Source of the DNA: Pseudomonas sp. LFM046
GTDB taxonomy: Bacteria > Pseudomonadota > Gammaproteobacteria > Pseudomonadales > Pseudomonadaceae
Assembly (NCBI RefSeq): GCF_000949385.2
Contig: NZ_JYKO02000001.1
Location: 372,001-436,000, forward strand
Length of the DNA stretch: 64,000 nucleotides
Reading direction: 5' to 3'
The position numbers were made by a program, and so were the translations under genes. This document shows positions 1 through 64,000 of the stretch, piece after piece; position 1 is the first letter of the stretch, and every line of letters begins with the position of its first letter. Below the pieces are notes generated by a model, which had not been told where the DNA came from, did no database searches, and saw only the letters and a list, made by a program, of their open reading frames with translations.

Positions 1-522
1 ACCGAAGAAGGGGATCGGGATGGCGTTGGTGATGGCCGGGGTGCCGGGCAGGGCGGTCATGGTGAAGGTGAAGGAGCCCAGGGCGATGGCGCCCGGCAGG
101 ATGCGCTTGGGAATCCCCGCCTCGCGGAACAGCGCCGCGCCGATGGGGTAGACCGCGAAGGCCACCACGAACAGCGAGACGCCGCCGTAGGTGAGGATGC
201 CGCAGGCGAGCACGATGGCCAGCACGGCGCGGGAGCTGCCGATGGTGCTGACGATGCCGTGGGCGATGGCCCGCGCCGAGCCGGAGTCGTCCATCAGCTT
301 GCCGAAGATCGCACCGAGCATGAACAGCGGGAAGAACTGGATCAGGTAGCCGCCCAGGGCCTTCATGAAGACCTGGGTGTAGGTCGGCAGCAACAGCGCC
401 ACGTCACCGGCGCAGAGCACCGCGAGCAGGGCCAGCAGGGGCGCGAGGAGCAGGACGTTGATGCCGCGGTAGGCGAGGTACATCAGCAGAGCGAGTGAAA
501 CCAGGATACCTAGGGTGCCCAT
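1..522 (-). CDS. GntP-family carboxylate permease (N-terminal part, cut by window edge)
   Basis: The first 174 codons of an integral membrane protein are present; the frame is open to base 1, so the C-terminal part lies outside the window. The protein starts MGTLGILVSLALLMYLAYRG and is almost entirely hydrophobic helices separated by short loops, with a conserved-looking PGTPAITNAIP stretch near the break; this resembles GntP/gluconate-type proton symporters. The ATG at 522 is preceded by AAGGAAG. Upstream lie a sigma-54-type promoter and three palindromes, then a sigma-54 activator gene. In P. aeruginosa the equivalent pair (PA2004/PA2005 hbcR, recalled from memory) serves 3-hydroxybutyrate use, so a short hydroxy-acid or fatty-acid substrate is inferred, not shown. 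Confidence 0.8.
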   Translation of the reverse strand, partial: MGTLGILVSLALLMYLAYRGINVLLLAPLLALLAVLCAGDVALLLPTYTQVFMKALGGYLIQFFPLFMLGAIFGKLMDDSGSARAIAHGIVSTIGSSRAVLAIVLACGILTYGGVSLFVVAFAVYPIGAALFREAGIPKRILPGAIALGSFTFTMTALPGTPAITNAIPIPFFG

Positions 523-582
523 GGGGACTTCCTTCTTGTTGTTGTGTGCCGCCGCGTCGGGGCGGCGTGTGGAAGCGCTAGA

Positions 583-597
583 GCGAAAGGTGTGCCA
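583..597 (-). promoter_or_regulatory. sigma-54 (-24/-12) promoter for the GntP-type permease
   Basis: Read on the minus strand the site is TGGCAC-N5-TCGC, one base away from the consensus TGGCAC-N5-TTGC with exact GG-to-GC spacing. It lies about 60 bases before the permease start codon, and a sigma-54 activator is encoded immediately upstream on the same strand. Confidence 0.65.
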
Positions 598-675
598 GGT
601 GATGGGGATTGGCCTTGGAAGGCTCTGGGATGGGGCTTTGCTGTAAGGAAGCGGTTGGCCGGAAGGGAATGGATG

Positions 676-745
676 TGTCCAGTTTTTTGGATGGTGTCCA
701 GTTTTCTGGTCGGGCTGGAGAAGAAGGTGTCCAAAGATTTGGACG
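676..745. promoter_or_regulatory. three upstream activator palindromes (TGTCCA-N6-TGG)
   Basis: Three copies of TGTCCA-N6-TGG occur at 676-691, 695-710 and 728-743. The third is a perfect dyad, TCCAAAGATTTGGA. They lie roughly 80-150 bases upstream of the -24/-12 promoter, the normal place for sigma-54 enhancer sites, and sit between the activator gene and its presumed target. Confidence 0.6.
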
Positions 746-762
746 AACAGGCGCGCTCAGTC

Positions 763-790
763 TGTAGGGGCGAATGAATTCGCCCCTACA
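763..790. repeat. REP-like palindrome TGTAGGGGCGAAT
   Basis: A 13-base perfect inverted repeat (arms 763-775 and 778-790) with a two-base loop lies just downstream of the sigma-54 activator gene. Related GGCGAA/TTCGCC motifs recur near 7820. It may also act as a weak terminator, although there is no T-run. Confidence 0.7.
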
Positions 791-817
791 GGGAACCTCC
801 CGCCAGCGCCGTCGGGA

Positions 818-2281
<1,464 letters not shown>

Positions 2282-2440
2282 GGTGGGGCATCCGGCTGAA
2301 ACATCAGGCGGCGATTATGGCGGTGTGTCCCGATGGACGCCTAGCCTGTTGCACAGTCCTTTGCCAGGCAGACGATCTTGCCCACAAGGAGCTTGCACAT
2401 GGACCGGGTCCTGCGAGGCCGAGCGGGGCTCGTAACCCTC

Positions 2441-2474
2441 GTAGGATGGGTAGAGCGGAGCGAAACCCATCGAT
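2441..2474. repeat. REP-like palindrome GATGGGT...ACCCATC
   Basis: The inverted arms GATGGGT (2445-2451) and ACCCATC (2465-2471) flank a GAGCGGAGCGA core inside the roughly 200-base gap between the sigma-54 activator and the DMT exporter gene. The same GTAGGATG word recurs at 7859. No other feature is seen in this gap. Confidence 0.65.
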
Positions 2475-2482
2475 TCGCAGCT

Positions 2483-3331
2483 TCAATCCACCATCTTGAT
2501 CAGCAGGATGCCGGCGGTGACCACGCAGGCCGCGAGGATGCGGCGGATGCCGAAGGGTTCCTTGAACACCAGGCTGGCGATGACGGCGGCGATGATCACG
2601 CTGCTCTCGCGCAGGGCCGCCACCTTGGCCACGTTGTCCAGGGTCATGGCGAACAGCACCAGGCCGTAGGCGACGCAGTAGTTGAAACCACCGAACAGGC
2701 CGATGCGCCAGTTGTCGCGGGCGAAGCGCAGCACCAGCGGGCCCCGGCGCATCCAGGCCACCACGGGGATGGTCATGCTCTGCATCAGGGTCAGGTAGAC
2801 CACGAACTGCAGCACGCTGTCGGAGCGGCGCACGCCCTGGGCGTCGATCAGGGTGTAGAGCGCCACCCCGGCGCCGGCCAGTGCGGCGCAGCCCAGCGCC
2901 TTGAGCGCACTGGATTCCAGGCGCGTGGAGAGCAGGCTGAGAATGCCAGCGGAAATCAGCACGATGCCCAGCAGCATGGCCCCCGACAGGTGCTCGCCGA
3001 ACACCAGCCCGGCGCTGAGCGCCACCAGCAGCGGCGGCAGGCCGCGCACCACCGGGTAGACCTGGCCGAAGTCGCCGTAGTGGTAGGCGCGGATCAGCAG
3101 CAGGCGATAGAGGGTGTTCACCAGCACCGACAGGCCGATCAAGCCCCAGACCACCAGCGGCGGCGGGCTCACCAGCGGCAACAGGGCGATGCTGAAACAG
3201 AAGGCCACCCCGTCCACCAGGGCCATCGACGAGAGACGGTCGCTGCCGGCCTTGATCACCGCATTCCAGCTGGCGTGCATCAGCGCGGATAGCAGGACCA
3301 CCAGGGTGGCGAGGTCGGTATCGGTGAGCAC
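2483..3331 (-). CDS. EamA/DMT-superfamily transporter
   Basis: This is a roughly 282-residue inner-membrane protein made of about ten hydrophobic helices in two similar halves, as in EamA (DUF6) drug/metabolite exporters. Early residues include ALMHASWNAVIKAG, a typical first-helix region, and the C-terminus carries a second GVLxxxE-like repeat. I chose the GTG at 3331 because GGAG lies six bases before it; a TTG at 3352 would add seven residues but has no visible ribosome site. The gene is divergent from a LysR regulator with about 115 bases between the starts, so LysR control is plausible. The substrate cannot be read from the sequence. Confidence 0.8.
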   Translation of the reverse strand: MLTDTDLATLVVLLSALMHASWNAVIKAGSDRLSSMALVDGVAFCFSIALLPLVSPPPLVVWGLIGLSVLVNTLYRLLLIRAYHYGDFGQVYPVVRGLPPLLVALSAGLVFGEHLSGAMLLGIVLISAGILSLLSTRLESSALKALGCAALAGAGVALYTLIDAQGVRRSDSVLQFVVYLTLMQSMTIPVVAWMRRGPLVLRFARDNWRIGLFGGFNYCVAYGLVLFAMTLDNVAKVAALRESSVIIAAVIASLVFKEPFGIRRILAACVVTAGILLIKMVD

Positions 3332-3447
3332 GGTGGACTCCAGCAGACGCAAGGCGGGGTGAATGAAGCGTAGCGTGCGGCTTCATCGATCCATCATTCA
3401 AATCGTTTATCGTTATCCGTCGAATAAGTCCTGCTGATGGGGTGGCC

Positions 3448-4311
3448 ATGAACCTGTTCCAGCTCCGCGCCTTCGATGCGGTGGTCCGCGAGGGCAGTTT
3501 CACCCGCGCCGCCGCGCGCCTGTGCATCAGCCAGCCGGCGGTGACCGGGCACATCAAGGCGCTGGAAGAGCACTACCAGGTGCGTCTGTTGCGCCGCTCC
3601 GCGCGGCAGGTGGAAGCCACCGAACTGGGCCGGCGCCTGGCCGCCATCAGCCACCAGCTGTTCGCCCTGGCGGAACAGGCCGAGGACCTGCTGGACACCA
3701 GCCAGGCCTTGGAGTCCGGTCGCCTGGACCTCGCCGCCGACAGCCCGCATCTGGTGATGCCGCTGCTGGCGCGAATGCGCGAGCGCCACCCCGGCGTCAC
3801 CATCAACCTGCGCCTGGGCAATACCCAGGAAACCCTCGCCGCGCTGAACGGCGAGCGGGTGGACCTGGCGCTGATCAGTGACATGACCGAACGTCCCGGC
3901 CTTCGCCTGCAGCCCATTGGCGAGGCGCGCCTGTGCCTGTTGCTGCCGGCTGGGCACCCCTGGGTGGGAAAACGCAAGGACGTCACCCTGCAGGCGCTTC
4001 GCGGTGAGGTGCTGCTGCAACGCGAGCCCGCCTCTCTGACGCGCCGCACCTTCGAGAAAGCGTGCAGCGAACAGGGCCTGGAACTGCGCGCGGCGCTGGA
4101 ACTGAACAGCCGCGAGGCGGTGATCGAGGCGGTGGCGGCGGGGCTCGGGGTGAGCATCGTGTATTCGCTGGAGGTGCCGCGCGACCCACGGGTAGTGGCG
4201 TTGCCGCTGAAGGGCGAAGGGCTGGTCAGCCGGCACTATCTGGCGTGTCTGGAGAGTTATGCGGAACTGCGGGTGGTGCGGGCGTTCTTCGAGGTGGCGG
4301 CGCAATCGTAG
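3448..4311 (+). CDS. LysR-family transcriptional regulator
   Basis: The protein starts MNLFQLRAFDAVVREGSFTR, a canonical LysR winged-helix N-terminus (residues 1-60), followed by a type-2 periplasmic-binding-like effector domain (about 90-285). Total length is 287 residues, normal for the family. A GTG two codons upstream (3442) is an alternative start. The gene is divergent from the EamA exporter at 2483-3331, and the gap between them contains an ATTC...GAAT dyad near 3401-3425 that could be an operator. The stop codon lies inside the left arm of a long REP-like inverted repeat. The effector is unknown. Confidence 0.88.
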   Translation: MNLFQLRAFDAVVREGSFTRAAARLCISQPAVTGHIKALEEHYQVRLLRRSARQVEATELGRRLAAISHQLFALAEQAEDLLDTSQALESGRLDLAADSPHLVMPLLARMRERHPGVTINLRLGNTQETLAALNGERVDLALISDMTERPGLRLQPIGEARLCLLLPAGHPWVGKRKDVTLQALRGEVLLQREPASLTRRTFEKACSEQGLELRAALELNSREAVIEAVAAGLGVSIVYSLEVPRDPRVVALPLKGEGLVSRHYLACLESYAELRVVRAFFEVAAQS

Positions 4312-4384
4312 GTTGGCGCTGAGGTACGAAGCCCAACGCGTCGTCCAACCACGTTGGGCTTCGCTCCGCTCAGCGCCAACCTAC
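4308..4384. repeat. two-tier REP-like inverted repeat
   Basis: An outer 16-base perfect inverted repeat (4308-4323 with 4369-4384, GTAGGTTGGCGCTGAG) encloses an inner 11-base perfect one (4328-4338 with 4352-4362, GAAGCCCAACG). It fills the convergent gap between the LysR and flavin-reductase genes and probably works as a bidirectional transcription barrier or mRNA end. Confidence 0.85.
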
Positions 4385-4396
4385 TGGGGGAGCCGC

Positions 4397-5059
4397 TTAC
4401 GGGGTGGCGGGCCACACCCGCTCCCCACCCCCCGGTTGTTCCTTCCAGGCCTGCAGGGAACGGGTCGGCAGGTCGAAGTAGTCGCGGGTGCGGGCGTAGC
4501 CATGGCCACCCATGCGGCCGATGGCGTCCAGGCCGAGCTGGTCGATGTAGAGGGTCTCGGGGTCGATCAGGTCGTCGCGCACGTGGGCCATCAACACCTC
4601 GCCGAGGATGATCTCCCGCGACTGGCCGATGGACAGACCCATCATCCGCCGGCATTCCAGGGCCACCGGTGCTTCCAGGATTCGCGGGCAGCCAACGCGA
4701 CTGCCGGGCACGGCGGTGAGGCCGGCGGCCACCAGTTCGTCGAAGCCCGGCTCGAAGGGCACGGCGCAGACGTTCATGGCTTCCACCAGCGCATCGTTGA
4801 CGATGTTCACGGTGAACTCCTGGTGCAGCAGGGCGTTGCGGGTGGTGTCCTTGGGGGTGAGGTCGGCGTGGTTCTCCACCCCCAGGGCGAGGATCGGCGG
4901 GTCGGCGGAGAGGGCGTTGAAAAAGCTGAAGGGCGCGGCATTGGCGCGGCCTTCGGCGTCGACGGTGGTCACCAGGGCGATGGGCCGGGGCACCACGCTG
5001 CCGATGAGGATCTTGTATTTCTCGCGGGGGCTCAGGCGGGCGAAATCGAAGCTCAGCAT
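4397..5059 (-). CDS. flavin reductase family (DIM6/NTAB-like) protein
   Basis: This 220-residue protein belongs to the flavin-reductase-like split-barrel family, which binds FMN and typically reduces flavin for a partner oxygenase or serves as a flavoprotein itself. The family signature is visible near the N-terminus: GSVVPRPIALVTT, then NAAPFSFFNALSADPP. I chose the ATG at 5059 because the homology begins with MLSFDF and AAGAGAA precedes it. It is the last gene of a seven-gene same-strand run, 14 bases after the amidohydrolase. No partner monooxygenase is encoded in the window, so its electron acceptor is unclear. Confidence 0.8.
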   Translation of the reverse strand: MLSFDFARLSPREKYKILIGSVVPRPIALVTTVDAEGRANAAPFSFFNALSADPPILALGVENHADLTPKDTTRNALLHQEFTVNIVNDALVEAMNVCAVPFEPGFDELVAAGLTAVPGSRVGCPRILEAPVALECRRMMGLSIGQSREIILGEVLMAHVRDDLIDPETLYIDQLGLDAIGRMGGHGYARTRDYFDLPTRSLQAWKEQPGGGERVWPATP

Positions 5060-5073
5060 GGCGAATTCTCTTG

Positions 5074-6573
5074 TTATTGGTCGGGGTCGCTGGCAAGGGT
5101 GCAGAGCGGGCGTTCGGCGCTCCAGGCGTCGGCGAAGGGAATGGCCGGCTGGAACAGATCGCGCCAATCCGGCTGGCCGAAGGCGCGTTCGGCGTGGCTT
5201 TCCATCAGCCGCTGGAACTGGCGTTGGGCCTGGCGTTGCAGGGTGCGGTAGTCGACGCCGTTGACCTGGCCGTTCTCCATCACGAGGCGGCCGTCGATCC
5301 AGCTGGCGATGCAGTCGTCGCCGCGGCCGGCGAGGATCAGGTTCTTCAGCGGGTCGAACAGCGGGCCCAGGTGCAGGCCGTCGAGGCTGAAGACCGCGAT
5401 ATCGGCCTTGGCCCCCGGCGCCAGGCGGCCCAGGTCATCGCGGCCCAGTGCCTTGGCACCGCCGAGGGTGGCGGCGTTGTAGAAATCGAGGGCGCTGGTG
5501 CCCTGGCTGCCGCCTGCCTTGATGCGGGCGATGTTCAGGCCCTGGCGCATGTTGTCCAGCAGGTCGGCCGGCCAGGTGTCGGTGCCCAGCGCGAAGTTGA
5601 TGCCACGGGCACGGTAGCGGCCGAAGGCATCCAGGGCCTCGCCGTCACGGGCAAACACCACCGGGCAATGGATCAGGCTGGTGCCGCTGTCGGCCAGGCG
5701 CGCCAGGTCGTCGTCGCCTTCGATGTAGATGCCGTGGGGCAGCACGCTGCGCGGGCCGAGCAGGCCCATCGCTTCCAGCCAGGCCAGGGGAGCCTTGCCG
5801 CGCAGTTGTTTGACCAGCGCGACTTCGCCCGGGCCCTGGCAGCAATGCAGGCGTACCGGCGCTGCCAGTTCGCGGCTGAGGGCGGCGGTGCGCTGGAGCA
5901 GCGCGGGGGTGCAGGTCTGGATACGGTCGGGCAGCAGGGCGCCGCGGATCAGCCCGCCGTGGGCGCCGTCGAAGTCGCGGAAGAAGCGCTCGGCGGCGTC
6001 CAGCCCGGCCAGGCCGCGTGCCTCGTCCCAATGCTCGGCGAGACTGCCATCGGCCCGCAGGTACTGCATGCCGCTCATGTAGCAGGGGCCGAGGTAGGTG
6101 CGCAGGCCCAGTTCGGCGGCGACGCCGGCCACCGCGGCGAATTCGTCGTAGGTTTCCGCCCACTCCCGGTAGTACATGGAGGTGATCGGCATGGCGGTGG
6201 TGATGCCGTTGCGGATCAGTTGGGTGAAGGCGTAGCGGTACTTGAAGACTTCCTCATCGAAGCGGTAGCTCTCCTTCGGTCCACGGGCGAGGTACTCGGC
6301 CGACCACATGCGGCCCATGGCGTGCTCGTCGCCGTTGTCCAGGCAGAGCACGGTGGAGTCGAGGTCGCCCAGGGCATCGAGGTCGATCAGGCCGGGGCTG
6401 ATGAGGGCGTTGCCGTAGTCGATCCACCGGTCCACCGGGCCGGGAAAGCCCCGGCCGACGAAGCGCACGCGCGCGCCTTCGATCACGACCTCGCCGTCGC
6501 GCCAGAGCACATGGCGCATGCCGTCGAAGCCGACCACGCAGCTGGCCTTGAGGCCAATGCGCGGCGTGCTCAC
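5074..6573 (-). CDS. amidohydrolase-superfamily protein lacking the HxH motif
   Basis: This is a 499-residue chlorohydrolase/deaminase-type TIM-barrel amidohydrolase. The later metal/catalytic positions can be followed: His243 (RLHCCQG), His280 (VLPHGIY) and Asp332 (GTDTW). At the first strand, where relatives read PGLI-D-x-HxH, this protein reads PGLIDLDALGD, so both histidines of the HxH metal motif are replaced (Asp66, Leu68). It therefore either binds metal differently or belongs to a specialised subfamily. It overlaps the upstream cytosine-deaminase-like gene by four bases, indicating translational coupling. Deamination or amide hydrolysis of an imported nitrogen compound is inferred from context only. 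Confidence 0.75.
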   Translation of the reverse strand: MSTPRIGLKASCVVGFDGMRHVLWRDGEVVIEGARVRFVGRGFPGPVDRWIDYGNALISPGLIDLDALGDLDSTVLCLDNGDEHAMGRMWSAEYLARGPKESYRFDEEVFKYRYAFTQLIRNGITTAMPITSMYYREWAETYDEFAAVAGVAAELGLRTYLGPCYMSGMQYLRADGSLAEHWDEARGLAGLDAAERFFRDFDGAHGGLIRGALLPDRIQTCTPALLQRTAALSRELAAPVRLHCCQGPGEVALVKQLRGKAPLAWLEAMGLLGPRSVLPHGIYIEGDDDLARLADSGTSLIHCPVVFARDGEALDAFGRYRARGINFALGTDTWPADLLDNMRQGLNIARIKAGGSQGTSALDFYNAATLGGAKALGRDDLGRLAPGAKADIAVFSLDGLHLGPLFDPLKNLILAGRGDDCIASWIDGRLVMENGQVNGVDYRTLQRQAQRQFQRLMESHAERAFGQPDWRDLFQPAIPFADAWSAERPLCTLASDPDQ

Positions 6574-7766
6574 AGGCGGCTCTCCAGCAGGCGGCCCTGG
6601 GCGGCGATCAGTTTGCCGGCGCGATAGACGTTACGTGGTGGCCGTGCGACCACGGCTTCGCCGAGGCTCTGGGCATCCATCAGCAGGAAGTCTGCCGGGC
6701 CGCCGAGGGTGAGGCCGTGACCGGAGAGGCCGAGGGCCTTGGCGCCGTTCTGGCTGGCGGCGTCGAAGGCGGCGGCCAGTTCGTCGTCCTTGTTCAGGTC
6801 GAAGCGGAAGGCCAGCAGCATGGCGCGCTCCAGCATGTCGCCGTTGCCCATGGGGGACCACGCGTCGCGGATGCCGTCGGAGCCCAGGCAGAGGTTCACG
6901 CCCGCCTCGCGCAGGGCGAGGAAGGGCGGCACGGAGCAGTCGGCAGGCGCCGAGCTCATCAGCGAGATGTTCAACGCGGCGAGGCGCTCGGCCAGCGGCT
7001 TCACCTGGCTCCAGGGCGCCATGCCCAGGCAGTAGGCGTGGCTGATCATCACCCGGCCCTGGCGGTTGAAACGCTCGGTGTAGTCGGCGATGCGGGCGAT
7101 CTGCCAGAGGCCCAGCTCGCCCTTGTCGTGGAGGTGGATGTCCACGCCCCGGTCGAACTCGGTGGCGAGCTTGAAGACGATGTCGAGCTGGGCGATGGGG
7201 TCGTTGTCGATGCCACAGGGATCAAGGCCGCCGACGTTTTCCACGCCCAGGCCGAGGGCTTCGCGCATCAGCTCGGCGGTGCCGGGGCGGCTGACCAGCC
7301 CGGTCTGCGGGAAGACCACCAGTTCCAGGTCGATCAGGTCGCGGTAGCGTTCGCGCAGGACCTGCATGGCCTCGACGTGGCGCAGGCCGAATTCGGGGTC
7401 GATGTCCACATGGCAGCGCATGGTCAGCGAGCCACGGGCGATACAGTTTTCCAGCAGGGCGCCGGCGCGCTCGGCGATGGGCGCAGTGACTTCGCGCAGC
7501 ACGCGGCGCTCGTTGGCGATGTAGTCCTTCAGCGTCGGGCCGGCGCTGTTGGGGCGCCAGGGTTGGCCCCAGAGGGTCTTGTCCAGGTGGATGTGGCTTT
7601 CCACCAGGGCGCAGGTCATCAGTTGGCCGGCGCCGTCGATATCGCCGACGGCCAGGGGCGTGTCACTGGCCGGGCGGCGCTCGGCGAAGCGGCCGGCGTC
7701 GATGAGGAAGTCTTCGGCTGCACCGCCGAAGGGGCGGACGTTGCGCAGCCAGTAGGAAGTGGTCAT
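6570..7766 (-). CDS. cytosine-deaminase-like amidohydrolase (CodA/AtzC type)
   Basis: The 398-residue protein has the full metal and catalytic set of the cytosine deaminase branch: HxHxDKT (His58, His60, Asp62), His211/His213 with Glu217, His243 in VMISHAY, and Asp297 in LGSDGIRDAW. Enzymes of this type remove amino or alkylamino groups from pyrimidines, isoguanine-like purines or s-triazines. It lies between a Pot-type ABC importer and a second amidohydrolase on the same strand. True cytosine deaminase is possible, but the coupling to a polyamine-type importer and a racemase-family gene argues for a less usual substrate. The ATG at 7766 has no competing upstream start. Confidence 0.8.
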   Translation of the reverse strand: MTTSYWLRNVRPFGGAAEDFLIDAGRFAERRPASDTPLAVGDIDGAGQLMTCALVESHIHLDKTLWGQPWRPNSAGPTLKDYIANERRVLREVTAPIAERAGALLENCIARGSLTMRCHVDIDPEFGLRHVEAMQVLRERYRDLIDLELVVFPQTGLVSRPGTAELMREALGLGVENVGGLDPCGIDNDPIAQLDIVFKLATEFDRGVDIHLHDKGELGLWQIARIADYTERFNRQGRVMISHAYCLGMAPWSQVKPLAERLAALNISLMSSAPADCSVPPFLALREAGVNLCLGSDGIRDAWSPMGNGDMLERAMLLAFRFDLNKDDELAAAFDAASQNGAKALGLSGHGLTLGGPADFLLMDAQSLGEAVVARPPRNVYRAGKLIAAQGRLLESRL

Positions 7767-7799
7767 CGGGACCTCATATTCGAGCTGTCGATGGTATGG

Positions 7800-7894
7800 G
7801 GGACCGCTGCGCGGTCCTTGGCGAACGAATTCGCCCCCACAGGGTTTCGTGCGGTTCCGTAGGATGGGTTTCGCTTCGCTCTACCGCATCCTAC
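7800..7894. repeat. cluster of three palindromes (REP-like)
   Basis: Three consecutive inverted repeats fill the gap between the solute-binding protein gene and the deaminase-like gene: GGACCGC/GCGGTCC (7801-7817), GGCGAA/TTCGCC (7820-7835) and GTAGGATG/CATCCTAC (7859-7894). They may stabilise the upstream transporter message or attenuate transcription into the enzyme genes. Confidence 0.75.
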
Positions 7895-7902
7895 GAAGGC
7901 CG

Positions 7903-8955
7903 TCAGCCCTTGAGCTTCGACCAGATGCGGTCCTGCAGCTCGCGGGCCTGGTTGCTGCATTCCTTCTCGGGGCGCAGGCGCTCGGCGAACTCGTCGGGCA
8001 TGTTGATGGCGTCCATCACCTTCCACTTCTTGTCCAGCAGCGCATCGCTGTCGACGCCGTTGGCGTAGGCGATGGCGTTGGACACGGCGGCGGCGTTCTC
8101 CGGTTTCATCATCCAGTCGATGAAGAGCTTGGCGTTGCCCGGGTGCGGCGCGCTCTTGGGTACGGCGAAGTTGTCCTGGAACATGGCTACGCCTTCACGC
8201 GGGTAGACGTACTTGATGGTGCTCTTCTGCAGGGTGGCGCGGGCGGTGGAGCCGTTCCAGTTCTGCATCATGATCACTTCGCCCGAGGCCATGCGGTCCA
8301 CGGTGTTGTCGGAGCTGTACATCTTCAGGAACGGCTTCTGCTTCTGCAGCAGTTCGAGGATGCGCTTGGCGTCCTGCGGGCTTTCGGTGCACTCGTCCAC
8401 ACCCAGGTAGTGGCTGGCGGCGTTGATCAGGCTGCTGGGGGTATCCAGCGCAGCGACCTGGCCTTGCAGTTCGGGACGCGGCTCGAAGAATTCCTTCCAG
8501 GAGTCGTCCAGCTTGCCGCCCGGTACGCGGGCGCTGTCGTAGGAGAAGCCGGTGGTGCCCCAGAGGTAGGGCGCTGAGTACTTGCGGCCGGGGTCGAAGT
8601 CCGGGTTGCGGAAGGCCGGCTTCACGTGGGCGAAGTTCGGCAGGGTCGGGGTGTCGATTTCCTGCAGCAGGTGCTGCTCGATCAGCGTGCGCATGATCGA
8701 GTGGGACGGCACGATCACGTCGTAGCTGGCGCCGCCGGCCTGGAGCTTGGCCAGCAGCGTCTCGTTGCTGTCGTAGCCGTCCATGGTGACCTTGATGCCG
8801 GTTTCCTTCTCGAACTTGGCCAGCAGCTCGACCGGGTAGTAGTCGGTCCAGTTGTAGAAGAACAGCTCCTTGGGCTCGTCCGCCTGGGCGAGGGTGGCGG
8901 CGAAACAGCTGAGGGCGAATCCGGCTACCCCATGACGCAATGCTTTCAACTTCAT
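7903..8955 (-). CDS. polyamine-type ABC transporter, periplasmic solute-binding protein
   Basis: The 350-residue PotD/PotF-like protein has a signal peptide (MKLKALRHGV..., cleavage after AQA near residue 25), and the mature part opens with ELFFYNWTDYYP, the usual start of polyamine-binding proteins. The ATG at 8955 follows GGAG; a longer reading from 9000 would add residues before the signal peptide. It is the fourth gene of a same-strand run after ATPase and two permeases. Ligand specificity cannot be fixed by eye; a cationic amine is likely from the family, and the downstream hydrolases suggest a nitrogen compound that is later broken down. Confidence 0.88.
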   Translation of the reverse strand: MKLKALRHGVAGFALSCFAATLAQADEPKELFFYNWTDYYPVELLAKFEKETGIKVTMDGYDSNETLLAKLQAGGASYDVIVPSHSIMRTLIEQHLLQEIDTPTLPNFAHVKPAFRNPDFDPGRKYSAPYLWGTTGFSYDSARVPGGKLDDSWKEFFEPRPELQGQVAALDTPSSLINAASHYLGVDECTESPQDAKRILELLQKQKPFLKMYSSDNTVDRMASGEVIMMQNWNGSTARATLQKSTIKYVYPREGVAMFQDNFAVPKSAPHPGNAKLFIDWMMKPENAAAVSNAIAYANGVDSDALLDKKWKVMDAINMPDEFAERLRPEKECSNQARELQDRIWSKLKG

Positions 8956-9003
8956 TGTTTTTCTCCGGGTTGAAGAACAGGTTGGGCAGAGGTGGAACAA
9001 GGT

Positions 9004-9795
9004 TCAGGCGGCTGGTTTGCCCCGCTGGCCGAGCCAGAAGGAGAGCACCACCAGGACGATGGAGATCACCAGCATCAGTGTGGAAATCGCGTTGATCTCC
9101 GGGGTTACCCCGGCCTTGATGGCCGAGAAGATGTAGACCGGCAGCGTCGTCGAGCCGGGGCCGGCGACGAAGAAGGTCATGATGAAGTCGTCCAGGCTGA
9201 CCACGAACGCCAGCACCGCACCGGACAGCACCGCCGGGAACAGCAGCGGCAGGGTGATGCGGCGGAAGGTGTGGAAGGGGTTGGCGTAGAGGTCGTTGGC
9301 CGCTTCCAGCAGGCTCTTGTCCAGGTCGTTCAGGCGTGCGCGGATCGGCAGGTAGGCGAAGGGAATGCAGAAGCCGACGTGGGCGACGATCACCGTCATC
9401 AGGCCGAGCTTGATGCCGAGCGACATGAACAGCAGCAGGGTGGCGACGGCCGTCACGATCTCCGGGAGGATCAGCGGCAGGTTGATCCCGCCTTCCACCA
9501 TCTTCTGTCCATAGAACGGCTTGTAGGTGGCCAGCGCCGCCAGCAGGGCGATGGCGGTGGCGCAGACGGTGGCGATACCGGCGACGATGATCGAGTTCAG
9601 TGCGGCGGCCTGGATAGACGGGTTGGCGAGGATGCGCCCGTACCAGGCGAAGGAGAACTCGGTCCACACGGTCGCCGTGCGGTTGGCGTTGAAGCTGTAG
9701 GCGATCAGCACCAGGATCGGCAGGTACAGGTAGGCCAGTACCAGCAGGCTGGTTTCGCGGGTCAGCGGCAGCTTCTTCAGGTGAGTGGCGATCAT
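9004..9795 (-). CDS. polyamine-type ABC transporter permease (PotC-like)
   Basis: This 263-residue inner-membrane protein has about six hydrophobic segments. It carries the EAA-type loop that docks with the ATPase (around EAANDLYANPFHTFRRITLP), as in PotC/PotI permeases. Its start codon overlaps the stop of the preceding permease by one base (TGATG), so translation of the two is coupled. It forms the channel with the PotB-like partner for the import of the ligand delivered by the binding protein encoded next. Confidence 0.9.
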   Translation of the reverse strand: MIATHLKKLPLTRETSLLVLAYLYLPILVLIAYSFNANRTATVWTEFSFAWYGRILANPSIQAAALNSIIVAGIATVCATAIALLAALATYKPFYGQKMVEGGINLPLILPEIVTAVATLLLFMSLGIKLGLMTVIVAHVGFCIPFAYLPIRARLNDLDKSLLEAANDLYANPFHTFRRITLPLLFPAVLSGAVLAFVVSLDDFIMTFFVAGPGSTTLPVYIFSAIKAGVTPEINAISTLMLVISIVLVVLSFWLGQRGKPAA

Positions 9796-10709
9796 CAGCG
9801 GGCTCCCTGGCGGACAGTCTTGGCGGCCTTCTTGGCGTAGAGGGCGTAGAGCACCAGGGCCAGCAGCATCAGCCCCAGGAGGAGGAACGACAGCGAGCTG
9901 CCCAGGGGCCAGTTGCGGGCGGTGCCGAACTGCTGCTGGATCAGGTTGCCGATCATCAGGGTCTTGCCGCCGCCGAGGATGGCGGGGGTGATGAAGGCGC
10001 CGAGGCTCGGCACGAACACCAGCAGGGAACCCGCCACCACGCCCGGCATGGACAGCGGCAGGATCACCCGGCGCAGGGCTTTCCAGCGGTTGGCGCCCAA
10101 GTCATAGGCGGCTTCCACCAGGCGCCAGTCGAGCTTCTCCAGGGTGGAGTAGATCGGCAGGATCATGAACGGCAGGAAGCTGTAGACCAGCCCGATCACC
10201 ACGGCGAAATCGTTGTACAGCAGGGTGATGCCGCCGGCCTGGGGGAACAGCGCATTGACGCCCTGGGCCAGCCAGCCGTGCTCGCGCAGGATGATCAGCC
10301 AGGCGTAGTTGCGGATCAGCAGGTTGGTCCAGAAGGGGATGGTGATCAGCAGCACCATGATGTTGCGCGAGCGCTCGCTGAGGCTGCTCATCCACAGGGC
10401 CACGGGAAAACCGAAGAGGAAGCACAGCACGGTGGTGCCGCCGGCCTGCAGCACCGAGCGCAGCAGGGCCTGGGCGTAGACCCAGTTCAGTTCCAGGTTG
10501 CCGTCGAAGTCTTCCTGGAAGAACAGCTGCACGTAGCTCTGCCACTGCCAGTCCGCCCCCCAGTCGACACCGCCGTAGAGGTTGCGCGGCAGCAGGCTGA
10601 TGTAGCCCATGATGCCGAGGGGAATGGCGATCAGCCCGAGCAGGGTGAGCAGCACCGGCGACAGCAGCAACAGCCGGTTGAGGCTGGGGGAGGTGGCGCT
10701 GACGCTCAT
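9795..10709 (-). CDS. polyamine-type ABC transporter permease (PotB-like)
   Basis: This 304-residue permease has an N-terminal hydrophobic segment and a larger periplasmic loop (about 40-75) before the remaining helices, as in PotB/PotH proteins. The EAA-type ATPase-contact loop (EAAYDLGANRWKALRRVILP) is recognisable in the second half. It starts one base after the ATPase gene ends and overlaps the PotC-like gene by one base, so the three cytoplasmic-membrane components are tightly coupled. Confidence 0.9.
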   Translation of the reverse strand: MSVSATSPSLNRLLLLSPVLLTLLGLIAIPLGIMGYISLLPRNLYGGVDWGADWQWQSYVQLFFQEDFDGNLELNWVYAQALLRSVLQAGGTTVLCFLFGFPVALWMSSLSERSRNIMVLLITIPFWTNLLIRNYAWLIILREHGWLAQGVNALFPQAGGITLLYNDFAVVIGLVYSFLPFMILPIYSTLEKLDWRLVEAAYDLGANRWKALRRVILPLSMPGVVAGSLLVFVPSLGAFITPAILGGGKTLMIGNLIQQQFGTARNWPLGSSLSFLLLGLMLLALVLYALYAKKAAKTVRQGAR

Positions 10710-10710
10710 C

Positions 10711-11799
10711 TCAGGCCTCCATCAGCAGGCAGGCGTGGGGCGGCAGGTGCACCGCCACGGGCGAGCCCACGGGGCGCGCGCTGACGGCGCCTTCATTGCT
10801 TTCGCGCAGCATCACCTTGACGTCGTTGGCCAGGCGGCACTGGTACAGCGTGGCGGTGCCGACGTAGAGCACGGCTTCCACCACGCCGCGCAGGTGGTGC
10901 GGCTCGGACGGGTCCACCAGCTTCGAACGCTCGGGGCGGAAGGCCAGCTGGGCCCGGCCGGCGCGGGTGTCGGTATCGGAAGCGCAGGGGATTTCCACTG
11001 GGATGCCGTCGGGGCGGAACAGGTTGCCGTTCTGCGTGCACTGGCGCAGCTGGCCGGGCAGGAAGTTGATATCGCCGATGAAGTGGGCGACGAACTTGTG
11101 CTGCGGGCGTTCATAGATCTGGTTGGGAGTGCCGATCTGCAGGATCTTGCCGCTGGACATTACGGCGATGCGGTCGGAAAGGGTCAGCGCTTCTTCCTGG
11201 TCGTGGGTGACGAAGATGAAGGTGATGCCCGCCTCCTGCTGCACCCGTTTCAACTCCACCTGCATTTCCTTGCGCAGCTTCAGGTCCAGGGCCGAGAGCG
11301 GCTCGTCCAGCAGCAGCACGTCGGGGCGAGGCGCCAGGGCACGGGCCAGGGCCACCCGCTGTTGCTGGCCGCCGGACAGTTCGGCGGGGCGGCGACGGGC
11401 GAGGTGTTCCATCTGCACCAGGGCCAGCATCTCTTTCACCCGCGCGGGAATCGCGTTGCGCTCCAGCCCCTGCATCTCCAGGCCGAAGGCGATGTTCTCC
11501 GCCACTGACATGTGGGGGAACAGGGCGTAGTTCTGGAATACGGTGTTGACCCGGCGCTTGTAGGGCGGCAGCTCATCGACGCGCTGGTCGCCGATATGGA
11601 TGCTGCCGGCGCTGACTTGCTCGAAGCCGGCGATGGAGCGCAGCAGGGTGGTCTTGCCGCACCCGGAGGGGCCGAGGAGGGTGAAGAACTCGTTGTGGCG
11701 GATGCTCACCGACACGTCGTCGAGGGCTGGTGCAACGTCGGGGTCGTCGGTGTAGCGCTTACTGACGCGCTGAACCTCGATGGATGATGCGTGATTCAT
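10711..11799 (-). CDS. polyamine-type ABC transporter ATP-binding protein (PotA-like)
   Basis: This is a 362-residue ATPase with Walker A GPSGCGKTT (44-52), the Q-loop in [10 protein letters not shown], the signature LSGGQQQR, Walker B VLLLDEPLSALD and switch His in THDQEEAL, followed by a C-terminal TOBE regulatory domain. It is the first gene of the seven-gene run and is divergent from the GntR regulator at 11941. Tandem TTGnATGCAA sites occur 22-35 bases upstream of its start, so repression by that regulator is likely. Confidence 0.92.
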   Translation of the reverse strand: MNHASSIEVQRVSKRYTDDPDVAPALDDVSVSIRHNEFFTLLGPSGCGKTTLLRSIAGFEQVSAGSIHIGDQRVDELPPYKRRVNTVFQNYALFPHMSVAENIAFGLEMQGLERNAIPARVKEMLALVQMEHLARRRPAELSGGQQQRVALARALAPRPDVLLLDEPLSALDLKLRKEMQVELKRVQQEAGITFIFVTHDQEEALTLSDRIAVMSSGKILQIGTPNQIYERPQHKFVAHFIGDINFLPGQLRQCTQNGNLFRPDGIPVEIPCASDTDTRAGRAQLAFRPERSKLVDPSEPHHLRGVVEAVLYVGTATLYQCRLANDVKVMLRESNEGAVSARPVGSPVAVHLPPHACLLMEA

Positions 11800-11820
11800 A
11801 TTGGTGCATCTCTCTTGTTT

Positions 11821-11843
11821 TTGTATGCAAAAATTGAATGCAA
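11821..11843. promoter_or_regulatory. tandem GntR/FCD-type operator half-palindromes
   Basis: TTGTATGCAA (11821-11830) and TTGAATGCAA (11834-11843) are spaced 13 bases apart in the 141-base divergent region between the ABC ATPase gene and the GntR gene. They resemble the TNGTNNNACNA type of FCD-family operators. Confidence 0.5.
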
Positions 11844-11940
11844 TCTAGAAATAGCCGGATTATTCTCATTGCGCAATAGGCTTTTTCTGGCGGAATCTTT
11901 CCGCCCGACGCAGGCAGTTCACCGAAAGACGGAGTGACCC

Positions 11941-12630
11941 ATGACCGACAAGAAGCTGGAAACCACGGTGGACCGGGTCTATCAGGGGGTTTACCAGGCC
12001 ATCAGCAACCGTTCGCTGCGGCCTGGCATGAAGCTGGGAGAGGCGTCCCTGGCCGAGTTGTTCAATGTCAGCCGCACGTCGGTGCGGGCGGCGCTGAAGC
12101 AATTGGAGGCCGATGGCCTGGTGACCTCGGAGCCGAACAAGGGCTGTTGGGTCTCGCTGCCCAGCGACGAGGAAATCCGCTCGCTGTTCGAAACGCGGCG
12201 GCTGATCGAGATCGGCATCGTCACCGAGCTCTGCCGACGCCGGGACAGCGCGGCCATGCGCGACCTGCGCGACCACTTGCTGCTGGAAGAACAGGCGCGC
12301 CGGGAGCACGACCACGGGCGGCTGATCCACCTGCTCGGCGAGTTCCATTTCAAGCTCGCCAGGGCGCTGAACAACCCGGTGCTGCTGGACTGGTTCAGCA
12401 AGCTCATCTCCCGCGCCTCGCTCTATGCCGCCGCGCTGGACGACGAGCGCCACGACGCCTGCCGTGACGACGAGCACCTGCGGCTGATCGAGTTCATCGA
12501 AGCCGGCAACCAGAACGCCGCCATCGAGCTGACCTGCTTCCACCTGGCCGCCATCGAGACCGCCATCCTCGAATCCGCCGGCAAGCTCAAGGCCAGCTAC
12601 CACCCGCTGAAGCACCTGATCGAGACCTGA
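11941..12630 (+). CDS. GntR-family regulator with FCD ligand domain
   Basis: This 229-residue protein has a GntR winged helix at about residues 10-75 (LAELFNVSRTSVRAALKQLE is the recognition helix region) and an all-helical FCD domain at 80-215, whose His residues (HFKLARAL, HLRLIEF, CFHLAAIE) would form the usual metal/ligand site. It is divergent from the seven-gene ABC importer/amidohydrolase run and is followed after seven bases by the racemase-family gene. It most likely represses both units until the imported compound or a product binds. Confidence 0.88.
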   Translation: MTDKKLETTVDRVYQGVYQAISNRSLRPGMKLGEASLAELFNVSRTSVRAALKQLEADGLVTSEPNKGCWVSLPSDEEIRSLFETRRLIEIGIVTELCRRRDSAAMRDLRDHLLLEEQARREHDHGRLIHLLGEFHFKLARALNNPVLLDWFSKLISRASLYAAALDDERHDACRDDEHLRLIEFIEAGNQNAAIELTCFHLAAIETAILESAGKLKASYHPLKHLIET

Positions 12631-12637
12631 CTCGGCC

Positions 12638-13375
12638 ATGAAGATCCAACTCATCAACCCCAACACCAGCATCGCCATGACCGCCGGCATCGCCGAGGCC
12701 GCGCGGCCCCTGCTGCGCCCCGGCAACCAGTTGCTGGCGGTGACCAATAGCGCCGGCCCGGCTTCCATCGAGGGGCACTATGACGAGGCGCTGAGCGTGC
12801 CCGGACTGCTCCAGGCCATTCGCGATGGCGAGCAGGACGGCGCCGAAGGGCATGTGATCGCCTGCTTCGGCGATCCGGGGTTGCTGGCGGCGCGGGAGAT
12901 CGCCCGCCATCCGGTGATCGGCATCGCCGAAGCGGCCATGCATCTCGCCACGTGGGTCGCCACGGGGTTCAGCATCGTCACCACCCTGGGCCGCACCAAG
13001 GTCATCGCCCGCCACCTGGTGGAGCGCTACGGTTTCCATCAACACTGCCGAGGCATTCATGCCGTTGAGATTCCGGTGCTGGCGCTGGACGAGGACCCGC
13101 AGGGCCTGTTCCGCATCATGCGCGACGCCTGCCGGGACGCGCTGGAAAGGGACGAATCCGGCGCCATCGTCCTCGGCTGCGCTGGCATGAGCCACCTGGC
13201 GCAGGGGCTGCAGGAAGAACTGGGCGTTCCGGTGATCGATGGCGTCAGCGCTGCGTTGAAGATGGTGGAGATGCTCGGGGAGTTGCGCCTGTCCACCAGC
13301 AAGCGCGGCGATCTGGATTTCCCCCTGCCCAAGCCTTATGCGGGGTTTCTGCGAGGCTTTGCGGTAGGCGCCTGA
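12638..13375 (+). CDS. hydantoin / Asp-Glu racemase family enzyme
   Basis: The 245-residue protein starts MKIQLINPNTS, a hallmark of the hydantoin-racemase branch of the Asp/Glu racemase superfamily. The two catalytic cysteines are visible in ACFGDPGL and VLGCAGM. Members racemise hydantoins or allantoin, or isomerise maleate. It is co-transcribed with the GntR regulator (7-base gap) and opposite the two amidohydrolases. That pairing suggests a ring or carbamoyl-type nitrogen compound whose enantiomers must be interconverted, but no hydantoinase or allantoinase proper is present. Confidence 0.83.
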   Translation: MKIQLINPNTSIAMTAGIAEAARPLLRPGNQLLAVTNSAGPASIEGHYDEALSVPGLLQAIRDGEQDGAEGHVIACFGDPGLLAAREIARHPVIGIAEAAMHLATWVATGFSIVTTLGRTKVIARHLVERYGFHQHCRGIHAVEIPVLALDEDPQGLFRIMRDACRDALERDESGAIVLGCAGMSHLAQGLQEELGVPVIDGVSAALKMVEMLGELRLSTSKRGDLDFPLPKPYAGFLRGFAVGA

Positions 13376-13385
13376 AGCGCCTACC
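13363..13385 (+). terminator. hairpin over the racemase stop codon
   Basis: A perfect 9-base inverted repeat GGTAGGCGC/GCGCCTACC (13363-13371, 13377-13385) encloses the TGA stop of the racemase-family gene. There is no T-run, so it is a REP-like 3' end stabiliser or a weak terminator. Confidence 0.45.
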
Positions 13386-13411
13386 CCCTGGGGCGATTCT
13401 CTTGTAGGGGC

Positions 13412-13882
13412 CTATGGCAGCAGCATGTGGCCCTTCCCCTCAAACAACCCCGCCACATCCGCTACCCGCACCCAACTCCGCCCCTGCCATTCCATCAGGC
13501 TGTATTCCTTCCCCTGCCACGCCACCCGGCGCTGCTTGGGGAGTTGCGGATTGGCCGCCGAGCGCAGGCCGGTCACCACCTCGCCGGTGAACCACTGGCG
13601 CAGGCCGCGGTGTTCGGGGTGGTAGAAATTCACCCGCAGCAACTCGCAGACGGCGCTTTCGCTGAACAGCAGCTCCTGCTCGACGTCACCCTGGTGGTTC
13701 TCCAGGCGCTCGTGGCGCCATTGGTCCGGGTCCAGCTTGCGGGGCAGGCGGTCATCGACGTGGCAGTTGGTCAGTGGCCCCAGGTCGCGGGCCACCACCC
13801 AGGCCTGATCGTCGATCAGCAGGGCACGAAGCGCGCGGTGATGGCGGTGGAAAACGGTGGGAACGTAATAGTCGTGGGACAT
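13412..13882 (-). CDS. BRO-N domain (phage antirepressor-like) protein
   Basis: This is a 156-residue protein whose central region (RALLIDDQAWVVARDLGPLT, then LLFSESAVCELLRV) matches the BRO-N/antirepressor fold found in prophage antirepressors. The ATG at 13882 is supported by a strong AAGGAGTC; upstream codons in frame run through a structured leader and are unlikely to be translated. No integrase, cro/cI or phage structural gene is nearby, so it is an orphan. Its 5' untranslated region folds into a multi-stem RNA on the coding strand. The function is unknown; a DNA-binding or antirepressor role is inferred from the domain only. Confidence 0.75.
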   Translation of the reverse strand: MSHDYYVPTVFHRHHRALRALLIDDQAWVVARDLGPLTNCHVDDRLPRKLDPDQWRHERLENHQGDVEQELLFSESAVCELLRVNFYHPEHRGLRQWFTGEVVTGLRSAANPQLPKQRRVAWQGKEYSLMEWQGRSWVRVADVAGLFEGKGHMLLP

Positions 13883-14214
13883 GTGCAGACTCCTTCCTGG
13901 TATCGGGGAGCCGTCACCTGATCCTTGTTGCATGAGGGTGGCGGACCGTACGAGGTGTGGAATACCGGCGCAGCAGGAACCGGCGGGCTTGCGCCCCCTC
14001 GCACGGTCCGCCATAGACGGCCAGGCTCATCGAACAAGACTTCCATTCGCTGACCTTGCTTATGGCGTTTGTGCCTTTCCACTGCATCGGGATTCCACTC
14101 CCGGTCACACCCGAGGGCATGACGGGGGGAGACGCTACAGAGCGGCCCTGTAGGCCAGCAATGACCGGCCGCAGTAGGAATTCTCGGAAGAATGAGGGCG
14201 CCGAATCACGCGCT
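13883..14214. other. 332-base intergenic region upstream of the BRO-N gene
   Basis: No credible gene is seen. It holds the structured leader (13940-14012), a 6-base CTACAG/CTGTAG hairpin at 14135-14153 that may end the SDR transcript, and otherwise unremarkable sequence. Confidence 0.5.
13940..14012 (-). ncRNA. structured 5' leader RNA (candidate cis-regulatory motif)
   Basis: On the minus strand the arms 14012-13997 and 13955-13940 form a 16-pair stem whose only non-Watson-Crick pair is G-U; on the plus strand the same position would be an A-C mismatch, so the minus-strand RNA is favoured. The stem encloses a GGGC-GCAA-GCCC hairpin with a GNRA tetraloop (13996-13985) and a possible CCGG/CCGG stem (13983-13980, 13968-13965). 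It ends 58 bases before the BRO-N start codon. I do not recognise a named RNA family. Confidence 0.45.
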
Positions 14215-15090
14215 TCAGCCCGACACGGCCTCGATACCGGGGTGCGCATAGGGTGGCAGGACCGGAGCCGGCAAGGTCTCGCGCCCGTCCAGGGAGTGGA
14301 CCGTCAGCCCGGCGGAGAGCGGGAAGTGCAGGCTGTGGGTCAGCAGCCCCGTGCGTTCCCGGGCAGGCAGATGACAGAGGGCCAGCGCTGTCTCGGCCAG
14401 GTATTCCACCCGCTCGGTGGGGTAGTCGTCGGGGATGTAGCGGGCGGCACCTGGCGTGAGGATCGCGGTGCTCGGCGCCACCAGATTGACCGCAATATTG
14501 TCGGCCTCCAGTTCGGCGGCCAGCCCCTGGGTGAAGCGCGCCAGTGCCGCCTTGGCCGCGGCATAGACGCTGATGCCGCCCAGTCGCGCGAAGTCGTCGT
14601 AGGGTTTCAGCGGTGGAAGGGCGGTGACCGAGCCGAGGTTGACGATCCAGCCGGCGCCGCGCTGGCGCATGAGTGGGATCGCGGCCTTGCTCAGGGCAAA
14701 GGGAATACGCAGGTAGTGGTCCAGGGTGCGTTCGTACACCTCCAGCGGCATGTCCTCCACGCGGCAGTAGTCCGCCACACCGGCATTGTTCACCAGGATG
14801 TCCAGCCCGCCTGCCACCTGGGCGGCGCGAGCCGGCAGCGCATCGCGCTCGGCGGCGTTGCAGAGGTCCACGGCGAGCGGGATCGCGCGGCCACCGGCCG
14901 CTTCGATCAGGGCGACGGTTTCGGCCAGGGTCCCGCTCATGCTCGCCGAATGCTCCAGGCTGCGGGCCGCGACGACCACGGTGGCGCCTTCGCTGGCCAG
15001 ACGCTGGGCGATGGCGCGGCCGATGCCACGGCTGGCGCCGGTTACCAGTGCGACCTTGCCGGCCAGCATGGGTGTACGGGGATGGGACAT
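14215..15090 (-). CDS. short-chain dehydrogenase/reductase (SDR)
   Basis: This is a 291-residue NAD(P)-dependent oxidoreductase with the cofactor motif TGASRGIG (17-24), the NNAG structural motif and a YAAAK catalytic Tyr-Lys pair preceded by a Ser in NLGSVTA. The C-terminal extension of about 30 residues after the Rossmann fold is longer than in minimal SDRs. It is encoded downstream of an AraC-family regulator on the same strand, 95 bases away, suggesting that regulator controls it. The substrate (an alcohol, ketone or acyl chain) cannot be determined. Confidence 0.85.
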   Translation of the reverse strand: MSHPRTPMLAGKVALVTGASRGIGRAIAQRLASEGATVVVAARSLEHSASMSGTLAETVALIEAAGGRAIPLAVDLCNAAERDALPARAAQVAGGLDILVNNAGVADYCRVEDMPLEVYERTLDHYLRIPFALSKAAIPLMRQRGAGWIVNLGSVTALPPLKPYDDFARLGGISVYAAAKAALARFTQGLAAELEADNIAVNLVAPSTAILTPGAARYIPDDYPTERVEYLAETALALCHLPARERTGLLTHSLHFPLSAGLTVHSLDGRETLPAPVLPPYAHPGIEAVSG

Positions 15091-15185
15091 GGTTCATCTC
15101 CTCTGGGTTGGATGAACCGATTGTGCGAATGCCGGTTTCCGGCAACCGTCGCCCACTCACTCAAGGTGCGCTACCGGATCGCTCA

Positions 15186-16184
15186 TCAGGCGTTTCGGTA
15201 ATGGCTCGGCGGATGGCCCGTCAGCCGGACCATGGCACGGCGCAGCGCGGCAGCGTTGCTGAAGCCCAGATGCCCGGCGACACGCTCGATGGGCCACTCG
15301 GTACTGCGCAGGTAGTGCTTGGCCGCTTCCAGCAGACAAGCCTCGCGCAGGGCTCGATAGCCGCTGCCTTCGGCGTGCAGGCGCCGGCGCAAGGTGGCCA
15401 CGCTGATGGACAGTGCGGCGCTGAGCTCCCGCTGAGTCGGCAGGGGCGCCTGCCGCGCGAGTGCGGCATCGATGAAACTGCGCACCTGCTGCGTCAGCGG
15501 AACGTTCGAGGCCGGCTCGCTGGTGGCCAGGCGGAACGGGAAGTCCACCAGGAAGGCCTCGAGCTCGGCCGGCCGGCGCCGTACCGGGCGCGCCAGCAGC
15601 GCGGCATCGAAGACAAAGCCATAGGTCGGCTGACCGACCTCCACAGGGCAGTCGAACAGGCTGAGGAAGGGGATGGCGTCTTCGCGGTTGGGATGGCCGA
15701 GGAAGTTACGCACCGGGTGGATGGGCTCGCCGATCAGCCAGGCGAACAGGCGCAGGTAGAACAGCAGCCCCGTGACATCCACCAGGCAGGCTGCCGGGCT
15801 GTGCCGCCGGCGCAGCGAGTCCATGCGAAAGACCGCGTTGCCCTCTTCGGTGGACAGGCTCAGCGCCCCGGCTCGCGGGTGCAGCATCGCGCAGAAGTCG
15901 GCGGCGCAGCGGATGGCGTCGGCCAGGGTCTGGCAACTCAGCAGGCAGCGGCAGAGCAGGTCCACTTCGCGCTTGCGCATCGGCGCATGGCCGTCGCCCT
16001 GGGCGACTTGCGCTTCCAGGCGCTCGATGGCCGATCGGTACAGCGTGGCGAAGGCGCCGGCTGACAAGTGCCCCGCCGCGTCGGCCATCGCCGCACTGTC
16101 GGCACCGCTGCGGCGCAACTCATCCAGCAGGCGGGTACCGAGGCCCGCAGCGGGCGGCGCTTCAGGGGAATGGGATCGAGGCAT
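15186..16184 (-). CDS. AraC-family transcriptional regulator
   Basis: This 332-residue regulator has an N-terminal effector domain of the Arabinose_bd-like type (about 20-200) and a C-terminal double helix-turn-helix (LSAALSISVATLRRRLHAEG, then VAGHLGFSNAAALRRAMVRLTG) ending in the usual HYRNA tail. Regulators of this subclass (OruR/ArgR-like architecture) typically activate adjacent catabolic genes. The SDR gene downstream on the same strand is the nearest candidate target; the divergent small gene at 16292 is another. Confidence 0.87.
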   Translation of the reverse strand: MPRSHSPEAPPAAGLGTRLLDELRRSGADSAAMADAAGHLSAGAFATLYRSAIERLEAQVAQGDGHAPMRKREVDLLCRCLLSCQTLADAIRCAADFCAMLHPRAGALSLSTEEGNAVFRMDSLRRRHSPAACLVDVTGLLFYLRLFAWLIGEPIHPVRNFLGHPNREDAIPFLSLFDCPVEVGQPTYGFVFDAALLARPVRRRPAELEAFLVDFPFRLATSEPASNVPLTQQVRSFIDAALARQAPLPTQRELSAALSISVATLRRRLHAEGSGYRALREACLLEAAKHYLRSTEWPIERVAGHLGFSNAAALRRAMVRLTGHPPSHYRNA

Positions 16185-16291
16185 ACGGGCCAGTCTGAGC
16201 GTTCTGGTGGCGATGGGGGATCGGTCGGGTAGCGGTCCGGCCGAGGATGAGCATGCAGGATAGCCTTCGAATTTGGCAAAGGGCCCGATCG

Positions 16292-16633
16292 ATGATTCAC
16301 CTTCTTGACGAACTCACCCTCGACGCCAGCGACGTGAAACACGTGCTGCGCCTGCTCGATGAGGAACTGCTGCCGGGCCGTGCGGAGCCATTTCCGCACC
16401 TGCTGAACCGTTGGGTCTCGCCACCGGTGGTGGTGCCCGGAGTCCCCACCACGCTGTGGCTGCTCTGGCAGTTACCCGATGTGCCGGCGTATTACCGGAT
16501 GCGCGGCAACCCCGGTTCGACGCCGGAGGTCTGGCCGAAACTGGACCGTCTCTGCCGCGAGCGGCGGCGCCACATCCTGACTGCCGCTGAGGCGGTGCTG
16601 CCGACGCCGGAGGATACCGATCATGCAGGCTGA
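16292..16633 (+). CDS. conserved hypothetical protein, partner of the Dabb protein
   Basis: This 113-residue protein has no domain I can name. It has a Trp-rich middle (TTLWLLWQLPDV) and ends four codons inside the next gene. I prefer the ATG at 16292 (MIHLLDELTL) with GGG upstream; an ATG at 16247 would add 15 residues of unrelated composition. The 11-base overlap with the Dabb-domain gene indicates a two-gene unit. The fold may be a small ferredoxin-like barrel similar to its partner, but this is inference. Confidence 0.65.
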   Translation: MIHLLDELTLDASDVKHVLRLLDEELLPGRAEPFPHLLNRWVSPPVVVPGVPTTLWLLWQLPDVPAYYRMRGNPGSTPEVWPKLDRLCRERRRHILTAAEAVLPTPEDTDHAG

Positions 16634-17216
16634 AGTCGCACAGGTTTACCTCGATGCCGATGCCGATCTGCCCGCCTTCGAGCAGACCCTGGCGCGCTGG
16701 TGCCAGTCCCATCCCGATGCCTTCGCCGGCCGCAACCTGCCGGGCTGCTGGGGCGCGGGGGACTTCAGCGTCGAACTGCGCGGGGCCGCTGCGACGAGCC
16801 TGGAAGCCTTGCCCGGCGTGGCGCGGGTGGACGGGCTCAGCCACGAACGAATAGGCGGAGGCACGCGCGCTCCGGACCTGTCCGGCGGCGTGCTGCGCAC
16901 CCTGTTGCTGCGGGTGCGCGCCGATGTCCCGGCCAGCCAGGTGGATGCCCTGGAGCGCGAACTGCTGGCCATGCCCGACTACATGGCGGGCATCCGCAAC
17001 TGGCAACTCGGCCGCGTCACCTCCAGCAGCCACTGGACCCACGTCTGGCAGCAGGAGTTCGCCGAGGTGGGCGACCTGCACGGCGAATACCTGCTGCACC
17101 CCTACCACTGGGGCTGGGTCGACCGCTGGTTCGACCCGGCATTCCCCGAGTGGACGGTCGAGGCCATCTGCCATGCGTACTGCCCGCTGCCGGCGAGCAT
17201 CCTGGCGGCGGACTGA
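16623..17216 (+). CDS. Dabb (stress-responsive alpha/beta barrel) domain protein
   Basis: This is a 197-residue protein whose C-terminal half (from about residue 90, VLRTLLLRVRADVPASQVDA onward, with SSSHWTHVWQQEF) resembles Dabb dimeric alpha/beta-barrel proteins, a fold also used by small monooxygenases and decarboxylases of polyketide or terpenoid metabolism. It overlaps the preceding hypothetical gene and is followed by a strong terminator. No catalytic assignment is possible from sequence alone. Confidence 0.65.
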   Translation: MQAEVAQVYLDADADLPAFEQTLARWCQSHPDAFAGRNLPGCWGAGDFSVELRGAAATSLEALPGVARVDGLSHERIGGGTRAPDLSGGVLRTLLLRVRADVPASQVDALERELLAMPDYMAGIRNWQLGRVTSSSHWTHVWQQEFAEVGDLHGEYLLHPYHWGWVDRWFDPAFPEWTVEAICHAYCPLPASILAAD

Positions 17217-17253
17217 GCGAGCAGGCGGCGAAAATATTCCAAAGAAGAAACGC

Positions 17254-17279
17254 AAAAGCCGCGCACTGCGCGGCTTTTT
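17254..17279 (+). terminator. intrinsic terminator after the Dabb gene
   Basis: AAAAGCCGCGC-ACT-GCGCGGC is followed by TTTTT; the A-run on the other side makes it bidirectional, and it also lies just beyond the tRNA 3' end on the minus strand. Confidence 0.9.
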
Positions 17280-17282
17280 GTT

Positions 17283-17359
17283 TGGTGGGCCCACACGGAC
17301 TCGAACCGTGGACCAAAGGATTATGAGTCCTCTGCTCTAACCGACTGAGCTATAGGCCC
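17283..17359 (-). tRNA. tRNA with CAU anticodon, probably tRNA-Ile2 (lysidine type)
   Basis: A full 77-base cloverleaf is readable on the minus strand: acceptor GGGCCTA pairing with TGGGCCC, D-loop AGTCGGTTAGA, anticodon loop CTCATAA, T-loop TTCGAGT and an encoded CCA. The anticodon CAU would suggest Met, but acceptor pairs C4-G69 and C5-G68 are those recognised by the lysidine synthetase TilS, so an isoleucine tRNA reading AUA is more likely. It ends 16 bases downstream of the rmcA stop codon. Confidence 0.9.
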
Positions 17360-17374
17360 CAGAAGGCCGGCGGA

Positions 17375-20300
17375 TTATACAGGCGCCTTTTGTTGGGCGC
17401 CAATCGCGGGGAGGGGGCTCAGGAACTTTCGGGCGAAGGTTTCGGGGGGCAGGGGGGAACTGAAGATAAAGCCTTGAATCTGCTCGCATCCTTCGGCGGC
17501 GAGGAAGTGTTCCTGGTCCTTGGTTTCCACGCCTTCGGCGATGACGGTGAGCTGCATGCTGCGGCCGAGGGCGATGATGGCTCGGCTGATGGCGGCGTCG
17601 TTGGGATCGTCGGGCAGGCCACGAACGAAGGACTTGTCGATCTTCAGGACATCCAGCGGCAGGCGCTTGAGGTAGCTGAGGGAGGAGTAGCCGGTGCCGA
17701 AGTCGTCGATGGCCAGTTGAACGCCGAGGGCCTTGAGGTTGTGCAGCACGCTGAGGGCTTCCTCGGCCTGGCTCATGATGAAGCCTTCGGTGATTTCCAG
17801 TTGCAGGCGCTGGGGTTCCAGGCCCAAGTGCTGGATGAGCTTCTGCAGGCGATCCACCAGTTGCGGCTGGCGCAGCTGGGCGCCAGCGAGGTTGATGGAC
17901 AGGGGGCCGAAGGGGGCGTGGCCTTGCTGCCATTCCTGCATCTGCCGGCAGGAGCGCTCCAGCACCCAGTCGCCCAGTGGCAGGATGAGGCCGGTTTCTT
18001 CGGCCAGGGGGACGAAGCGCTCCGGGGGAATTTCGCCGAACTGCGGGTGGTACCAGCGCACCAGGGCTTCAGCGCCCACGAGCGTCTGGTTCTGCAGGCA
18101 GAGCTTCGGCTGGTAGGCGAGGGACAGCTCGCCACGCTCCAGGGCGCGACGCAGTTCGGTTTCCAGGGCCATGCGTTCGGTGGCCTGGCTGGTGAGGTCG
18201 CGGGTGTAGAACTCGATGCGGTTGCGGCCACGGGCCTTGGCCCGGTACATCGCGGCGTCGGCGTTTTTCACCAGGGTGGCGACGTCCTGGCCGTGGTCCG
18301 GGAAGAGGCTGATGCCGATGCTGGCACTCATGAAGAACTCGTGCTGGCCGGCGGGGAAGGGCGCCTCGAAGCAGGTCAGCAGCTTGGTGGCCACGGCCTG
18401 GGCGTCGTTGGCGCTGTGCAGGCCGGGCAGCAGGATGATGAATTCGTCGCCGCCCAGGCGCGCGACGGTGTCGATGTCGCGCAACTGGCCGCGCAGGCGA
18501 GTGGCGATGCCTTTGAGCAGCAGGTCGCCCACCGGGTGGCCGAGGCTGTCATTGATGTGCTTGAAGCGGTCCAGGTCGATGAAGAGTACGGCGCCGTGGT
18601 GCTGGTCGTTGGCAGCGTCGGCCAGGGCGAGCTGTAGCCGGCTCTCGAACAGGAGACGGTTGGGCAGGCCGGTGAGCGGATCGTGGTGGGCCTGGTAGTC
18701 GAGGCGGGCCTGGGCGTGCTTCAGCGGTGAGATGTCGGCGAATACGCCCACGTAGTGGGTCACCTGCTCGTGGCGGTCGCGCACGGCGCTGATGGTGAGC
18801 CACTCGGGGTAGGGCTCGCCGTTCTTGCGGCGGTTCCAGATTTCGCCCTGCCAGTGCCCCTCGTGTTCCAGTTGGTGCCACATGGCGGCGTAGAAGGCGC
18901 TGTCGTGCTGGCCGGAGGCGAGCAGGCGGGGGGACTGGCCGAGGGCTTCGCTCTCGCTGTAGCCGGTGATTTCGCTGAAGGCGCGGTTGACGGCGGTGAT
19001 GCGCTGGGCGGTGTCGGTGATCATCACGCCTTCGGCGGTGCTTTCGAAGACAGTGGCGGCTTGCAGCAGTTTGTCCTGCATCTGCTGGCGTTCGGTGACG
19101 TCGCGCGCGATGGTCAGCATGCAGGCTTCGTCGCCGATGGGAATGGGCTGCGCGGAGAGTTCGCAAAGGCGGATCTGCCCGGATTTGGTCCGGATGCTGG
19201 TGGTGAAGTGGTACAGGCTGCCCCGCTCGCGGATGATCTTGATCATGTGGTTGCGGTCCAGCGGGTTGGCCCAGAGCCCCAGGTCCAGGGTGGAGCGGTC
19301 GGCGATTTCCTGGGAGCTGTAGCCGGTGATGCGGGTGAAGCCTTCGTTGGCTTCCATCAGCAGGCCGTCGCGGATGCGTGTGATGAGCAGGCCATCCGGT
19401 GAGGAATGGAAGGCGCGGGCGAATTTTTCTTCGGAGACCTGCAACTGCTGCTGGGTCTCCTTCAGTTGAGTGATGTCGCGGACCACCACCACCAGGGCAG
19501 CGGTGTCGTCGAGGTCGATGGCCTGGGCCGAGATGAGTCCGGTGAAGATTTCCCCGTTGGCGCGACGGAAGGGCATTTCCAGGTTGTGTAGCGGGTTGCC
19601 CTGCTGCAGGCGCTGGAGCAGCTTCGGCCCGATGCCGGGGATGCCCCAGATATCGAGTTCGGTGGCGGTCCTGCCGAGAACATCGCTGGCCTTGAGGCCG
19701 ATCTGCTGTTCGAAGGTCTGGTTGACCGCCAGCAGGCTGCCATCGGTGCGCCGGGCGATGGCGATGATGTCTGGGCAGTTGTGGAACACCGAGGCGAATT
19801 TCTGCTCGGACAGGCGCAGGGCCTGCTCGGTCTGCTTGGCCTCGGTGATGTCGATCATCAGGCCGCGCATCATCTGGGTTTCGCCGTGGGGAATCAGGGT
19901 GATGATGTCCCTGACCCAGAGCACCCGGCCATCGGCGGCGACCATGCGGTAGTCGAGGCTGTGGTCGCGGCCGGCAAGAGTTTCCGCTTCACAGAAGGCG
20001 TTGGCCCAGGCGGAGTCGTCGGAGTGCAGGGTGCGGCGCCAGAAGCCCGGTTCCAGCCAGGTGGCCAGGGGGTAGCCGAACAGCCGTTCGGCGTGGGGCG
20101 AGACGTAGGTGTAGCAGTAGTCCTCGACACGCATTTCCCAGGCGATGGCGTTGAGGCTTTCCACCAGGCCGCGGTAGTGCTGTTCGCTGCTGCTCAGTTC
20201 TTCCTGGAGGGCGGCGCGGCTGGCCATTTCGTTGCTCAGGCGACGGTTCACGCGCAGGACGAAGGCGAGCACGCCAGCGACCAGGAACACGCCGGGCAGG

Positions 20301-21112
20301 CCGTAGAGCAGGATGCGGATCCAGTCGGTGGGCTGGTAGAGCGCGCCACCTACCCAGCGTTCCTGGATCGCGGCGGCTTCTTCGGGGGTGATGTCGGCGA
20401 GGGCCTTGTCGAGGATGCCGGCAAGGACCGGCTGATTCTTCGGCGTCGCCATGGCCAGTTGATAGCGATAGGGCGTTTCGCCGCTGATGAAGATGCCTTC
20501 GAGCTTGAGCTGGCGCAGGCTCCAGACGCTGGAGGCGAGGTCGCTGACGAAGGCGTCCACCTGGCCGGTGGCCAAGGCCTGGAGGGCGGCGGCGACGGAG
20601 GGGTAGGCCTGCAGGCTGAGGTCGGGATGCTGGCTGCGCAGTAATTCCTGGGGCGCATAGTCTGCCACTACGCCGACGCGCAGGCCGTAGAGGTCCTTGA
20701 TGTTCGCGGGTTGCGAGCCCTCGGTGCGGGACAGGATGACGATGGGGAAGTCGAGATAGGGACGGGTGAAGAGCAGGTACCTCTGACGCTCGGGGGTGGA
20801 CATGATGCCGGGAAGCAGGTCGAGGTCACCTGTCTGGGCGCGCTGCAGCACTTCGCTCCAACTGCTGGGCTCGACCGGGGTGAGTTTCACGTCCAGACGC
20901 TGGCGGATCAGGGTGATGTAGTCGGCGGCCAGGCCCCGGTGGTTGCCCTGGAGGTCGCGGAATTCGAAGGGCGGCCAGGAGGCATCGATGCCGAGGCGCA
21001 GGTCGCCATGCTGATCGAGCCAGGCCTGCTCCTGCGGGGTGAGTGTCAAGGCACCGGCCGACAGGGTCCAGAGTGCCAGCAGGAGCATTAGTAGGGCCCG
21101 CGCTCGCGCCAT
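17375..21112 (-). CDS. rmcA: RmcA-like membrane c-di-GMP phosphodiesterase with SBP and PAS sensors
   Basis: The protein is 1245 residues, the length of P. aeruginosa RmcA (PA0575). It has a signal/anchor segment, a periplasmic family-3 solute-binding domain (about 27-253), one membrane helix (about 265-286), four PAS domains (about 305-800), a GGDEF domain (about 812-970, intact LGGDEFIILLPG) and an EAL domain (about 985-1235, EALVRW and DDFGTGYSS). EAL metal-ligand motifs look complete, so cyclic-di-GMP hydrolysis is expected, possibly GTP-stimulated through GGDEF. In P. aeruginosa the protein links redox state to biofilm structure. The gene lies between the tRNA and the rpoD terminator. 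Confidence 0.92.
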   Translation of the reverse strand: MARARALLMLLLALWTLSAGALTLTPQEQAWLDQHGDLRLGIDASWPPFEFRDLQGNHRGLAADYITLIRQRLDVKLTPVEPSSWSEVLQRAQTGDLDLLPGIMSTPERQRYLLFTRPYLDFPIVILSRTEGSQPANIKDLYGLRVGVVADYAPQELLRSQHPDLSLQAYPSVAAALQALATGQVDAFVSDLASSVWSLRQLKLEGIFISGETPYRYQLAMATPKNQPVLAGILDKALADITPEEAAAIQERWVGGALYQPTDWIRILLYGLPGVFLVAGVLAFVLRVNRRLSNEMASRAALQEELSSSEQHYRGLVESLNAIAWEMRVEDYCYTYVSPHAERLFGYPLATWLEPGFWRRTLHSDDSAWANAFCEAETLAGRDHSLDYRMVAADGRVLWVRDIITLIPHGETQMMRGLMIDITEAKQTEQALRLSEQKFASVFHNCPDIIAIARRTDGSLLAVNQTFEQQIGLKASDVLGRTATELDIWGIPGIGPKLLQRLQQGNPLHNLEMPFRRANGEIFTGLISAQAIDLDDTAALVVVVRDITQLKETQQQLQVSEEKFARAFHSSPDGLLITRIRDGLLMEANEGFTRITGYSSQEIADRSTLDLGLWANPLDRNHMIKIIRERGSLYHFTTSIRTKSGQIRLCELSAQPIPIGDEACMLTIARDVTERQQMQDKLLQAATVFESTAEGVMITDTAQRITAVNRAFSEITGYSESEALGQSPRLLASGQHDSAFYAAMWHQLEHEGHWQGEIWNRRKNGEPYPEWLTISAVRDRHEQVTHYVGVFADISPLKHAQARLDYQAHHDPLTGLPNRLLFESRLQLALADAANDQHHGAVLFIDLDRFKHINDSLGHPVGDLLLKGIATRLRGQLRDIDTVARLGGDEFIILLPGLHSANDAQAVATKLLTCFEAPFPAGQHEFFMSASIGISLFPDHGQDVATLVKNADAAMYRAKARGRNRIEFYTRDLTSQATERMALETELRRALERGELSLAYQPKLCLQNQTLVGAEALVRWYHPQFGEIPPERFVPLAEETGLILPLGDWVLERSCRQMQEWQQGHAPFGPLSINLAGAQLRQPQLVDRLQKLIQHLGLEPQRLQLEITEGFIMSQAEEALSVLHNLKALGVQLAIDDFGTGYSSLSYLKRLPLDVLKIDKSFVRGLPDDPNDAAISRAIIALGRSMQLTVIAEGVETKDQEHFLAAEGCEQIQGFIFSSPLPPETFARKFLSPLPAIGAQQKAPV

Positions 21113-21214
21113 CGGCGGCCTCGATCCTTGATGAAATGTCAGTTCGAAGTGTAGACGTGGCCGCTTGGCTGCTCGGAAAGAAATGGGAGTCGTTGCGGCT
21201 TGGCCAGGGGCACA

Positions 21215-21243
21215 AAAGAAAACCCCCGGACTGGCCGGGGGTT
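21215..21243 (-). terminator. rpoD operon terminator
   Basis: On the minus strand, AACCCCCGGCCAGTCCGGGGGTT (21243-21221) is followed by a T-rich stretch about ten bases after the rpoD stop codon. Confidence 0.9.
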
Positions 21244-21253
21244 CTCGTATCGC

Positions 21254-23107
<1,854 letters not shown>

Positions 23108-23174
23108 AGCACCCTATCCACTTAAGGTCTTGGCGGGCTGAAAACAAGCCGAGGATTATACCTGATCCGGGGCC

Positions 23175-25169
23175 CTACGCGCCAGTTGAGGTCGGAGTCA
23201 GGGGAGACGTGTTGCGGCTGAGGAGATCGCGCAGCTGATCTTTTTCCTCTGCGCTGAGTTCGCTTTGCCGTGCTTTCCGCAGCAGATTTTCCAGGCGGCG
23301 TTCCCGCTGGCGAGCCGACAACCTAGTTATAGTGTCGAAAAACTGTTGTTCAAGGTTGTCGTCGGAAATCAGCCATTCCTTTTCCGCAAGTGCCCGGAGT
23401 AGACGGCCTTGGTCGGTGCCGTGCCAACGGGCGATCAACTGCAGCGAGCGCAGTTTCGGATTCTTCTGCACCGCCTCCACCAGTGACACCATGAGCTGGG
23501 CGTACGTGTCGTCTTCTGCGGCGAAATGGCTGGCATCCTCCACCTTCTGGGCCAGCGACGGATGGTGGAGCAGGGTGCGCAAGGCGGTCAGGGTGGGGGA
23601 TTCCACCTTCACTTCGGTGCGTGGCGGACGCTTGAAGTCGTCACGTCCCTGCTGGTTCCACTTCTTGCCGTCCTTCTTCCAGTCGTCCTTTTTCCAGCCA
23701 TCCTTGCGTTTCTCGCCCTTCTGCCAATTGCCTTGGGGAGTCGCAGGCTGCTCGAAGTAGTGGCTGTGGTCCGGTTCGTACTGCTGGTCGTCGTAGCCGG
23801 AGAAGGATTCGTAGTAGGCATCGTCCGAGTGCCCATGGCTGTCATTGCTGACACTGGCGGCGGCGCTGCGAGCGAACTGGCCGAGGGCGTCGCCGTTGAG
23901 GCCGGTGATTTCGGCCAGGCGCTGGCGCATCAGGACCTTGAGATTGGCGCCGGGAATGCGTTCGATCAGTGGGGCCGCCAGCGTGGCCAGGTGGGCTTTG
24001 CCTTCCAGGGACGAGGGGTCTGCTTCCTGGGTCAGTTGCTGGAAGAAGTAGTCGGCCAGGGGCTGGGCGTACTGGGTGATCCGGGCGCGGAAGGCGTCGG
24101 TGCCTTCCTTGCGGACCAGGCTGTCCGGGTCCTCGCCCTCGGGCAGGAAGAGGAAACGAGCGCGGCGGCCATCTTCCAGGCTTGGCAGAGTGGCTTCCAG
24201 TGCGCGCCAGGCGGCCTTGCGTCCGGCTTGGTCGCCGTCGAAACAGAAGAGGATGCTCGGCACCAGGCGGAACAGGCGGCGGACGTGCTCTTCGCTGGTG
24301 GCCGTGCCCAGGGTGGCGACGGCATTGCGCAGACCCTGCTGGGCGAGGGCGATGACGTCCATGTAGCCCTCGACGACCATGATCTCGTCGAGGTTGCGGT
24401 TGTGTTTGCGTGCCTCGAACAGCCCGTAGAGTTCCTGGCCCTTGTGGAATACCGGGGTCTCCGGGGAGTTCAGGTACTTGGGCTTGTCATCGCCCAGGAC
24501 TCGGCCGCCGAAGGCGATGATGCGGCCGCGGCTATCGCGGATCGGGAACATCACTCGGTCACGGAAGCGGTCGTAGCGCTTGCCGGTCTCGGCGTTCTCG
24601 ATCAGCAGGCCGGCATCGATCATGTGCTTTTGCTGCAGGTTGTCGCCGCCCATGTGTTTGAGCAGGTGGTCCCAGCCGGGCGGGGCGAAGCCCAGGCCAA
24701 AATCGCGGGCGATCTCGCCGGTCAGGCCGCGACCCTTGAGGTACTCCACCGCGGCCTTGCGGGTCGGGTGCTGCTTCAGGGCGTGCCGGTAGTAGTCCGA
24801 CGCTGCGGTGAGCAGGGCATAAAGCGGGGAGTCGGTGGGTTGGTGCGGGCGGTTGCTGCGTCCGCCTTCCTCTCGCGGGACTTCCAGGCCGGCGCGTTTC
24901 GCCAGTTCATCGACCGCCTGGGGGAAGTCCAGGTGATCGTGGTCCATGATGAAGCCGAGGGCGTTGCCGCCGGCGCCGCAGCCGAAGCAGTAGTAGAACT
25001 GCTTGTCCGGGCTGACGCTGAAGGACGGGGTCTTCTCGTTGTGGAAGGGGCAGCGCGCCGTGTAGTTCTTGCCAGCCTTCTTCAGCTGCACGCGAGCGCC
25101 GACCACTTCGACTATGTCGGTGCGGTTCAGCAGGTCGTCGATGAAGCCTTGGGGGATCAGGCCAGCCAT
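23175..25169 (-). CDS. dnaG: DNA primase
   Basis: The 664-residue primase makes RNA primers at the replication fork. It has the N-terminal CHC2 zinc finger (CPFHNEKTPSF ... YYCFGCGAGGNA), the RNA-polymerase core with TOPRIM acidic residues (VVEGYMDV, FDGDQAGRKA) and a C-terminal helicase-interaction domain (about 520-664). Between them is an unusual low-complexity linker (about residues 445-510) rich in Lys, Trp, Asp and Tyr, with repeated KKDGWKKDDWKKDGKK-like runs. It lies second in the macromolecular-synthesis operon after rpsU and its attenuating terminator. Confidence 0.97.
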   Translation of the reverse strand: MAGLIPQGFIDDLLNRTDIVEVVGARVQLKKAGKNYTARCPFHNEKTPSFSVSPDKQFYYCFGCGAGGNALGFIMDHDHLDFPQAVDELAKRAGLEVPREEGGRSNRPHQPTDSPLYALLTAASDYYRHALKQHPTRKAAVEYLKGRGLTGEIARDFGLGFAPPGWDHLLKHMGGDNLQQKHMIDAGLLIENAETGKRYDRFRDRVMFPIRDSRGRIIAFGGRVLGDDKPKYLNSPETPVFHKGQELYGLFEARKHNRNLDEIMVVEGYMDVIALAQQGLRNAVATLGTATSEEHVRRLFRLVPSILFCFDGDQAGRKAAWRALEATLPSLEDGRRARFLFLPEGEDPDSLVRKEGTDAFRARITQYAQPLADYFFQQLTQEADPSSLEGKAHLATLAAPLIERIPGANLKVLMRQRLAEITGLNGDALGQFARSAAASVSNDSHGHSDDAYYESFSGYDDQQYEPDHSHYFEQPATPQGNWQKGEKRKDGWKKDDWKKDGKKWNQQGRDDFKRPPRTEVKVESPTLTALRTLLHHPSLAQKVEDASHFAAEDDTYAQLMVSLVEAVQKNPKLRSLQLIARWHGTDQGRLLRALAEKEWLISDDNLEQQFFDTITRLSARQRERRLENLLRKARQSELSAEEKDQLRDLLSRNTSPLTPTSTGA

Positions 25170-25243
25170 AAGGTGCTCAGGGCGCGGGAAGGTTCAAAGC
25201 ATACTCCAGCAGGGCGGCGCTTGGTGTGCCGGGGCTGGAAAGC

Positions 25244-25282
25244 AAAAAACTCCGCCATTCGCCAAGGCGAAGCGGAGTTTCT
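25244..25282 (-). terminator. partial terminator between rpsU and dnaG
   Basis: On the minus strand, AAACTCCGC and GCGGAGTTT arms enclose a smaller CGCC/GGCG stem and are followed by a T-run (25249-25244). It corresponds to the known terminator that lowers dnaG-rpoD transcription relative to rpsU. A second GC-only hairpin lies at 25301-25320. Confidence 0.85.
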
Positions 25283-25351
25283 TGTGTGCGCTACATGCAT
25301 TCGCCCGGCCAGGGCCGGGCGTTGCTTGTGCGTGCGGCGGAGCCTGTTAAC

Positions 25352-25567
25352 TCAGTACAGGCGCTCGCGGCGGCGCTGCTCGCGCTGCACTTTCTTGGCG
25401 TGACGCTTGACCGCGGCGGCGGCTTTGCGCTTGCGCTCGGCAGTGGGCTTCTCGTAGAACTCACGGCTGCGGACTTCGGCCAGTACGCCGGCTTTCTCGC
25501 AGGAGCGCTTGAAACGACGCAGGGCTACGTCGAAGGGTTCGTTCTCTTTAACTTTGACGGCTGGCAT
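25352..25567 (-). CDS. rpsU: 30S ribosomal protein S21
   Basis: This is a 71-residue basic protein starting [20 protein letters not shown] and ending in an Arg/Lys-rich helix ([11 protein letters not shown]), identical in layout to bacterial S21, which helps 30S subunits engage mRNA. The ATG at 25567 gives the standard length; an upstream in-frame start at 25645 would lie in promoter DNA. It is the first gene of rpsU-dnaG-rpoD and is divergent from tsaD. Confidence 0.98.
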
Positions 25568-25654
25568 CCAGGTCGTACCTTCATCAATTACCGAATGGTC
25601 GACGCATTCCGGCAAAAGCTGGCTCGGTGGCGCGTCGGATTTCAAGGGCTGCGG

Positions 25655-25683
25655 ATATTAACGCCTCAAGGCTCGGAATGCAA
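25655..25683 (-). promoter_or_regulatory. candidate sigma-70 promoter for rpsU-dnaG-rpoD
   Basis: On the minus strand, TTGCAT (25683-25678) and TAATAT (25660-25655) are separated by exactly 17 bases, about 80 bases before the rpsU start. The -35 element is weak. No LexA box was recognised. Confidence 0.4.
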
Positions 25684-25773
25684 AGCCTTCAGTCGAAAAC
25701 CGCTGGTCGGCGGGAGGGGCGGCGATTATGATTCGCGCCTTCTTGTTTGACCAGGCCAGAAAGGCTCGTTCCC

Positions 25774-26799
25774 ATGCTAGTGCTGGGGTTGGAAACCTCC
25801 TGCGACGAAACCGGCGTCGCCCTTTACGACAGTGAGCGTGGCCTGCTGGCCGATGCGCTGTTCAGTCAGATCGACCTGCACCGGGTTTACGGCGGCGTCG
25901 TGCCCGAATTGGCCTCCCGTGACCACGTCAAGCGCATGCTACCGCTGCTGCGCCAGGTGCTGGAAGAGGCCGATCGCAAGCCCGAAGACATCGACGGCAT
26001 CGCCTACACCGCCGGCCCCGGCCTGGTGGGGGCGTTGCTGGTGGGCGCTTCCTGTGCCCAGGCCCTGGCCTTTGCCTGGGGCGTGCCGGCACTCGGCGTA
26101 CACCATATGGAAGGCCACCTGCTGGCGCCCATGCTCGAGGAGCAGCCGCCGGAGTTCCCGTTCGTCGCCCTGCTGGTTTCCGGTGGTCACACCCAACTGG
26201 TACGGGTGGACGGTATCGGCCGCTACGCCCTGCTGGGCGAGTCGGTGGACGATGCCGCCGGTGAAGCCTTCGACAAGACCGCCAAACTGATCGGCCTCGG
26301 CTATCCGGGCGGTCCCGAGATCGCCCGCCTGGCGCAGAGCGGTACCCCCGGCCGCTTCACTTTCCCGCGTCCGATGACCGATCGCCCCGGTCTGGATTTC
26401 AGTTTCAGCGGCCTCAAGACCTTCGCCCTCAACACGTGGCAGCAGTGCCGCGATGCTGGGGACGACGGCGAGCAAACCCGTTGCGACATCGCTCTGGCCT
26501 TCGAGCAGGCCGTGGTGGAGACTCTCACCATCAAGTGCAAGCGCGCCCTGAAACAGACCGGTCTGAAACGCCTGGTAATTGCTGGCGGGGTAAGTGCCAA
26601 CCAGTCGCTGCGCCAGTCTCTCGGCAAAATGCTGGGGGACCTCAAGGGGGAGGTGTTCTATGCGCGGCCGCGTTTCTGCACCGACAACGGCGCGATGATC
26701 GCCTACGCCGGTTGCCAGCGTTTGCTGGCGGGGCAGCAGGATGGTCCGGCGATTGCCGTACAGGCGCGCTGGCCGATGGAGCAGCTGCCAGCGGTCTGA
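25774..26799 (+). CDS. tsaD: tRNA N6-threonylcarbamoyladenosine transferase TsaD
   Basis: The 341-residue TsaD (formerly Gcp) transfers the threonylcarbamoyl group to A37 of ANN-reading tRNAs together with TsaB/TsaE. The start [17 protein letters not shown] is the family signature, and the metal-binding HHMEGH has His111 and His115 at the standard positions. A further signature, SGGHTQLV, follows. I chose the ATG at 25774; nine upstream in-frame codons from 25747 lie in the divergent promoter region shared with rpsU, a common gamma-proteobacterial arrangement. Confidence 0.97.
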
Positions 26800-26830
26800 C
26801 AGCCAGCTGAGTCGTTTTCACCAACGCCAG

Positions 26831-27400
26831 TCAGAAATGTCGTTCGCGTCCCGCGAAAAGGTCGCGTAGATTGCCGCGATGACGCCAGACGATGAGCGCG
26901 GTCAGCGCGGTCATCGGCAGGAGCGCGCCGGGCTGTTGCCAGGCCAGTAGTGGCAGGGTCAGCGGCGTGGCGATCAGCGCGGCCAGCGAGCTGGTGCGGG
27001 TCAGGTAGAAGGTCAGCAGCCAGACGCAGATGGCCAGCAGTGCGGCCGGTGGATAGAGCCCCAGCAGCATGCCGGCGGCGGTGGCGACGCCCTTGCCACC
27101 ACGGAAACGGAAGTACAGGGGATACAGGTGCCCGAGCACCGCGGCGAGGCCGACCCAAGCCTGCTGCTGGATGCCCAGGCCGCAAAGAGCGGCGACCACC
27201 ACCGGCAACAGGCCTTTGGCCAGGTCGCCGAGCAGGGTCAGGATCGCCAGCTTCTTTCCCGCCACCCGCAGCATATTGGTGGCACCAGGGTTGCCGGAGC
27301 CCTGGGCACGTGGATCGACCGTGCCGAACAGACGGCTGAGCAGAATGGCGAAGGACAACGATCCGAGCAGGTAGGCGAGAGCCGCCAGCAGCCAAAACAT
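26831..27400 (-). CDS. plsY: glycerol-3-phosphate acyltransferase PlsY
   Basis: This 189-residue multi-helix membrane enzyme acylates glycerol-3-phosphate from acyl-phosphate, the first step of phospholipid synthesis. Family motifs GSGNPGATN and FRGGKGVAT are present, as is the C-terminal RHRGNLRDL. The start at 27400 ([14 protein letters not shown]) matches the usual length; the in-frame ATG at 27409 would add three residues. It converges with tsaD and is divergent from folB. Confidence 0.95.
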
Positions 27401-27451
27401 GGTTTCCATTCCGGGGCGAGGAAGTCCCGATTCTAGCGGGGCAGCACTGAC

Positions 27452-27805
27452 GTGGACACGGTTTTCATCGAGGGTCTGGAGGTCGACACCGTAATCGGTG
27501 CCTATGACTGGGAGCGGAGCATTCGCCAATGCCTGCGCCTGGACCTGCAGCTGGGCTGGGACAACCGCCCGGCCGCCGAGGGCGACGATCTCGACAAGGC
27601 GCTCGATTACGCTTCCGTGTCCCAGCGCATCCAGGCCTTTGCCGCCGAAGCCCAGTTCCTGCTGGTCGAGACCTTCGCCGAGCGCCTGGTTGCGGTCCTG
27701 ATGGCCGAGTTCAACATTCCCTGGATTCGCCTGAAACTGCACAAGCCCGGCGCCGTGCCGGCGGCGAGCAGCGTTGGCGTGGAGATCGAGCGCGGATGTC
27801 GCTGA
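27452..27805 (+). CDS. folB: dihydroneopterin aldolase
   Basis: This 117-residue enzyme cleaves 7,8-dihydroneopterin in folate synthesis. It starts with GTG ([21 protein letters not shown]), the typical FolB N-terminus containing the substrate-binding Glu, and has the conserved KLHKPGAV near the end with the catalytic Lys. The last ten bases overlap folK, which supplies the next enzyme, so the two are translationally coupled. Confidence 0.95.
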
Positions 27806-28338
27806 CCTCTATCTACCTCGGCCTCGGCAGCAACATCGACCGCGAGCGCAACTTGACCGCCGGCCTTGAAGCCCTGACGGGTTTCCTCCAGGACATTCGG
27901 TGCTCACCCGTGTTCGAGAGCCTGCCCGTAGGCATCAAGAGCGGGAATTTCTTCAATTTCGTGGTGGCGGCCCGTACCGAGCTGTCGCTGCACGAGCTGG
28001 ATCGCCGGCTAAAGGAGATCGAGGCTGACAACGGTCGATATGCTCCGGGCCGCAAGGGCCTGCCGCTGGATATCGATGTACTGCTCTTTGGCGATCGCGT
28101 GGGTAACTTTGATGGCTTGGTCCTGCCGCGCCCCGAGGTCCTGAAGAATGCCTTCGTGCTGTGGCCGCTGGCATTGCTGGCGCCCGAAGTGCGACACCCG
28201 GGGGATGGGCGGACGTTCGCCGAGCTCTGGGAAAGTGCCAGTATCCCGCAGACGCTGTGGCCCGCCTCCTTCAGCTGGCACGGCGAAGAGCTGACGCCTC
28301 CGGCACTGCTTCAGGCCTTCCCGCCGCTCTCCTTGTAA
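27796..28338 (+). CDS. folK: HPPK: 2-amino-4-hydroxy-6-hydroxymethyldihydropteridine pyrophosphokinase
   Basis: This 180-residue enzyme transfers pyrophosphate from ATP to hydroxymethyl-dihydropterin, directly after FolB. It starts [14 protein letters not shown], and the HPPK signature appears as [13 protein letters not shown] followed by [16 protein letters not shown]. It overlaps folB by ten bases and converges with cca; the two 3' ends overlap by 28 bases. Confidence 0.95.
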
Positions 28339-29543
28339 GCCTTCAGCACCTTGAGTCGCTCGTTCTTGAGCGCCTCGCCCAATTCGGCGCCTTTGAAGCC
28401 CTTTTCCAGCAACGGTTGAACCGCCACGGCACGGGCGGCGGCGGCTGCGCCCAGCAGGTAGGTTGATTGCGGGTACTCGCGCTGTTCCAGGCCGGTACGG
28501 CCACGAGCGTCCATTTCGCTGGCGGCGACGAACTCCTCGAAGCGCTGGGGGCGGCGGTAGACGTCGAAGCTCTGCAGCAGCTCCAGCAGCGTCGAGGCCC
28601 GAAGTTCCAAGGCTCGGTGGGCGTGGGTGTGGTACTCGCCCACCAGTAGCGCCAGTTCCTGACAATCGCGAGGCGCCTTGCAGCGCTCGTTCACCGCCTT
28701 GATCAGATTCAGCCCGCGCTTTTCGTGGGCGATGTGCTGCGGCCACTCTTCTTCCGGGGTCGCACCCTTGCCCAGATCGTGGAGCAGGCAGGCCCAACGC
28801 ACGGTCAGCGGCTGGTCGTGCTCAGCGCACTGGCGCAGGACCGCGAGCACATGGATGCCGGAATCCACTTCCGGGTGATGCTGCTCCGGCTGGGGCACAC
28901 CGAACAGGCGGTCCAGCTCGGGCATCCAGGCGGCAAGGGCGCCGCTGTCGCGCAGCACCTGGATGAACACATCCGGGCGAGGCTCCATCAGGGCCCGGGA
29001 AATTTCCTTCCAGCTGCGCTCCGGGGTGAGGGCGTCCAGTTCGCCGGACTCGGCAATCGTCCGCATCAGCTCCAGGGTTTCGTCGGCTACGGTGAAACCA
29101 AGTGGCGCGTAACGCGCGGCGAAGCGTGCCACCCGCAGCACCCGCAGCGGGTCCTCGGCGAAGGCGGGGGAGACATGGCGCAGCAGGCGATTTTCCAGAT
29201 CCTTCTGCCCGCCGTAGGGGTCGATCACATGGCCTTCCCCGTCTTCTGCCATGGCGTTGACGGTGAGGTCGCGGCGGATCAGGTCCTGCTCCAGGGTCAC
29301 GTCGGGGCTGGCGTAGAAGGTGAAGCCGCCATAGCCGCGACCGCTCTTGCGCTCGGTGCGGGCAAGGGCGTACTCCTCGCCGGTCGTGGGGTGCAGAAAT
29401 ACCGGGAAGTCCGCGCCTACCGGGCGGAAACCCTTCTCCAGCATTTCGTCGGCAGTGGCGCCCACCACCACCCAGTCGTTTTCGGTCACTGGACGACCCA
29501 ACAGGCGGTCGCGAACCGCACCACCTACTTTGTATATCTGCAT
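28311..29543 (-). CDS. cca: CCA-adding tRNA nucleotidyltransferase with HD domain
   Basis: The 410-residue enzyme repairs or adds the tRNA 3' CCA end. The nucleotidyltransferase head shows [10 protein letters not shown] at residues 7-16 and [10 protein letters not shown], with the DxD acidic pair nearby; the C-terminal half has an HD phosphohydrolase region (LLHDLGKG), as in E. coli-type Cca. It is the last gene of a run that begins at prkA, 32 bases after the lipoprotein gene, and its 3' end overlaps folK. Confidence 0.95.
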
Positions 29544-29575
29544 GGCTTGCCTCCGTGGCTGCGGAGGATAGCAGC

Positions 29576-30085
29576 CTAGCGGGCTGTGGGAACCTGCCCC
29601 ACCAGGGCACGTGTGGCGCTCTCCAGCAGTTCCTCGCTGTCCCAGGAGGGGCTGAGGCCGGTGCTGGCCAGGCCTTCCCAGAGGACGTTGCCTGTCGGGT
29701 CGGTCAGGCGCAGGCGCAGGGTGCCGGTTTCATCCCGCAGACGGTGGATGGCCTGGTAAGGGCCGAGGGGGCTCGGGGGCGCCTGGTTGACCTTGAATTC
29801 CAGCGGCTGGTCGGTCACCGCAAGCCAGTAGTAAACCCGCAGCTGGGCGTCGCTGGCGGCCCGGTAGCCGCGCCCTTCCAGGCCCTGGCGAAGCAGTGTG
29901 GCGAGCTGGGCATAGCGCTCGTGGTGGGGCAGTTCGCCGTTTACCGCCTGCTCCGGCGAAATCAGCTCGAAGCTCCCGCGGCCGGCCAGTTCGGCCGTGG
30001 CTGGCTGCAGGATGTGGATCTTTGGAATGGACGTGGAGCACGTGGCCAGGGCCAGGCACAGCAGCAGGACGAGGAACAGACGCAT
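29576..30085 (-). CDS. DUF4136-like putative lipoprotein
   Basis: This 169-residue protein has a hydrophobic signal segment and a lipobox-like LALATC-S, in which Thr at -1 is unusual; if lipidated, the mature protein begins at Cys16. The mature part ([18 protein letters not shown], then [13 protein letters not shown]) fits the DUF4136 group of small outer-envelope lipoproteins. The ATG at 30085 sits directly before the signal segment. It lies between spoVR and cca on the same strand. The role is unknown. Confidence 0.75.
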
Positions 30086-30148
30086 CTGAGGGCGGCTCCC
30101 ATGAGGGTCGACTCCATGCTCGGGCTGGCCGGGCATGGAGGCAACCGA

Positions 30149-31714
30149 TCAAATGGGTGGAATGATCAGGTCCAGGCGTGGGTATTCCCCGTCCTCAGTG
30201 CGTTCCCCCTTTGGGGGGACATGGTGGCTCCCGGTGATCTGTTCACCCTGGCGGGTTTCCAGGTGGATATCGAAGCCCCACAGGCGGTGCAGGTGCTTGA
30301 GCACTTCGTCGGTGGAGTCGCCCAGGGGTTTGCGGTCGTGTTGCTGGTGGCGAAGGGTCAGGGAGCGGTCGCCACGGCGGTCGACGCTCCAGATCTGCAC
30401 ATTGGGCTCGCGGTTGCCCAGGTTGTACTGGGAGGCAAGGGTTTCGCGGATCATGCGGTAGCCCTGCTCATCGTGGATGGCCGGAACCAGCAATTCGTCC
30501 TTCTGGTCGTCGTCGAGGACGCTGAACAGCTTGAGGTCGCGGATGACCTTGGGCGAGAGGAACTGCAGGATGAAACTCTCGTCCTTGAAGCTCTTCATGG
30601 CGAACTTGAGGGTGGACAGCCAGTCGCTGCCGGCGATGTCCGGGAACCAGTGCTTGTCTTCTTCCGTGGGGTCTTCGCAGATGCGGCGGATGTCGCGGTA
30701 CATGGCGAAACCCAGGGCATAGGGGTTGATCCCGCTGTAGTAGGGGCTGTCGAAGGCCGGCTGGTAGACCACGCTGGTGTGGGACTGGAGGAACTCCATC
30801 ATGAAGCCGTCGGTAACCAGGCCTTCGTCGTATAGATCATTGAGCAGGGTGTAGTGCCAGAAGGTGGCCCAGCCCTCGTTCATCACCTGGGTCTGACGTT
30901 GCGGGTAGAAGTACTGGGCGATCTTGCGCACGATGCGCACCACTTCACGCTGCCAGGGCTCCAGCAGCGGTGCGTGCTTCTCGATGAAGTAGAGGATGTT
31001 TTCCTGGGGTTCGGCCGGGAAGCGCTGGTTGTCCTTTTCGCCGCCCTTGCCAGTGCCCTTGGGAATGGTGCGCCAGAGGTCGTTGATCTGCTTCTGCAGG
31101 TGCTCCTCGCGCTCTTTCTGCCGGCGCCGCTCTTCCTCCGCCGAGATGGGGTAGGGGCGCTTGTAGCGGTCGACGCCGTAGTTCATCAGGGCGTGGCAGG
31201 AGTCCAGCAGGTCTTCCACGGCATCGATGCCGTGCCGCTCCTCGCACTGGTTGATGTACTGCTTGGCGAACACCAGGTAGTCGATGATGGAGCTGGCGTC
31301 GGTCCAGGTGCGGAACAGGTAGTTGCCCTTGAAGAAGCTGTTGTGGCCGTAGCAGGCGTGGGCGATGACCAGGGCCTGCATGGTGATGGTGTTTTCCTCC
31401 ATCAGGTAGGCGATGCACGGATCGGAGTTGATCACGATCTCGTAGGCCAGGCCCATCTGGCCGCGGGAATACCCCTTCTCGGTGGCGAGGAAGTGCTTGC
31501 CGTAGGACCAGTGGTGATAGCCGATGGGCATGCCCACCGAGGCGTAGGCGTCCATCATCTGCTCGGCACTGATCACCTCGATCTGGTTCGGATAGGTGTC
31601 CAGTGCATAACGCTCGGCAATCCGGCTGATCTCACGGTCGTAGGCCCGGATCAGGTCGAAGGTCCATTCGGACCCCGTGGAAATCGGTTTGCGTTCCTTC
31701 TTGCTGGCAGTCAT
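30149..31714 (-). CDS. SpoVR family protein (YcgB-like)
   Basis: This 521-residue cytosolic protein of the SpoVR family starts with basic residues, then SEWTFDLIRAYDREISRIAE, the usual family opening. The name comes from a Bacillus spore-cortex gene, but in proteobacteria the family accompanies YeaG/PrkA and YeaH and is linked to nitrogen-starvation and stationary-phase responses. It starts 13 bases after yeaH. No catalytic motif can be named with confidence. Confidence 0.92.
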   Translation of the reverse strand: MTASKKERKPISTGSEWTFDLIRAYDREISRIAERYALDTYPNQIEVISAEQMMDAYASVGMPIGYHHWSYGKHFLATEKGYSRGQMGLAYEIVINSDPCIAYLMEENTITMQALVIAHACYGHNSFFKGNYLFRTWTDASSIIDYLVFAKQYINQCEERHGIDAVEDLLDSCHALMNYGVDRYKRPYPISAEEERRRQKEREEHLQKQINDLWRTIPKGTGKGGEKDNQRFPAEPQENILYFIEKHAPLLEPWQREVVRIVRKIAQYFYPQRQTQVMNEGWATFWHYTLLNDLYDEGLVTDGFMMEFLQSHTSVVYQPAFDSPYYSGINPYALGFAMYRDIRRICEDPTEEDKHWFPDIAGSDWLSTLKFAMKSFKDESFILQFLSPKVIRDLKLFSVLDDDQKDELLVPAIHDEQGYRMIRETLASQYNLGNREPNVQIWSVDRRGDRSLTLRHQQHDRKPLGDSTDEVLKHLHRLWGFDIHLETRQGEQITGSHHVPPKGERTEDGEYPRLDLIIPPI

Positions 31715-31727
31715 GTCACGCCTCCCC

Positions 31728-32999
31728 TCAGGTCACCAGCCGGCGCTGGAAGAGCTCGCGGAACACCGGGTAGATATCCGACGCCGAGACGATTTGCTGC
31801 TGGGCGAAGGTATCGTCGAACAGCTCGCAGACCTGTTCGTATTCGTACCACAGCGCCTGGTGCTCCCGAGGCGTGATCTCGACGTAGGTGTAGTACTGCA
31901 CGAACGGCATGATCTGCTTGATCAGGATATCCCTGCAGATGGGGGAATCGTCATTCCAGTTGTCGCCGTCCGAGGCCTGGGCGGCATAAATGTTCCACTC
32001 GTTGATGGGGTAGCGCGCGGCCATGATCTCCTGCATCAGCTTGAGGGCGCTGGAGACGATGGTCCCGCCGGTTTCCCGGGAGTAGAAGAACTCTTCCTCA
32101 TCCACTTCGCGGGCGCTGGTGTGGTGGCGGATGAACACGACCTCGATCTTGTCGTAGTTCCGCTTCAGGAAGAGGTAGAGCAGGATGAAGAAGCGCTTGG
32201 CGATGTCCTTGGTGGCCTGGGTCATGGAGCCGGAAACGTCCATCAGGCAGAACATCACCGCCTTGGACGAGGGGTTGGGCTGCTTGACCAGCAGGTTGTA
32301 CTTGAGGTCGAAGGTGTCGAGGAAGGGAACTCGCTCGATCCTTGCACGAAGTCTTGCGATTTCGGCTTCCATTTCCTGGATATCGCCGAAGTTGTCCGGC
32401 TCTTCCCGTTTCAGGCGTTCCAGCTCAGCCTTGGCTTCCTTGAGCTTGGTGCGGCTGCTCCCGGAGAGGGCGATGCGCCGGGCATGGGCCGAGCGCAGAG
32501 TGCGGACGATGTTGATGCGCGAAGGGCTGCCTTCGTTGCTGATGCCAGCGCGCACTGTCTTGAAGGTGTCGGCACCGGTGAGGTGACGTTTGACCAGGTT
32601 GGGCAGTTCCAGGTCCTCGAACATGAAGTCGAGGAACTCTTCCTGAGTGATCTGGAAGACGAAGTCATCCATCCCTTCGCCCTGGTTGCTGGCCTTGCCG
32701 CCGCCTCGGCCGCCACCGCCGCCGGACGGACGGGGGATGCGGTCGCCGGCCGTGAATTCCTTGTTGCCAGGGTGGACGATGGTCTGCCGACCACCGCGAC
32801 CGTGGTGAAGGATGGGCTCGTCGATGTCTCTGCCAGGGATGCTGATCTGTTCACCGTGCTCCATGTCGGTGATGGAACGGCGACTTACGGCCTCTTCCAC
32901 GGCCTTCTTGATGTGCTCGCGGTAACGCCGCAGGAACCGCTGGCGGTTCACCGTGCTCTTGTTCTTGCCGTTCAAACGCCTGTCGATGACATAGCTCAT
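31728..32999 (-). CDS. YeaH/DUF444 family protein with VWA-like domain
   Basis: The 423-residue protein has a basic N-terminal region, a Gly/Arg-rich linker ([17 protein letters not shown] near residue 90) and a von Willebrand A-like domain with the MIDAS motif MDVSGSM. It is the standard companion of the PrkA/YeaG kinase and SpoVR in this three-gene module and is a likely kinase partner or substrate adaptor. It lies 98 bases downstream of prkA and 13 bases before spoVR. Confidence 0.93.
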
Positions 33000-33013
33000 A
33001 GACCCCTCCGGGG

Positions 33014-33092
33014 AGCTTCAGGCTGCAAGGCGCGGAGGACGTCGTACGAAACGGCGCCTCCGGCGGGCTTGCTCCAGACTTGCAGCTTGAGA
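33014..33092. repeat. imperfect inverted repeat between yeaH and prkA
   Basis: The arms GCTTCAGGCTGCAAG (33015-33029) and CTTGCAGCTTGAG (33079-33091) are inverted with a few mismatches, of the GCTTGAAGCTGCAAG type scattered in Pseudomonas genomes. A similar CAGCTT...AAGCTG pair occurs near 37708-37734. It could tune expression between the two genes. Confidence 0.5.
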
Positions 33093-33097
33093 CTGTT

Positions 33098-35020
33098 TTA
33101 CTGCGACTTGCGGACCCGCAGGTACCATTCGGACAGCAGGCGTACCTGCTTCTCCGTGTAGCCGCGCTCGACCATGCGTTTGACGAAGTCGTTGTGTTTC
33201 TGCTGCTCCTCTTTACTGCCCTTGGCATTGAAGCTGATGACCGGCAGAAGGTCCTCGGTGTTGGAGAACATCTTCTTCTCGATGACCACGCGCAGCTTCT
33301 CGTAGCTGAGCCAGCTCGGGTTCTTGCCGTTGTTGTTGGCCCGGGCGCGCAGCACGAAGTTGACGATCTCGTTGCGGAAGTCCTTCGGGTTGCTGATGCC
33401 GGCGGGCTTCTCGATCTTTTCCAACTCCTCGTTCAGGGCCACCCGATTGAGGATCTCGCCGGTTTCCGGGTCGCGGTATTCCTGGTCCTGGATCCAGAAG
33501 TCCGCATACAGCACGTAACGGTCGAAGATGTTCTGGCCGTATTCGCTGTAGGACTCGAGGTAGGCGGTCTGGATCTCCTTGCCGATGAACTCGATGTAGC
33601 GCGGCGCCAGGTATTCCTTGATGTAGCGCAGGTAGCGTTCGCGGGTTTCGGCCGGGAACTGTTCCTGCTCGATCTGCTGCTCGAGGACGTAGAGCAGGTG
33701 CACCGGGTTGGCGGCCACCTCGTGGGGGTCGAAGTTGAACACCTTGGACAGGATCTTGAAGGCGAAGCGGGTCGACAGGCCGTTCATGCCTTCGTCCACG
33801 CCTGCGGAGTCGCGGTATTCCTGGATCGACTTGGCCTTGGGATCGGTGTCCTTGAGGTTCTCGCCGTCATAGACGCGCATCTTCGAATAGATGTTGGAGT
33901 TCTCCGGCTCTTTCAGTCGCGACAGGGCGGAGAACTGGGCCAGCATGCGCAGGGTGTCCGGCGCGCAGTGCGCATGGGCCAGGGAGCTGTTGGCCAGCAG
34001 CTTGTCGTAAATCTTGATCTCGTCGGTGACCCGCAGGCAGTAGGGCACCTTGACGATGTAGATCCGGTCGATGAACGCCTCGTTGTTCTTGTTGTTGCGG
34101 AAGCTGTGCCATTCCGATTCGTTGGAGTGGGCCAGGATGATGCCGCTGAACGGCAGCCCGCCCAGGCCCTCGGTGCTGTTGTAGTTGCCTTCCTGGGTTG
34201 CGGTCAGCAACGGGTGCAGCACCTTGATCGGCGCTTTGAACATCTCGACGAATTCCATCAGGCCCTGGTTGGCCCGGCACAGGGCGCCCGAATAGCTGTA
34301 GGCGTCGGCGTCGTTCTGCGGGAATTCTTCGAGCTTGCGGATATCCACCTTGCCCACCAGGGAGGAAATGTCCTGGTTGTTCTCGTCGCCCGGCTCGGTC
34401 TTGGCGATGGCGGTCTGGTTGAGGATCGACGGGTACAGCTTGACCACGCGGAACTTGCTGATATCGCCGCCGAACTCGTTCAGGCGCTTGGTGGCCCAGG
34501 GCGAGATCACGGTGCGCAGGTAGCGCCGCGGGATGCCGTATTCCTCTTCGAGAATCGCGCCATCCTCGTCAGGATTGAACAGGCCGAGTGGCGACTCGAA
34601 CACCGGAGAGCCCTTGATCGCATAGAAGGGCACGTGCTCCATGAGTTGCTTCAGCTTTTCCGCCAGGGACGACTTGCCACCGCCTACCGGGCCCAGCAGG
34701 TAGAGGATCTGTTTCTTCTCCTCAAGGCCCTGGGCGGCATGGCGGAAGAACGCGACGATCTGGTCGATGCATTCTTCCATGCCGTGGAAGTCGGCGAAGG
34801 CGGGGTAGCGGCGGATCACCTTGTTGGAGAAGATCCGCGAGAGCCTGGGGTCCAGCGAAGTATCCAGCAGCTCCGGTTCGCCAATGGCCAGGAGCATGCG
34901 TTCCGCCGCGCTGGCATAGGCACTACGGTCCTGCTTGCAGAGCTCAAGATATTCCTGCAGGGAATATTCTTCCTGGCGACTAGCTTCGAAGCGTTGTTGG
35001 AAGTGGCTGAAAATGCTCAT
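33098..35020 (-). CDS. prkA: PrkA/YeaG family serine protein kinase
   Basis: This 640-residue protein has an N-terminal AAA-type ATPase module with Walker A GPVGGGKSS near residue 110 and a C-terminal PrkA kinase domain (about 385-635). It is the first gene of the prkA-yeaH-spoVR module, which responds to nitrogen and carbon stress in E. coli (yeaGH). The ATG at 35020 (MSIFSHFQQRFEASRQEEYS) is the canonical start, and the roughly 290 bases upstream are free of genes and should hold its promoter. Confidence 0.95.
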   Translation of the reverse strand: MSIFSHFQQRFEASRQEEYSLQEYLELCKQDRSAYASAAERMLLAIGEPELLDTSLDPRLSRIFSNKVIRRYPAFADFHGMEECIDQIVAFFRHAAQGLEEKKQILYLLGPVGGGKSSLAEKLKQLMEHVPFYAIKGSPVFESPLGLFNPDEDGAILEEEYGIPRRYLRTVISPWATKRLNEFGGDISKFRVVKLYPSILNQTAIAKTEPGDENNQDISSLVGKVDIRKLEEFPQNDADAYSYSGALCRANQGLMEFVEMFKAPIKVLHPLLTATQEGNYNSTEGLGGLPFSGIILAHSNESEWHSFRNNKNNEAFIDRIYIVKVPYCLRVTDEIKIYDKLLANSSLAHAHCAPDTLRMLAQFSALSRLKEPENSNIYSKMRVYDGENLKDTDPKAKSIQEYRDSAGVDEGMNGLSTRFAFKILSKVFNFDPHEVAANPVHLLYVLEQQIEQEQFPAETRERYLRYIKEYLAPRYIEFIGKEIQTAYLESYSEYGQNIFDRYVLYADFWIQDQEYRDPETGEILNRVALNEELEKIEKPAGISNPKDFRNEIVNFVLRARANNNGKNPSWLSYEKLRVVIEKKMFSNTEDLLPVISFNAKGSKEEQQKHNDFVKRMVERGYTEKQVRLLSEWYLRVRKSQ

Positions 35021-35309
35021 GACGTCACCTCGCTGGAATCGGGTAGCCGGCGCGGGGGTCGGTTGTGCGGGTGCGGGCAGTCAGCCGGAGAAGGTCGGCT
35101 GATGAAAGTCCCCCAGAACACCTGAATGGTCGCTGCCGATGGCCCGGAACCGGTGTACCGGCTCTCCCCTTTTTTGGATGGCCTGAGCTAAGAGTAGTTC
35201 GTTATCGGCAAGGTCAAGCATGACGGGACGATAACAGGGGATTACCGTCCGTCGGAGAGGAGGCGCCAGCCCAGAGGCGGCGCGGGCTCGCGCCTCTCGT
35301 AAAAAAATT
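35021..35309. other. 289-base intergenic region upstream of prkA
   Basis: No gene is seen. A GC-rich imperfect hairpin at 35261-35297 (GAGGCGCC...GCGCGCCTC type) followed on the plus strand by an A/T run lies next to the glpE stop. A minus-strand TTGACC near 35210 is a possible -35 for prkA but has no convincing -10. Confidence 0.35.
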
Positions 35310-35639
35310 TTACTCGGTGCTGCCCTGGGCAACTTCGCCGGGATAGACGCTGCGCCAGAGTTCGAAGCCGCCATCCAGGCTATAGACCTCCGAGAAGCCC
35401 TGATGCGCGAGATAGGCGGCCGCGCCCTGGCTGGAGTTGCCGTGGTAGCAGGCCACGATCAGTGGCTTGTCGAAGTCGGCACGGGCGATGAAGTCCGCCA
35501 GTGAGTAGTTGTCCAGGTGGTGCGAGCCGCTGATGTGGCCGAGGGCGAAGCTCTGCGGGTCGCGGATGTCGACCACCACCGCGCCCTGTTCGCGCAGGGC
35601 CTGGGCCTGTTCCGGGGCGATGCGTTGGAATTCACTCAT
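35310..35639 (-). CDS. glpE: thiosulfate sulfurtransferase GlpE (single-domain rhodanese)
   Basis: The 109-residue rhodanese moves sulfane sulfur from thiosulfate to cyanide or thiols. The active-site loop reads [11 protein letters not shown] with catalytic Cys64, matching GlpE. Its start overlaps the end of apaH by eight bases, so it is translated with the apaH-apaG-ksgA run. Confidence 0.95.
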
Positions 35640-36459
35640 GGCGGTACTCCTCGCAGCTGCAACTGATGCGCTCGCCGCTGTCGATGTTCAGAAGGGTCAT
35701 GGCGCCGCCCCAGACGCAGCCGGTGTCGAGGGCGAACAGGCCGGGTTCGTCGCACTGGCCTTCCAGGGCCGCCCAGTGGCCGAAGATGATTTTCTGCCCA
35801 CGGGTCTTGCGCTCGGGGTAGCTGAACCAGGGGGCGAAGCCGGGCGGAGCCGTGTCCAGGCCTTCCTTGGACTTCAGGTCCAGGGTGCCGTCGGCACGGC
35901 AGAAACGCATGCGGGTGAAATAGTTGGTGATGACCCGCAGGCGCGCCGCGCCGTGCAGGTTTCCGTCCCATTTGACCGGCTCGTTGCCGTACATGCCGTC
36001 GAGGTAGAGCGGCAGGCGGGCATCGTCCTGCAGGGCTTCCTCTACCTCGGCGGCGCGCTTCAGGGCTTTCTTCAGCGACCACTGGGGCGGAATGCCGGCA
36101 TGAACCAGGACAACGTCACGTTGCTCGTCGTAATGCAGGAGTTTCTGCCGGCGCAGCCAGTCGAGCAGTTCGGCACAGTCCGGTGCGTCGAGGATCTCGC
36201 GCAGGGTGTCCGCCTTGCGCAACCGCTCGATGTTGTGGGCGGCGGCGAGCAGGTGCAGGTCATGATTGCCGAGCACGCAGACCAGCGATTCCCGTATGGA
36301 GTAGAGGAAGCGCAGGGTTTCGAGGGACTTGGGGCCACGGTTGACCAGGTCGCCCACCAGCCAGAGTTCGTCCTTCGCCGGGTCGAAACGGACCTGCTCC
36401 AGGAGACATTTCAGAGGGTCCAGGCAGCCTTGGAGGTCGCCTACTGCGTAAGCCGTCAT
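35632..36459 (-). CDS. apaH: bis(5'-nucleosyl)-tetraphosphatase, symmetrical
   Basis: This 275-residue metallophosphoesterase cleaves Ap4A to two ADP. The family motifs are in order: AVGDLQGC (5-12), VGDLVNRGP and GNHDLHLL. It lies 11 bases after apaG and overlaps glpE by eight bases. The pdxA-ksgA-apaG-apaH order is the conserved gamma-proteobacterial one. Confidence 0.97.
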
Positions 36460-36470
36460 GCGGGTCTCTC

Positions 36471-36851
36471 TCAGTGCAGGGAGCCGGGAACGGCGAGGCG
36501 GAAGGGGGCGATGATGGCATCGAAGTGCTTGCCGTCGTCGGCGACCATCTGGTAGCTGCCCTGCATGCTGCCGACGCGGGTCGCCATCACGGTCCCGCTG
36601 GTGTAGGTGTGGCTGGCGCCCGGAGCGATCAGGGGCTGCTGGCCGACAACGCCGGCGCCGCGAACTTCCTGCACGTGGCCGTCGCCGTCGGTGATCACCC
36701 AGTGGCGGGTCAGCAGTTTGGCCGGCAGTTCGCCGTTGTTCTGGATGGTGACGGTGTAGGCGAAGGCAAAGCGGTTCTCATCCGGCTGCGACTGGTCCGG
36801 GAGGAAGCGGGTGGCGACGCTGACGTCGACCTTGTAGCGGGGATCGGACAC
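36471..36851 (-). CDS. apaG: ApaG (CorD) protein
   Basis: This 126-residue immunoglobulin-like beta-sandwich protein has the conserved [17 protein letters not shown] and the GxGVVGxQP loop ([19 protein letters not shown]). The family has been linked to Mg/Co sensitivity and dinucleotide binding; the biochemical role is not settled. It lies between ksgA (31 bases upstream) and apaH. Confidence 0.95.
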
Positions 36852-36882
36852 GCGAAGGTTCTCGAATTACTGGAATTGGAGT

Positions 36883-37689
36883 CTAGGGCCTTGGGCCGGT
36901 AGTGGCCAATTGATCGGCCAGGCGGACGAACGCGGCCAGGTCGAGCTGCTCCGGGCGCAGGCCGCCGTCGACACCCGCAGCCTCAATGGCGGCAGCGTCC
37001 AGCAGACCCTTGAGGGTGTTGCGCAGGGTCTTGCGGCGCTGATTGAACGCCTCGCGCACGACGCGCTCCAGCAGGGCGACATCCTGGGCCGGATGGGGCA
37101 CCACTTCATGGGGCACCAGACGGACGATGGCCGAGTCCACCTTGGGCGGCGGGTTGAAGGCGCCCGGGCCGACGTTGAACAGGTGCTCCACGCGGCAGTG
37201 GTACTGAACCATGATCGACAACCGGCCCCAGTCTCCGCCGCCTGGCTCGGCGGCCAGGCGCTCGACCACTTCCTTCTGCAGCATGAAATGCATGTCGCGG
37301 ATCAGGTCCGCGTGGTCCAGCAGGTGAAAGATCAGCGGCGTGGAGATGTTGTACGGCAGGTTGCCCACGACCCGCAGGCTGTGCGGTTCGGCATCCAGCT
37401 GGCGGAAATCGAATTTCAGCGCGTCGCCCTGGTTGAGGCGGAAGTTCGGCAACTGGCCGAACTTGTGCTGGAGGATTGGGATGAGGTCCAGGTCCAGCTC
37501 GACCACGTCGAGTTGGGCACCACTGCCCAGCAGGCCCTCGGTCAGGGCGCCCTGGCCCGGGCCAATCTCCAGCAGGCGTTCGCCGGCACGGGCGTGGATG
37601 CTGCGCAGGATGCGGTGGATGACGCCCGCGTCGTGCAGGAAGTTCTGGCCAAAACGCTTGCGCGCGCGGTGTTGGTAGTGTTCAGACAT
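36883..37689 (-). CDS. ksgA: 16S rRNA adenine dimethyltransferase KsgA/RsmA
   Basis: This 268-residue enzyme dimethylates A1518 and A1519 of 16S rRNA late in 30S assembly. The SAM-binding motif [14 protein letters not shown] and the catalytic NLPY ([13 protein letters not shown]) are present. I chose the ATG at 37689 ([20 protein letters not shown]), which gives the family N-terminus; a longer frame from 37776 would run through the intergenic repeat region. Confidence 0.97.
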
Positions 37690-37833
37690 CAAAGGCTCCA
37701 GGTGGAGCAGCTTGAAGCGTGAGGCTCGAAGCTGAAAGCGGGGAAAGGCGCGCAGTTTACAGCATTGCGCCACCAAGGCCGAAACTGCGGCGTCCGACGC
37801 CTTTCGCGCCTGAGGTTCTCTCAGGCATCCCGC

Positions 37834-38823
37834 TCAGCGGCTGCTGGTCGCCATCTGGTACGCGGTTTCCAGGGCGACTTCCAGGCTGCCGCAATCGATA
37901 CGGCCGGTACCGGCCAGGTCCAGCGCTGTGCCGTGGTCCACCGACGTACGGATGATCGGCAGGCCCAGGGTGACGTTCACCGCCGCGCCAAATCCTTTGT
38001 ACTTGAGCACCGGCAGTCCCTGGTCGTGGTACATGGCGAGCACTGCGTCGCAGTGGTCCAGGTGCTTGGGCGTGAACAGTGTATCGGCCGGCAGCGGACC
38101 CACGAGGTCCAAACCTTCAGCGCGCAGGCCTTCCAGCGTGGGTTCGATGATCTCCAGTTCCTCACGGCCCAGATGGCCGCCCTCGCCAGCGTGGGGGTTG
38201 AGGCCGCAGACCAGGATACGCGGGTTGGCGATGCCGAACTTGCTCACCAGATCGGCGTGAAGGATTCGGCTGACCCGCTGCAGTCGCTCGGGGGTGATGG
38301 CTGTGGCCACGTCCTTGAGGGGCAGGTGCGTGGTCACCAGGGCCACGCGCAGGCCCCGGGTGGCCAGCATCATCACCACCTGGCGAGTGGCCGTCAGTTC
38401 CGCGAGGAACTCGGTGTGCCCGGAGAACGCGATGCCCGCTTCGTTGATCACCCCCTTGTGCACCGGAGCGGTGATCATCCCGGCGAACAGGCCATCCATG
38501 CAGCCCTGGCCGGCTCGGGTCAGGGTTTCCAGTACATAGTCGGCATTGGCCGGCTCGAGCTCGCCGGGCCGGGTCGAAGCTCGCAGCGGCGTATCCCAGA
38601 CGTAGAGGCTGCCGGCGGGAGCTGGGGTGTCGGGAAGGGCGGTCGGGGTGACTTCGATCAGCTGAATCGACAGGCTCAACTCGGCGGCGCGCTGTTCGAG
38701 CAGGCTGCGACTGGCAATGGCGATCAGGGCGTGGGGCTGGGCGGAGCGGGAGAGGAGCAGGCAGAGGTCGGGGCCGATGCCGGCGGGTTCACCTGGGGTG
38801 AGGGCGAAGCGGAGAGGTTTCAT
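37834..38823 (-). CDS. pdxA: 4-hydroxythreonine-4-phosphate dehydrogenase
   Basis: This 329-residue NAD-dependent, metal-binding enzyme of pyridoxal-5-phosphate synthesis starts MKPLRFALTPGEPAGIGPDL, the PdxA signature. Metal-ligand regions FSGHTEFLAEL and AMYHDQGLPVLKYKGF are intact. It lies between ksgA (145 bases downstream) and surA (75 bases upstream), the usual surA-pdxA-ksgA order. Confidence 0.97.
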   Translation of the reverse strand: MKPLRFALTPGEPAGIGPDLCLLLSRSAQPHALIAIASRSLLEQRAAELSLSIQLIEVTPTALPDTPAPAGSLYVWDTPLRASTRPGELEPANADYVLETLTRAGQGCMDGLFAGMITAPVHKGVINEAGIAFSGHTEFLAELTATRQVVMMLATRGLRVALVTTHLPLKDVATAITPERLQRVSRILHADLVSKFGIANPRILVCGLNPHAGEGGHLGREELEIIEPTLEGLRAEGLDLVGPLPADTLFTPKHLDHCDAVLAMYHDQGLPVLKYKGFGAAVNVTLGLPIIRTSVDHGTALDLAGTGRIDCGSLEVALETAYQMATSSR

Positions 38824-38898
38824 TCCGGGTCCTTGCGTGGTGTCCAGCGCGATGGCGGTGATTGTACCGCCAGCGCGCTGGACTGAGACCCGGACAGA

Positions 38899-40191
38899 TT
38901 ACAGCTTGGTTTCGACGTAGGCCTCGTCGCGGATCTGGCGCAGCCAGGTCTGCAGTTCCTCGTCATATTTGCGATTGCGCAGGATGTTGATGGCCTGCTG
39001 TTCGCGGAACTTCTCGCTGCTGTCGGTAGCGCGACGACCCAGTACTTCCAGTACGTGCCAGCCGTATTGGCTCTTGAACGGCTTGGAGAGCTTGCCGGCC
39101 GGGGTCTGGGCCATGACTTCGCGGAATTCCGGCACCAGGGCGTTGGGGTCGATCCAGTTCAGGTCGCCACCGTTGAGGGCAGAGCCCGGGTCTTCGGAGA
39201 AGCTCTTGGCCAGCTCGCTGAAGTCTTCGCCGGACTGGATGCGCTCGTAGAGGCGTTCGGCCAAGCGCTTGGTTTCCGCTTCGCTGCGAATCTCGCTCGG
39301 CTTGAGCAGGATGTGGCGCACATGCACTTCGTCGCGAACCATGGCATCGCCGCCGCGCTTGTCCAGCAGCTTGAGAATGATGAAGCCGCCCGGAGTGCGG
39401 ACTGGCTCAGTCACCTCGCCCACGGACAGGGCGCTGATCATGCCGTCGAACGGCGGGGGCAACTGGGCAGCCTTGCGCCAGCCGATCTCGCCGCCTTCCA
39501 GGGCGGTCTCGCCGGCGGAGCGGGAGATGGCCAACTGGGCGAAGTCGGCGCCCTGCTGGAGCTGCTGGTAGAGCTCCTGCGCCTGCCGCTCGGCAGCCTG
39601 GATGGTGCTGGGGGAGGAGCCTTCCGGGACCGGGATCAGGATGTTCGCGAGGCGGAACTCTTCCGACAGCTGCATCTTGCCCATGTCGGAGGCGAGGAAG
39701 TTCTGCACTTCCTGGTCGGTGACTTGGATGCGCTCGGCCACGCGGCGCTGGCGCACGCGGCTGATGATCATCTCGCGGCGTACCTGGTCACGGGCGTCAT
39801 CAAAGGACAGGCCATCCCGGCCCAGGGCGGCGCGGAACTGGTCAATCGTCATGCCATTGCGCTGGGCGATGGCTGCGATGGCCTGGTTCAGTTCTTCGTC
39901 GGCGATGCGGATACCGGAGCGGTCACCGATCTGCAGCTGAATGTTCTCGATGATCAGGCGTTCCAGCACCTGCTGGCTGAGCACATGCTCGGGCGGCAGC
40001 GACGCGCCGCGCTTGGCGATGGTCTGTTGCACTTCGCGCAGGCGCTGGTCCAGCTGGCTCTGCATGATCACGTCGTTGTCGACGATGGCGACAACTCGGT
40101 CGATGGAGTGAACCTCGGCGTGCGCGAGGCCGCCGAGGAGCAGGGCGCCCAACAACAGCGGGCGCAGACAATCAGAGAGCTTGGTCTTCAC
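38899..40191 (-). CDS. surA: periplasmic chaperone / peptidyl-prolyl isomerase SurA
   Basis: The 430-residue protein escorts outer-membrane proteins to the BAM complex. It has a signal peptide (cleavage after AHA near residue 22), an N-terminal chaperone core (about 25-165), two parvulin domains (about 175-275 and 285-385) and a C-terminal helix. The GTG at 40191 gives the family length; a second GTG two codons upstream (40197) has better spacing from AAGG. The start lies 20 bases inside lptD, so the two envelope genes are coupled. Confidence 0.95.
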
Positions 40192-42949
40192 GTTCACGGT
40201 AACCTTGAATACCTTTTTCCAGGAAGCCTTCGGCCTTGTTGCCGACGATGCCGCCGAGGCCCTTGAGGACGATCTGCAGGAAGATCCCACGGTCGCCGCT
40301 TTCGTTTGTGCTGGACGGGTTCTGGTCGAACTCGTCGTAGTTGACCCAGTAGCGGTTGATCAGGCGCAGCTTCCAGCAGCAGCTGTCGTACTCGAAGCCA
40401 CCGAAGGCTTCCAGGGTACGGTCGCGATTGTAGTCGTACTGCCAGCGGGCAATGGCACTCCACTGCGGGACCACCGGCCAGATGACGGAGAAGTCGTGCT
40501 GGCTGATCTTGTAGTAGTCCTTGATGAAGCCTGGGGTGCCCGGCGTGCCGAAGTCGTTGTTGAAATTCCACTGACCGGTCGTCTGGTCGAAGCGGATGGT
40601 GTCGTTGCGGTAGCGGTAGCCGGCGTTGACCACCTTGTTCGGGTTGTCTTCAGGCTGGTAGTGGAACATTGCGCTGCCTGAGCGGGTGTGATGGGTATCC
40701 GGATCCCAGTTGAAGGTCGAATTTAGGCGCCAGTCGCGGTTGAAGCGGTACAGGTAATCCATCGCATAGGGTGAAACGGACGCCTGGGCGTCGGGGCGAT
40801 CATGGAAGTCGACACCCGGCAGCTGCACCTTGCGGTCCTGGAAATAGAAGGCCTGGCCGATGCTGAAGCGCTGACGTTCGAATCCGTTGGACTCGATCCA
40901 GCGGTTGGTCGCCCCGAGGGATACCTGGTTGGCGTCGCCGATGCGGTCGCGTCCGGAGAAGCGGTTGTCACGGAACAGCGACGCGTAGCTGAAGGTGTAC
41001 TCGCCGGTGTCGAACACCGGAATATCGGTCTGGTCCTCTTCCGGCACGTACAGGTAAAACAGCCTCGGTTCCAGGGTCTGGGTGTAGTTCTTGCCAAAGA
41101 ACTGGGTCTTGCGATCAAAGTAAAGGCCGCTGTCGACGCTGTAGATCGGCACCTGACGGTCCTGGCTGCTGTGGAAGGTTTGTTCGGCCAGCAGGGTGTT
41201 CTTGCCGCGCTGGTCGAGGTCCAGATCGTACTGGGTGTAGGCGTACTTGACCTGTGGCTTCAAGAAGCCCCAGGTCCAGGCCATCGGCAGGCTGACTCCC
41301 GGCTCAAGATGGGTGCGGTCGCCGTTGGAGCGTGCCAAGCCTCGGATATTGTTGTCGTTCCAGGGCGACGGATTGCCATCGATGTCGAAGAAATTGCCTT
41401 CGCGCAGGTTGCGGTCGAAACGCACGAACTCGGTCTTGTAGGCGAAGTTCAGTCCGCCCGGCTGGAAGGGCAACTTGCCGTCCAGGGTAATCTGCGGCAG
41501 GCGATCATATGGCGTGATATCGGTAATGGTTGCCAGCTCGTAGGCATGGGCGTTCAGCTTCGCGGTGTAGTTGTCGCCGCGATAGGTCAGGGTGCCGCGC
41601 TGGTTGACGTAAGTCGGTCTGTCGACATCGAGGTCAGTATCCAGATCCTCGAAGTAGTACGGGTCGCTGATGTCGGTGTAGTCGACCTCGGTCAGCAAGC
41701 GCGAGTCCAGACCGCCGGTGTGCTTCCAGTTATAGAGCCAGCGCTTCTCTTCGAACTCGGACATGAGCTCGCGCTCGTCTTCCTTGTCATTGAGGTAAGC
41801 GGCGCCCAGTTGGCCTTCGCTGCTTTTGGTCAGGTAGCGGAATTCGCCTTCCATCATCAGGCCGCGCTTGGCCATGTAGCGCGGGTACAGGGTGGCGTCG
41901 TAATTAGGCGCCAGGTTGAAGTAGTACGGCGTGACCAGCAGGAAGCCGGTATCGCTGTTGCTGCCGATGGTCGGCGGCAGGAAGCCGGACTGGCGACGGT
42001 CGTCGATCGGGAAGTAGATGTACGGCGTGTAGAACACCGGAAGGTCTTTGACCCGCAGGGTGACGTTCGTCGCGGTGCCGAAGCCCGTGGCCGGGTTCAG
42101 CGTGATGTTATTGCCCTTCAGGTGCCAGGCGTTGTCGCCCGGTTCGCAGCGGGTGTAGGTGCCATCCTTCAGGCGGATGACGGCATCTTCCTGGCGCTTG
42201 GCATAAAGCGCGTTGCCGCGGGTATGGGACTGGTGCAGGACATACTCGGCGTTGTCGATCTTGGCTTCGCCGTTGTCCAGTTGCAGTTCGGCGTTGTCGC
42301 CGACCACCAGGGCGCCCTTGTCACGCAGCTTGACGTTGCCGACCAGTTCACCGCGGTTTTCAGCCTGATGCAGGTTGGCCTCGTCGGCCTCCACCTGCAT
42401 GCTGCCCTGACGAAGGACCACGTCACCGGCGAGAGTGGCGATCTGCTTTTCCTGCTCATAGCGCGAGGCTTTGGCGGAAATGTAGGTCGGCGCATCTTCC
42501 ATCGGGGTTTTGTCGTTCATGCCCGGGCGTGGCGGCTCGATATACGCGCCGGCGCAATAGGGACCCGTCTCGGCCAGTTGGGCGGGGGTGAGCTTCTCGC
42601 GTGGCACCCAGTCGAGGTGACTGTAGTCGGCGCTGCGGGATGCCAGTCCTTTGCCACCAGCTTCGGTGACCAAAGTGGCCTTGCTGCCTTCGCCTGCGGC
42701 CTGGCCTTCTACGGCCTGGGGCGCGGCGCCGATGGTCGAACTCACGGCGCCGGCACTGTGTACCGGGCGCGGTGGCAGCTTTTCAGCGTTGGCCTTGGGC
42801 GCGCACGCCCAGCCGCCAGTGGCGGATGCCTGGCAGTCGAACTGCTCAGCTGCGACGACGAAGGAAGTGGCTACTGGCTGAAGGGCCAGCAGGCTGCCGG
42901 TCACCAGCAGGGGGAATTTTTTACGAAACGCGGGGGATGTTACTGCCAT
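40172..42949 (-). CDS. lptD: LPS-assembly outer membrane protein LptD
   Basis: This 925-residue protein inserts LPS into the outer leaflet. It has a signal peptide (about 1-34), a periplasmic OstA/jellyroll domain (about 145-290) and a large C-terminal beta-barrel. Disulfide-forming cysteines are visible: early ones (Cys39, Cys49 and one in GPYCAG) and the adjacent pair in YDSCCWKL near the end. The N-terminal extension of about 100 residues before the OstA domain is longer than in E. coli and typical of Pseudomonas. I chose the ATG at 42949 directly before the signal peptide. It is followed by overlapping surA. Confidence 0.97.
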
Positions 42950-43075
42950 CTTGTTAGTCCGGGCTTCCTGCGCGCCTTCGGCCCGCTGGGCCGCACGCCT
43001 CTCGATGGGCTGAAAAAGATGCTGGATAATAAAGCATGACCCGCACAACGGCTAGCGCCGCCGGAGACCCCCCCG

Positions 43076-44769
<1,694 letters not shown>

Positions 44770-44770
44770 G

Positions 44771-45538
44771 TTGCTCTGGCCGGCCACCCTGATCGGCGTT
44801 GTCGCCGGATTCGCCCTGGCGAACATCCCCGGCGCGTTGCTCGGCGGGTTGCTGGGGCACGTGCTGGATCGGCGCTTGGCGTTGGACTCCTGGGCCGCGC
44901 TGCGCGCCCGGATACGGGGCGAGCCGGCCATCGACCAGCAGGACCTGTTGTTCATCCTCCTCGGGCGGCTGGCCAAGAGTGATGGGCGGGTGCGGGAAGC
45001 CCACATCCAGCAGGCACGCTCGGAGATGAAGCGGCTGGGGCTGGACGAGGCCGGCAAACGCCGCGCCATCGCCGCCTTCAACCGTGGCAAGGGTGGCGCT
45101 GACGACCTGCATTCCAGCCTGCACCAACTGAAGGACGACCACCCTGCCGCAGAGCGCCTGTTGCGCAGCTGCTGGCAGATGGCCGCGGCCGATAGCCGGA
45201 TCGGCCGGCACGAACGCGAGCTCATCTTGAAGTGGGGCCATTGGCTCGGCTTGTCGGCGTCCCGGGTGGAAGCGCTTGGCGCGGGGTACGACACGCCCCA
45301 GGGGCTGCCGCCCAGGCGTGGCAACAGCTACAAGGAGGCGCTCGCATTGCTGGGGGTGACCGCCGATTGCGAGCCGGCCGTCATCAAGCGTGCCTATCGC
45401 CGCCTGCTCAGTCAGAACCATCCGGACAAGCTCGCCGGCTCCGGTGCAGGCCCGGCGGTGGTGCGCGCCGCCACCGACCGCACTCGCGAATTGCACAACG
45501 CCTACCAGCTGATCCGCGAGCGCCACGGCTTCCGCTGA
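44771..45538 (+). CDS. DjlA-like membrane co-chaperone with TerB and J domains
   Basis: The 255-residue protein has one N-terminal membrane helix with a Gly-zipper look (ANIPGALLGGLLGHVLDRRL), a TerB-like helical domain (about 50-170) and a C-terminal J domain (about 185-255) with the DnaK-activating HPD (NHPDKLAGS). The start is TTG at 44771, one base after the murU stop and preceded by GGAGG. The layout is that of DjlA, which recruits DnaK to the inner membrane. The position after amgK-murU is conserved in Pseudomonas. Confidence 0.88.
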   Translation: MLWPATLIGVVAGFALANIPGALLGGLLGHVLDRRLALDSWAALRARIRGEPAIDQQDLLFILLGRLAKSDGRVREAHIQQARSEMKRLGLDEAGKRRAIAAFNRGKGGADDLHSSLHQLKDDHPAAERLLRSCWQMAAADSRIGRHERELILKWGHWLGLSASRVEALGAGYDTPQGLPPRRGNSYKEALALLGVTADCEPAVIKRAYRRLLSQNHPDKLAGSGAGPAVVRAATDRTRELHNAYQLIRERHGFR

Positions 45539-45573
45539 GAGTGGAGGTGAGTTTTTGAGGCGGTCGGCGCCGA

Positions 45574-46584
45574 TCAGCTGTCTGGCGACTGGCCATCCGC
45601 TGTCAGATGCAGGCTCAGCCAGCCGCGAACGCGACGGATCAGTTGTTCCTGCTCGGTGACCCGATCGGCGGGCAGCCCCTTCATGGCGATCTGGATGTAG
45701 GCCGGATGCTTTTGCCGCTTGCTCGCGTGCAGGCGGCGGAGGGCGGAGTCGCGGTCCGCAGGCTGGTCCTTGTAGTAGAAGTCGCCAGTGGCCAGTTTCA
45801 GTGCCGGCAGTGAATCCTCCAAGGCGGGCTCGTAGCCGGTGGGCAGTTCTGCGGCCACCAGCAGCAGGTTGCGCACGTCCTTGGGGTCCTCGGTTGAGAG
45901 GTACTGCACCGCCCAGTACGCGCCAGTGCCGTGGCCCAGCAGCACGATGGACTTCGGCTTCTGCTGGCGGGCGAAGGCCAGTGCCGCCTCGATCCGGGCA
46001 AAGACCCGGTCGGTCTGCGCTTTCTGGATGGCATCGCGGGAGAGTGGCGGAGGCGCCGGGTCCGTACTGGGTTCGGCGCTGCCGGCCTGTTCGGTATTGG
46101 CCGGGCCCTCTTCCTCGGCTTGTTCGGGGCTGACGGCAGGCTCCGCCTTGCTGGGCTCTTCAGCCTTCACCGGGCGCGGCGGCAGTGGATCGCCGCTGGG
46201 GTCGGGAAGGCTCAGGCTCAGGGTGCTCCAGCCGGAATTGGGCAGCCGGCGCCGCAGCGGTCCAATGGCCTCCGGCCAGTCCGCGCTTTCGCCGTCGCCA
46301 GGCAGGAGAATCACCAGCCCGTTGGGCTCGCCCACATTCGCCGGTTGCCAGAGGGCCAGGAAGCCTTCCTCGCCCGCCTTCAAGTGCTGCTGCTCCCGGG
46401 GCGGCAACCGTCGCTCCAGGCCGCTCGCCTCCTCCTGGCTGCGCTCCTCCAGTGCGGCCCGTTCGACTATCGGCGCCGGCTCCTTGGCCGGTTCGGCTGC
46501 CTGCTCCTCCGCGAATACGGCAGGTGAGGCGGGCAGCAGGGCGAGGCAGAGGGCCACTAGGGAAGGACGATAGGCGCGAGACAT
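45574..46584 (-). CDS. DUF3530 family protein (alpha/beta-hydrolase-like, exported)
   Basis: This 336-residue protein has a signal peptide (MSRAYRPSLVALCLALLPAS, cleavage after VFA) and a Pro/Glu/Ala-rich low-complexity stretch (about residues 145-185). The body resembles an alpha/beta hydrolase with a possible nucleophile elbow, LLGHGTGAYWAVQYL, where the residue after His is Gly rather than Ser (GHGTG), so activity is doubtful. It is divergent from agtS with about 134 bases between starts. The role is unknown. Confidence 0.8.
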   Translation of the reverse strand: MSRAYRPSLVALCLALLPASPAVFAEEQAAEPAKEPAPIVERAALEERSQEEASGLERRLPPREQQHLKAGEEGFLALWQPANVGEPNGLVILLPGDGESADWPEAIGPLRRRLPNSGWSTLSLSLPDPSGDPLPPRPVKAEEPSKAEPAVSPEQAEEEGPANTEQAGSAEPSTDPAPPPLSRDAIQKAQTDRVFARIEAALAFARQQKPKSIVLLGHGTGAYWAVQYLSTEDPKDVRNLLLVAAELPTGYEPALEDSLPALKLATGDFYYKDQPADRDSALRRLHASKRQKHPAYIQIAMKGLPADRVTEQEQLIRRVRGWLSLHLTADGQSPDS

Positions 46585-46718
46585 CTGGGGGTTCCTGGTC
46601 GAGCGGGGAAACTGGAGCCTAATGGCTCGCCCGGCATTTGTCAGGCCGAGCCTTCGCATGGTTTGCCACGGCTGGAGTAAGGTATGTCGGCTGTTTTCCA
46701 GACTGCGGTTGGCTTTCG

Positions 46719-49109
46719 ATGATTCGTGCGTTCCTTTCCCTGCTGTTCGCCTGCTGCCTGGCGATTCCCGTCCTGGCAGCGCCGAACCGGTTGCCCCTGG
46801 ACGAGAACCAGCGGCAGTGGTTGGAAAATCATGGCCAGCTCCGGGTGGGCGCCGTGTTGCAGGCGCCCTACGTCCAGCTGGATCGCCGCCTGCAGCAGCT
46901 ATCCGGCGCCAATGCGGAACTGATGAACTGGCTGGCCCGGGACCTGGGCGTCGAGCTGGTCTGGCGCACCTACGACAGTCAGGGCGAGCTCGAACAGGCC
47001 CTGCGGGCCGGGCAGATCGACCTCGCGCCCGGCCTTGTCCAGACGCCCGCCGGCCTTCGTCTTTGGCTATTTTCCGACCCGTACTTGCGTGTTTCGCAGC
47101 TATTGGTGGGCGAGCGCGACGGCGCGGCGGCGTTGGACCTGGAGCAACTGGATGCCACTTCGCCCGTCGCCCTGCGCCATCCCAGTGCCGTATTCGATTA
47201 CCTGAGTTCCACCTATACCAACCTCAATCTCAAGCCCATGGACAGTGAGCGCCAAGCCCTGCAGGTGCTGCTATCCGAGCAGGTGCGCTACGCGGTACTG
47301 GACGAAGCCCAGCTCAGCCGCTTGTCCCGGGAGCAGGAATTCTCCGGGCTGGCGGTGGTGGGGGACATCGGTTTTCCGCAATTGCTGCGAGTCGGCACCC
47401 GGCGGGACTGGCCGGAGTTGGCGGCCATCATCGACATCGCCCTGCGCGGCCTGCCGGCCAAGGACCTCGATCAGTTGCACGAGCGCTGGCTGCAAGCCAA
47501 ATATCCGCGCCTGGGCGAATCCGCCGGCTTCTGGCAGAACCTCAGCTTCCTGCTCGGTGTATTGCTGTTGTCCGCCGCCGCCGTCATCACCTGGCTGCGC
47601 CGCCAGCGCCGGGGCCTGGAGCGTCAACTGCTGGATGCCCGCCACGCCCTGCAGCTGCGAGATGCCGCCGAAGAGGCCTTGCGCCTCACCCAGTTCTCGA
47701 TCGACCAGAGCACCTTGGGCATTCTCTGGGTGAACTGGGACAGCCACGTGCGCTATGCCAACCGCGCTGCCGAACAGATGCTCGGTTACTCGCCGGGGAG
47801 TCTGGCGGACCGGCCCCTGGCGGATTTCCAGCCGGAACTGAACATGGACCGCTGGCTCAATCTCTGGCGCCGTGCCCGCAACAGCGACGAAGGACCGCTC
47901 AGTTTCGAGACCCGTTGCCTGTGCCCCGATGGCCGCTGGCTGCCGGCAGACGTGTCCCTGAGTTTCCTGCGCTTCGGCTCATCGGAATACCTGGTGGTGT
48001 TCCTTTCCGACGCCACCGAACGCCGCCGCTCCCGCGAGGCTCTGGAAGAGAGCGAGGCGCGCCTCAAGGGCATCGCTTCCAACGTGCCCGGCCTGGTGTT
48101 TCGCCTGGAGCGGCCCACGGCCGGCGCGCCCTCCGCCTTCGCGTTCATCGGCGAGGGCAGCGAGGGTCTGGTGGGCTACAGCGCCAGTGAGCTCCTGGAC
48201 ACCGGCCGTGGCATTCGCGGCCTGGTGCATCCGCAAGACCGTGATGGTTACTGGGCCAGCCAACTGGCGGCACTGGATGCCGATCGTGATTGGCATTGGC
48301 AGGGCCGCATCCTCACCCGCGACGGCCAGGTGCGCTGGGCCGATATCAAGGCCAGTGCGCGGATCTTCGACGACGGTCGCGCAGTCTGGGACGGCGTGGT
48401 CTGGGACATCACCGACAACAAGCAGATCGAACTGGAGCTGGCCGCCTCCCGGGCCCAGTTGCGGGACCTTTCCGCTCACCTGGAGAGCGTGCGCGAGGAG
48501 GAGAAGGCACGTATCGCCCGTGAGGTGCATGACGAACTGGGTCAGGTGCTTACGGTACTCAAGCTGGAGACCTCCATGTGCGAACTGGCGTTCGCCGAGC
48601 TCGATGCCGGCTTGCGTGATCGCCTGGACAGCATGAAGCGCCTGATCGCCCAGCTCTTCCAGCTGGTCCGCGACGTGGCCACCGCCCTGCGTCCGCCGAT
48701 TCTCGACGCTGGCATTGCCTCCGCCATCGAATGGCAGGCCCGACGCTTCGAGGCGCGCACCCAGATTCCCTGCCTGGTCGAGGTGCCGGAGCTGGTGCCG
48801 CGCCTGTCCGATGCCAAGGCCGTCGGGCTATTCCGGGTATTGCAGGAGGCACTGACCAATGTGATGCGCCATGCCGAGGCGCATACTGTTGCGGTTTGTC
48901 TCAGTGAGGAAGACGGCATGCTCTGCCTGCGTATCAGCGATGATGGCCGGGGTTTCGACACCAGCGCCAAGGGCGGCAGCTCCTTCGGCCTGGTGGGGAT
49001 GCGCGAGCGGGTGCTGATGCTGGGGGGCAGCCTGCAGATCGACAGCCAGCCGGGGGAGGGCACCACCCTCTCCGTGCGCGTGGCGCTGGATAAGGAGAAA
49101 GTGGCGTGA
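46719..49109 (+). CDS. agtS: sensor histidine kinase AgtS with periplasmic SBP domain
   Basis: The 796-residue protein has a signal segment, a periplasmic family-3 solute-binding domain (about 30-252), a membrane helix (about 265-285), two PAS domains (about 315-425 and 440-560), a HisKA_3 dimerisation box with His594 (ARIAREVHDELGQ) and a HATPase domain (about 690-795). It is paired with a NarL-type regulator (four-base overlap) and followed by a Pot-type transporter. In P. aeruginosa AgtSR controls uptake of 4-aminobutyrate and 5-aminovalerate, and the SBP domain probably binds such amino acids. The ATG at 46719 immediately precedes the signal segment. Confidence 0.88.
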   Translation: MIRAFLSLLFACCLAIPVLAAPNRLPLDENQRQWLENHGQLRVGAVLQAPYVQLDRRLQQLSGANAELMNWLARDLGVELVWRTYDSQGELEQALRAGQIDLAPGLVQTPAGLRLWLFSDPYLRVSQLLVGERDGAAALDLEQLDATSPVALRHPSAVFDYLSSTYTNLNLKPMDSERQALQVLLSEQVRYAVLDEAQLSRLSREQEFSGLAVVGDIGFPQLLRVGTRRDWPELAAIIDIALRGLPAKDLDQLHERWLQAKYPRLGESAGFWQNLSFLLGVLLLSAAAVITWLRRQRRGLERQLLDARHALQLRDAAEEALRLTQFSIDQSTLGILWVNWDSHVRYANRAAEQMLGYSPGSLADRPLADFQPELNMDRWLNLWRRARNSDEGPLSFETRCLCPDGRWLPADVSLSFLRFGSSEYLVVFLSDATERRRSREALEESEARLKGIASNVPGLVFRLERPTAGAPSAFAFIGEGSEGLVGYSASELLDTGRGIRGLVHPQDRDGYWASQLAALDADRDWHWQGRILTRDGQVRWADIKASARIFDDGRAVWDGVVWDITDNKQIELELAASRAQLRDLSAHLESVREEEKARIAREVHDELGQVLTVLKLETSMCELAFAELDAGLRDRLDSMKRLIAQLFQLVRDVATALRPPILDAGIASAIEWQARRFEARTQIPCLVEVPELVPRLSDAKAVGLFRVLQEALTNVMRHAEAHTVAVCLSEEDGMLCLRISDDGRGFDTSAKGGSSFGLVGMRERVLMLGGSLQIDSQPGEGTTLSVRVALDKEKVA

Positions 49110-49735
49110 TTCGTGTACTGGTGGCTGAAGACCACACCATCGTCCGCGAGGGCATCAAGCAATTGATCGGGCTGGCCAAGGACCTGTCCGTGGCGGGCGA
49201 GGCCGGCAACGGCGAGCAACTGATGGACGCCCTGCGGCATACGGCCTGCGAGGTGGTGCTGCTGGATATCTCCATGCCAGGGGTCAACGGCCTGGAGGCG
49301 ATTCCACGGATCCGTGCCCTGACCAATCCTCCGGCGGTGCTGGTGCTGTCCATGCACGACGAGGCGCAGATGGCGGCTCGGGCCCTGAAGATGGGCGCGG
49401 CCGGCTATGCCACCAAGGACAGCGATCCGGCGCTGTTGCTCACCGCCATCCGCAAGGTGGCCTCGGGCGGTCGTTACATCGACCCGGAACTGGCCGACCG
49501 CATGGTGTTCGAAGTCGGTCTGACAGACGCCAGGCCGGCCCACACGCTGCTCTCGGAGCGGGAGTTCTCGGTCTTCGAGCGTCTGGTGCGGGGTGAGGGC
49601 GTCAACGAAATCGCCCAGCAACTGGCGGTCAGCAACAAGACCGTGAGCACCCACAAAGCGCGGCTGATGCAGAAACTCGGGCTGCATTCGGTCGCCGACC
49701 TGGTGAAGTACGCCGTGGAGCACAAGCTGCTGTGA
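49106..49735 (+). CDS. agtR: NarL/LuxR-type response regulator AgtR
   Basis: The 209-residue protein has a receiver domain with acidic pocket Glu8/Asp9, phospho-acceptor Asp54 (VVLLDISMPG) and a LuxR-type helix-turn-helix (LSEREFSVFERLVRGEGVNE, then NKTVSTHKARLMQKLGL). The start is GTG, overlapping the agtS stop. It likely activates the transporter genes that follow after 151 bases, where an 8-base palindrome is found. Confidence 0.9.
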   Translation: MIRVLVAEDHTIVREGIKQLIGLAKDLSVAGEAGNGEQLMDALRHTACEVVLLDISMPGVNGLEAIPRIRALTNPPAVLVLSMHDEAQMAARALKMGAAGYATKDSDPALLLTAIRKVASGGRYIDPELADRMVFEVGLTDARPAHTLLSEREFSVFERLVRGEGVNEIAQQLAVSNKTVSTHKARLMQKLGLHSVADLVKYAVEHKLL

Positions 49736-49758
49736 ATGTCCGACAACGCCGCTCCGAT

Positions 49759-49778
49759 TTGTAGGGGAATCCCTACAA
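49759..49778. promoter_or_regulatory. palindrome TTGTAGGG-N4-CCCTACAA, candidate AgtR site
   Basis: A perfect 8-base inverted repeat with a four-base spacer lies in the 151-base gap between agtR and agtA. It is not followed by T's on the plus strand, so it is a better candidate operator than terminator; on the minus strand a T-run follows, but no minus-strand gene ends there. Confidence 0.4.
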
Positions 49779-49886
49779 AAAATCCTCTCTAAGCCTTATA
49801 GCAATCTCTCATACCGCCCGATTTGCGTGGTCTGTGGCCTTCTCTAGGCTTTCCCCTACGGCAGACACAAAAACAAAGGTGCGGTT

Positions 49887-50996
49887 ATGGCCGAGACACA
49901 AGGCAGCGACATCCTGGTCAGCTTTCGCGGCGTACAGAAGAGCTACGACGGCGAGACCCTGATCGTCAAAGACCTCAACCTGGACATTCGCAAAGGCGAA
50001 TTCCTCACCCTGCTCGGGCCGTCCGGCTCCGGCAAGACCACCAGCCTCATGATGCTCGCCGGGTTCGAAACCCCCACCAGCGGCGAGATCCTTCTGGCCG
50101 GTCGCTCCATCAACAACGTGCCTCCGCACAAGCGCGATATCGGCATGGTGTTCCAGAACTACGCGCTCTTCCCGCACATGACGGTGGCCGAGAACCTCGC
50201 GTTCCCGCTCACCGTGCGTGGCATGAGCAAGACCGACGCCAGCGAGCGGGTCAAGCGCGCGCTGTCCATGGTCCAGCTGGACGCCTTCCGCAACCGCTAC
50301 CCCGGCCAGCTTTCCGGCGGCCAGCAGCAGCGCGTGGCCCTGGCCCGCGCCCTGGTGTTCGAGCCCCAGCTGGTGCTGATGGACGAACCCCTCGGTGCAC
50401 TGGACAAGCAGCTGCGCGAGCACATGCAGATGGAGATCAAGCACATCCACGAGCGCCTGGGCGTCACCGTGGTGTACGTGACCCATGACCAGGGCGAAGC
50501 CCTGACCATGTCTGACCGGGTTGCCGTGTTCCACCAGGGCGAAATCCAGCAGATCGCCCCGCCGCGCGAACTCTACGAGCTGCCGAAAAACACCTTCGTG
50601 GCCAACTTCATCGGCGAGAACAACCGCCTCAACGGCCAGTTGGAAAGCCACAACGGCGACAAATGCGTTGTGCGCCTGGCCCGTGGCGAGAAGGTCGAGG
50701 CGCTGGCCATCAATGTCGGCAAGCCGGGCGAGCCGGTGACCCTGTCGATCCGTCCCGAGCGCGTGCGCCTGAACGGCCACAGCGAGAGCTGCGTCAACCG
50801 CTTCTCCGGGCGTGTCGTCGAGTTCATCTACCTCGGTGACCACGTGCGTATTCGCTTCGAGGTCTGTGGCAAGCCCGACTTTTTCGTCAAGCAACCCATT
50901 GCCGAGCTCGACCCCGCTCTGGCGGTAGGCGACGTGGTGCCGCTCGGCTGGCAAGTGGAGCACGTTCGCGCACTGGACCCGCTGATCGCCGAGTGA
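49887..50996 (+). CDS. agtA: ABC transporter ATP-binding protein AgtA
   Basis: This is a 369-residue Pot-type ATPase with Walker [11 protein letters not shown]-loop [10 protein letters not shown], signature LSGGQQQR, Walker [12 protein letters not shown], switch His in THDQGEAL and a C-terminal TOBE domain. It is preceded by AAGG and opens the agtABCD operon. The P. aeruginosa system imports 4-aminobutyrate and 5-aminovalerate. An extra binding-protein gene that I recall between agtR and agtA in P. aeruginosa (PA0602) is absent here. Confidence 0.88.
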
Positions 50997-51045
50997 CGCG
51001 ACGGCACCAAGGCTTTAGCAACCCTGCACTGTGGAGAAAACAACA

Positions 51046-52077
51046 ATGTCCAAATCCCTGAAACTCACCGCCATCGCCCTCGGGTTGGCCTGCGCCGCCC
51101 AGGCCATGGCTGCCGACCTGACCGTGGTGTCCTTTGGTGGCGCCAACAAGAATGCCCAGGTGAAGGCCTTCTACGAGCCCTACCAGAAGAGCACCGGCAA
51201 CAAGATCATCGCCGGCGAATACAACGGTGAGATGGCCAAGGTGAAGGCCATGGTCGACACCAACAGCGTTTCCTGGAACCTGGTGGAAGTGGAATCGCCC
51301 GAACTGGCCCGTGGTTGCGATGAAGGCCTGTTCGAGGAGCTCGATCCGGCTCAATTCGGCAAGCAGGAAGACTACGTGCCCGGCGCCATCCAGCCCTGCG
51401 GCGTCGGCTTCTTCGTGTGGTCCACCGTGCTGGCCTACAACGCCGACAAGCTGAAGTCCGCCCCCACCAGCTGGGCCGATTTCTGGGACGTGAAGAAATT
51501 CCCGGGCAAGCGCGGCCTGCGCAAGGGCGCCAAGTACACCCTGGAATTCGCCCTGATGGCCGACGGCGTTGCGCCGAAGGACGTCTACAGCGTGCTGGCC
51601 ACCAAGGAAGGCCAGGACCGCGCCTTCAAGAAGCTCGACGAGATCAAGCCGAGCATCCAGTGGTGGGAAGCTGGCGCCCAGCCGCCGCAGTTCCTCGCCT
51701 CGGGTGACGTGGTCATGAGCTCCGCCTACAACGGCCGTATCGCCGCCGTGCAGAAGGAGAGCAACCTGAAAGTCGTCTGGACCGGCGGTATCTACGACTT
51801 CGATTCCTGGGCCATCCCGAAGGGCGCCAAGGATGCCGAGAAGGCCAAGGAATTCATCGCCTACTCGGTCAAGCCCGAGCAGCAGAAGACCTACTCCGAG
51901 AACATCGCCTACGGCCCGGCCAACACCCAGGCCGTGCCGCTGCTGGACAAGGGCCTGCTGAAGGACATGCCGACCACGCCTGAGAACATCAAGGACCAGG
52001 TCGCCATGGACGTCACCTTCTGGGCTGACTACGGCGAGCAGCTGGAACAGCGCTTCAACGCCTGGGCGGCCAAGTAA
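51046..52077 (+). CDS. agtB: ABC transporter periplasmic substrate-binding protein AgtB
   Basis: This 343-residue protein has a clear signal peptide (MSKSLKLTAIALGLACAAQA, cleavage after AMA) and a mature part starting ADLTVVSFGGANKNAQ, a PotD-like binding fold. The ATG at 51046 follows GGAG. It would capture 4-aminobutyrate, 5-aminovalerate or a related compound. The gap to agtC (110 bases) carries strong hairpins that may keep more binding-protein message than permease message. Confidence 0.88.
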   Translation: MSKSLKLTAIALGLACAAQAMAADLTVVSFGGANKNAQVKAFYEPYQKSTGNKIIAGEYNGEMAKVKAMVDTNSVSWNLVEVESPELARGCDEGLFEELDPAQFGKQEDYVPGAIQPCGVGFFVWSTVLAYNADKLKSAPTSWADFWDVKKFPGKRGLRKGAKYTLEFALMADGVAPKDVYSVLATKEGQDRAFKKLDEIKPSIQWWEAGAQPPQFLASGDVVMSSAYNGRIAAVQKESNLKVVWTGGIYDFDSWAIPKGAKDAEKAKEFIAYSVKPEQQKTYSENIAYGPANTQAVPLLDKGLLKDMPTTPENIKDQVAMDVTFWADYGEQLEQRFNAWAAK

Positions 52078-52091
52078 GGCTGCCTGCTCCA

Positions 52092-52139
52092 CCCCTCTCC
52101 TCCGGGAGAGGGGCTGGGGTGAGGTCACGACGTCCTCAC
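52092..52139. repeat. two hairpins between agtB and agtC
   Basis: A 9-base perfect inverted repeat CCCCTCTCC/GGAGAGGGG (52092-52100, 52105-52113) is followed by GTGAGG/CCTCAC (52119-52124, 52134-52139). The first is the widespread Pseudomonas/Xanthomonas-type CTCTCC repeat. Neither has a T-run. Confidence 0.75.
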
Positions 52140-52187
52140 CCGGCCCTAGAGGCCTGAAAGTCCAACCCTGTTCCAACGGAGTTCGCC

Positions 52188-53435
52188 ATGGCCACTGCAG
52201 TGCCCCTGAACGAGGTCGCCGGCCCCAGCCTCAAGCAGCGCCTCGCCCGAGCCGAGCGGATGAACCGCCTGAAGTCCCAGGCGCTGATCCTGCCGCTGCT
52301 GATTTTCCTTCTGCTGACCTTCCTGGTACCCATCGCCGCGCTGCTCTACAAGAGCGTGAACAACCCGGAAGTGGTTGGCTCCATGCCGCGCACCGTCGAC
52401 GCCATTTCCAGCTGGGACGGCAAGGCGCTGCCCGCTGAACCGGTCTACAAGGCCCTGGCCGAAGACCTCGCCGCCGCGCGCAAGAACCAGACCATTGGTG
52501 ACCTGTCCAAGCGCCTCAACATGGAACTGGCCGGCTATCGCAGCCTGATGGCCAAGACCGCCCGCGCCCTGCCGTTCAAGACCGAGCCGGCCTCCTACAA
52601 GGACGCCCTGGAAAGCCTGGACGAGCGCTGGGGTGACCCGGCTTACTGGCAGGCGATCCGCCGCAACGCAAGCCACCTGACCCCCTATTACCTGCTGGCC
52701 GCCCTCGACCATCGCATCGACGACCTGGGCGAGCTGGCGCCGGCGACCCCGGACCAGGCCATCTACCTGGACATCTTTGCCCGTACCTTCTGGATGGGCG
52801 CGATCATCACCGTGATCTGCCTGCTCCTGGCCTATCCGCTGGCCTACCTGTTGGCCAACCTGCCAACCCGCCAGAGCAACCTGCTGATGATCCTGGTGCT
52901 GCTGCCGTTCTGGACGTCCATCCTGGTGCGAGTGGCGGCGTGGATCGTGCTGTTGCAGTCGGGCGGCCTGATCAACGGCGCGCTGATCAAGCTGGGCCTG
53001 ATCGATCAGCCGCTGCAATTGGTGTTCAACCGCACCGGCGTCTACATCGCGATGGTGCACATCATGCTGCCGTTCATGATCCTGCCGATCTACAGCGTGA
53101 TGAAGGGCATCTCCCCCAGCTACATGCGGGCGGCGATCTCCCTCGGCTGCCACCCCTTTGCCAGTTTCTGGAAGGTGTACTTCCCGCAGACCGTGGCCGG
53201 TGTCGGCGCCGGGTGCCTGCTGGTTTTCATCCTGTCCATCGGCTACTACATCACCCCGGCACTGCTGGGCAGCCCGAACGACCAGATGGTCAGCTACTTC
53301 GTCGCCTTCTTCACCAACACCACCATCAACTGGGGCATGGCCACGGCCCTGGGCGGCATGCTGCTGTTCGCCACCCTGGTGCTCTACGTGGTCTACACCT
53401 GGCTGGTCGGCGCCGGCCGCCTGCGACTGGGCTGA
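52188..53435 (+). CDS. agtC: ABC transporter permease AgtC (PotB-like, long first loop)
   Basis: This 415-residue permease is longer than usual: after the first membrane helix (about 34-55) comes a roughly 140-residue periplasmic insert (about 58-195) before the remaining helices. The ATPase-contact EAA loop region (MRAAISLGCHPFASFWKVYF) is in the second half. It pairs with AgtD to form the channel and starts 13 bases before that gene. Confidence 0.88.
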   Translation: MATAVPLNEVAGPSLKQRLARAERMNRLKSQALILPLLIFLLLTFLVPIAALLYKSVNNPEVVGSMPRTVDAISSWDGKALPAEPVYKALAEDLAAARKNQTIGDLSKRLNMELAGYRSLMAKTARALPFKTEPASYKDALESLDERWGDPAYWQAIRRNASHLTPYYLLAALDHRIDDLGELAPATPDQAIYLDIFARTFWMGAIITVICLLLAYPLAYLLANLPTRQSNLLMILVLLPFWTSILVRVAAWIVLLQSGGLINGALIKLGLIDQPLQLVFNRTGVYIAMVHIMLPFMILPIYSVMKGISPSYMRAAISLGCHPFASFWKVYFPQTVAGVGAGCLLVFILSIGYYITPALLGSPNDQMVSYFVAFFTNTTINWGMATALGGMLLFATLVLYVVYTWLVGAGRLRLG

Positions 53436-53448
53436 GGAGAACAAGAAA

Positions 53449-54276
53449 ATGCTGAGTCCCTACATGTCCCCCGTCGAGCGCGTGTGGTACTACACCCTGC
53501 GCGTCCTCTGCGGCCTGGTGTTGCTGTTCCTGATCCTGCCGGTGCTGGTGATCGTGCCGCTGTCGTTCAACTCCGGCACCTTCCTGGTCTACCCGCTGCA
53601 GGGCTTCTCGCTGCGCTGGTACGCCGACTTCTTCAACTCGGCGGAGTGGATGCGCTCGCTGACCAACAGCATGATCGTCGCCCCGGCCGCCACCGTGCTG
53701 GCGATGGTCTTCGGCACCCTGGCGTCCATCGGCCTGACCCGTGGCGAGTTCCGCGGCAAGGCGCTGGTGATGAGCCTGCTGATCTCGCCGATGGTGGTGC
53801 CAGTGGTGATCATCGGTGTTGCCGCCTACCTGTTCTTTGCGCCGCTGGGGCTTGGCAACAGCTACATCTCGCTGATCCTGGTCCATGCGGTGCTGGGTGT
53901 GCCCTTCGTGATCATCACGGTGTCGGCCACCCTGCAGGGCTTCAATTACAACCTGGTGCGCGCCGCAGCCAGCCTGGGTGCGCCGCCGCTGACCGCCTTC
54001 TTCAAGGTGACCCTGCCGCTGATCGCGCCGGGGGTGATTTCGGGAGCGCTGTTCGCTTTTGCCACCTCCTTCGACGAAGTGGTGGTGACCCTGTTCCTCG
54101 CCGGTCCCGAGCAGGCCACCCTGCCGCGCCAGATGTTCAGCGGCATCCGCGAGAACCTGAGTCCCACCATCGCGGCAGCGGCAACCCTGCTGATCGGCTT
54201 CTCCATCGCACTGCTGCTGGTGCTGGAATGGCTGCGGGGCCGCAGCGAGCGCCTGCGCACCTCGACGCCGGAATAA
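53449..54276 (+). CDS. agtD: ABC transporter permease AgtD (PotC-like)
   Basis: This is a 275-residue membrane protein with six hydrophobic segments and the EAA-type loop ([20 protein letters not shown]). I chose the ATG at 53449 ([18 protein letters not shown]) because GAGGAGAACAAGAAA precedes it; the open frame extends further upstream only as antisense-like sequence inside agtC. It is the last agt gene and is followed by a strong terminator. Confidence 0.9.
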
Positions 54277-54292
54277 CACTCTCCACCTTTCC

Positions 54293-54325
54293 GCCCGCCC
54301 GCTCCCCGTGCGGGCGGGCTTTTTT
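54293..54325 (+). terminator. agt operon terminator
   Basis: GCCCGCCCGC and GCGGGCGGGC pair around a seven-base loop and are followed by six T's, 17 bases after the agtD stop. Confidence 0.92.
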
Positions 54326-54415
54326 CGCCTCCCGCCTCAGTCATCGGTCGAATCCCCGCGCGCCATCCATCCCGGCTACAATTCGCGCCACCGTGATTCT
54401 GCCCTGAGGTCAGCC

Positions 54416-55084
54416 ATGCAGCCTTTCGCCATCGCACCGTCGATCCTTTCCGCCGATTTCGCCCGCCTGGGTGAAGAAGTGGAGAACGTTCTCGCCGCCG
54501 GCGCCGATATCGTTCACTTCGACGTGATGGACAACCACTACGTGCCCAACCTGACCATCGGCCCAATGGTCTGCTCGGCCCTGCGCAAGTACGGCATCAC
54601 CGCCCCCATCGACGCGCACCTGATGGTCAAGCCGGTGGACCGCATCATTGGCGACTTCATCGAGGCTGGCGCCACCTACATCACCTTCCACCCGGAAGCC
54701 TCCGAGCACATCGACCGTTCCCTGCAACTGATCCGCGACGGTGGCGCCAAGGCCGGTCTGGTGTTCAACCCGGCCACTCCGCTGGACGTGCTGAAGTACG
54801 TGATGGACAAGGTCGACATGATCCTCCTGATGAGCGTCAACCCTGGCTTCGGCGGGCAGAAGTTCATCCCCGGCACCCTCGACAAGCTGCGCGAAGCCCG
54901 TGCCCTGATCGACGCTTCCGGCCGTGAGATCCGCCTGGAAATCGACGGTGGCGTGAACGTGAAGAACATCCGCGAGATCGCCGCGGCGGGCGCCGATACC
55001 TTCGTCGCCGGCTCGGCCATCTTCAACGCACCGGACTACGCCGAAGTCATTGCCGCCATGCGCGCCGAGCTGGCCCAGGTCTGA
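54416..55084 (+). CDS. rpe: ribulose-phosphate 3-epimerase
   Basis: This 222-residue TIM-barrel enzyme interconverts ribulose-5-P and xylulose-5-P in the pentose-phosphate pathway. It starts [19 protein letters not shown], with metal-site segments [17 protein letters not shown] and a C-terminal DGGVN phosphate loop. The ATG at 54416 gives the family N-terminus. It ends one base before gph. Confidence 0.97.
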
Positions 55085-55085
55085 C

Positions 55086-55925
55086 ATGGGCGTGCTGCAG
55101 CAGCTGTTCGAAGGGCGTCTGCCACGCCTGGTGATGTTCGACCTGGATGGCACTCTGGTGGATTCGGTGCCCGACCTGGCGGCCGCGATCGACCGCATGC
55201 TGATCGCCCTGGGCCGCCCGGCGGCCGGGGTTGAGCGTGTTCGCGAGTGGGTCGGCAATGGGGCACGGGTCCTGGTGCGCCGGGCCCTGGCCGGCGACAT
55301 CGATCATGCCTCGGTCCACGAGGTGGATGCCGAGCGGGGCCTGGAGCTGTTCATGGAGGCCTATGCCGAGAGTCATGCGCTCACCACGGTCTACCCGGGC
55401 GTGGCGGAAACCCTCAAGTGGCTGCAGAAGATGGGAGTGGAACTGGCGCTCATCACCAACAAGCCGGAGCGCTTCGTTGCCCCGCTGCTGGACGAGATGA
55501 AACTGGGCCGCTACTTCCCGCTGATCATTGGTGGCGACACCTTGCCGCAGCAGAAACCCGATCCCGCAGCGCTGCTCCACGTGATGCACATGACTGGGGT
55601 CAGTCGGAGCGATGCGCTATTCGTGGGTGACTCGCGCAACGATGTGCTGGCCGCCAAGGCCGCCGGGGTGAAATGCGTGGCCTTGAGCTACGGCTACAAC
55701 CACGGCCGGCCCATCGCCGAAGAGGAACCCGCCCTGGTGGTGGACGACCTGCGGGAGCTGTTACCCGGCGGTTGCGCGGCTCACGGCGCTGCGCTAATGT
55801 CGCCGGACTCCTCCGACAATCCGCCTCAACGAGACAGAAACGTGGTGGTTCCCTGCAAGCATTGGCTCGAACGAGCCGGAATGACGATCATCAAGGCCGT
55901 CGCGCGTTGGCGCTGGCGCGCCTGA
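55086..55925 (+). CDS. gph: phosphoglycolate phosphatase (HAD superfamily)
   Basis: This 279-residue HAD phosphatase has the nucleophile motif [12 protein letters not shown], Lys-containing motif III and [13 protein letters not shown]. It removes 2-phosphoglycolate formed during DNA repair and carbon metabolism. The ATG at 55086 lies directly after the rpe stop. Its last about 45 residues (after about 235) are outside the HAD fold and end in RWRWRA; this tail coincides in frame with a Trp-rich leader peptide preceding trpE, so the gene end doubles as the trp control region. Confidence 0.93.
55881..55925 (+). CDS. candidate trp leader peptide ([14 protein letters not shown])
   Basis: A 14-residue frame starting at ATG 55881 contains two Trp codons in three (55908 and 55914) and is in the same frame as the end of gph. 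trpE and trpGDC of P. putida are known to be controlled by transcription attenuation, which needs such a peptide. Whether it is translated separately from gph is not visible. Confidence 0.45.
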
Positions 55926-55999
55926 ATTCATTCTGGCCGGATGCCCCGGCGCGCTTGCACACCGACGTCTTCATCTCAAGGAGCCCCCAAGGGGCTTCC
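55916..55999 (+). promoter_or_regulatory. trpE attenuator-like leader
   Basis: GCGCGCC (55916-55922, over the second Trp codon) can pair with GGCGCGC (55948-55954). A later hairpin pairs GGAGCCCC (55980-55987) with GGGGCTTCC (55991-55999, one bulge) just before trpE. Only two T's follow, so it is not a classic intrinsic terminator. Confidence 0.45.
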
Positions 56000-56016
56000 C
56001 GCCCACGAGGCTGATC

Positions 56017-57504
56017 ATGACCCGCGAAGAATTCCTGCGTTTGGCCGCTGAAGGCTACAACCGCATTCCGCTTGCGTTCGAAACCCTGGCGGATTTCGAC
56101 ACCCCCCTGTCCCTTTACCTGAAGCTCGCCGACACCCCGTACTCCTACCTGCTGGAGTCTGTGCAGGGCGGCGAGAAGTGGGGCCGCTACTCCATCATCG
56201 GCCTGCAGAGCCGCACTGTACTGCGGGCCCATGGCCCGAAGGTCAGCGTCAGTGTCGATGACGTCGAAGTGGAAGCCCACGACTGCGAAGACCCGTTGGC
56301 CTTCGTCGAGGAATTCAAGGAGCGCTATCAGGTGGCGCCCATCGCCGGCCTGCCGCGCTTCAATGGCGGCCTGGTGGGCTACTTCGGCTATGACTGCGTG
56401 CGCTATGTGGAAAAGCGCCTGGCCAACTGCCCGAACCCTGATCCGCTGGGTACTCCCGATATCCTGCTGATGGTTTCGGACGCGGTGATCGTCTTCGACA
56501 ACCTGGCCGGCAAGCTGCACGCCATCGTCCTGGTGGACCCAAGCCAGCCCGACGCCTTCGAGCGGGGCCAGGCGCGCCTGGTCGAACTGCGCCAGAAGCT
56601 GCGCCAGCCGGTGGTGCCGCGCCTCGGTGTCGACCCGAGCCTTCCGGTGGAAATGGAGACGGAATTCCGCTCCAGCTTCACCCGCGAGGACTACGAGCAG
56701 GCGGTGCGGGACATCAAGGAATACATCCTGGCCGGCGACTGCATGCAGGTGGTGATTTCCCAGCGCATGTCGATCCCCTTCAAGGCTGCGCCCATCGATC
56801 TCTACCGCGCCCTGCGCTGCTTCAACCCCACCCCCTACATGTACTTCTTCAACTTTGGCGACTTCCACGTGGTGGGCAGCTCGCCGGAAGTGCTGGTGCG
56901 TGTCGAGGACGGCCTGGTCACCGTGCGTCCCATCGCCGGCACCCGCCCGCGCGGCGCCACCGAGGAAGCGGACCGTGCCCTGGAAGAGGACTTGCTGTCC
57001 GACGCCAAGGAGCTGGCCGAGCACCTGATGCTGATCGACCTGGGCCGCAACGACGTCGGCCGCGTCTCCAGCACCGGTTCGGTCAAGGTCACCGAGAAGA
57101 TGGTGATCGAGCGCTATTCCAACGTGATGCACATTGTTTCCAACGTCACCGGCCAATTGAAGGAAGGTGTCTCCGCCATGGCGGCGCTGCGTGCCATCTT
57201 GCCGGCTGGCACCCTCTCCGGCGCGCCGAAGATCCGTGCCATGGAAATCATCGACCAGCTCGAACCGGTCAAGCGCGGCGTCTACGGCGGCGCCGTAGGC
57301 TATCTGGCCTGGAACGGCAACATGGACACCGCCATCGCGATTCGCACGGCGGTCATCAAGGACGGCGAACTGCACGTACAGGCTGGCGCCGGCATCGTCG
57401 CGGACTCGGTTCCGGCACTGGAATGGGAAGAGACGCTGAACAAGCGCCGCGCCATGTTCCGTGCCGTGGCCCTTGCCGAACAGCCCGCCAAGACCGACGC
57501 CTGA
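56017..57504 (+). CDS. trpE: anthranilate synthase component I
   Basis: The 495-residue chorismate-using subunit makes anthranilate with ammonia from TrpG. The N-terminal domain carries the Trp feedback motif LLESVQGG (near residue 46), and the C-terminal catalytic domain has [15 protein letters not shown] and the active-site [12 protein letters not shown]. It follows the leader after 91 bases and is only ten bases from trpG, unlike P. aeruginosa, where pyocin genes separate the two. Confidence 0.98.
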
Positions 57505-57514
57505 GGATTGCTCC

Positions 57515-58108
57515 ATGCTGCTGATGATCGACAACTACGACTCCTTTACCTACAACGTGGTGCAGTACCTGGGCGAGCTGGGCGCGGACGTCCACGTGAT
57601 CCGTAACGACGAACTCTCCGTCGCCGAGATCGAGGCGCTGAACCCGGAACGCATCGTGGTCTCCCCCGGCCCCTGCACTCCCAACGAAGCGGGCGTGTCC
57701 CTGGACGTGATCCGCCATTTCGCCGGCAAGCTGCCGATCCTCGGTGTCTGCCTTGGCCACCAGAGCATCGGCCAGGCCTTTGGTGGCGACGTGGTACGCG
57801 CGCGCCAGGCCATGCACGGCAAGACCAGCCCGGTGTTCCACAAGGACCAGGGCGTGTTCGAAGGCCTGAACCACCCGCTCACCGTCACCCGCTACCACTC
57901 CCTGGTGGTGAAGCTGGAAACCCTGCCCGACGAACTGGAAGTCACTGCCTGGACCCAGCATGCCGACGGCTCGATGGACGAGATCATGGGCCTGCGCCAC
58001 AAGACGCTGAACATCGAGGGTGTGCAGTTCCACCCGGAATCCATCCTTACCGAACAGGGCCATGAACTTCTGGCCAACTTCCTCAAGCAGACCGGCGGAG
58101 TGCGCTGA
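57515..58108 (+). CDS. trpG: anthranilate synthase component II (glutamine amidotransferase)
   Basis: This 197-residue class-I glutamine amidotransferase supplies ammonia to TrpE. Catalytic Cys79 lies in [13 protein letters not shown], and the His-Glu pair in VQFHPESI. It starts at ATG 57515 ([14 protein letters not shown]), ten bases after trpE, and its stop overlaps the trpD start by one base, so trpE-trpGDC reads as one transcription unit here. Confidence 0.98.
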
Positions 58109-59157
58109 TGGACATCAAGGAAGCCCTGAACCGGGTGGTCAACCAACTGGACCTGACCACCGAAGAGATGCAGAACGTCATGCGTCTGATCATGACCGGC
58201 CAGTGCACGGATGCGCAGATCGGCGCCTTCCTCATGGGCATGCGCATGAAGAGCGAGACCATCGAGGAGATCGTCGGTGCCGTCTCGGTCATGCGCGAGC
58301 TGGCTACCCGTGTGGAGCTCTCCAGCCTCAATCACGTCGTCGATGTGGTCGGCACCGGGGGCGACGGCGCCAATATTTTCAACGTCTCCTCGGCGGCCAG
58401 CTTTGTGGTCGCGGCAGCGGGCGGCAAGGTGGCCAAGCACGGCAACCGCGCGGTATCCGGCAAGACCGGCAGCGCCGACGTGCTCGAAGCCGCCGGCATC
58501 TACCTCGACCTCAAGCCGGACCAGGTGGCCCGCTGCATCGAAAGCATCGGCGTCGGCTTCATGTTCGCCCAGGTCCATCACAAGGCGATGAAGTACGCGG
58601 CTAGCCCGCGCCGTGAGCTTGGCCTGCGCACCCTGTTCAACATGCTCGGCCCGCTGACCAACCCGGCCGGCGTGCAGCACCAGGTGGTCGGCGTGTTCAG
58701 CCAGGCCCTGTGCCGTCCGCTGGCCGAGGTGCTCAAGCGCCTGGGCAGCAAGCACATCCTCGTGGTGCATTCCCGCGACGGCCTGGACGAGCTGAGCCTC
58801 GCCGCTCCGACCCTGATCGCCGAACTCAAGGACGGCGAGGTGACCGAGTATCAGATCCAGCCCGAGGACTTCGGCATCAAGAGCCAGAGCCTGATCGGCC
58901 TCACCGTCGGCAGCCCTCAGGAGTCCCTGGAACTGATCCGCGACGCTCTCGGCAAGCGCAAGACCGAAAACGGCCAGAAGGCCGCCGACATGATCGTGCT
59001 GAATGCTGGTGCCGCCTTGTACGCGGCCGATCTGGCGTCCAGCCTGAAGGAGGGTGTGCGCCTGGCCCAGGATGCCCTGCACACTGGCCTGGCCGGGGAG
59101 AAGCTGGACGAGCTGGCCTCTTTTACCGCGGTGTTCCGAGTGGAGAATGAAGCGTGA
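58108..59157 (+). CDS. trpD: anthranilate phosphoribosyltransferase
   Basis: This 349-residue enzyme joins anthranilate and PRPP. The PRPP-binding loop [16 protein letters not shown] and the [17 protein letters not shown] anthranilate/PRPP site are present. Its start codon overlaps the trpG stop, and its end overlaps trpC by four bases, so the three are translationally coupled. Confidence 0.98.
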
Positions 59158-59990
59158 GCATCCCAACCGTTCTTGAGAAGATCCTGGCGCGCAAAGCCGA
59201 GGAAGTGGCCGAGCGCCGAGCGCGGGTTTCCCTGGCCGAGGTGGAGGCCATGGCCCGCGCCGCCGATGTCCCGCGCGGTTTCGCCCGGGCACTGCTGGAG
59301 CGCGCCGCTCGTCACGAGCCGGCCGTGATCGCCGAGGTGAAGAAGGCCTCGCCGAGCAAGGGCGTGCTGCGTGAGAACTTCGTGCCGGCACAGATCGCGC
59401 GCAGCTATGAGGCGGGTGGTGCGGCCTGCCTGTCGGTGCTGACCGACGTCGACTTCTTCCAGGGCGCCGATGCCTACCTGGAGGAAGCCCGTGCCGCCTG
59501 CTCGCTGCCGGTGATCCGCAAGGACTTCATGATCGACCCCTACCAGGTGGTCGAAGCCCGTGCCATTGGCGCCGACTGCATCCTGCTGATCGTCTCCGCC
59601 CTCGAAGACGGCCACATGAAGGAACTGGCGGCTGCGGCAAAGGATGTCGGCCTCGACGTGCTGGTGGAAGTGCATGACAGCGCGGAGCTGGACCGTGCGC
59701 TGAACTGCCTGGATACCCCGCTGGTGGGCATCAATAACCGCAACCTGCACACCTTCGAGGTGAGCCTGGAAACCACCCTCGACCTGCTGCCGCGCATCCC
59801 GCGCGATCGTCTGGTGGTGACCGAAAGCGGCATCCTCAACCGAGCCGATGTGGAGCTGATGGAAGTCAGCGGCGTCTACGCCTTCCTCGTGGGCGAAGCC
59901 TTCATGCGCGCCGAAGAGCCGGGTACCGAATTGGGCCGCCTGTTCTTCCCCGAGCGCAATCGCGTGGTGGCCGGCATCGATCCGGACTGA
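59154..59990 (+). CDS. trpC: indole-3-glycerol phosphate synthase
   Basis: This 278-residue TIM-barrel enzyme closes the indole ring. The catalytic lysine/glutamate set is visible in [18 protein letters not shown] and VTESGI. The start is GTG, in a GTGA overlap with trpD. It ends 19 bases before a bidirectional terminator shared with convergent vfr. Confidence 0.98.
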
Positions 59991-60009
59991 TCCGGGACTT
60001 CGCGGACAC

Positions 60010-60037
60010 AAAAAAGCCGGCTTGCGCCGGCTTTTTT
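60010..60037. terminator. bidirectional terminator between trpC and vfr
   Basis: AAAAAAGCCGGC-TTGC-GCCGGCTTTTTT is symmetric, so it ends both the trp operon and vfr transcripts. Confidence 0.95.
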
Positions 60038-60048
60038 CATCTGGGGCT

Positions 60049-60693
60049 TCAGCGAGTGCCGAAGACCACCATCGTCTTGCCCTTCACATGCACCAGGCCC
60101 TGTTCTTCCAGGCTCTTCAGTACGCGGCCAACCATCTCTCGGGAGCAGCCGACAATGCGGCCAATTTCCTGACGGGTGATCTTGATCTGCATGCCGTCCG
60201 GGTGGGTCATGGCGTCGGGTTGCTTGCACAGGTCCAGCAGGGTGCGTGCGACGCGACCGGTGACGTCGAGGAAGGCCAGGTCGCCCACTTTGCGAGTGGT
60301 GTTGCGCAGGCGGTCGGCCATCTGGCTGCCCAGCGCGTAGAGAATTTCCGGGTCCTGCTGGGTCAGCTCGCGGAACTTGGCGTAGCTCAGTTCCGCCACT
60401 TCGCACTCGGTCTTTGCGCGGACCCAGGCGCTGCGTTCCTTCTCGGCACCTTCCTTCTCGAACAAGCCCATCTCGCCGAAGAAGTCGCCGGCATTGAGGT
60501 AGGCAATGATCATTTCGCGGCCATCGTCATCCTCGATCAGGATGGTGACGGAGCCCTTGATGATGAAGAAAAGGGTCTCGCAACGATCGCCCGCATAGAT
60601 GATGGTGCTCTTGGCCGTGTAACGGCGGCGGTGGCAATGCGCGAGGAGTTTGTCCAGGCTTTTTATTTTAGGTGTAAGGGTAATTGCGACCAT
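60049..60693 (-). CDS. vfr: cAMP receptor protein Vfr
   Basis: This 214-residue Crp-family regulator has the length of P. aeruginosa Vfr. It has a cyclic-nucleotide-binding beta-roll (about 20-120, [11 protein letters not shown] phosphate-binding cassette), a dimer helix and a C-terminal helix-turn-helix ([20 protein letters not shown]). Position next to trpC is conserved. The 224-base gap to the divergent OsmC gene should contain its promoter; I found only a half CRP-like site (TGTGA near 60812). Confidence 0.97.
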
Positions 60694-60917
60694 GCCCGAG
60701 TCCCGAAAAAGAAGGTAAGCCTTTGTACAGCAGGCAAATTTCTAATAGTTGTCTGGCCAAGTGTGCCAGTAATCCGGCGCCAGCTTAACAGACGACCCTG
60801 ATTCGACAATGTGATTTTGCGACGCACCTATCACCTGCCTGGGAAGTATTTGGGGTCCGGCATGGAAAAAGCGCTGTGATAAGCTACCGCACCTTTTTCC
60901 GAGCGGAGTTCCAGGCG

Positions 60918-61343
60918 ATGAAAGCACGCATCCAATGGGCGGGCGAAGCCCTGTTCCTTGGCGAATCCGGCAGTGGTCATGCGGTGGTGATGGATGGTCC
61001 GCCCGAGGCCGGCGGTCGTAATCTGGGCGTGCGCCCGATGGAAATGTTGCTGCTCGGTCTTGGTGGTTGCACCAACTTCGACGTGGTGAGCATCCTGAAG
61101 AAATCCCGACAGCCGGTGGAAAGCTGTGAGGCCTTCCTCGTCGCCGAGCGTGCCGACGAGGACCCCAAGGTCTTCACCAAGATCCACGTGCATTTCGTGG
61201 TCAAGGGCCGTGGCCTCAAGGAATCCCAGGTCAAGCGTGCGGTGGAACTGTCCGCGGAGAAGTACTGCTCGGCCTCCATCATGCTCGGTCGTGCCGGTGT
61301 CGAGATCACCCACGATTACGAAATCGTCGAACTGGGTGCCTGA
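60918..61343 (+). CDS. OsmC/Ohr family protein (YhfA-like)
   Basis: The 141-residue OsmC-fold protein has two conserved cysteines, in LLGLGGCTNFDVVSILKK and YCSASIMLG, the redox pair that reduces organic hydroperoxides in characterised relatives. The short YhfA branch has no proven substrate. The ATG at 60918 (MKARIQWAGEALF) follows GGCG weakly. It is divergent from vfr and upstream of speD, as in P. aeruginosa. Confidence 0.9.
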   Translation: MKARIQWAGEALFLGESGSGHAVVMDGPPEAGGRNLGVRPMEMLLLGLGGCTNFDVVSILKKSRQPVESCEAFLVAERADEDPKVFTKIHVHFVVKGRGLKESQVKRAVELSAEKYCSASIMLGRAGVEITHDYEIVELGA

Positions 61344-61361
61344 GCCCGGTTTCCGATGGCT

Positions 61362-61592
61362 GGCCGGATGAAGACATCCGGCCATCATAATTGCGCGGCA
61401 GACTCTGGCAGACGGCGCCCGTCGTCTGCATAATTCGCCCCCTTCCAGATTCCGGGGTATCGGGCCCCGAACCTACGACCACAATCGCCAACGCGAAGAG
61501 GTGTAAACCGTCCTACGCAGAAGTGTCGTGCGCTTCTGACGGGCATGCTCAACCACGCGGCAGAGCCGCATATGCACAGAGAGCTCTCAACG
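61362..61592 (+). other. structured upstream region of speD
   Basis: GGCCGGATG/CATCCGGCC (61362-61370, 61375-61383) forms a 9-base hairpin just after the OsmC gene, and GCAGACG/CGTCTGC forms another near 61400-61421. CATAAT occurs right after each. No gene is seen; the region should contain the OsmC 3' end and the speD promoter and leader. Confidence 0.4.
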
Positions 61593-62387
61593 GTGAAAAG
61601 CAAACTCAAGCTCCACGGGTTCAACAACCTGACAAAGACCTTGAGCTTCAACATTTATGACATCTGCTACGCGGAGACCCCCGAGGATCAGCAGGCCTAC
61701 GTCCAGTACATCGACGAAGAGTACGACGCCGAGCGCCTGACCCAGATTCTCACCGACGTGGTGGACATCATTGGTGCCAACATCCTCAACATCGCCCGCC
61801 AGGACTACGATCCCCAAGGCGCGAGCGTGACCATCCTGATCTCCGAGCAACCGGTGACCCCCACCGACAGCCAGATCGAGGAATCCCCGGGCCCGCTGCC
61901 GGAAACCATCCTGGCGCACCTCGACAAGAGCCACATCACCGTTCACACCTATCCGGAAATTCACCCGGTGTCGGGCATCGCCACCTTCCGCGTGGACATC
62001 GACGTTTCGACCTGCGGCGTGATTTCTCCGTTGAAGGCGCTCAACTACCTGATCCACCAGTTCGACTCGGACATCGTCACCGTGGACTACCGCGTGCGCG
62101 GCTTCACCCGTGACGTGGAGGGCAGGAAGCACTTCATCGACCACGAGATCAACTCGATCCAGAACTACCTCTCCGATGACACCCAGGACGCCTACCAGAT
62201 GACGGACGTCAACGTGTATCAGGAGAACATGTTCCACACCAAGATGCTGCTCAAGGAGTTCGAACTGGACAACTACCTGTTCGGCGATGCGACTCGCAAT
62301 CTGACCGCCGAGCAGCGCAAGGAAGTCGAGGCGCGCGTGCGCCACGAAATGCTGGAGATTTTCTACGCGCGGAATGTGCCTAACTAA
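61593..62387 (+). CDS. speD: S-adenosylmethionine decarboxylase proenzyme
   Basis: This 264-residue (class 1A, E. coli-type) enzyme supplies the aminopropyl donor for spermidine. The pyruvoyl-forming cleavage site is [12 protein letters not shown], with Ser113 becoming the pyruvoyl group. GTG at 61593 gives the usual length and N-terminus ([14 protein letters not shown]); an ATG at 61545 or 61572 would add residues. It is followed by a strong terminator. Confidence 0.95.
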
Positions 62388-62410
62388 GGCGGCTCTGCAC
62401 GGGAAACAAG

Positions 62411-62435
62411 AAGGGCGCCTTATGGCGCCCTTTTT
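62411..62435. terminator. terminator after speD (shared with coq7)
   Basis: AAGGGCGCC-TTAT-GGCGCCC is followed by TTTTT on the plus strand. Convergent coq7 ends 13 bases beyond it, so it may serve both. Confidence 0.9.
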
Positions 62436-62447
62436 CATGCTCGGGAT

Positions 62448-63095
62448 TCAGATCCGGTACGTGCTCTTGGTCATGACCTTGGACAGCAGGGTCATGCCGA
62501 ACTTCACCGGCGCCGGGAAGCGCAGGCCACCGGCCTCCAGGGCGCTGGTGGCGTGCTGCTCTTCGTCGGTGCGCATCTGCTCGAGGATGGCGCGGGACTT
62601 GGCGTCATCGGCCGGCAGCTGCCCCAGGTGCTCGTCGAGGTGCTTGCACACCTGATCTTCGGTGGCGGCGACGAAGCCCAGGCTGACCTTGTCGCTGATC
62701 AGGCCGGCCATGGCGCCAACGCCGAAGGACAGACCATAGAAGATCGGGTTGAGCACGCTCGGGCGGCTGCCCAGTTCGCGGATGCGCTGCTCGCACCAGG
62801 CCAAGTGATCGACTTCTTCCTCGGCGGCGTGCTCCATGGCGGCACGCACCTCCGGCAGCTTGGCGGTCAGCGCCTGCCCCTGATAGAGCGCCTGGGCGCA
62901 GACCTCGCCGGTGTGGTTGATGCGCATCAGCCCGGCGATATGGCGGGCATCCTCGGTCTTGAGCTCAGCGTCTGGCTGGCCGTCGGCGGGGGAGGGGCGG
63001 AAGGGCTGGCCGGTGAAGGGCAGCAGCGTACGCAGTGCGGCATCGGCCTGCAGCAACAGGCGGTCGGCTGGGGAGTAGAAACGATCGCTGGCCAT
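62448..63095 (-). CDS. coq7: 2-nonaprenyl-3-methyl-6-methoxy-1,4-benzoquinol hydroxylase
   Basis: This 215-residue membrane-bound di-iron hydroxylase acts late in ubiquinone synthesis. Ferritin-like iron ligands are visible in [18 protein letters not shown] and [10 protein letters not shown]. The ATG at 63095 ([14 protein letters not shown]) fits the family; ten upstream codons from 63125 are probably untranslated. It lies between speD and the HIT gene. Confidence 0.95.
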
Positions 63096-63176
63096 GCGGC
63101 ACCTCCGTGAGATTTCGGCGCGCATTCTAACTCAAGGGGCCGGCCTGGGCTTGACGGACATCAGGCCGGACGCGAA

Positions 63177-63196
63177 AGGCGGGAGGTGTCCCGCCT
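63177..63196 (-). terminator. terminator of the HIT gene
   Basis: AGGCGGGA/TCCCGCCT (8 perfect pairs, four-base loop) lies 18 bases past the HIT gene stop on the minus strand, with a short T-run. A second GC hairpin lies at about 63140-63169. Confidence 0.55.
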
Positions 63197-63213
63197 CGAG
63201 TGTGCTGTGGAAA

Positions 63214-63552
63214 TCAGCCCGGCGGCCAGTGCATCTGTCGCTGGCCGAGCACATGCATGTGGATATGGAACACCGTCTGGCCGCCCTGCTCATTGCAGTT
63301 CATCACCAGGCGGAAACCGGCCTCGCAGCCTTGCTCGTTGGCCAGCCGCTGGGCCGTGTAGGCGATATGCCCGACCAGGGCCTTGTCGTCCTCGGTCAGG
63401 TCCGTGAGGGTGCGTATGTGCTTCTTCGGGATTACCAGGAAGTGCACCGGCGCCTGCGGGGCAATGTCGTGGAAGGCGACGACCTGGTCGTCTTCGTAGA
63501 GCTTGCGGGCGGGAATTTGCCCTGAGGCGATCTTGCAGAACAGACAGTCCAC
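63214..63552 (-). CDS. histidine triad (HIT) nucleotide hydrolase family protein
   Basis: This 112-residue Hint-branch protein hydrolyses nucleoside phosphoramidates in characterised relatives. The triad TVFHIHMHVLGQR and the N-terminal CLFCKIASGQIPA are intact. The start is GTG at 63552 with GGAG upstream. It is divergent from the ATPase-like gene at 63643. Confidence 0.94.
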   Translation of the reverse strand: MDCLFCKIASGQIPARKLYEDDQVVAFHDIAPQAPVHFLVIPKKHIRTLTDLTEDDKALVGHIAYTAQRLANEQGCEAGFRLVMNCNEQGGQTVFHIHMHVLGQRQMHWPPG

Positions 63553-63642
63553 TGGAATTCTCCGGCCTGTTATAAGAAACCCCGAGTTTAGCGGTGAGCC
63601 ATTTCCCCGGCCAGCATCGGCCTGCGCCTGCAAGGAGCCTCT

Positions 63643-64000
63643 GTGAAGAACGATATCCACGACCTCGGCCTGGTGCTGGATTCGCGTGTGAAGCTGATCC
63701 TGATCGAATCCTGGGACGAGCGCCGGGTGCTGGAAACCCTCACCAGCCTGGCGGTGAAACGCGGGTTGGGGCTGTACACCTGGGCGGTGAGCGAAGGCCT
63801 GCAGCGCCTGGGATTCGGCGGGGATAGCCTGGGTGACGGCGACAGCCGCGAGCCGGAAACCGCTCTGAAGCTGATCAAGGCCGATCCGCAGCCAAACCTC
63901 TACGTGATGTGCGACCTGCATCCCTACCTCGACGACAACCCGAAGGTGGTGCGCCTGCTCAAGGAAGTGGCCATGGCTGAGGGCAACCACAAACCCACCC
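63643..64000 (+). CDS. AAA-ATPase-like protein (N-terminal part, cut by window edge)
   Basis: The first 119 codons are present; the frame remains open at the last base. It starts with GTG (KNDIHDLGLVLDSRVKLILI) after AAGGAG. The N-terminal stretch (IESWDERRVLETLTSLAVKR, later NLYVMCDLHPYLDDNPKVVR) matches the pre-ATPase region of the predicted ATPase that follows the HIT gene in P. aeruginosa (PA0657). No Walker motif lies within the visible part, so the assignment rests on gene order. Confidence 0.75.
   Translation, partial: MKNDIHDLGLVLDSRVKLILIESWDERRVLETLTSLAVKRGLGLYTWAVSEGLQRLGFGGDSLGDGDSREPETALKLIKADPQPNLYVMCDLHPYLDDNPKVVRLLKEVAMAEGNHKPT

Follow-up and report, generated by a model that had tools for sequence, protein, structure and literature searches.

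A chromosomal C4 antisense RNA that has changed together with its own leader upstream of a BRO-N gene in Pseudomonas sp. LFM046

With what does a phage-type antisense RNA pair when it resides in a bacterial chromosome? At a locus within a 64,000-nt window of Pseudomonas sp. LFM046 (contig NZ_JYKO02000001.1, 372,001-436,000; all coordinates below are positions in that window), the conserved partner of a C4 RNA in its ortholog group is the RNA's own leader, and not the ribosome site blocked by classical C4. We consider it probable that this chromosomal locus embodies leader-targeting C4 antisense control of a BRO-N gene with a specificity of its own. The RNA family is known; the wiring of C4 at this locus is new.

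The RNA and its fold

The original prediction of a structured RNA at 13940-14012 has stood up well. The minus-strand fold of that stretch is at -50.8 kcal/mol, compared with a mean of -31.6 (sd 3.6) for 200 dinucleotide shuffles (z -5.38), none of which was as low, and the 16-pair outer stem, the GCAA-capped hairpin and the third stem that had been described are all present. Read on the minus strand, the sole weak pair of the outer stem is a G-U, in place of which one ortholog (L194) has G-C, as expected of an RNA. The proposed extent of 73 bases falls short: the C4 model is longer (13934-14018) and the unit, including its leader sites, extends up to about 14136. Similarly, the GNRA cap exists here but is not a fixed feature: inspection by eye found a GNRA tetraloop in six of the 11 orthologs and none in five.

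An Rfam search and a search for covariation in homologues had been proposed as checks. The former yields C4 antisense RNA (RF01695) on the minus strand at 70.1 bits, with a gathering score of 45, an E value of 1.3e-11 and coverage of model positions 1-87 of 87. The folded RNA is a member of this known phage-type antisense family; a new RNA class is ruled out by the match, and what had been suggested as a possible new cis-regulatory RNA is instead an antisense RNA with sequence-specific partners and not a plain cis-regulatory leader. C4 serves phages P1 and P7 as their immunity RNA. As described in PMC5320573, RNase P processes it, and its segments a' and b' pair with the target message. The family description in Weinberg et al. 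2010 (PMC2864571) places C4 in Proteobacteria and phages, alongside a separate motif, c4-a1b1, which is RF03163 in Rfam.

Covariation was found over the 153 distinct sequences among 168 C4 RNAs, drawn from the LFM046 genus plus 19 loci from other genera. Over the 16 pairs tested, 96.8% of outer-stem (P1) pairs are standard, versus 77.0% (sd 0.5) with the letters of the 3' strand shuffled, and 12 of the 16 appear as three, four or five different standard types. Selection acts on the structure of the outer stem, and the earlier view of an RNA under selection and linked to a BRO-N gene is borne out.

Table 1. Features of the C4 and BRO-N unit, with positions in the 64,000-nt window
Feature	Position	Strand	Basis	Remarks
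C4 antisense RNA (RF01695), whole model	13934..14018	minus	Rfam score	
P1 outer stem, 5' strand (16 pairs)	13997..14012	minus	fold	non-consensus fraction 0.00 in 11 orthologs
P2 hairpin, GCAA loop	13985..13996	minus	fold	loop variable among orthologs
P3 loop, variable targeting segment a'	13969..13979	minus		non-consensus fraction 0.42 (11 orthologs); co-varies with a1
b' segment, ATTCCAC	13957..13963	minus		complementary to b1; P3 3' arm plus b' non-consensus 0.03 (11 orthologs)
P1 outer stem, 3' strand	13940..13955	minus	fold	
b1, conserved leader hairpin, CCGGGAGTGGAATCCCG	14088..14104	minus		loop complementary to b'; non-consensus fraction 0.02
a1, variable leader site	14076..14088	minus		complementary to P3 loop; imperfect and bulged in LFM046 copy
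First leader hairpin	14104..14123	minus	alignment	within a1b1 model region
Promoter-like block	14132..14161	minus		TTGCTG, 18 nt, TAGCGT; inverted repeat CTACAG..CTGTAG at 14135-14153
Shine-Dalgarno region of BRO-N, AGGAAGGAG	13890..13898	minus		conserved; unmatched to loop across orthologs
BRO-N gene, 156 aa + stop	13412..13882	minus	ORF	

Loop and leader change together

RF01695 is present in 11 of 11 orthologs (46.1-70.1 bits), and the variation among them is very unevenly spread over the columns: 0.00-0.01 in P1, 0.02 in b1, 0.03 in b' and 0.02 in the Shine-Dalgarno (SD) region, 0.42 in the loop and 0.39 in a1. Do the two variable parts vary jointly? On an ungapped pairing score devised for the present analysis, with rows that are partly dependent as the loops are related, the 11 loops and the a1 windows of their own loci sum to 252.5, versus 150.7 (sd 15.5) when permuted, a value reached by 0 of 20,000 permutations; with two near-duplicates removed, the nine remaining orthologs still give 0 of 20,000. 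Leader-C4 energies from RNAduplex concur, at -35.5 kcal/mol for own leaders versus -24.5 for those of others (0 of 20,000), own leader ranking first in eight of the 11 and second in three. Four loci, L047-L050, apparently the same sequences as L190, L192, L194 and L193 since their letters are identical, were excluded from permutation tests.

The region from C4 down to the start codon behaves otherwise. Across the 11 orthologs its score with the loop is reached by 3,219 of 20,000 permutations, and the RNAduplex energy of C4 with it (-20.7 own, -21.7 others) by 18,637 of 20,000, so that neither measure gives a match. As the loop follows a1 and not the start region, leader and C4 have kept changing together at the locus, and the lack of any own-over-other match to the start region in the 11 orthologs means that the classical ribosome-site target has been lost here. 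In keeping with this, a' and b' are complementary to a1 and b1 upstream in the 11 orthologs, the LFM046 copy with the help of a bulge, and the phage P1 mode of repression, with a' and b' facing a2 and b2 at the start of the next gene, was not found in them.

Might the RNA all the same act classically, blocking translation by pairing with the SD region of BRO-N? That would fit the family at large, where 112 of the 144 parsed C4 loci show, at the 5% level, a match to the start region beside them, and in the LFM046 copy a 6-nt match, CAGGAA, adjoins the SD. However, an SD region that is nearly invariant, a loop that is the most variable part, and the two null permutation results just given make this a very unlikely account of the ortholog group.

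The LFM046 copy is itself the awkward member. Ungapped, its loop scores 16.5 with its own a1 and 24.0 with the best of the other leaders; by RNAduplex its own leader, at -36.0 versus a mean of -24.1 for other leaders, ranks second of 11, the leader from G015 fitting better ungapped and slightly better by energy (-36.8 vs -36.0). On the ungapped score it also falls, at the 5% level, into the group of 16 loci (of 144) without a match to either site. These features, like the CAGGAA match, count against leader targeting in this particular copy, which may be in transition or decaying.

The leader and a possible mechanism

The 15-base core of b1 occurs only once in the genome, even with up to one mismatch allowed. 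The c4-a1b1 model (RF03163) matches 14084-14136 at 17.2 bits, under its cut-off of 46.7. Further upstream, the promoter-like block is, by eye, alike in most of the 11 orthologs; as a consensus scan of the minus strand over 13350-14300 found no sigma-70 promoter, the promoter at 14132-14161 is one that we infer. Terminator-like sites are absent from the minus strand of the same interval, where shuffles average 0.4; the plus strand has one, at 13378-13395, directly past the racemase gene. The stretch 14104-14190 is a block for which most of the 11 orthologs have a similar sequence. Its inverted repeat, which spans the promoter-like spacer, is possibly a repressor site, and the loss of similarity past this block marks the left edge of the unit.

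How might the unit work? A leader transcript, probably starting near 14125, would carry b1-a1 (14104-14076), then C4 and then the BRO-N message. C4 would probably be cut from it by RNase P, by analogy with what is described for phage P1. Once freed, it could use b' and the variable P3 loop to bind b1-a1 on leader RNAs newly made at its own locus. The pairing would set the amount of BRO-N and most likely lower it, by ending the transcript ahead of BRO-N. The loop and leader site drifting together would give each locus a private specificity that sets it off from the cell's other C4 copies, the ribosome-site target having been dropped in this ortholog group. The transcript start, the RNase P cutting, the direction and means of control, and the target of BRO-N itself are what we infer.

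Control could instead run the other way. The leader site could be an anti-C4, a sponge or switch like IsrK of Gifsy-1, whose pairing would free translation and so activate BRO-N. As the account of that prophage in PMC4825925 has it, the 77-nt IsrK supplied in trans raises anrP translation ~140-fold via a coupled small ORF. In satellite phage phiAH14b and at another C4 locus (L149), matches to the IsrK and a1b1 models coincide upstream, most of them scoring under the cut-off. At the LFM046 locus, however, the isrK model reaches only 11.3 bits, with nothing IsrK-like above that, and as the match of C4 to the start region is lost in the 11 orthologs there is little left for a sponge to free. Activation of this kind is in our judgement rather unlikely, and control by C4 of its own leader remains the preferred reading.

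The BRO-N gene

A 200-aa frame from an ATG at 14014, inside C4, was rejected as the coding sequence: the ATG at 13882 follows the conserved SD and starts the conserved protein. Orthologs occur in 11 of the 18 genomes of the genus, LFM046 included, the other ten being 69-85% identical to the LFM046 protein. Nine of ten aligned members match Pfam Bro-N (PF02498) at E <=1 (best 6.4e-07); the exception is the LFM046 protein, which matches 0 families and is assigned to Bro-N via its relatives. The frame is open in 11 of 11 orthologs, L195 having a different, longer end, and over 55 ortholog pairs dN/dS reaches at most 0.40, the median being 0.27; BRO-N is under purifying selection.

Nor is the gene the orphan that it had been taken for, since matches to its protein number 1 to 21 per genome in the 18 genomes. 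At the 30 best-matching BRO-N loci, C4 is found in the 11 orthologs and 8 more, sRNA-Xcc1, to which we return below, in 9, and neither in 2 (E <=0.01), so that one or the other RNA lies directly upstream in 28 of the 30; the two without either look, by eye, decayed. Among named organisms, the protein has its closest relatives in Pseudomonas alcaligenes MRY13-0052, P. resinovorans, P. otitidis and Pseudomonas sp. BN411. From phages, tblastn gave 29 records with E from 1e-4, all below 60% identity (26-29% among the 20 matches listed) and several annotated as antirepressor; none covers 80% of the query, and direct phage relatives were rejected. A search by two short peptide patterns found no BRO-N relatives encoded in viral contigs. 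An AlphaFold model (5 sequences) has a pLDDT of 63.9, and with it Foldseek against the PDB returned nothing below E 0.25.

Genomic setting

In the 6.0-Mb LFM046 genome the locus lies between a racemase gene and tRNA-Met. Five of the seven neighbouring proteins scanned have a Pfam family (racemase, GntR, short-chain dehydrogenase (SDR), AraC and Dabb); among the seven, no phage family was found and nothing indicates location in a phage immunity operon. The G016 genome lacks the ortholog, and there 151 nt separate tRNA-Met from the racemase gene, from which it follows that the unit occupies a variable interval next to the tRNA. Six orthologs adjoin the racemase gene and the G008 copy is ~4 kb from tRNA-Met; in G013, G017, G009 and G004 neither landmark lies within ~7-8 kb of the ortholog. 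The suggestion that the RNA is part of a mobile element is thus possible as to origin, in view of this variable interval and of the C4 of 89 bits in phiAH14b, but has no counterpart in the seven neighbours.

In that satellite phage (L215, KU708005.1), positions 3839-4250 hold an isrK-like match (48.8 bits, cut-off 50), an a1b1-like match (28.8, cut-off 46.7) and the C4, and these RNAs precede a run of small overlapping ORFs leading to a primase. A satellite of this type is a possible source of the chromosomal modules.

Is the C4 at the LFM046 locus an immunity RNA, there to silence incoming phages or satellites with a matching target, with BRO-N a secondary matter? C4 underlies the heteroimmunity of P1 and P7, as set out in the relevant part of PMC12197685, the phiAH14b satellite carries a strong C4, and fast drift of specificity suits immunity types. 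We nevertheless think it quite improbable, given the purifying selection on BRO-N and two exact searches, which miss variants: an 18-base stem stretch is in 0 viral contigs, and the sole viral contig with the exact 17-base b1 (L292) has no Rfam match at E <=0.01. Least probable of all is that the locus is a decaying phage or satellite remnant devoid of present function. The neighbours without phage families, the imperfect a1 of the LFM046 copy and the early stop in the BRO-N frame of L045, another copy in the same genome, would suit decay, but a stem near-invariant over 11 orthologs, an open frame in every one of them with the low dN/dS given above, and a loop and a1 that are still co-changing do not.

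C4 across the genus and beyond

The 18 genomes of the genus have 203 C4 matches, 3 to 25 per genome; in the wider family C4 is present in at least 123 of 198 genomes, up to 21 candidates having been scored per genome, and it is absent from 14 of 14 control genomes. The 149 genus matches that were listed were analysed, two near contig ends and 52 others being left out, and five further orthologous or related C4 sets were counted separately from the 149. Five of the 149 loops could not be parsed, leaving 144 loci.

Here the start region comes back into the picture. The 82 distinct loops score 19.7 with their own start region (+20 to +60 after C4), versus 12.6 permuted, and 19.6 with their own upstream stretch (-110 to -40), versus 14.1 permuted, each with 0 of 20,000 permutations; two control windows were null (6,605 and 16,733 of 20,000). 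Likewise, b' (29 distinct) matches its own upstream and downstream regions at 0 of 20,000 each, with null control windows (17,985 and 9,337 of 20,000). Judged at the 5% level, both sites are matched in 73 of the 144 loci; in 39 the match is confined to the start and in 16 to the upstream site, and the remaining 16 have no match to either. The chromosomal C4 RNAs are many private RNA-gene pairs scattered through these bacterial chromosomes.

The genes that follow them are diverse. A BRO-N-like frame lies within 900 nt in 93 of the 149 loci and is lacking there in 56; at a number of the latter, among those listed, a short ORF shares 4 or 8 bases with the small gene behind it. In L033 and L125 (and, by eye, L095) BRO-N has seemingly shrunk to a leader peptide of 21-27 aa with its ends kept, and in the first two the reduced BRO-N overlaps a second gene of ~85 aa by 4 bases, as if translational coupling were all that was needed. 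In other genera of the family, DUF3077 proteins follow C4 in L174 and L184 (108 and 113 bits; G045 and G089), and weaker DUF3077/DUF6124 matches lie behind C4 and its target site in L171 and L168. Locus L149 has a phage-like order of isrK-like RNA (49.4 bits, cut-off 50), a1b1 (47.0, cut-off 46.7), C4, a 61-aa ORF and a Bro-N protein (86.6), an order that L157 resembles with both isrK-like and a1b1 matches under cut-off. Several of the small proteins tested had no match in Pfam, NCBIfam or PHROGs. Three genomes have pairs of C4 copies ~280 nt apart (G017:C1:5504468/5504753, G009:C1:1090002/1090283 and G008:C237:73375/73656).

sRNA-Xcc1 in the same slot

The second RNA found upstream of BRO-N, sRNA-Xcc1 (RF02221), occurs in 15 of the 18 genus genomes (27 matches, 25 over cut-off) and, in a sample of 229 genomes of the class, in 19 (12 over cut-off). 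Of its 59 distinct matches four are without a locus and one was dropped for its short flank. The variable segment, taken as 34 distinct loops of which some come from matches below cut-off, scores 19.3 with its own downstream start region, versus 14.5 permuted, and 19.5 with its own upstream region, versus 16.1, with 0 of 20,000 permutations in both cases; outside the genus (23 loops) the counts are 0 for the start region and 2 for the upstream region of 20,000. This pairing rests on permutations, the far control windows belonging to the C4 tests. The loci with private pairing are L197-L201, L211-L214 and L237-L291, where the next genes include those for BRO-N, SymE and small proteins; SymE_toxin (PF08845) follows the RNA three times (52.9, 40.3 and 42.6 bits), at loci belonging to two other genera of the class.

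Like C4, sRNA-Xcc1 occupies the slot before related BRO-N genes and shows the same private pairing; among the predicted single-sequence folds listed, several have an outer stem with two inner hairpins and others differ. It is a separate Rfam family with no clan given. Homology by sequence was rejected: at those loci there is no C4 match at E <=0.01, and so likeness is claimed and not kinship. Its presence upstream of symE in Xanthomonas integron cassettes has already been noted, in the cassette descriptions of PMC12444791, and PMC12189769 is the single paper in the literature searched that was listed with the accessions of both RF01695 and RF02221. The portion of the open-access literature covered by our searches links sRNA-Xcc1 neither to C4 nor to pairing with an adjacent start site.

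Comparison with known systems

What is gained? Chromosomal C4 RNAs acquire concrete, testable partners in the adjacent leader and start region. So does sRNA-Xcc1, for which the targets given earlier, in such reports as our searches covered, were predicted by software only. The poorly known DUF3077, DUF6124 and chromosomal BRO-N families become tied to one RNA switch, and the orthologs, in which loop and target have changed rapidly and jointly, offer a natural experiment on the way an antisense pair shifts its specificity and keeps pairing. A broader notion, which we offer tentatively and hold to be somewhat less than an even bet, is that C4 and sRNA-Xcc1 represent two versions of a single general control module. 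One transcript would bear the target site, a three-stem antisense RNA whose loop changes fast, and an exchangeable effector (BRO-N, SymE toxin, small proteins of DUF3077/DUF6124 type or others), often by way of a short overlapping leader ORF. Chromosomes of Pseudomonas relatives, with up to 25 C4 and several sRNA-Xcc1 modules, would then rely on private loop-target pairs to keep these separate, and the modules would serve as devices of a toxin-antitoxin-like or phage-sensing kind. The likeness to type I toxin-antitoxin systems is by analogy only, via the SymE_toxin behind sRNA-Xcc1 in three loci.

In phage P1 the operon order is c4-icd-ant. With the C4 of P1 and P7 the LFM046 locus shares the three-stem RNA, targeting by a variable loop and b', the leader target a1b1 (RF03163) and an antirepressor-type gene downstream; it differs in having no phage genes found around it, no icd-like leader ORF, multiple copies with private specificities, and, in the ortholog group, a start-region target that has been lost. 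With isrK-orf45-anrP of Gifsy-1 in Salmonella, as described in the portion of PMC4825925 devoted to that operon, it has in common an upstream RNA site and an antirepressor-type gene, and the coupling of orf45 to anrP resembles the short ORFs that overlap the next gene at a number of genus C4 loci. Gifsy-1 is a prophage, unlike the LFM046 locus, and the link between it and C4 is drawn in the present analysis, C4 terms being absent from the available text of that paper. The Group 1 C4-like sRNAs of Acinetobacter baumannii likewise have many copies per genome and a variable target segment, and their RNA-seq coverage suggests RNase P-type processing (PMC5320573, in its sections on these sRNAs). 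Those sections name no targets, whereas here the RNA's own leader and the adjacent start region are the partners.
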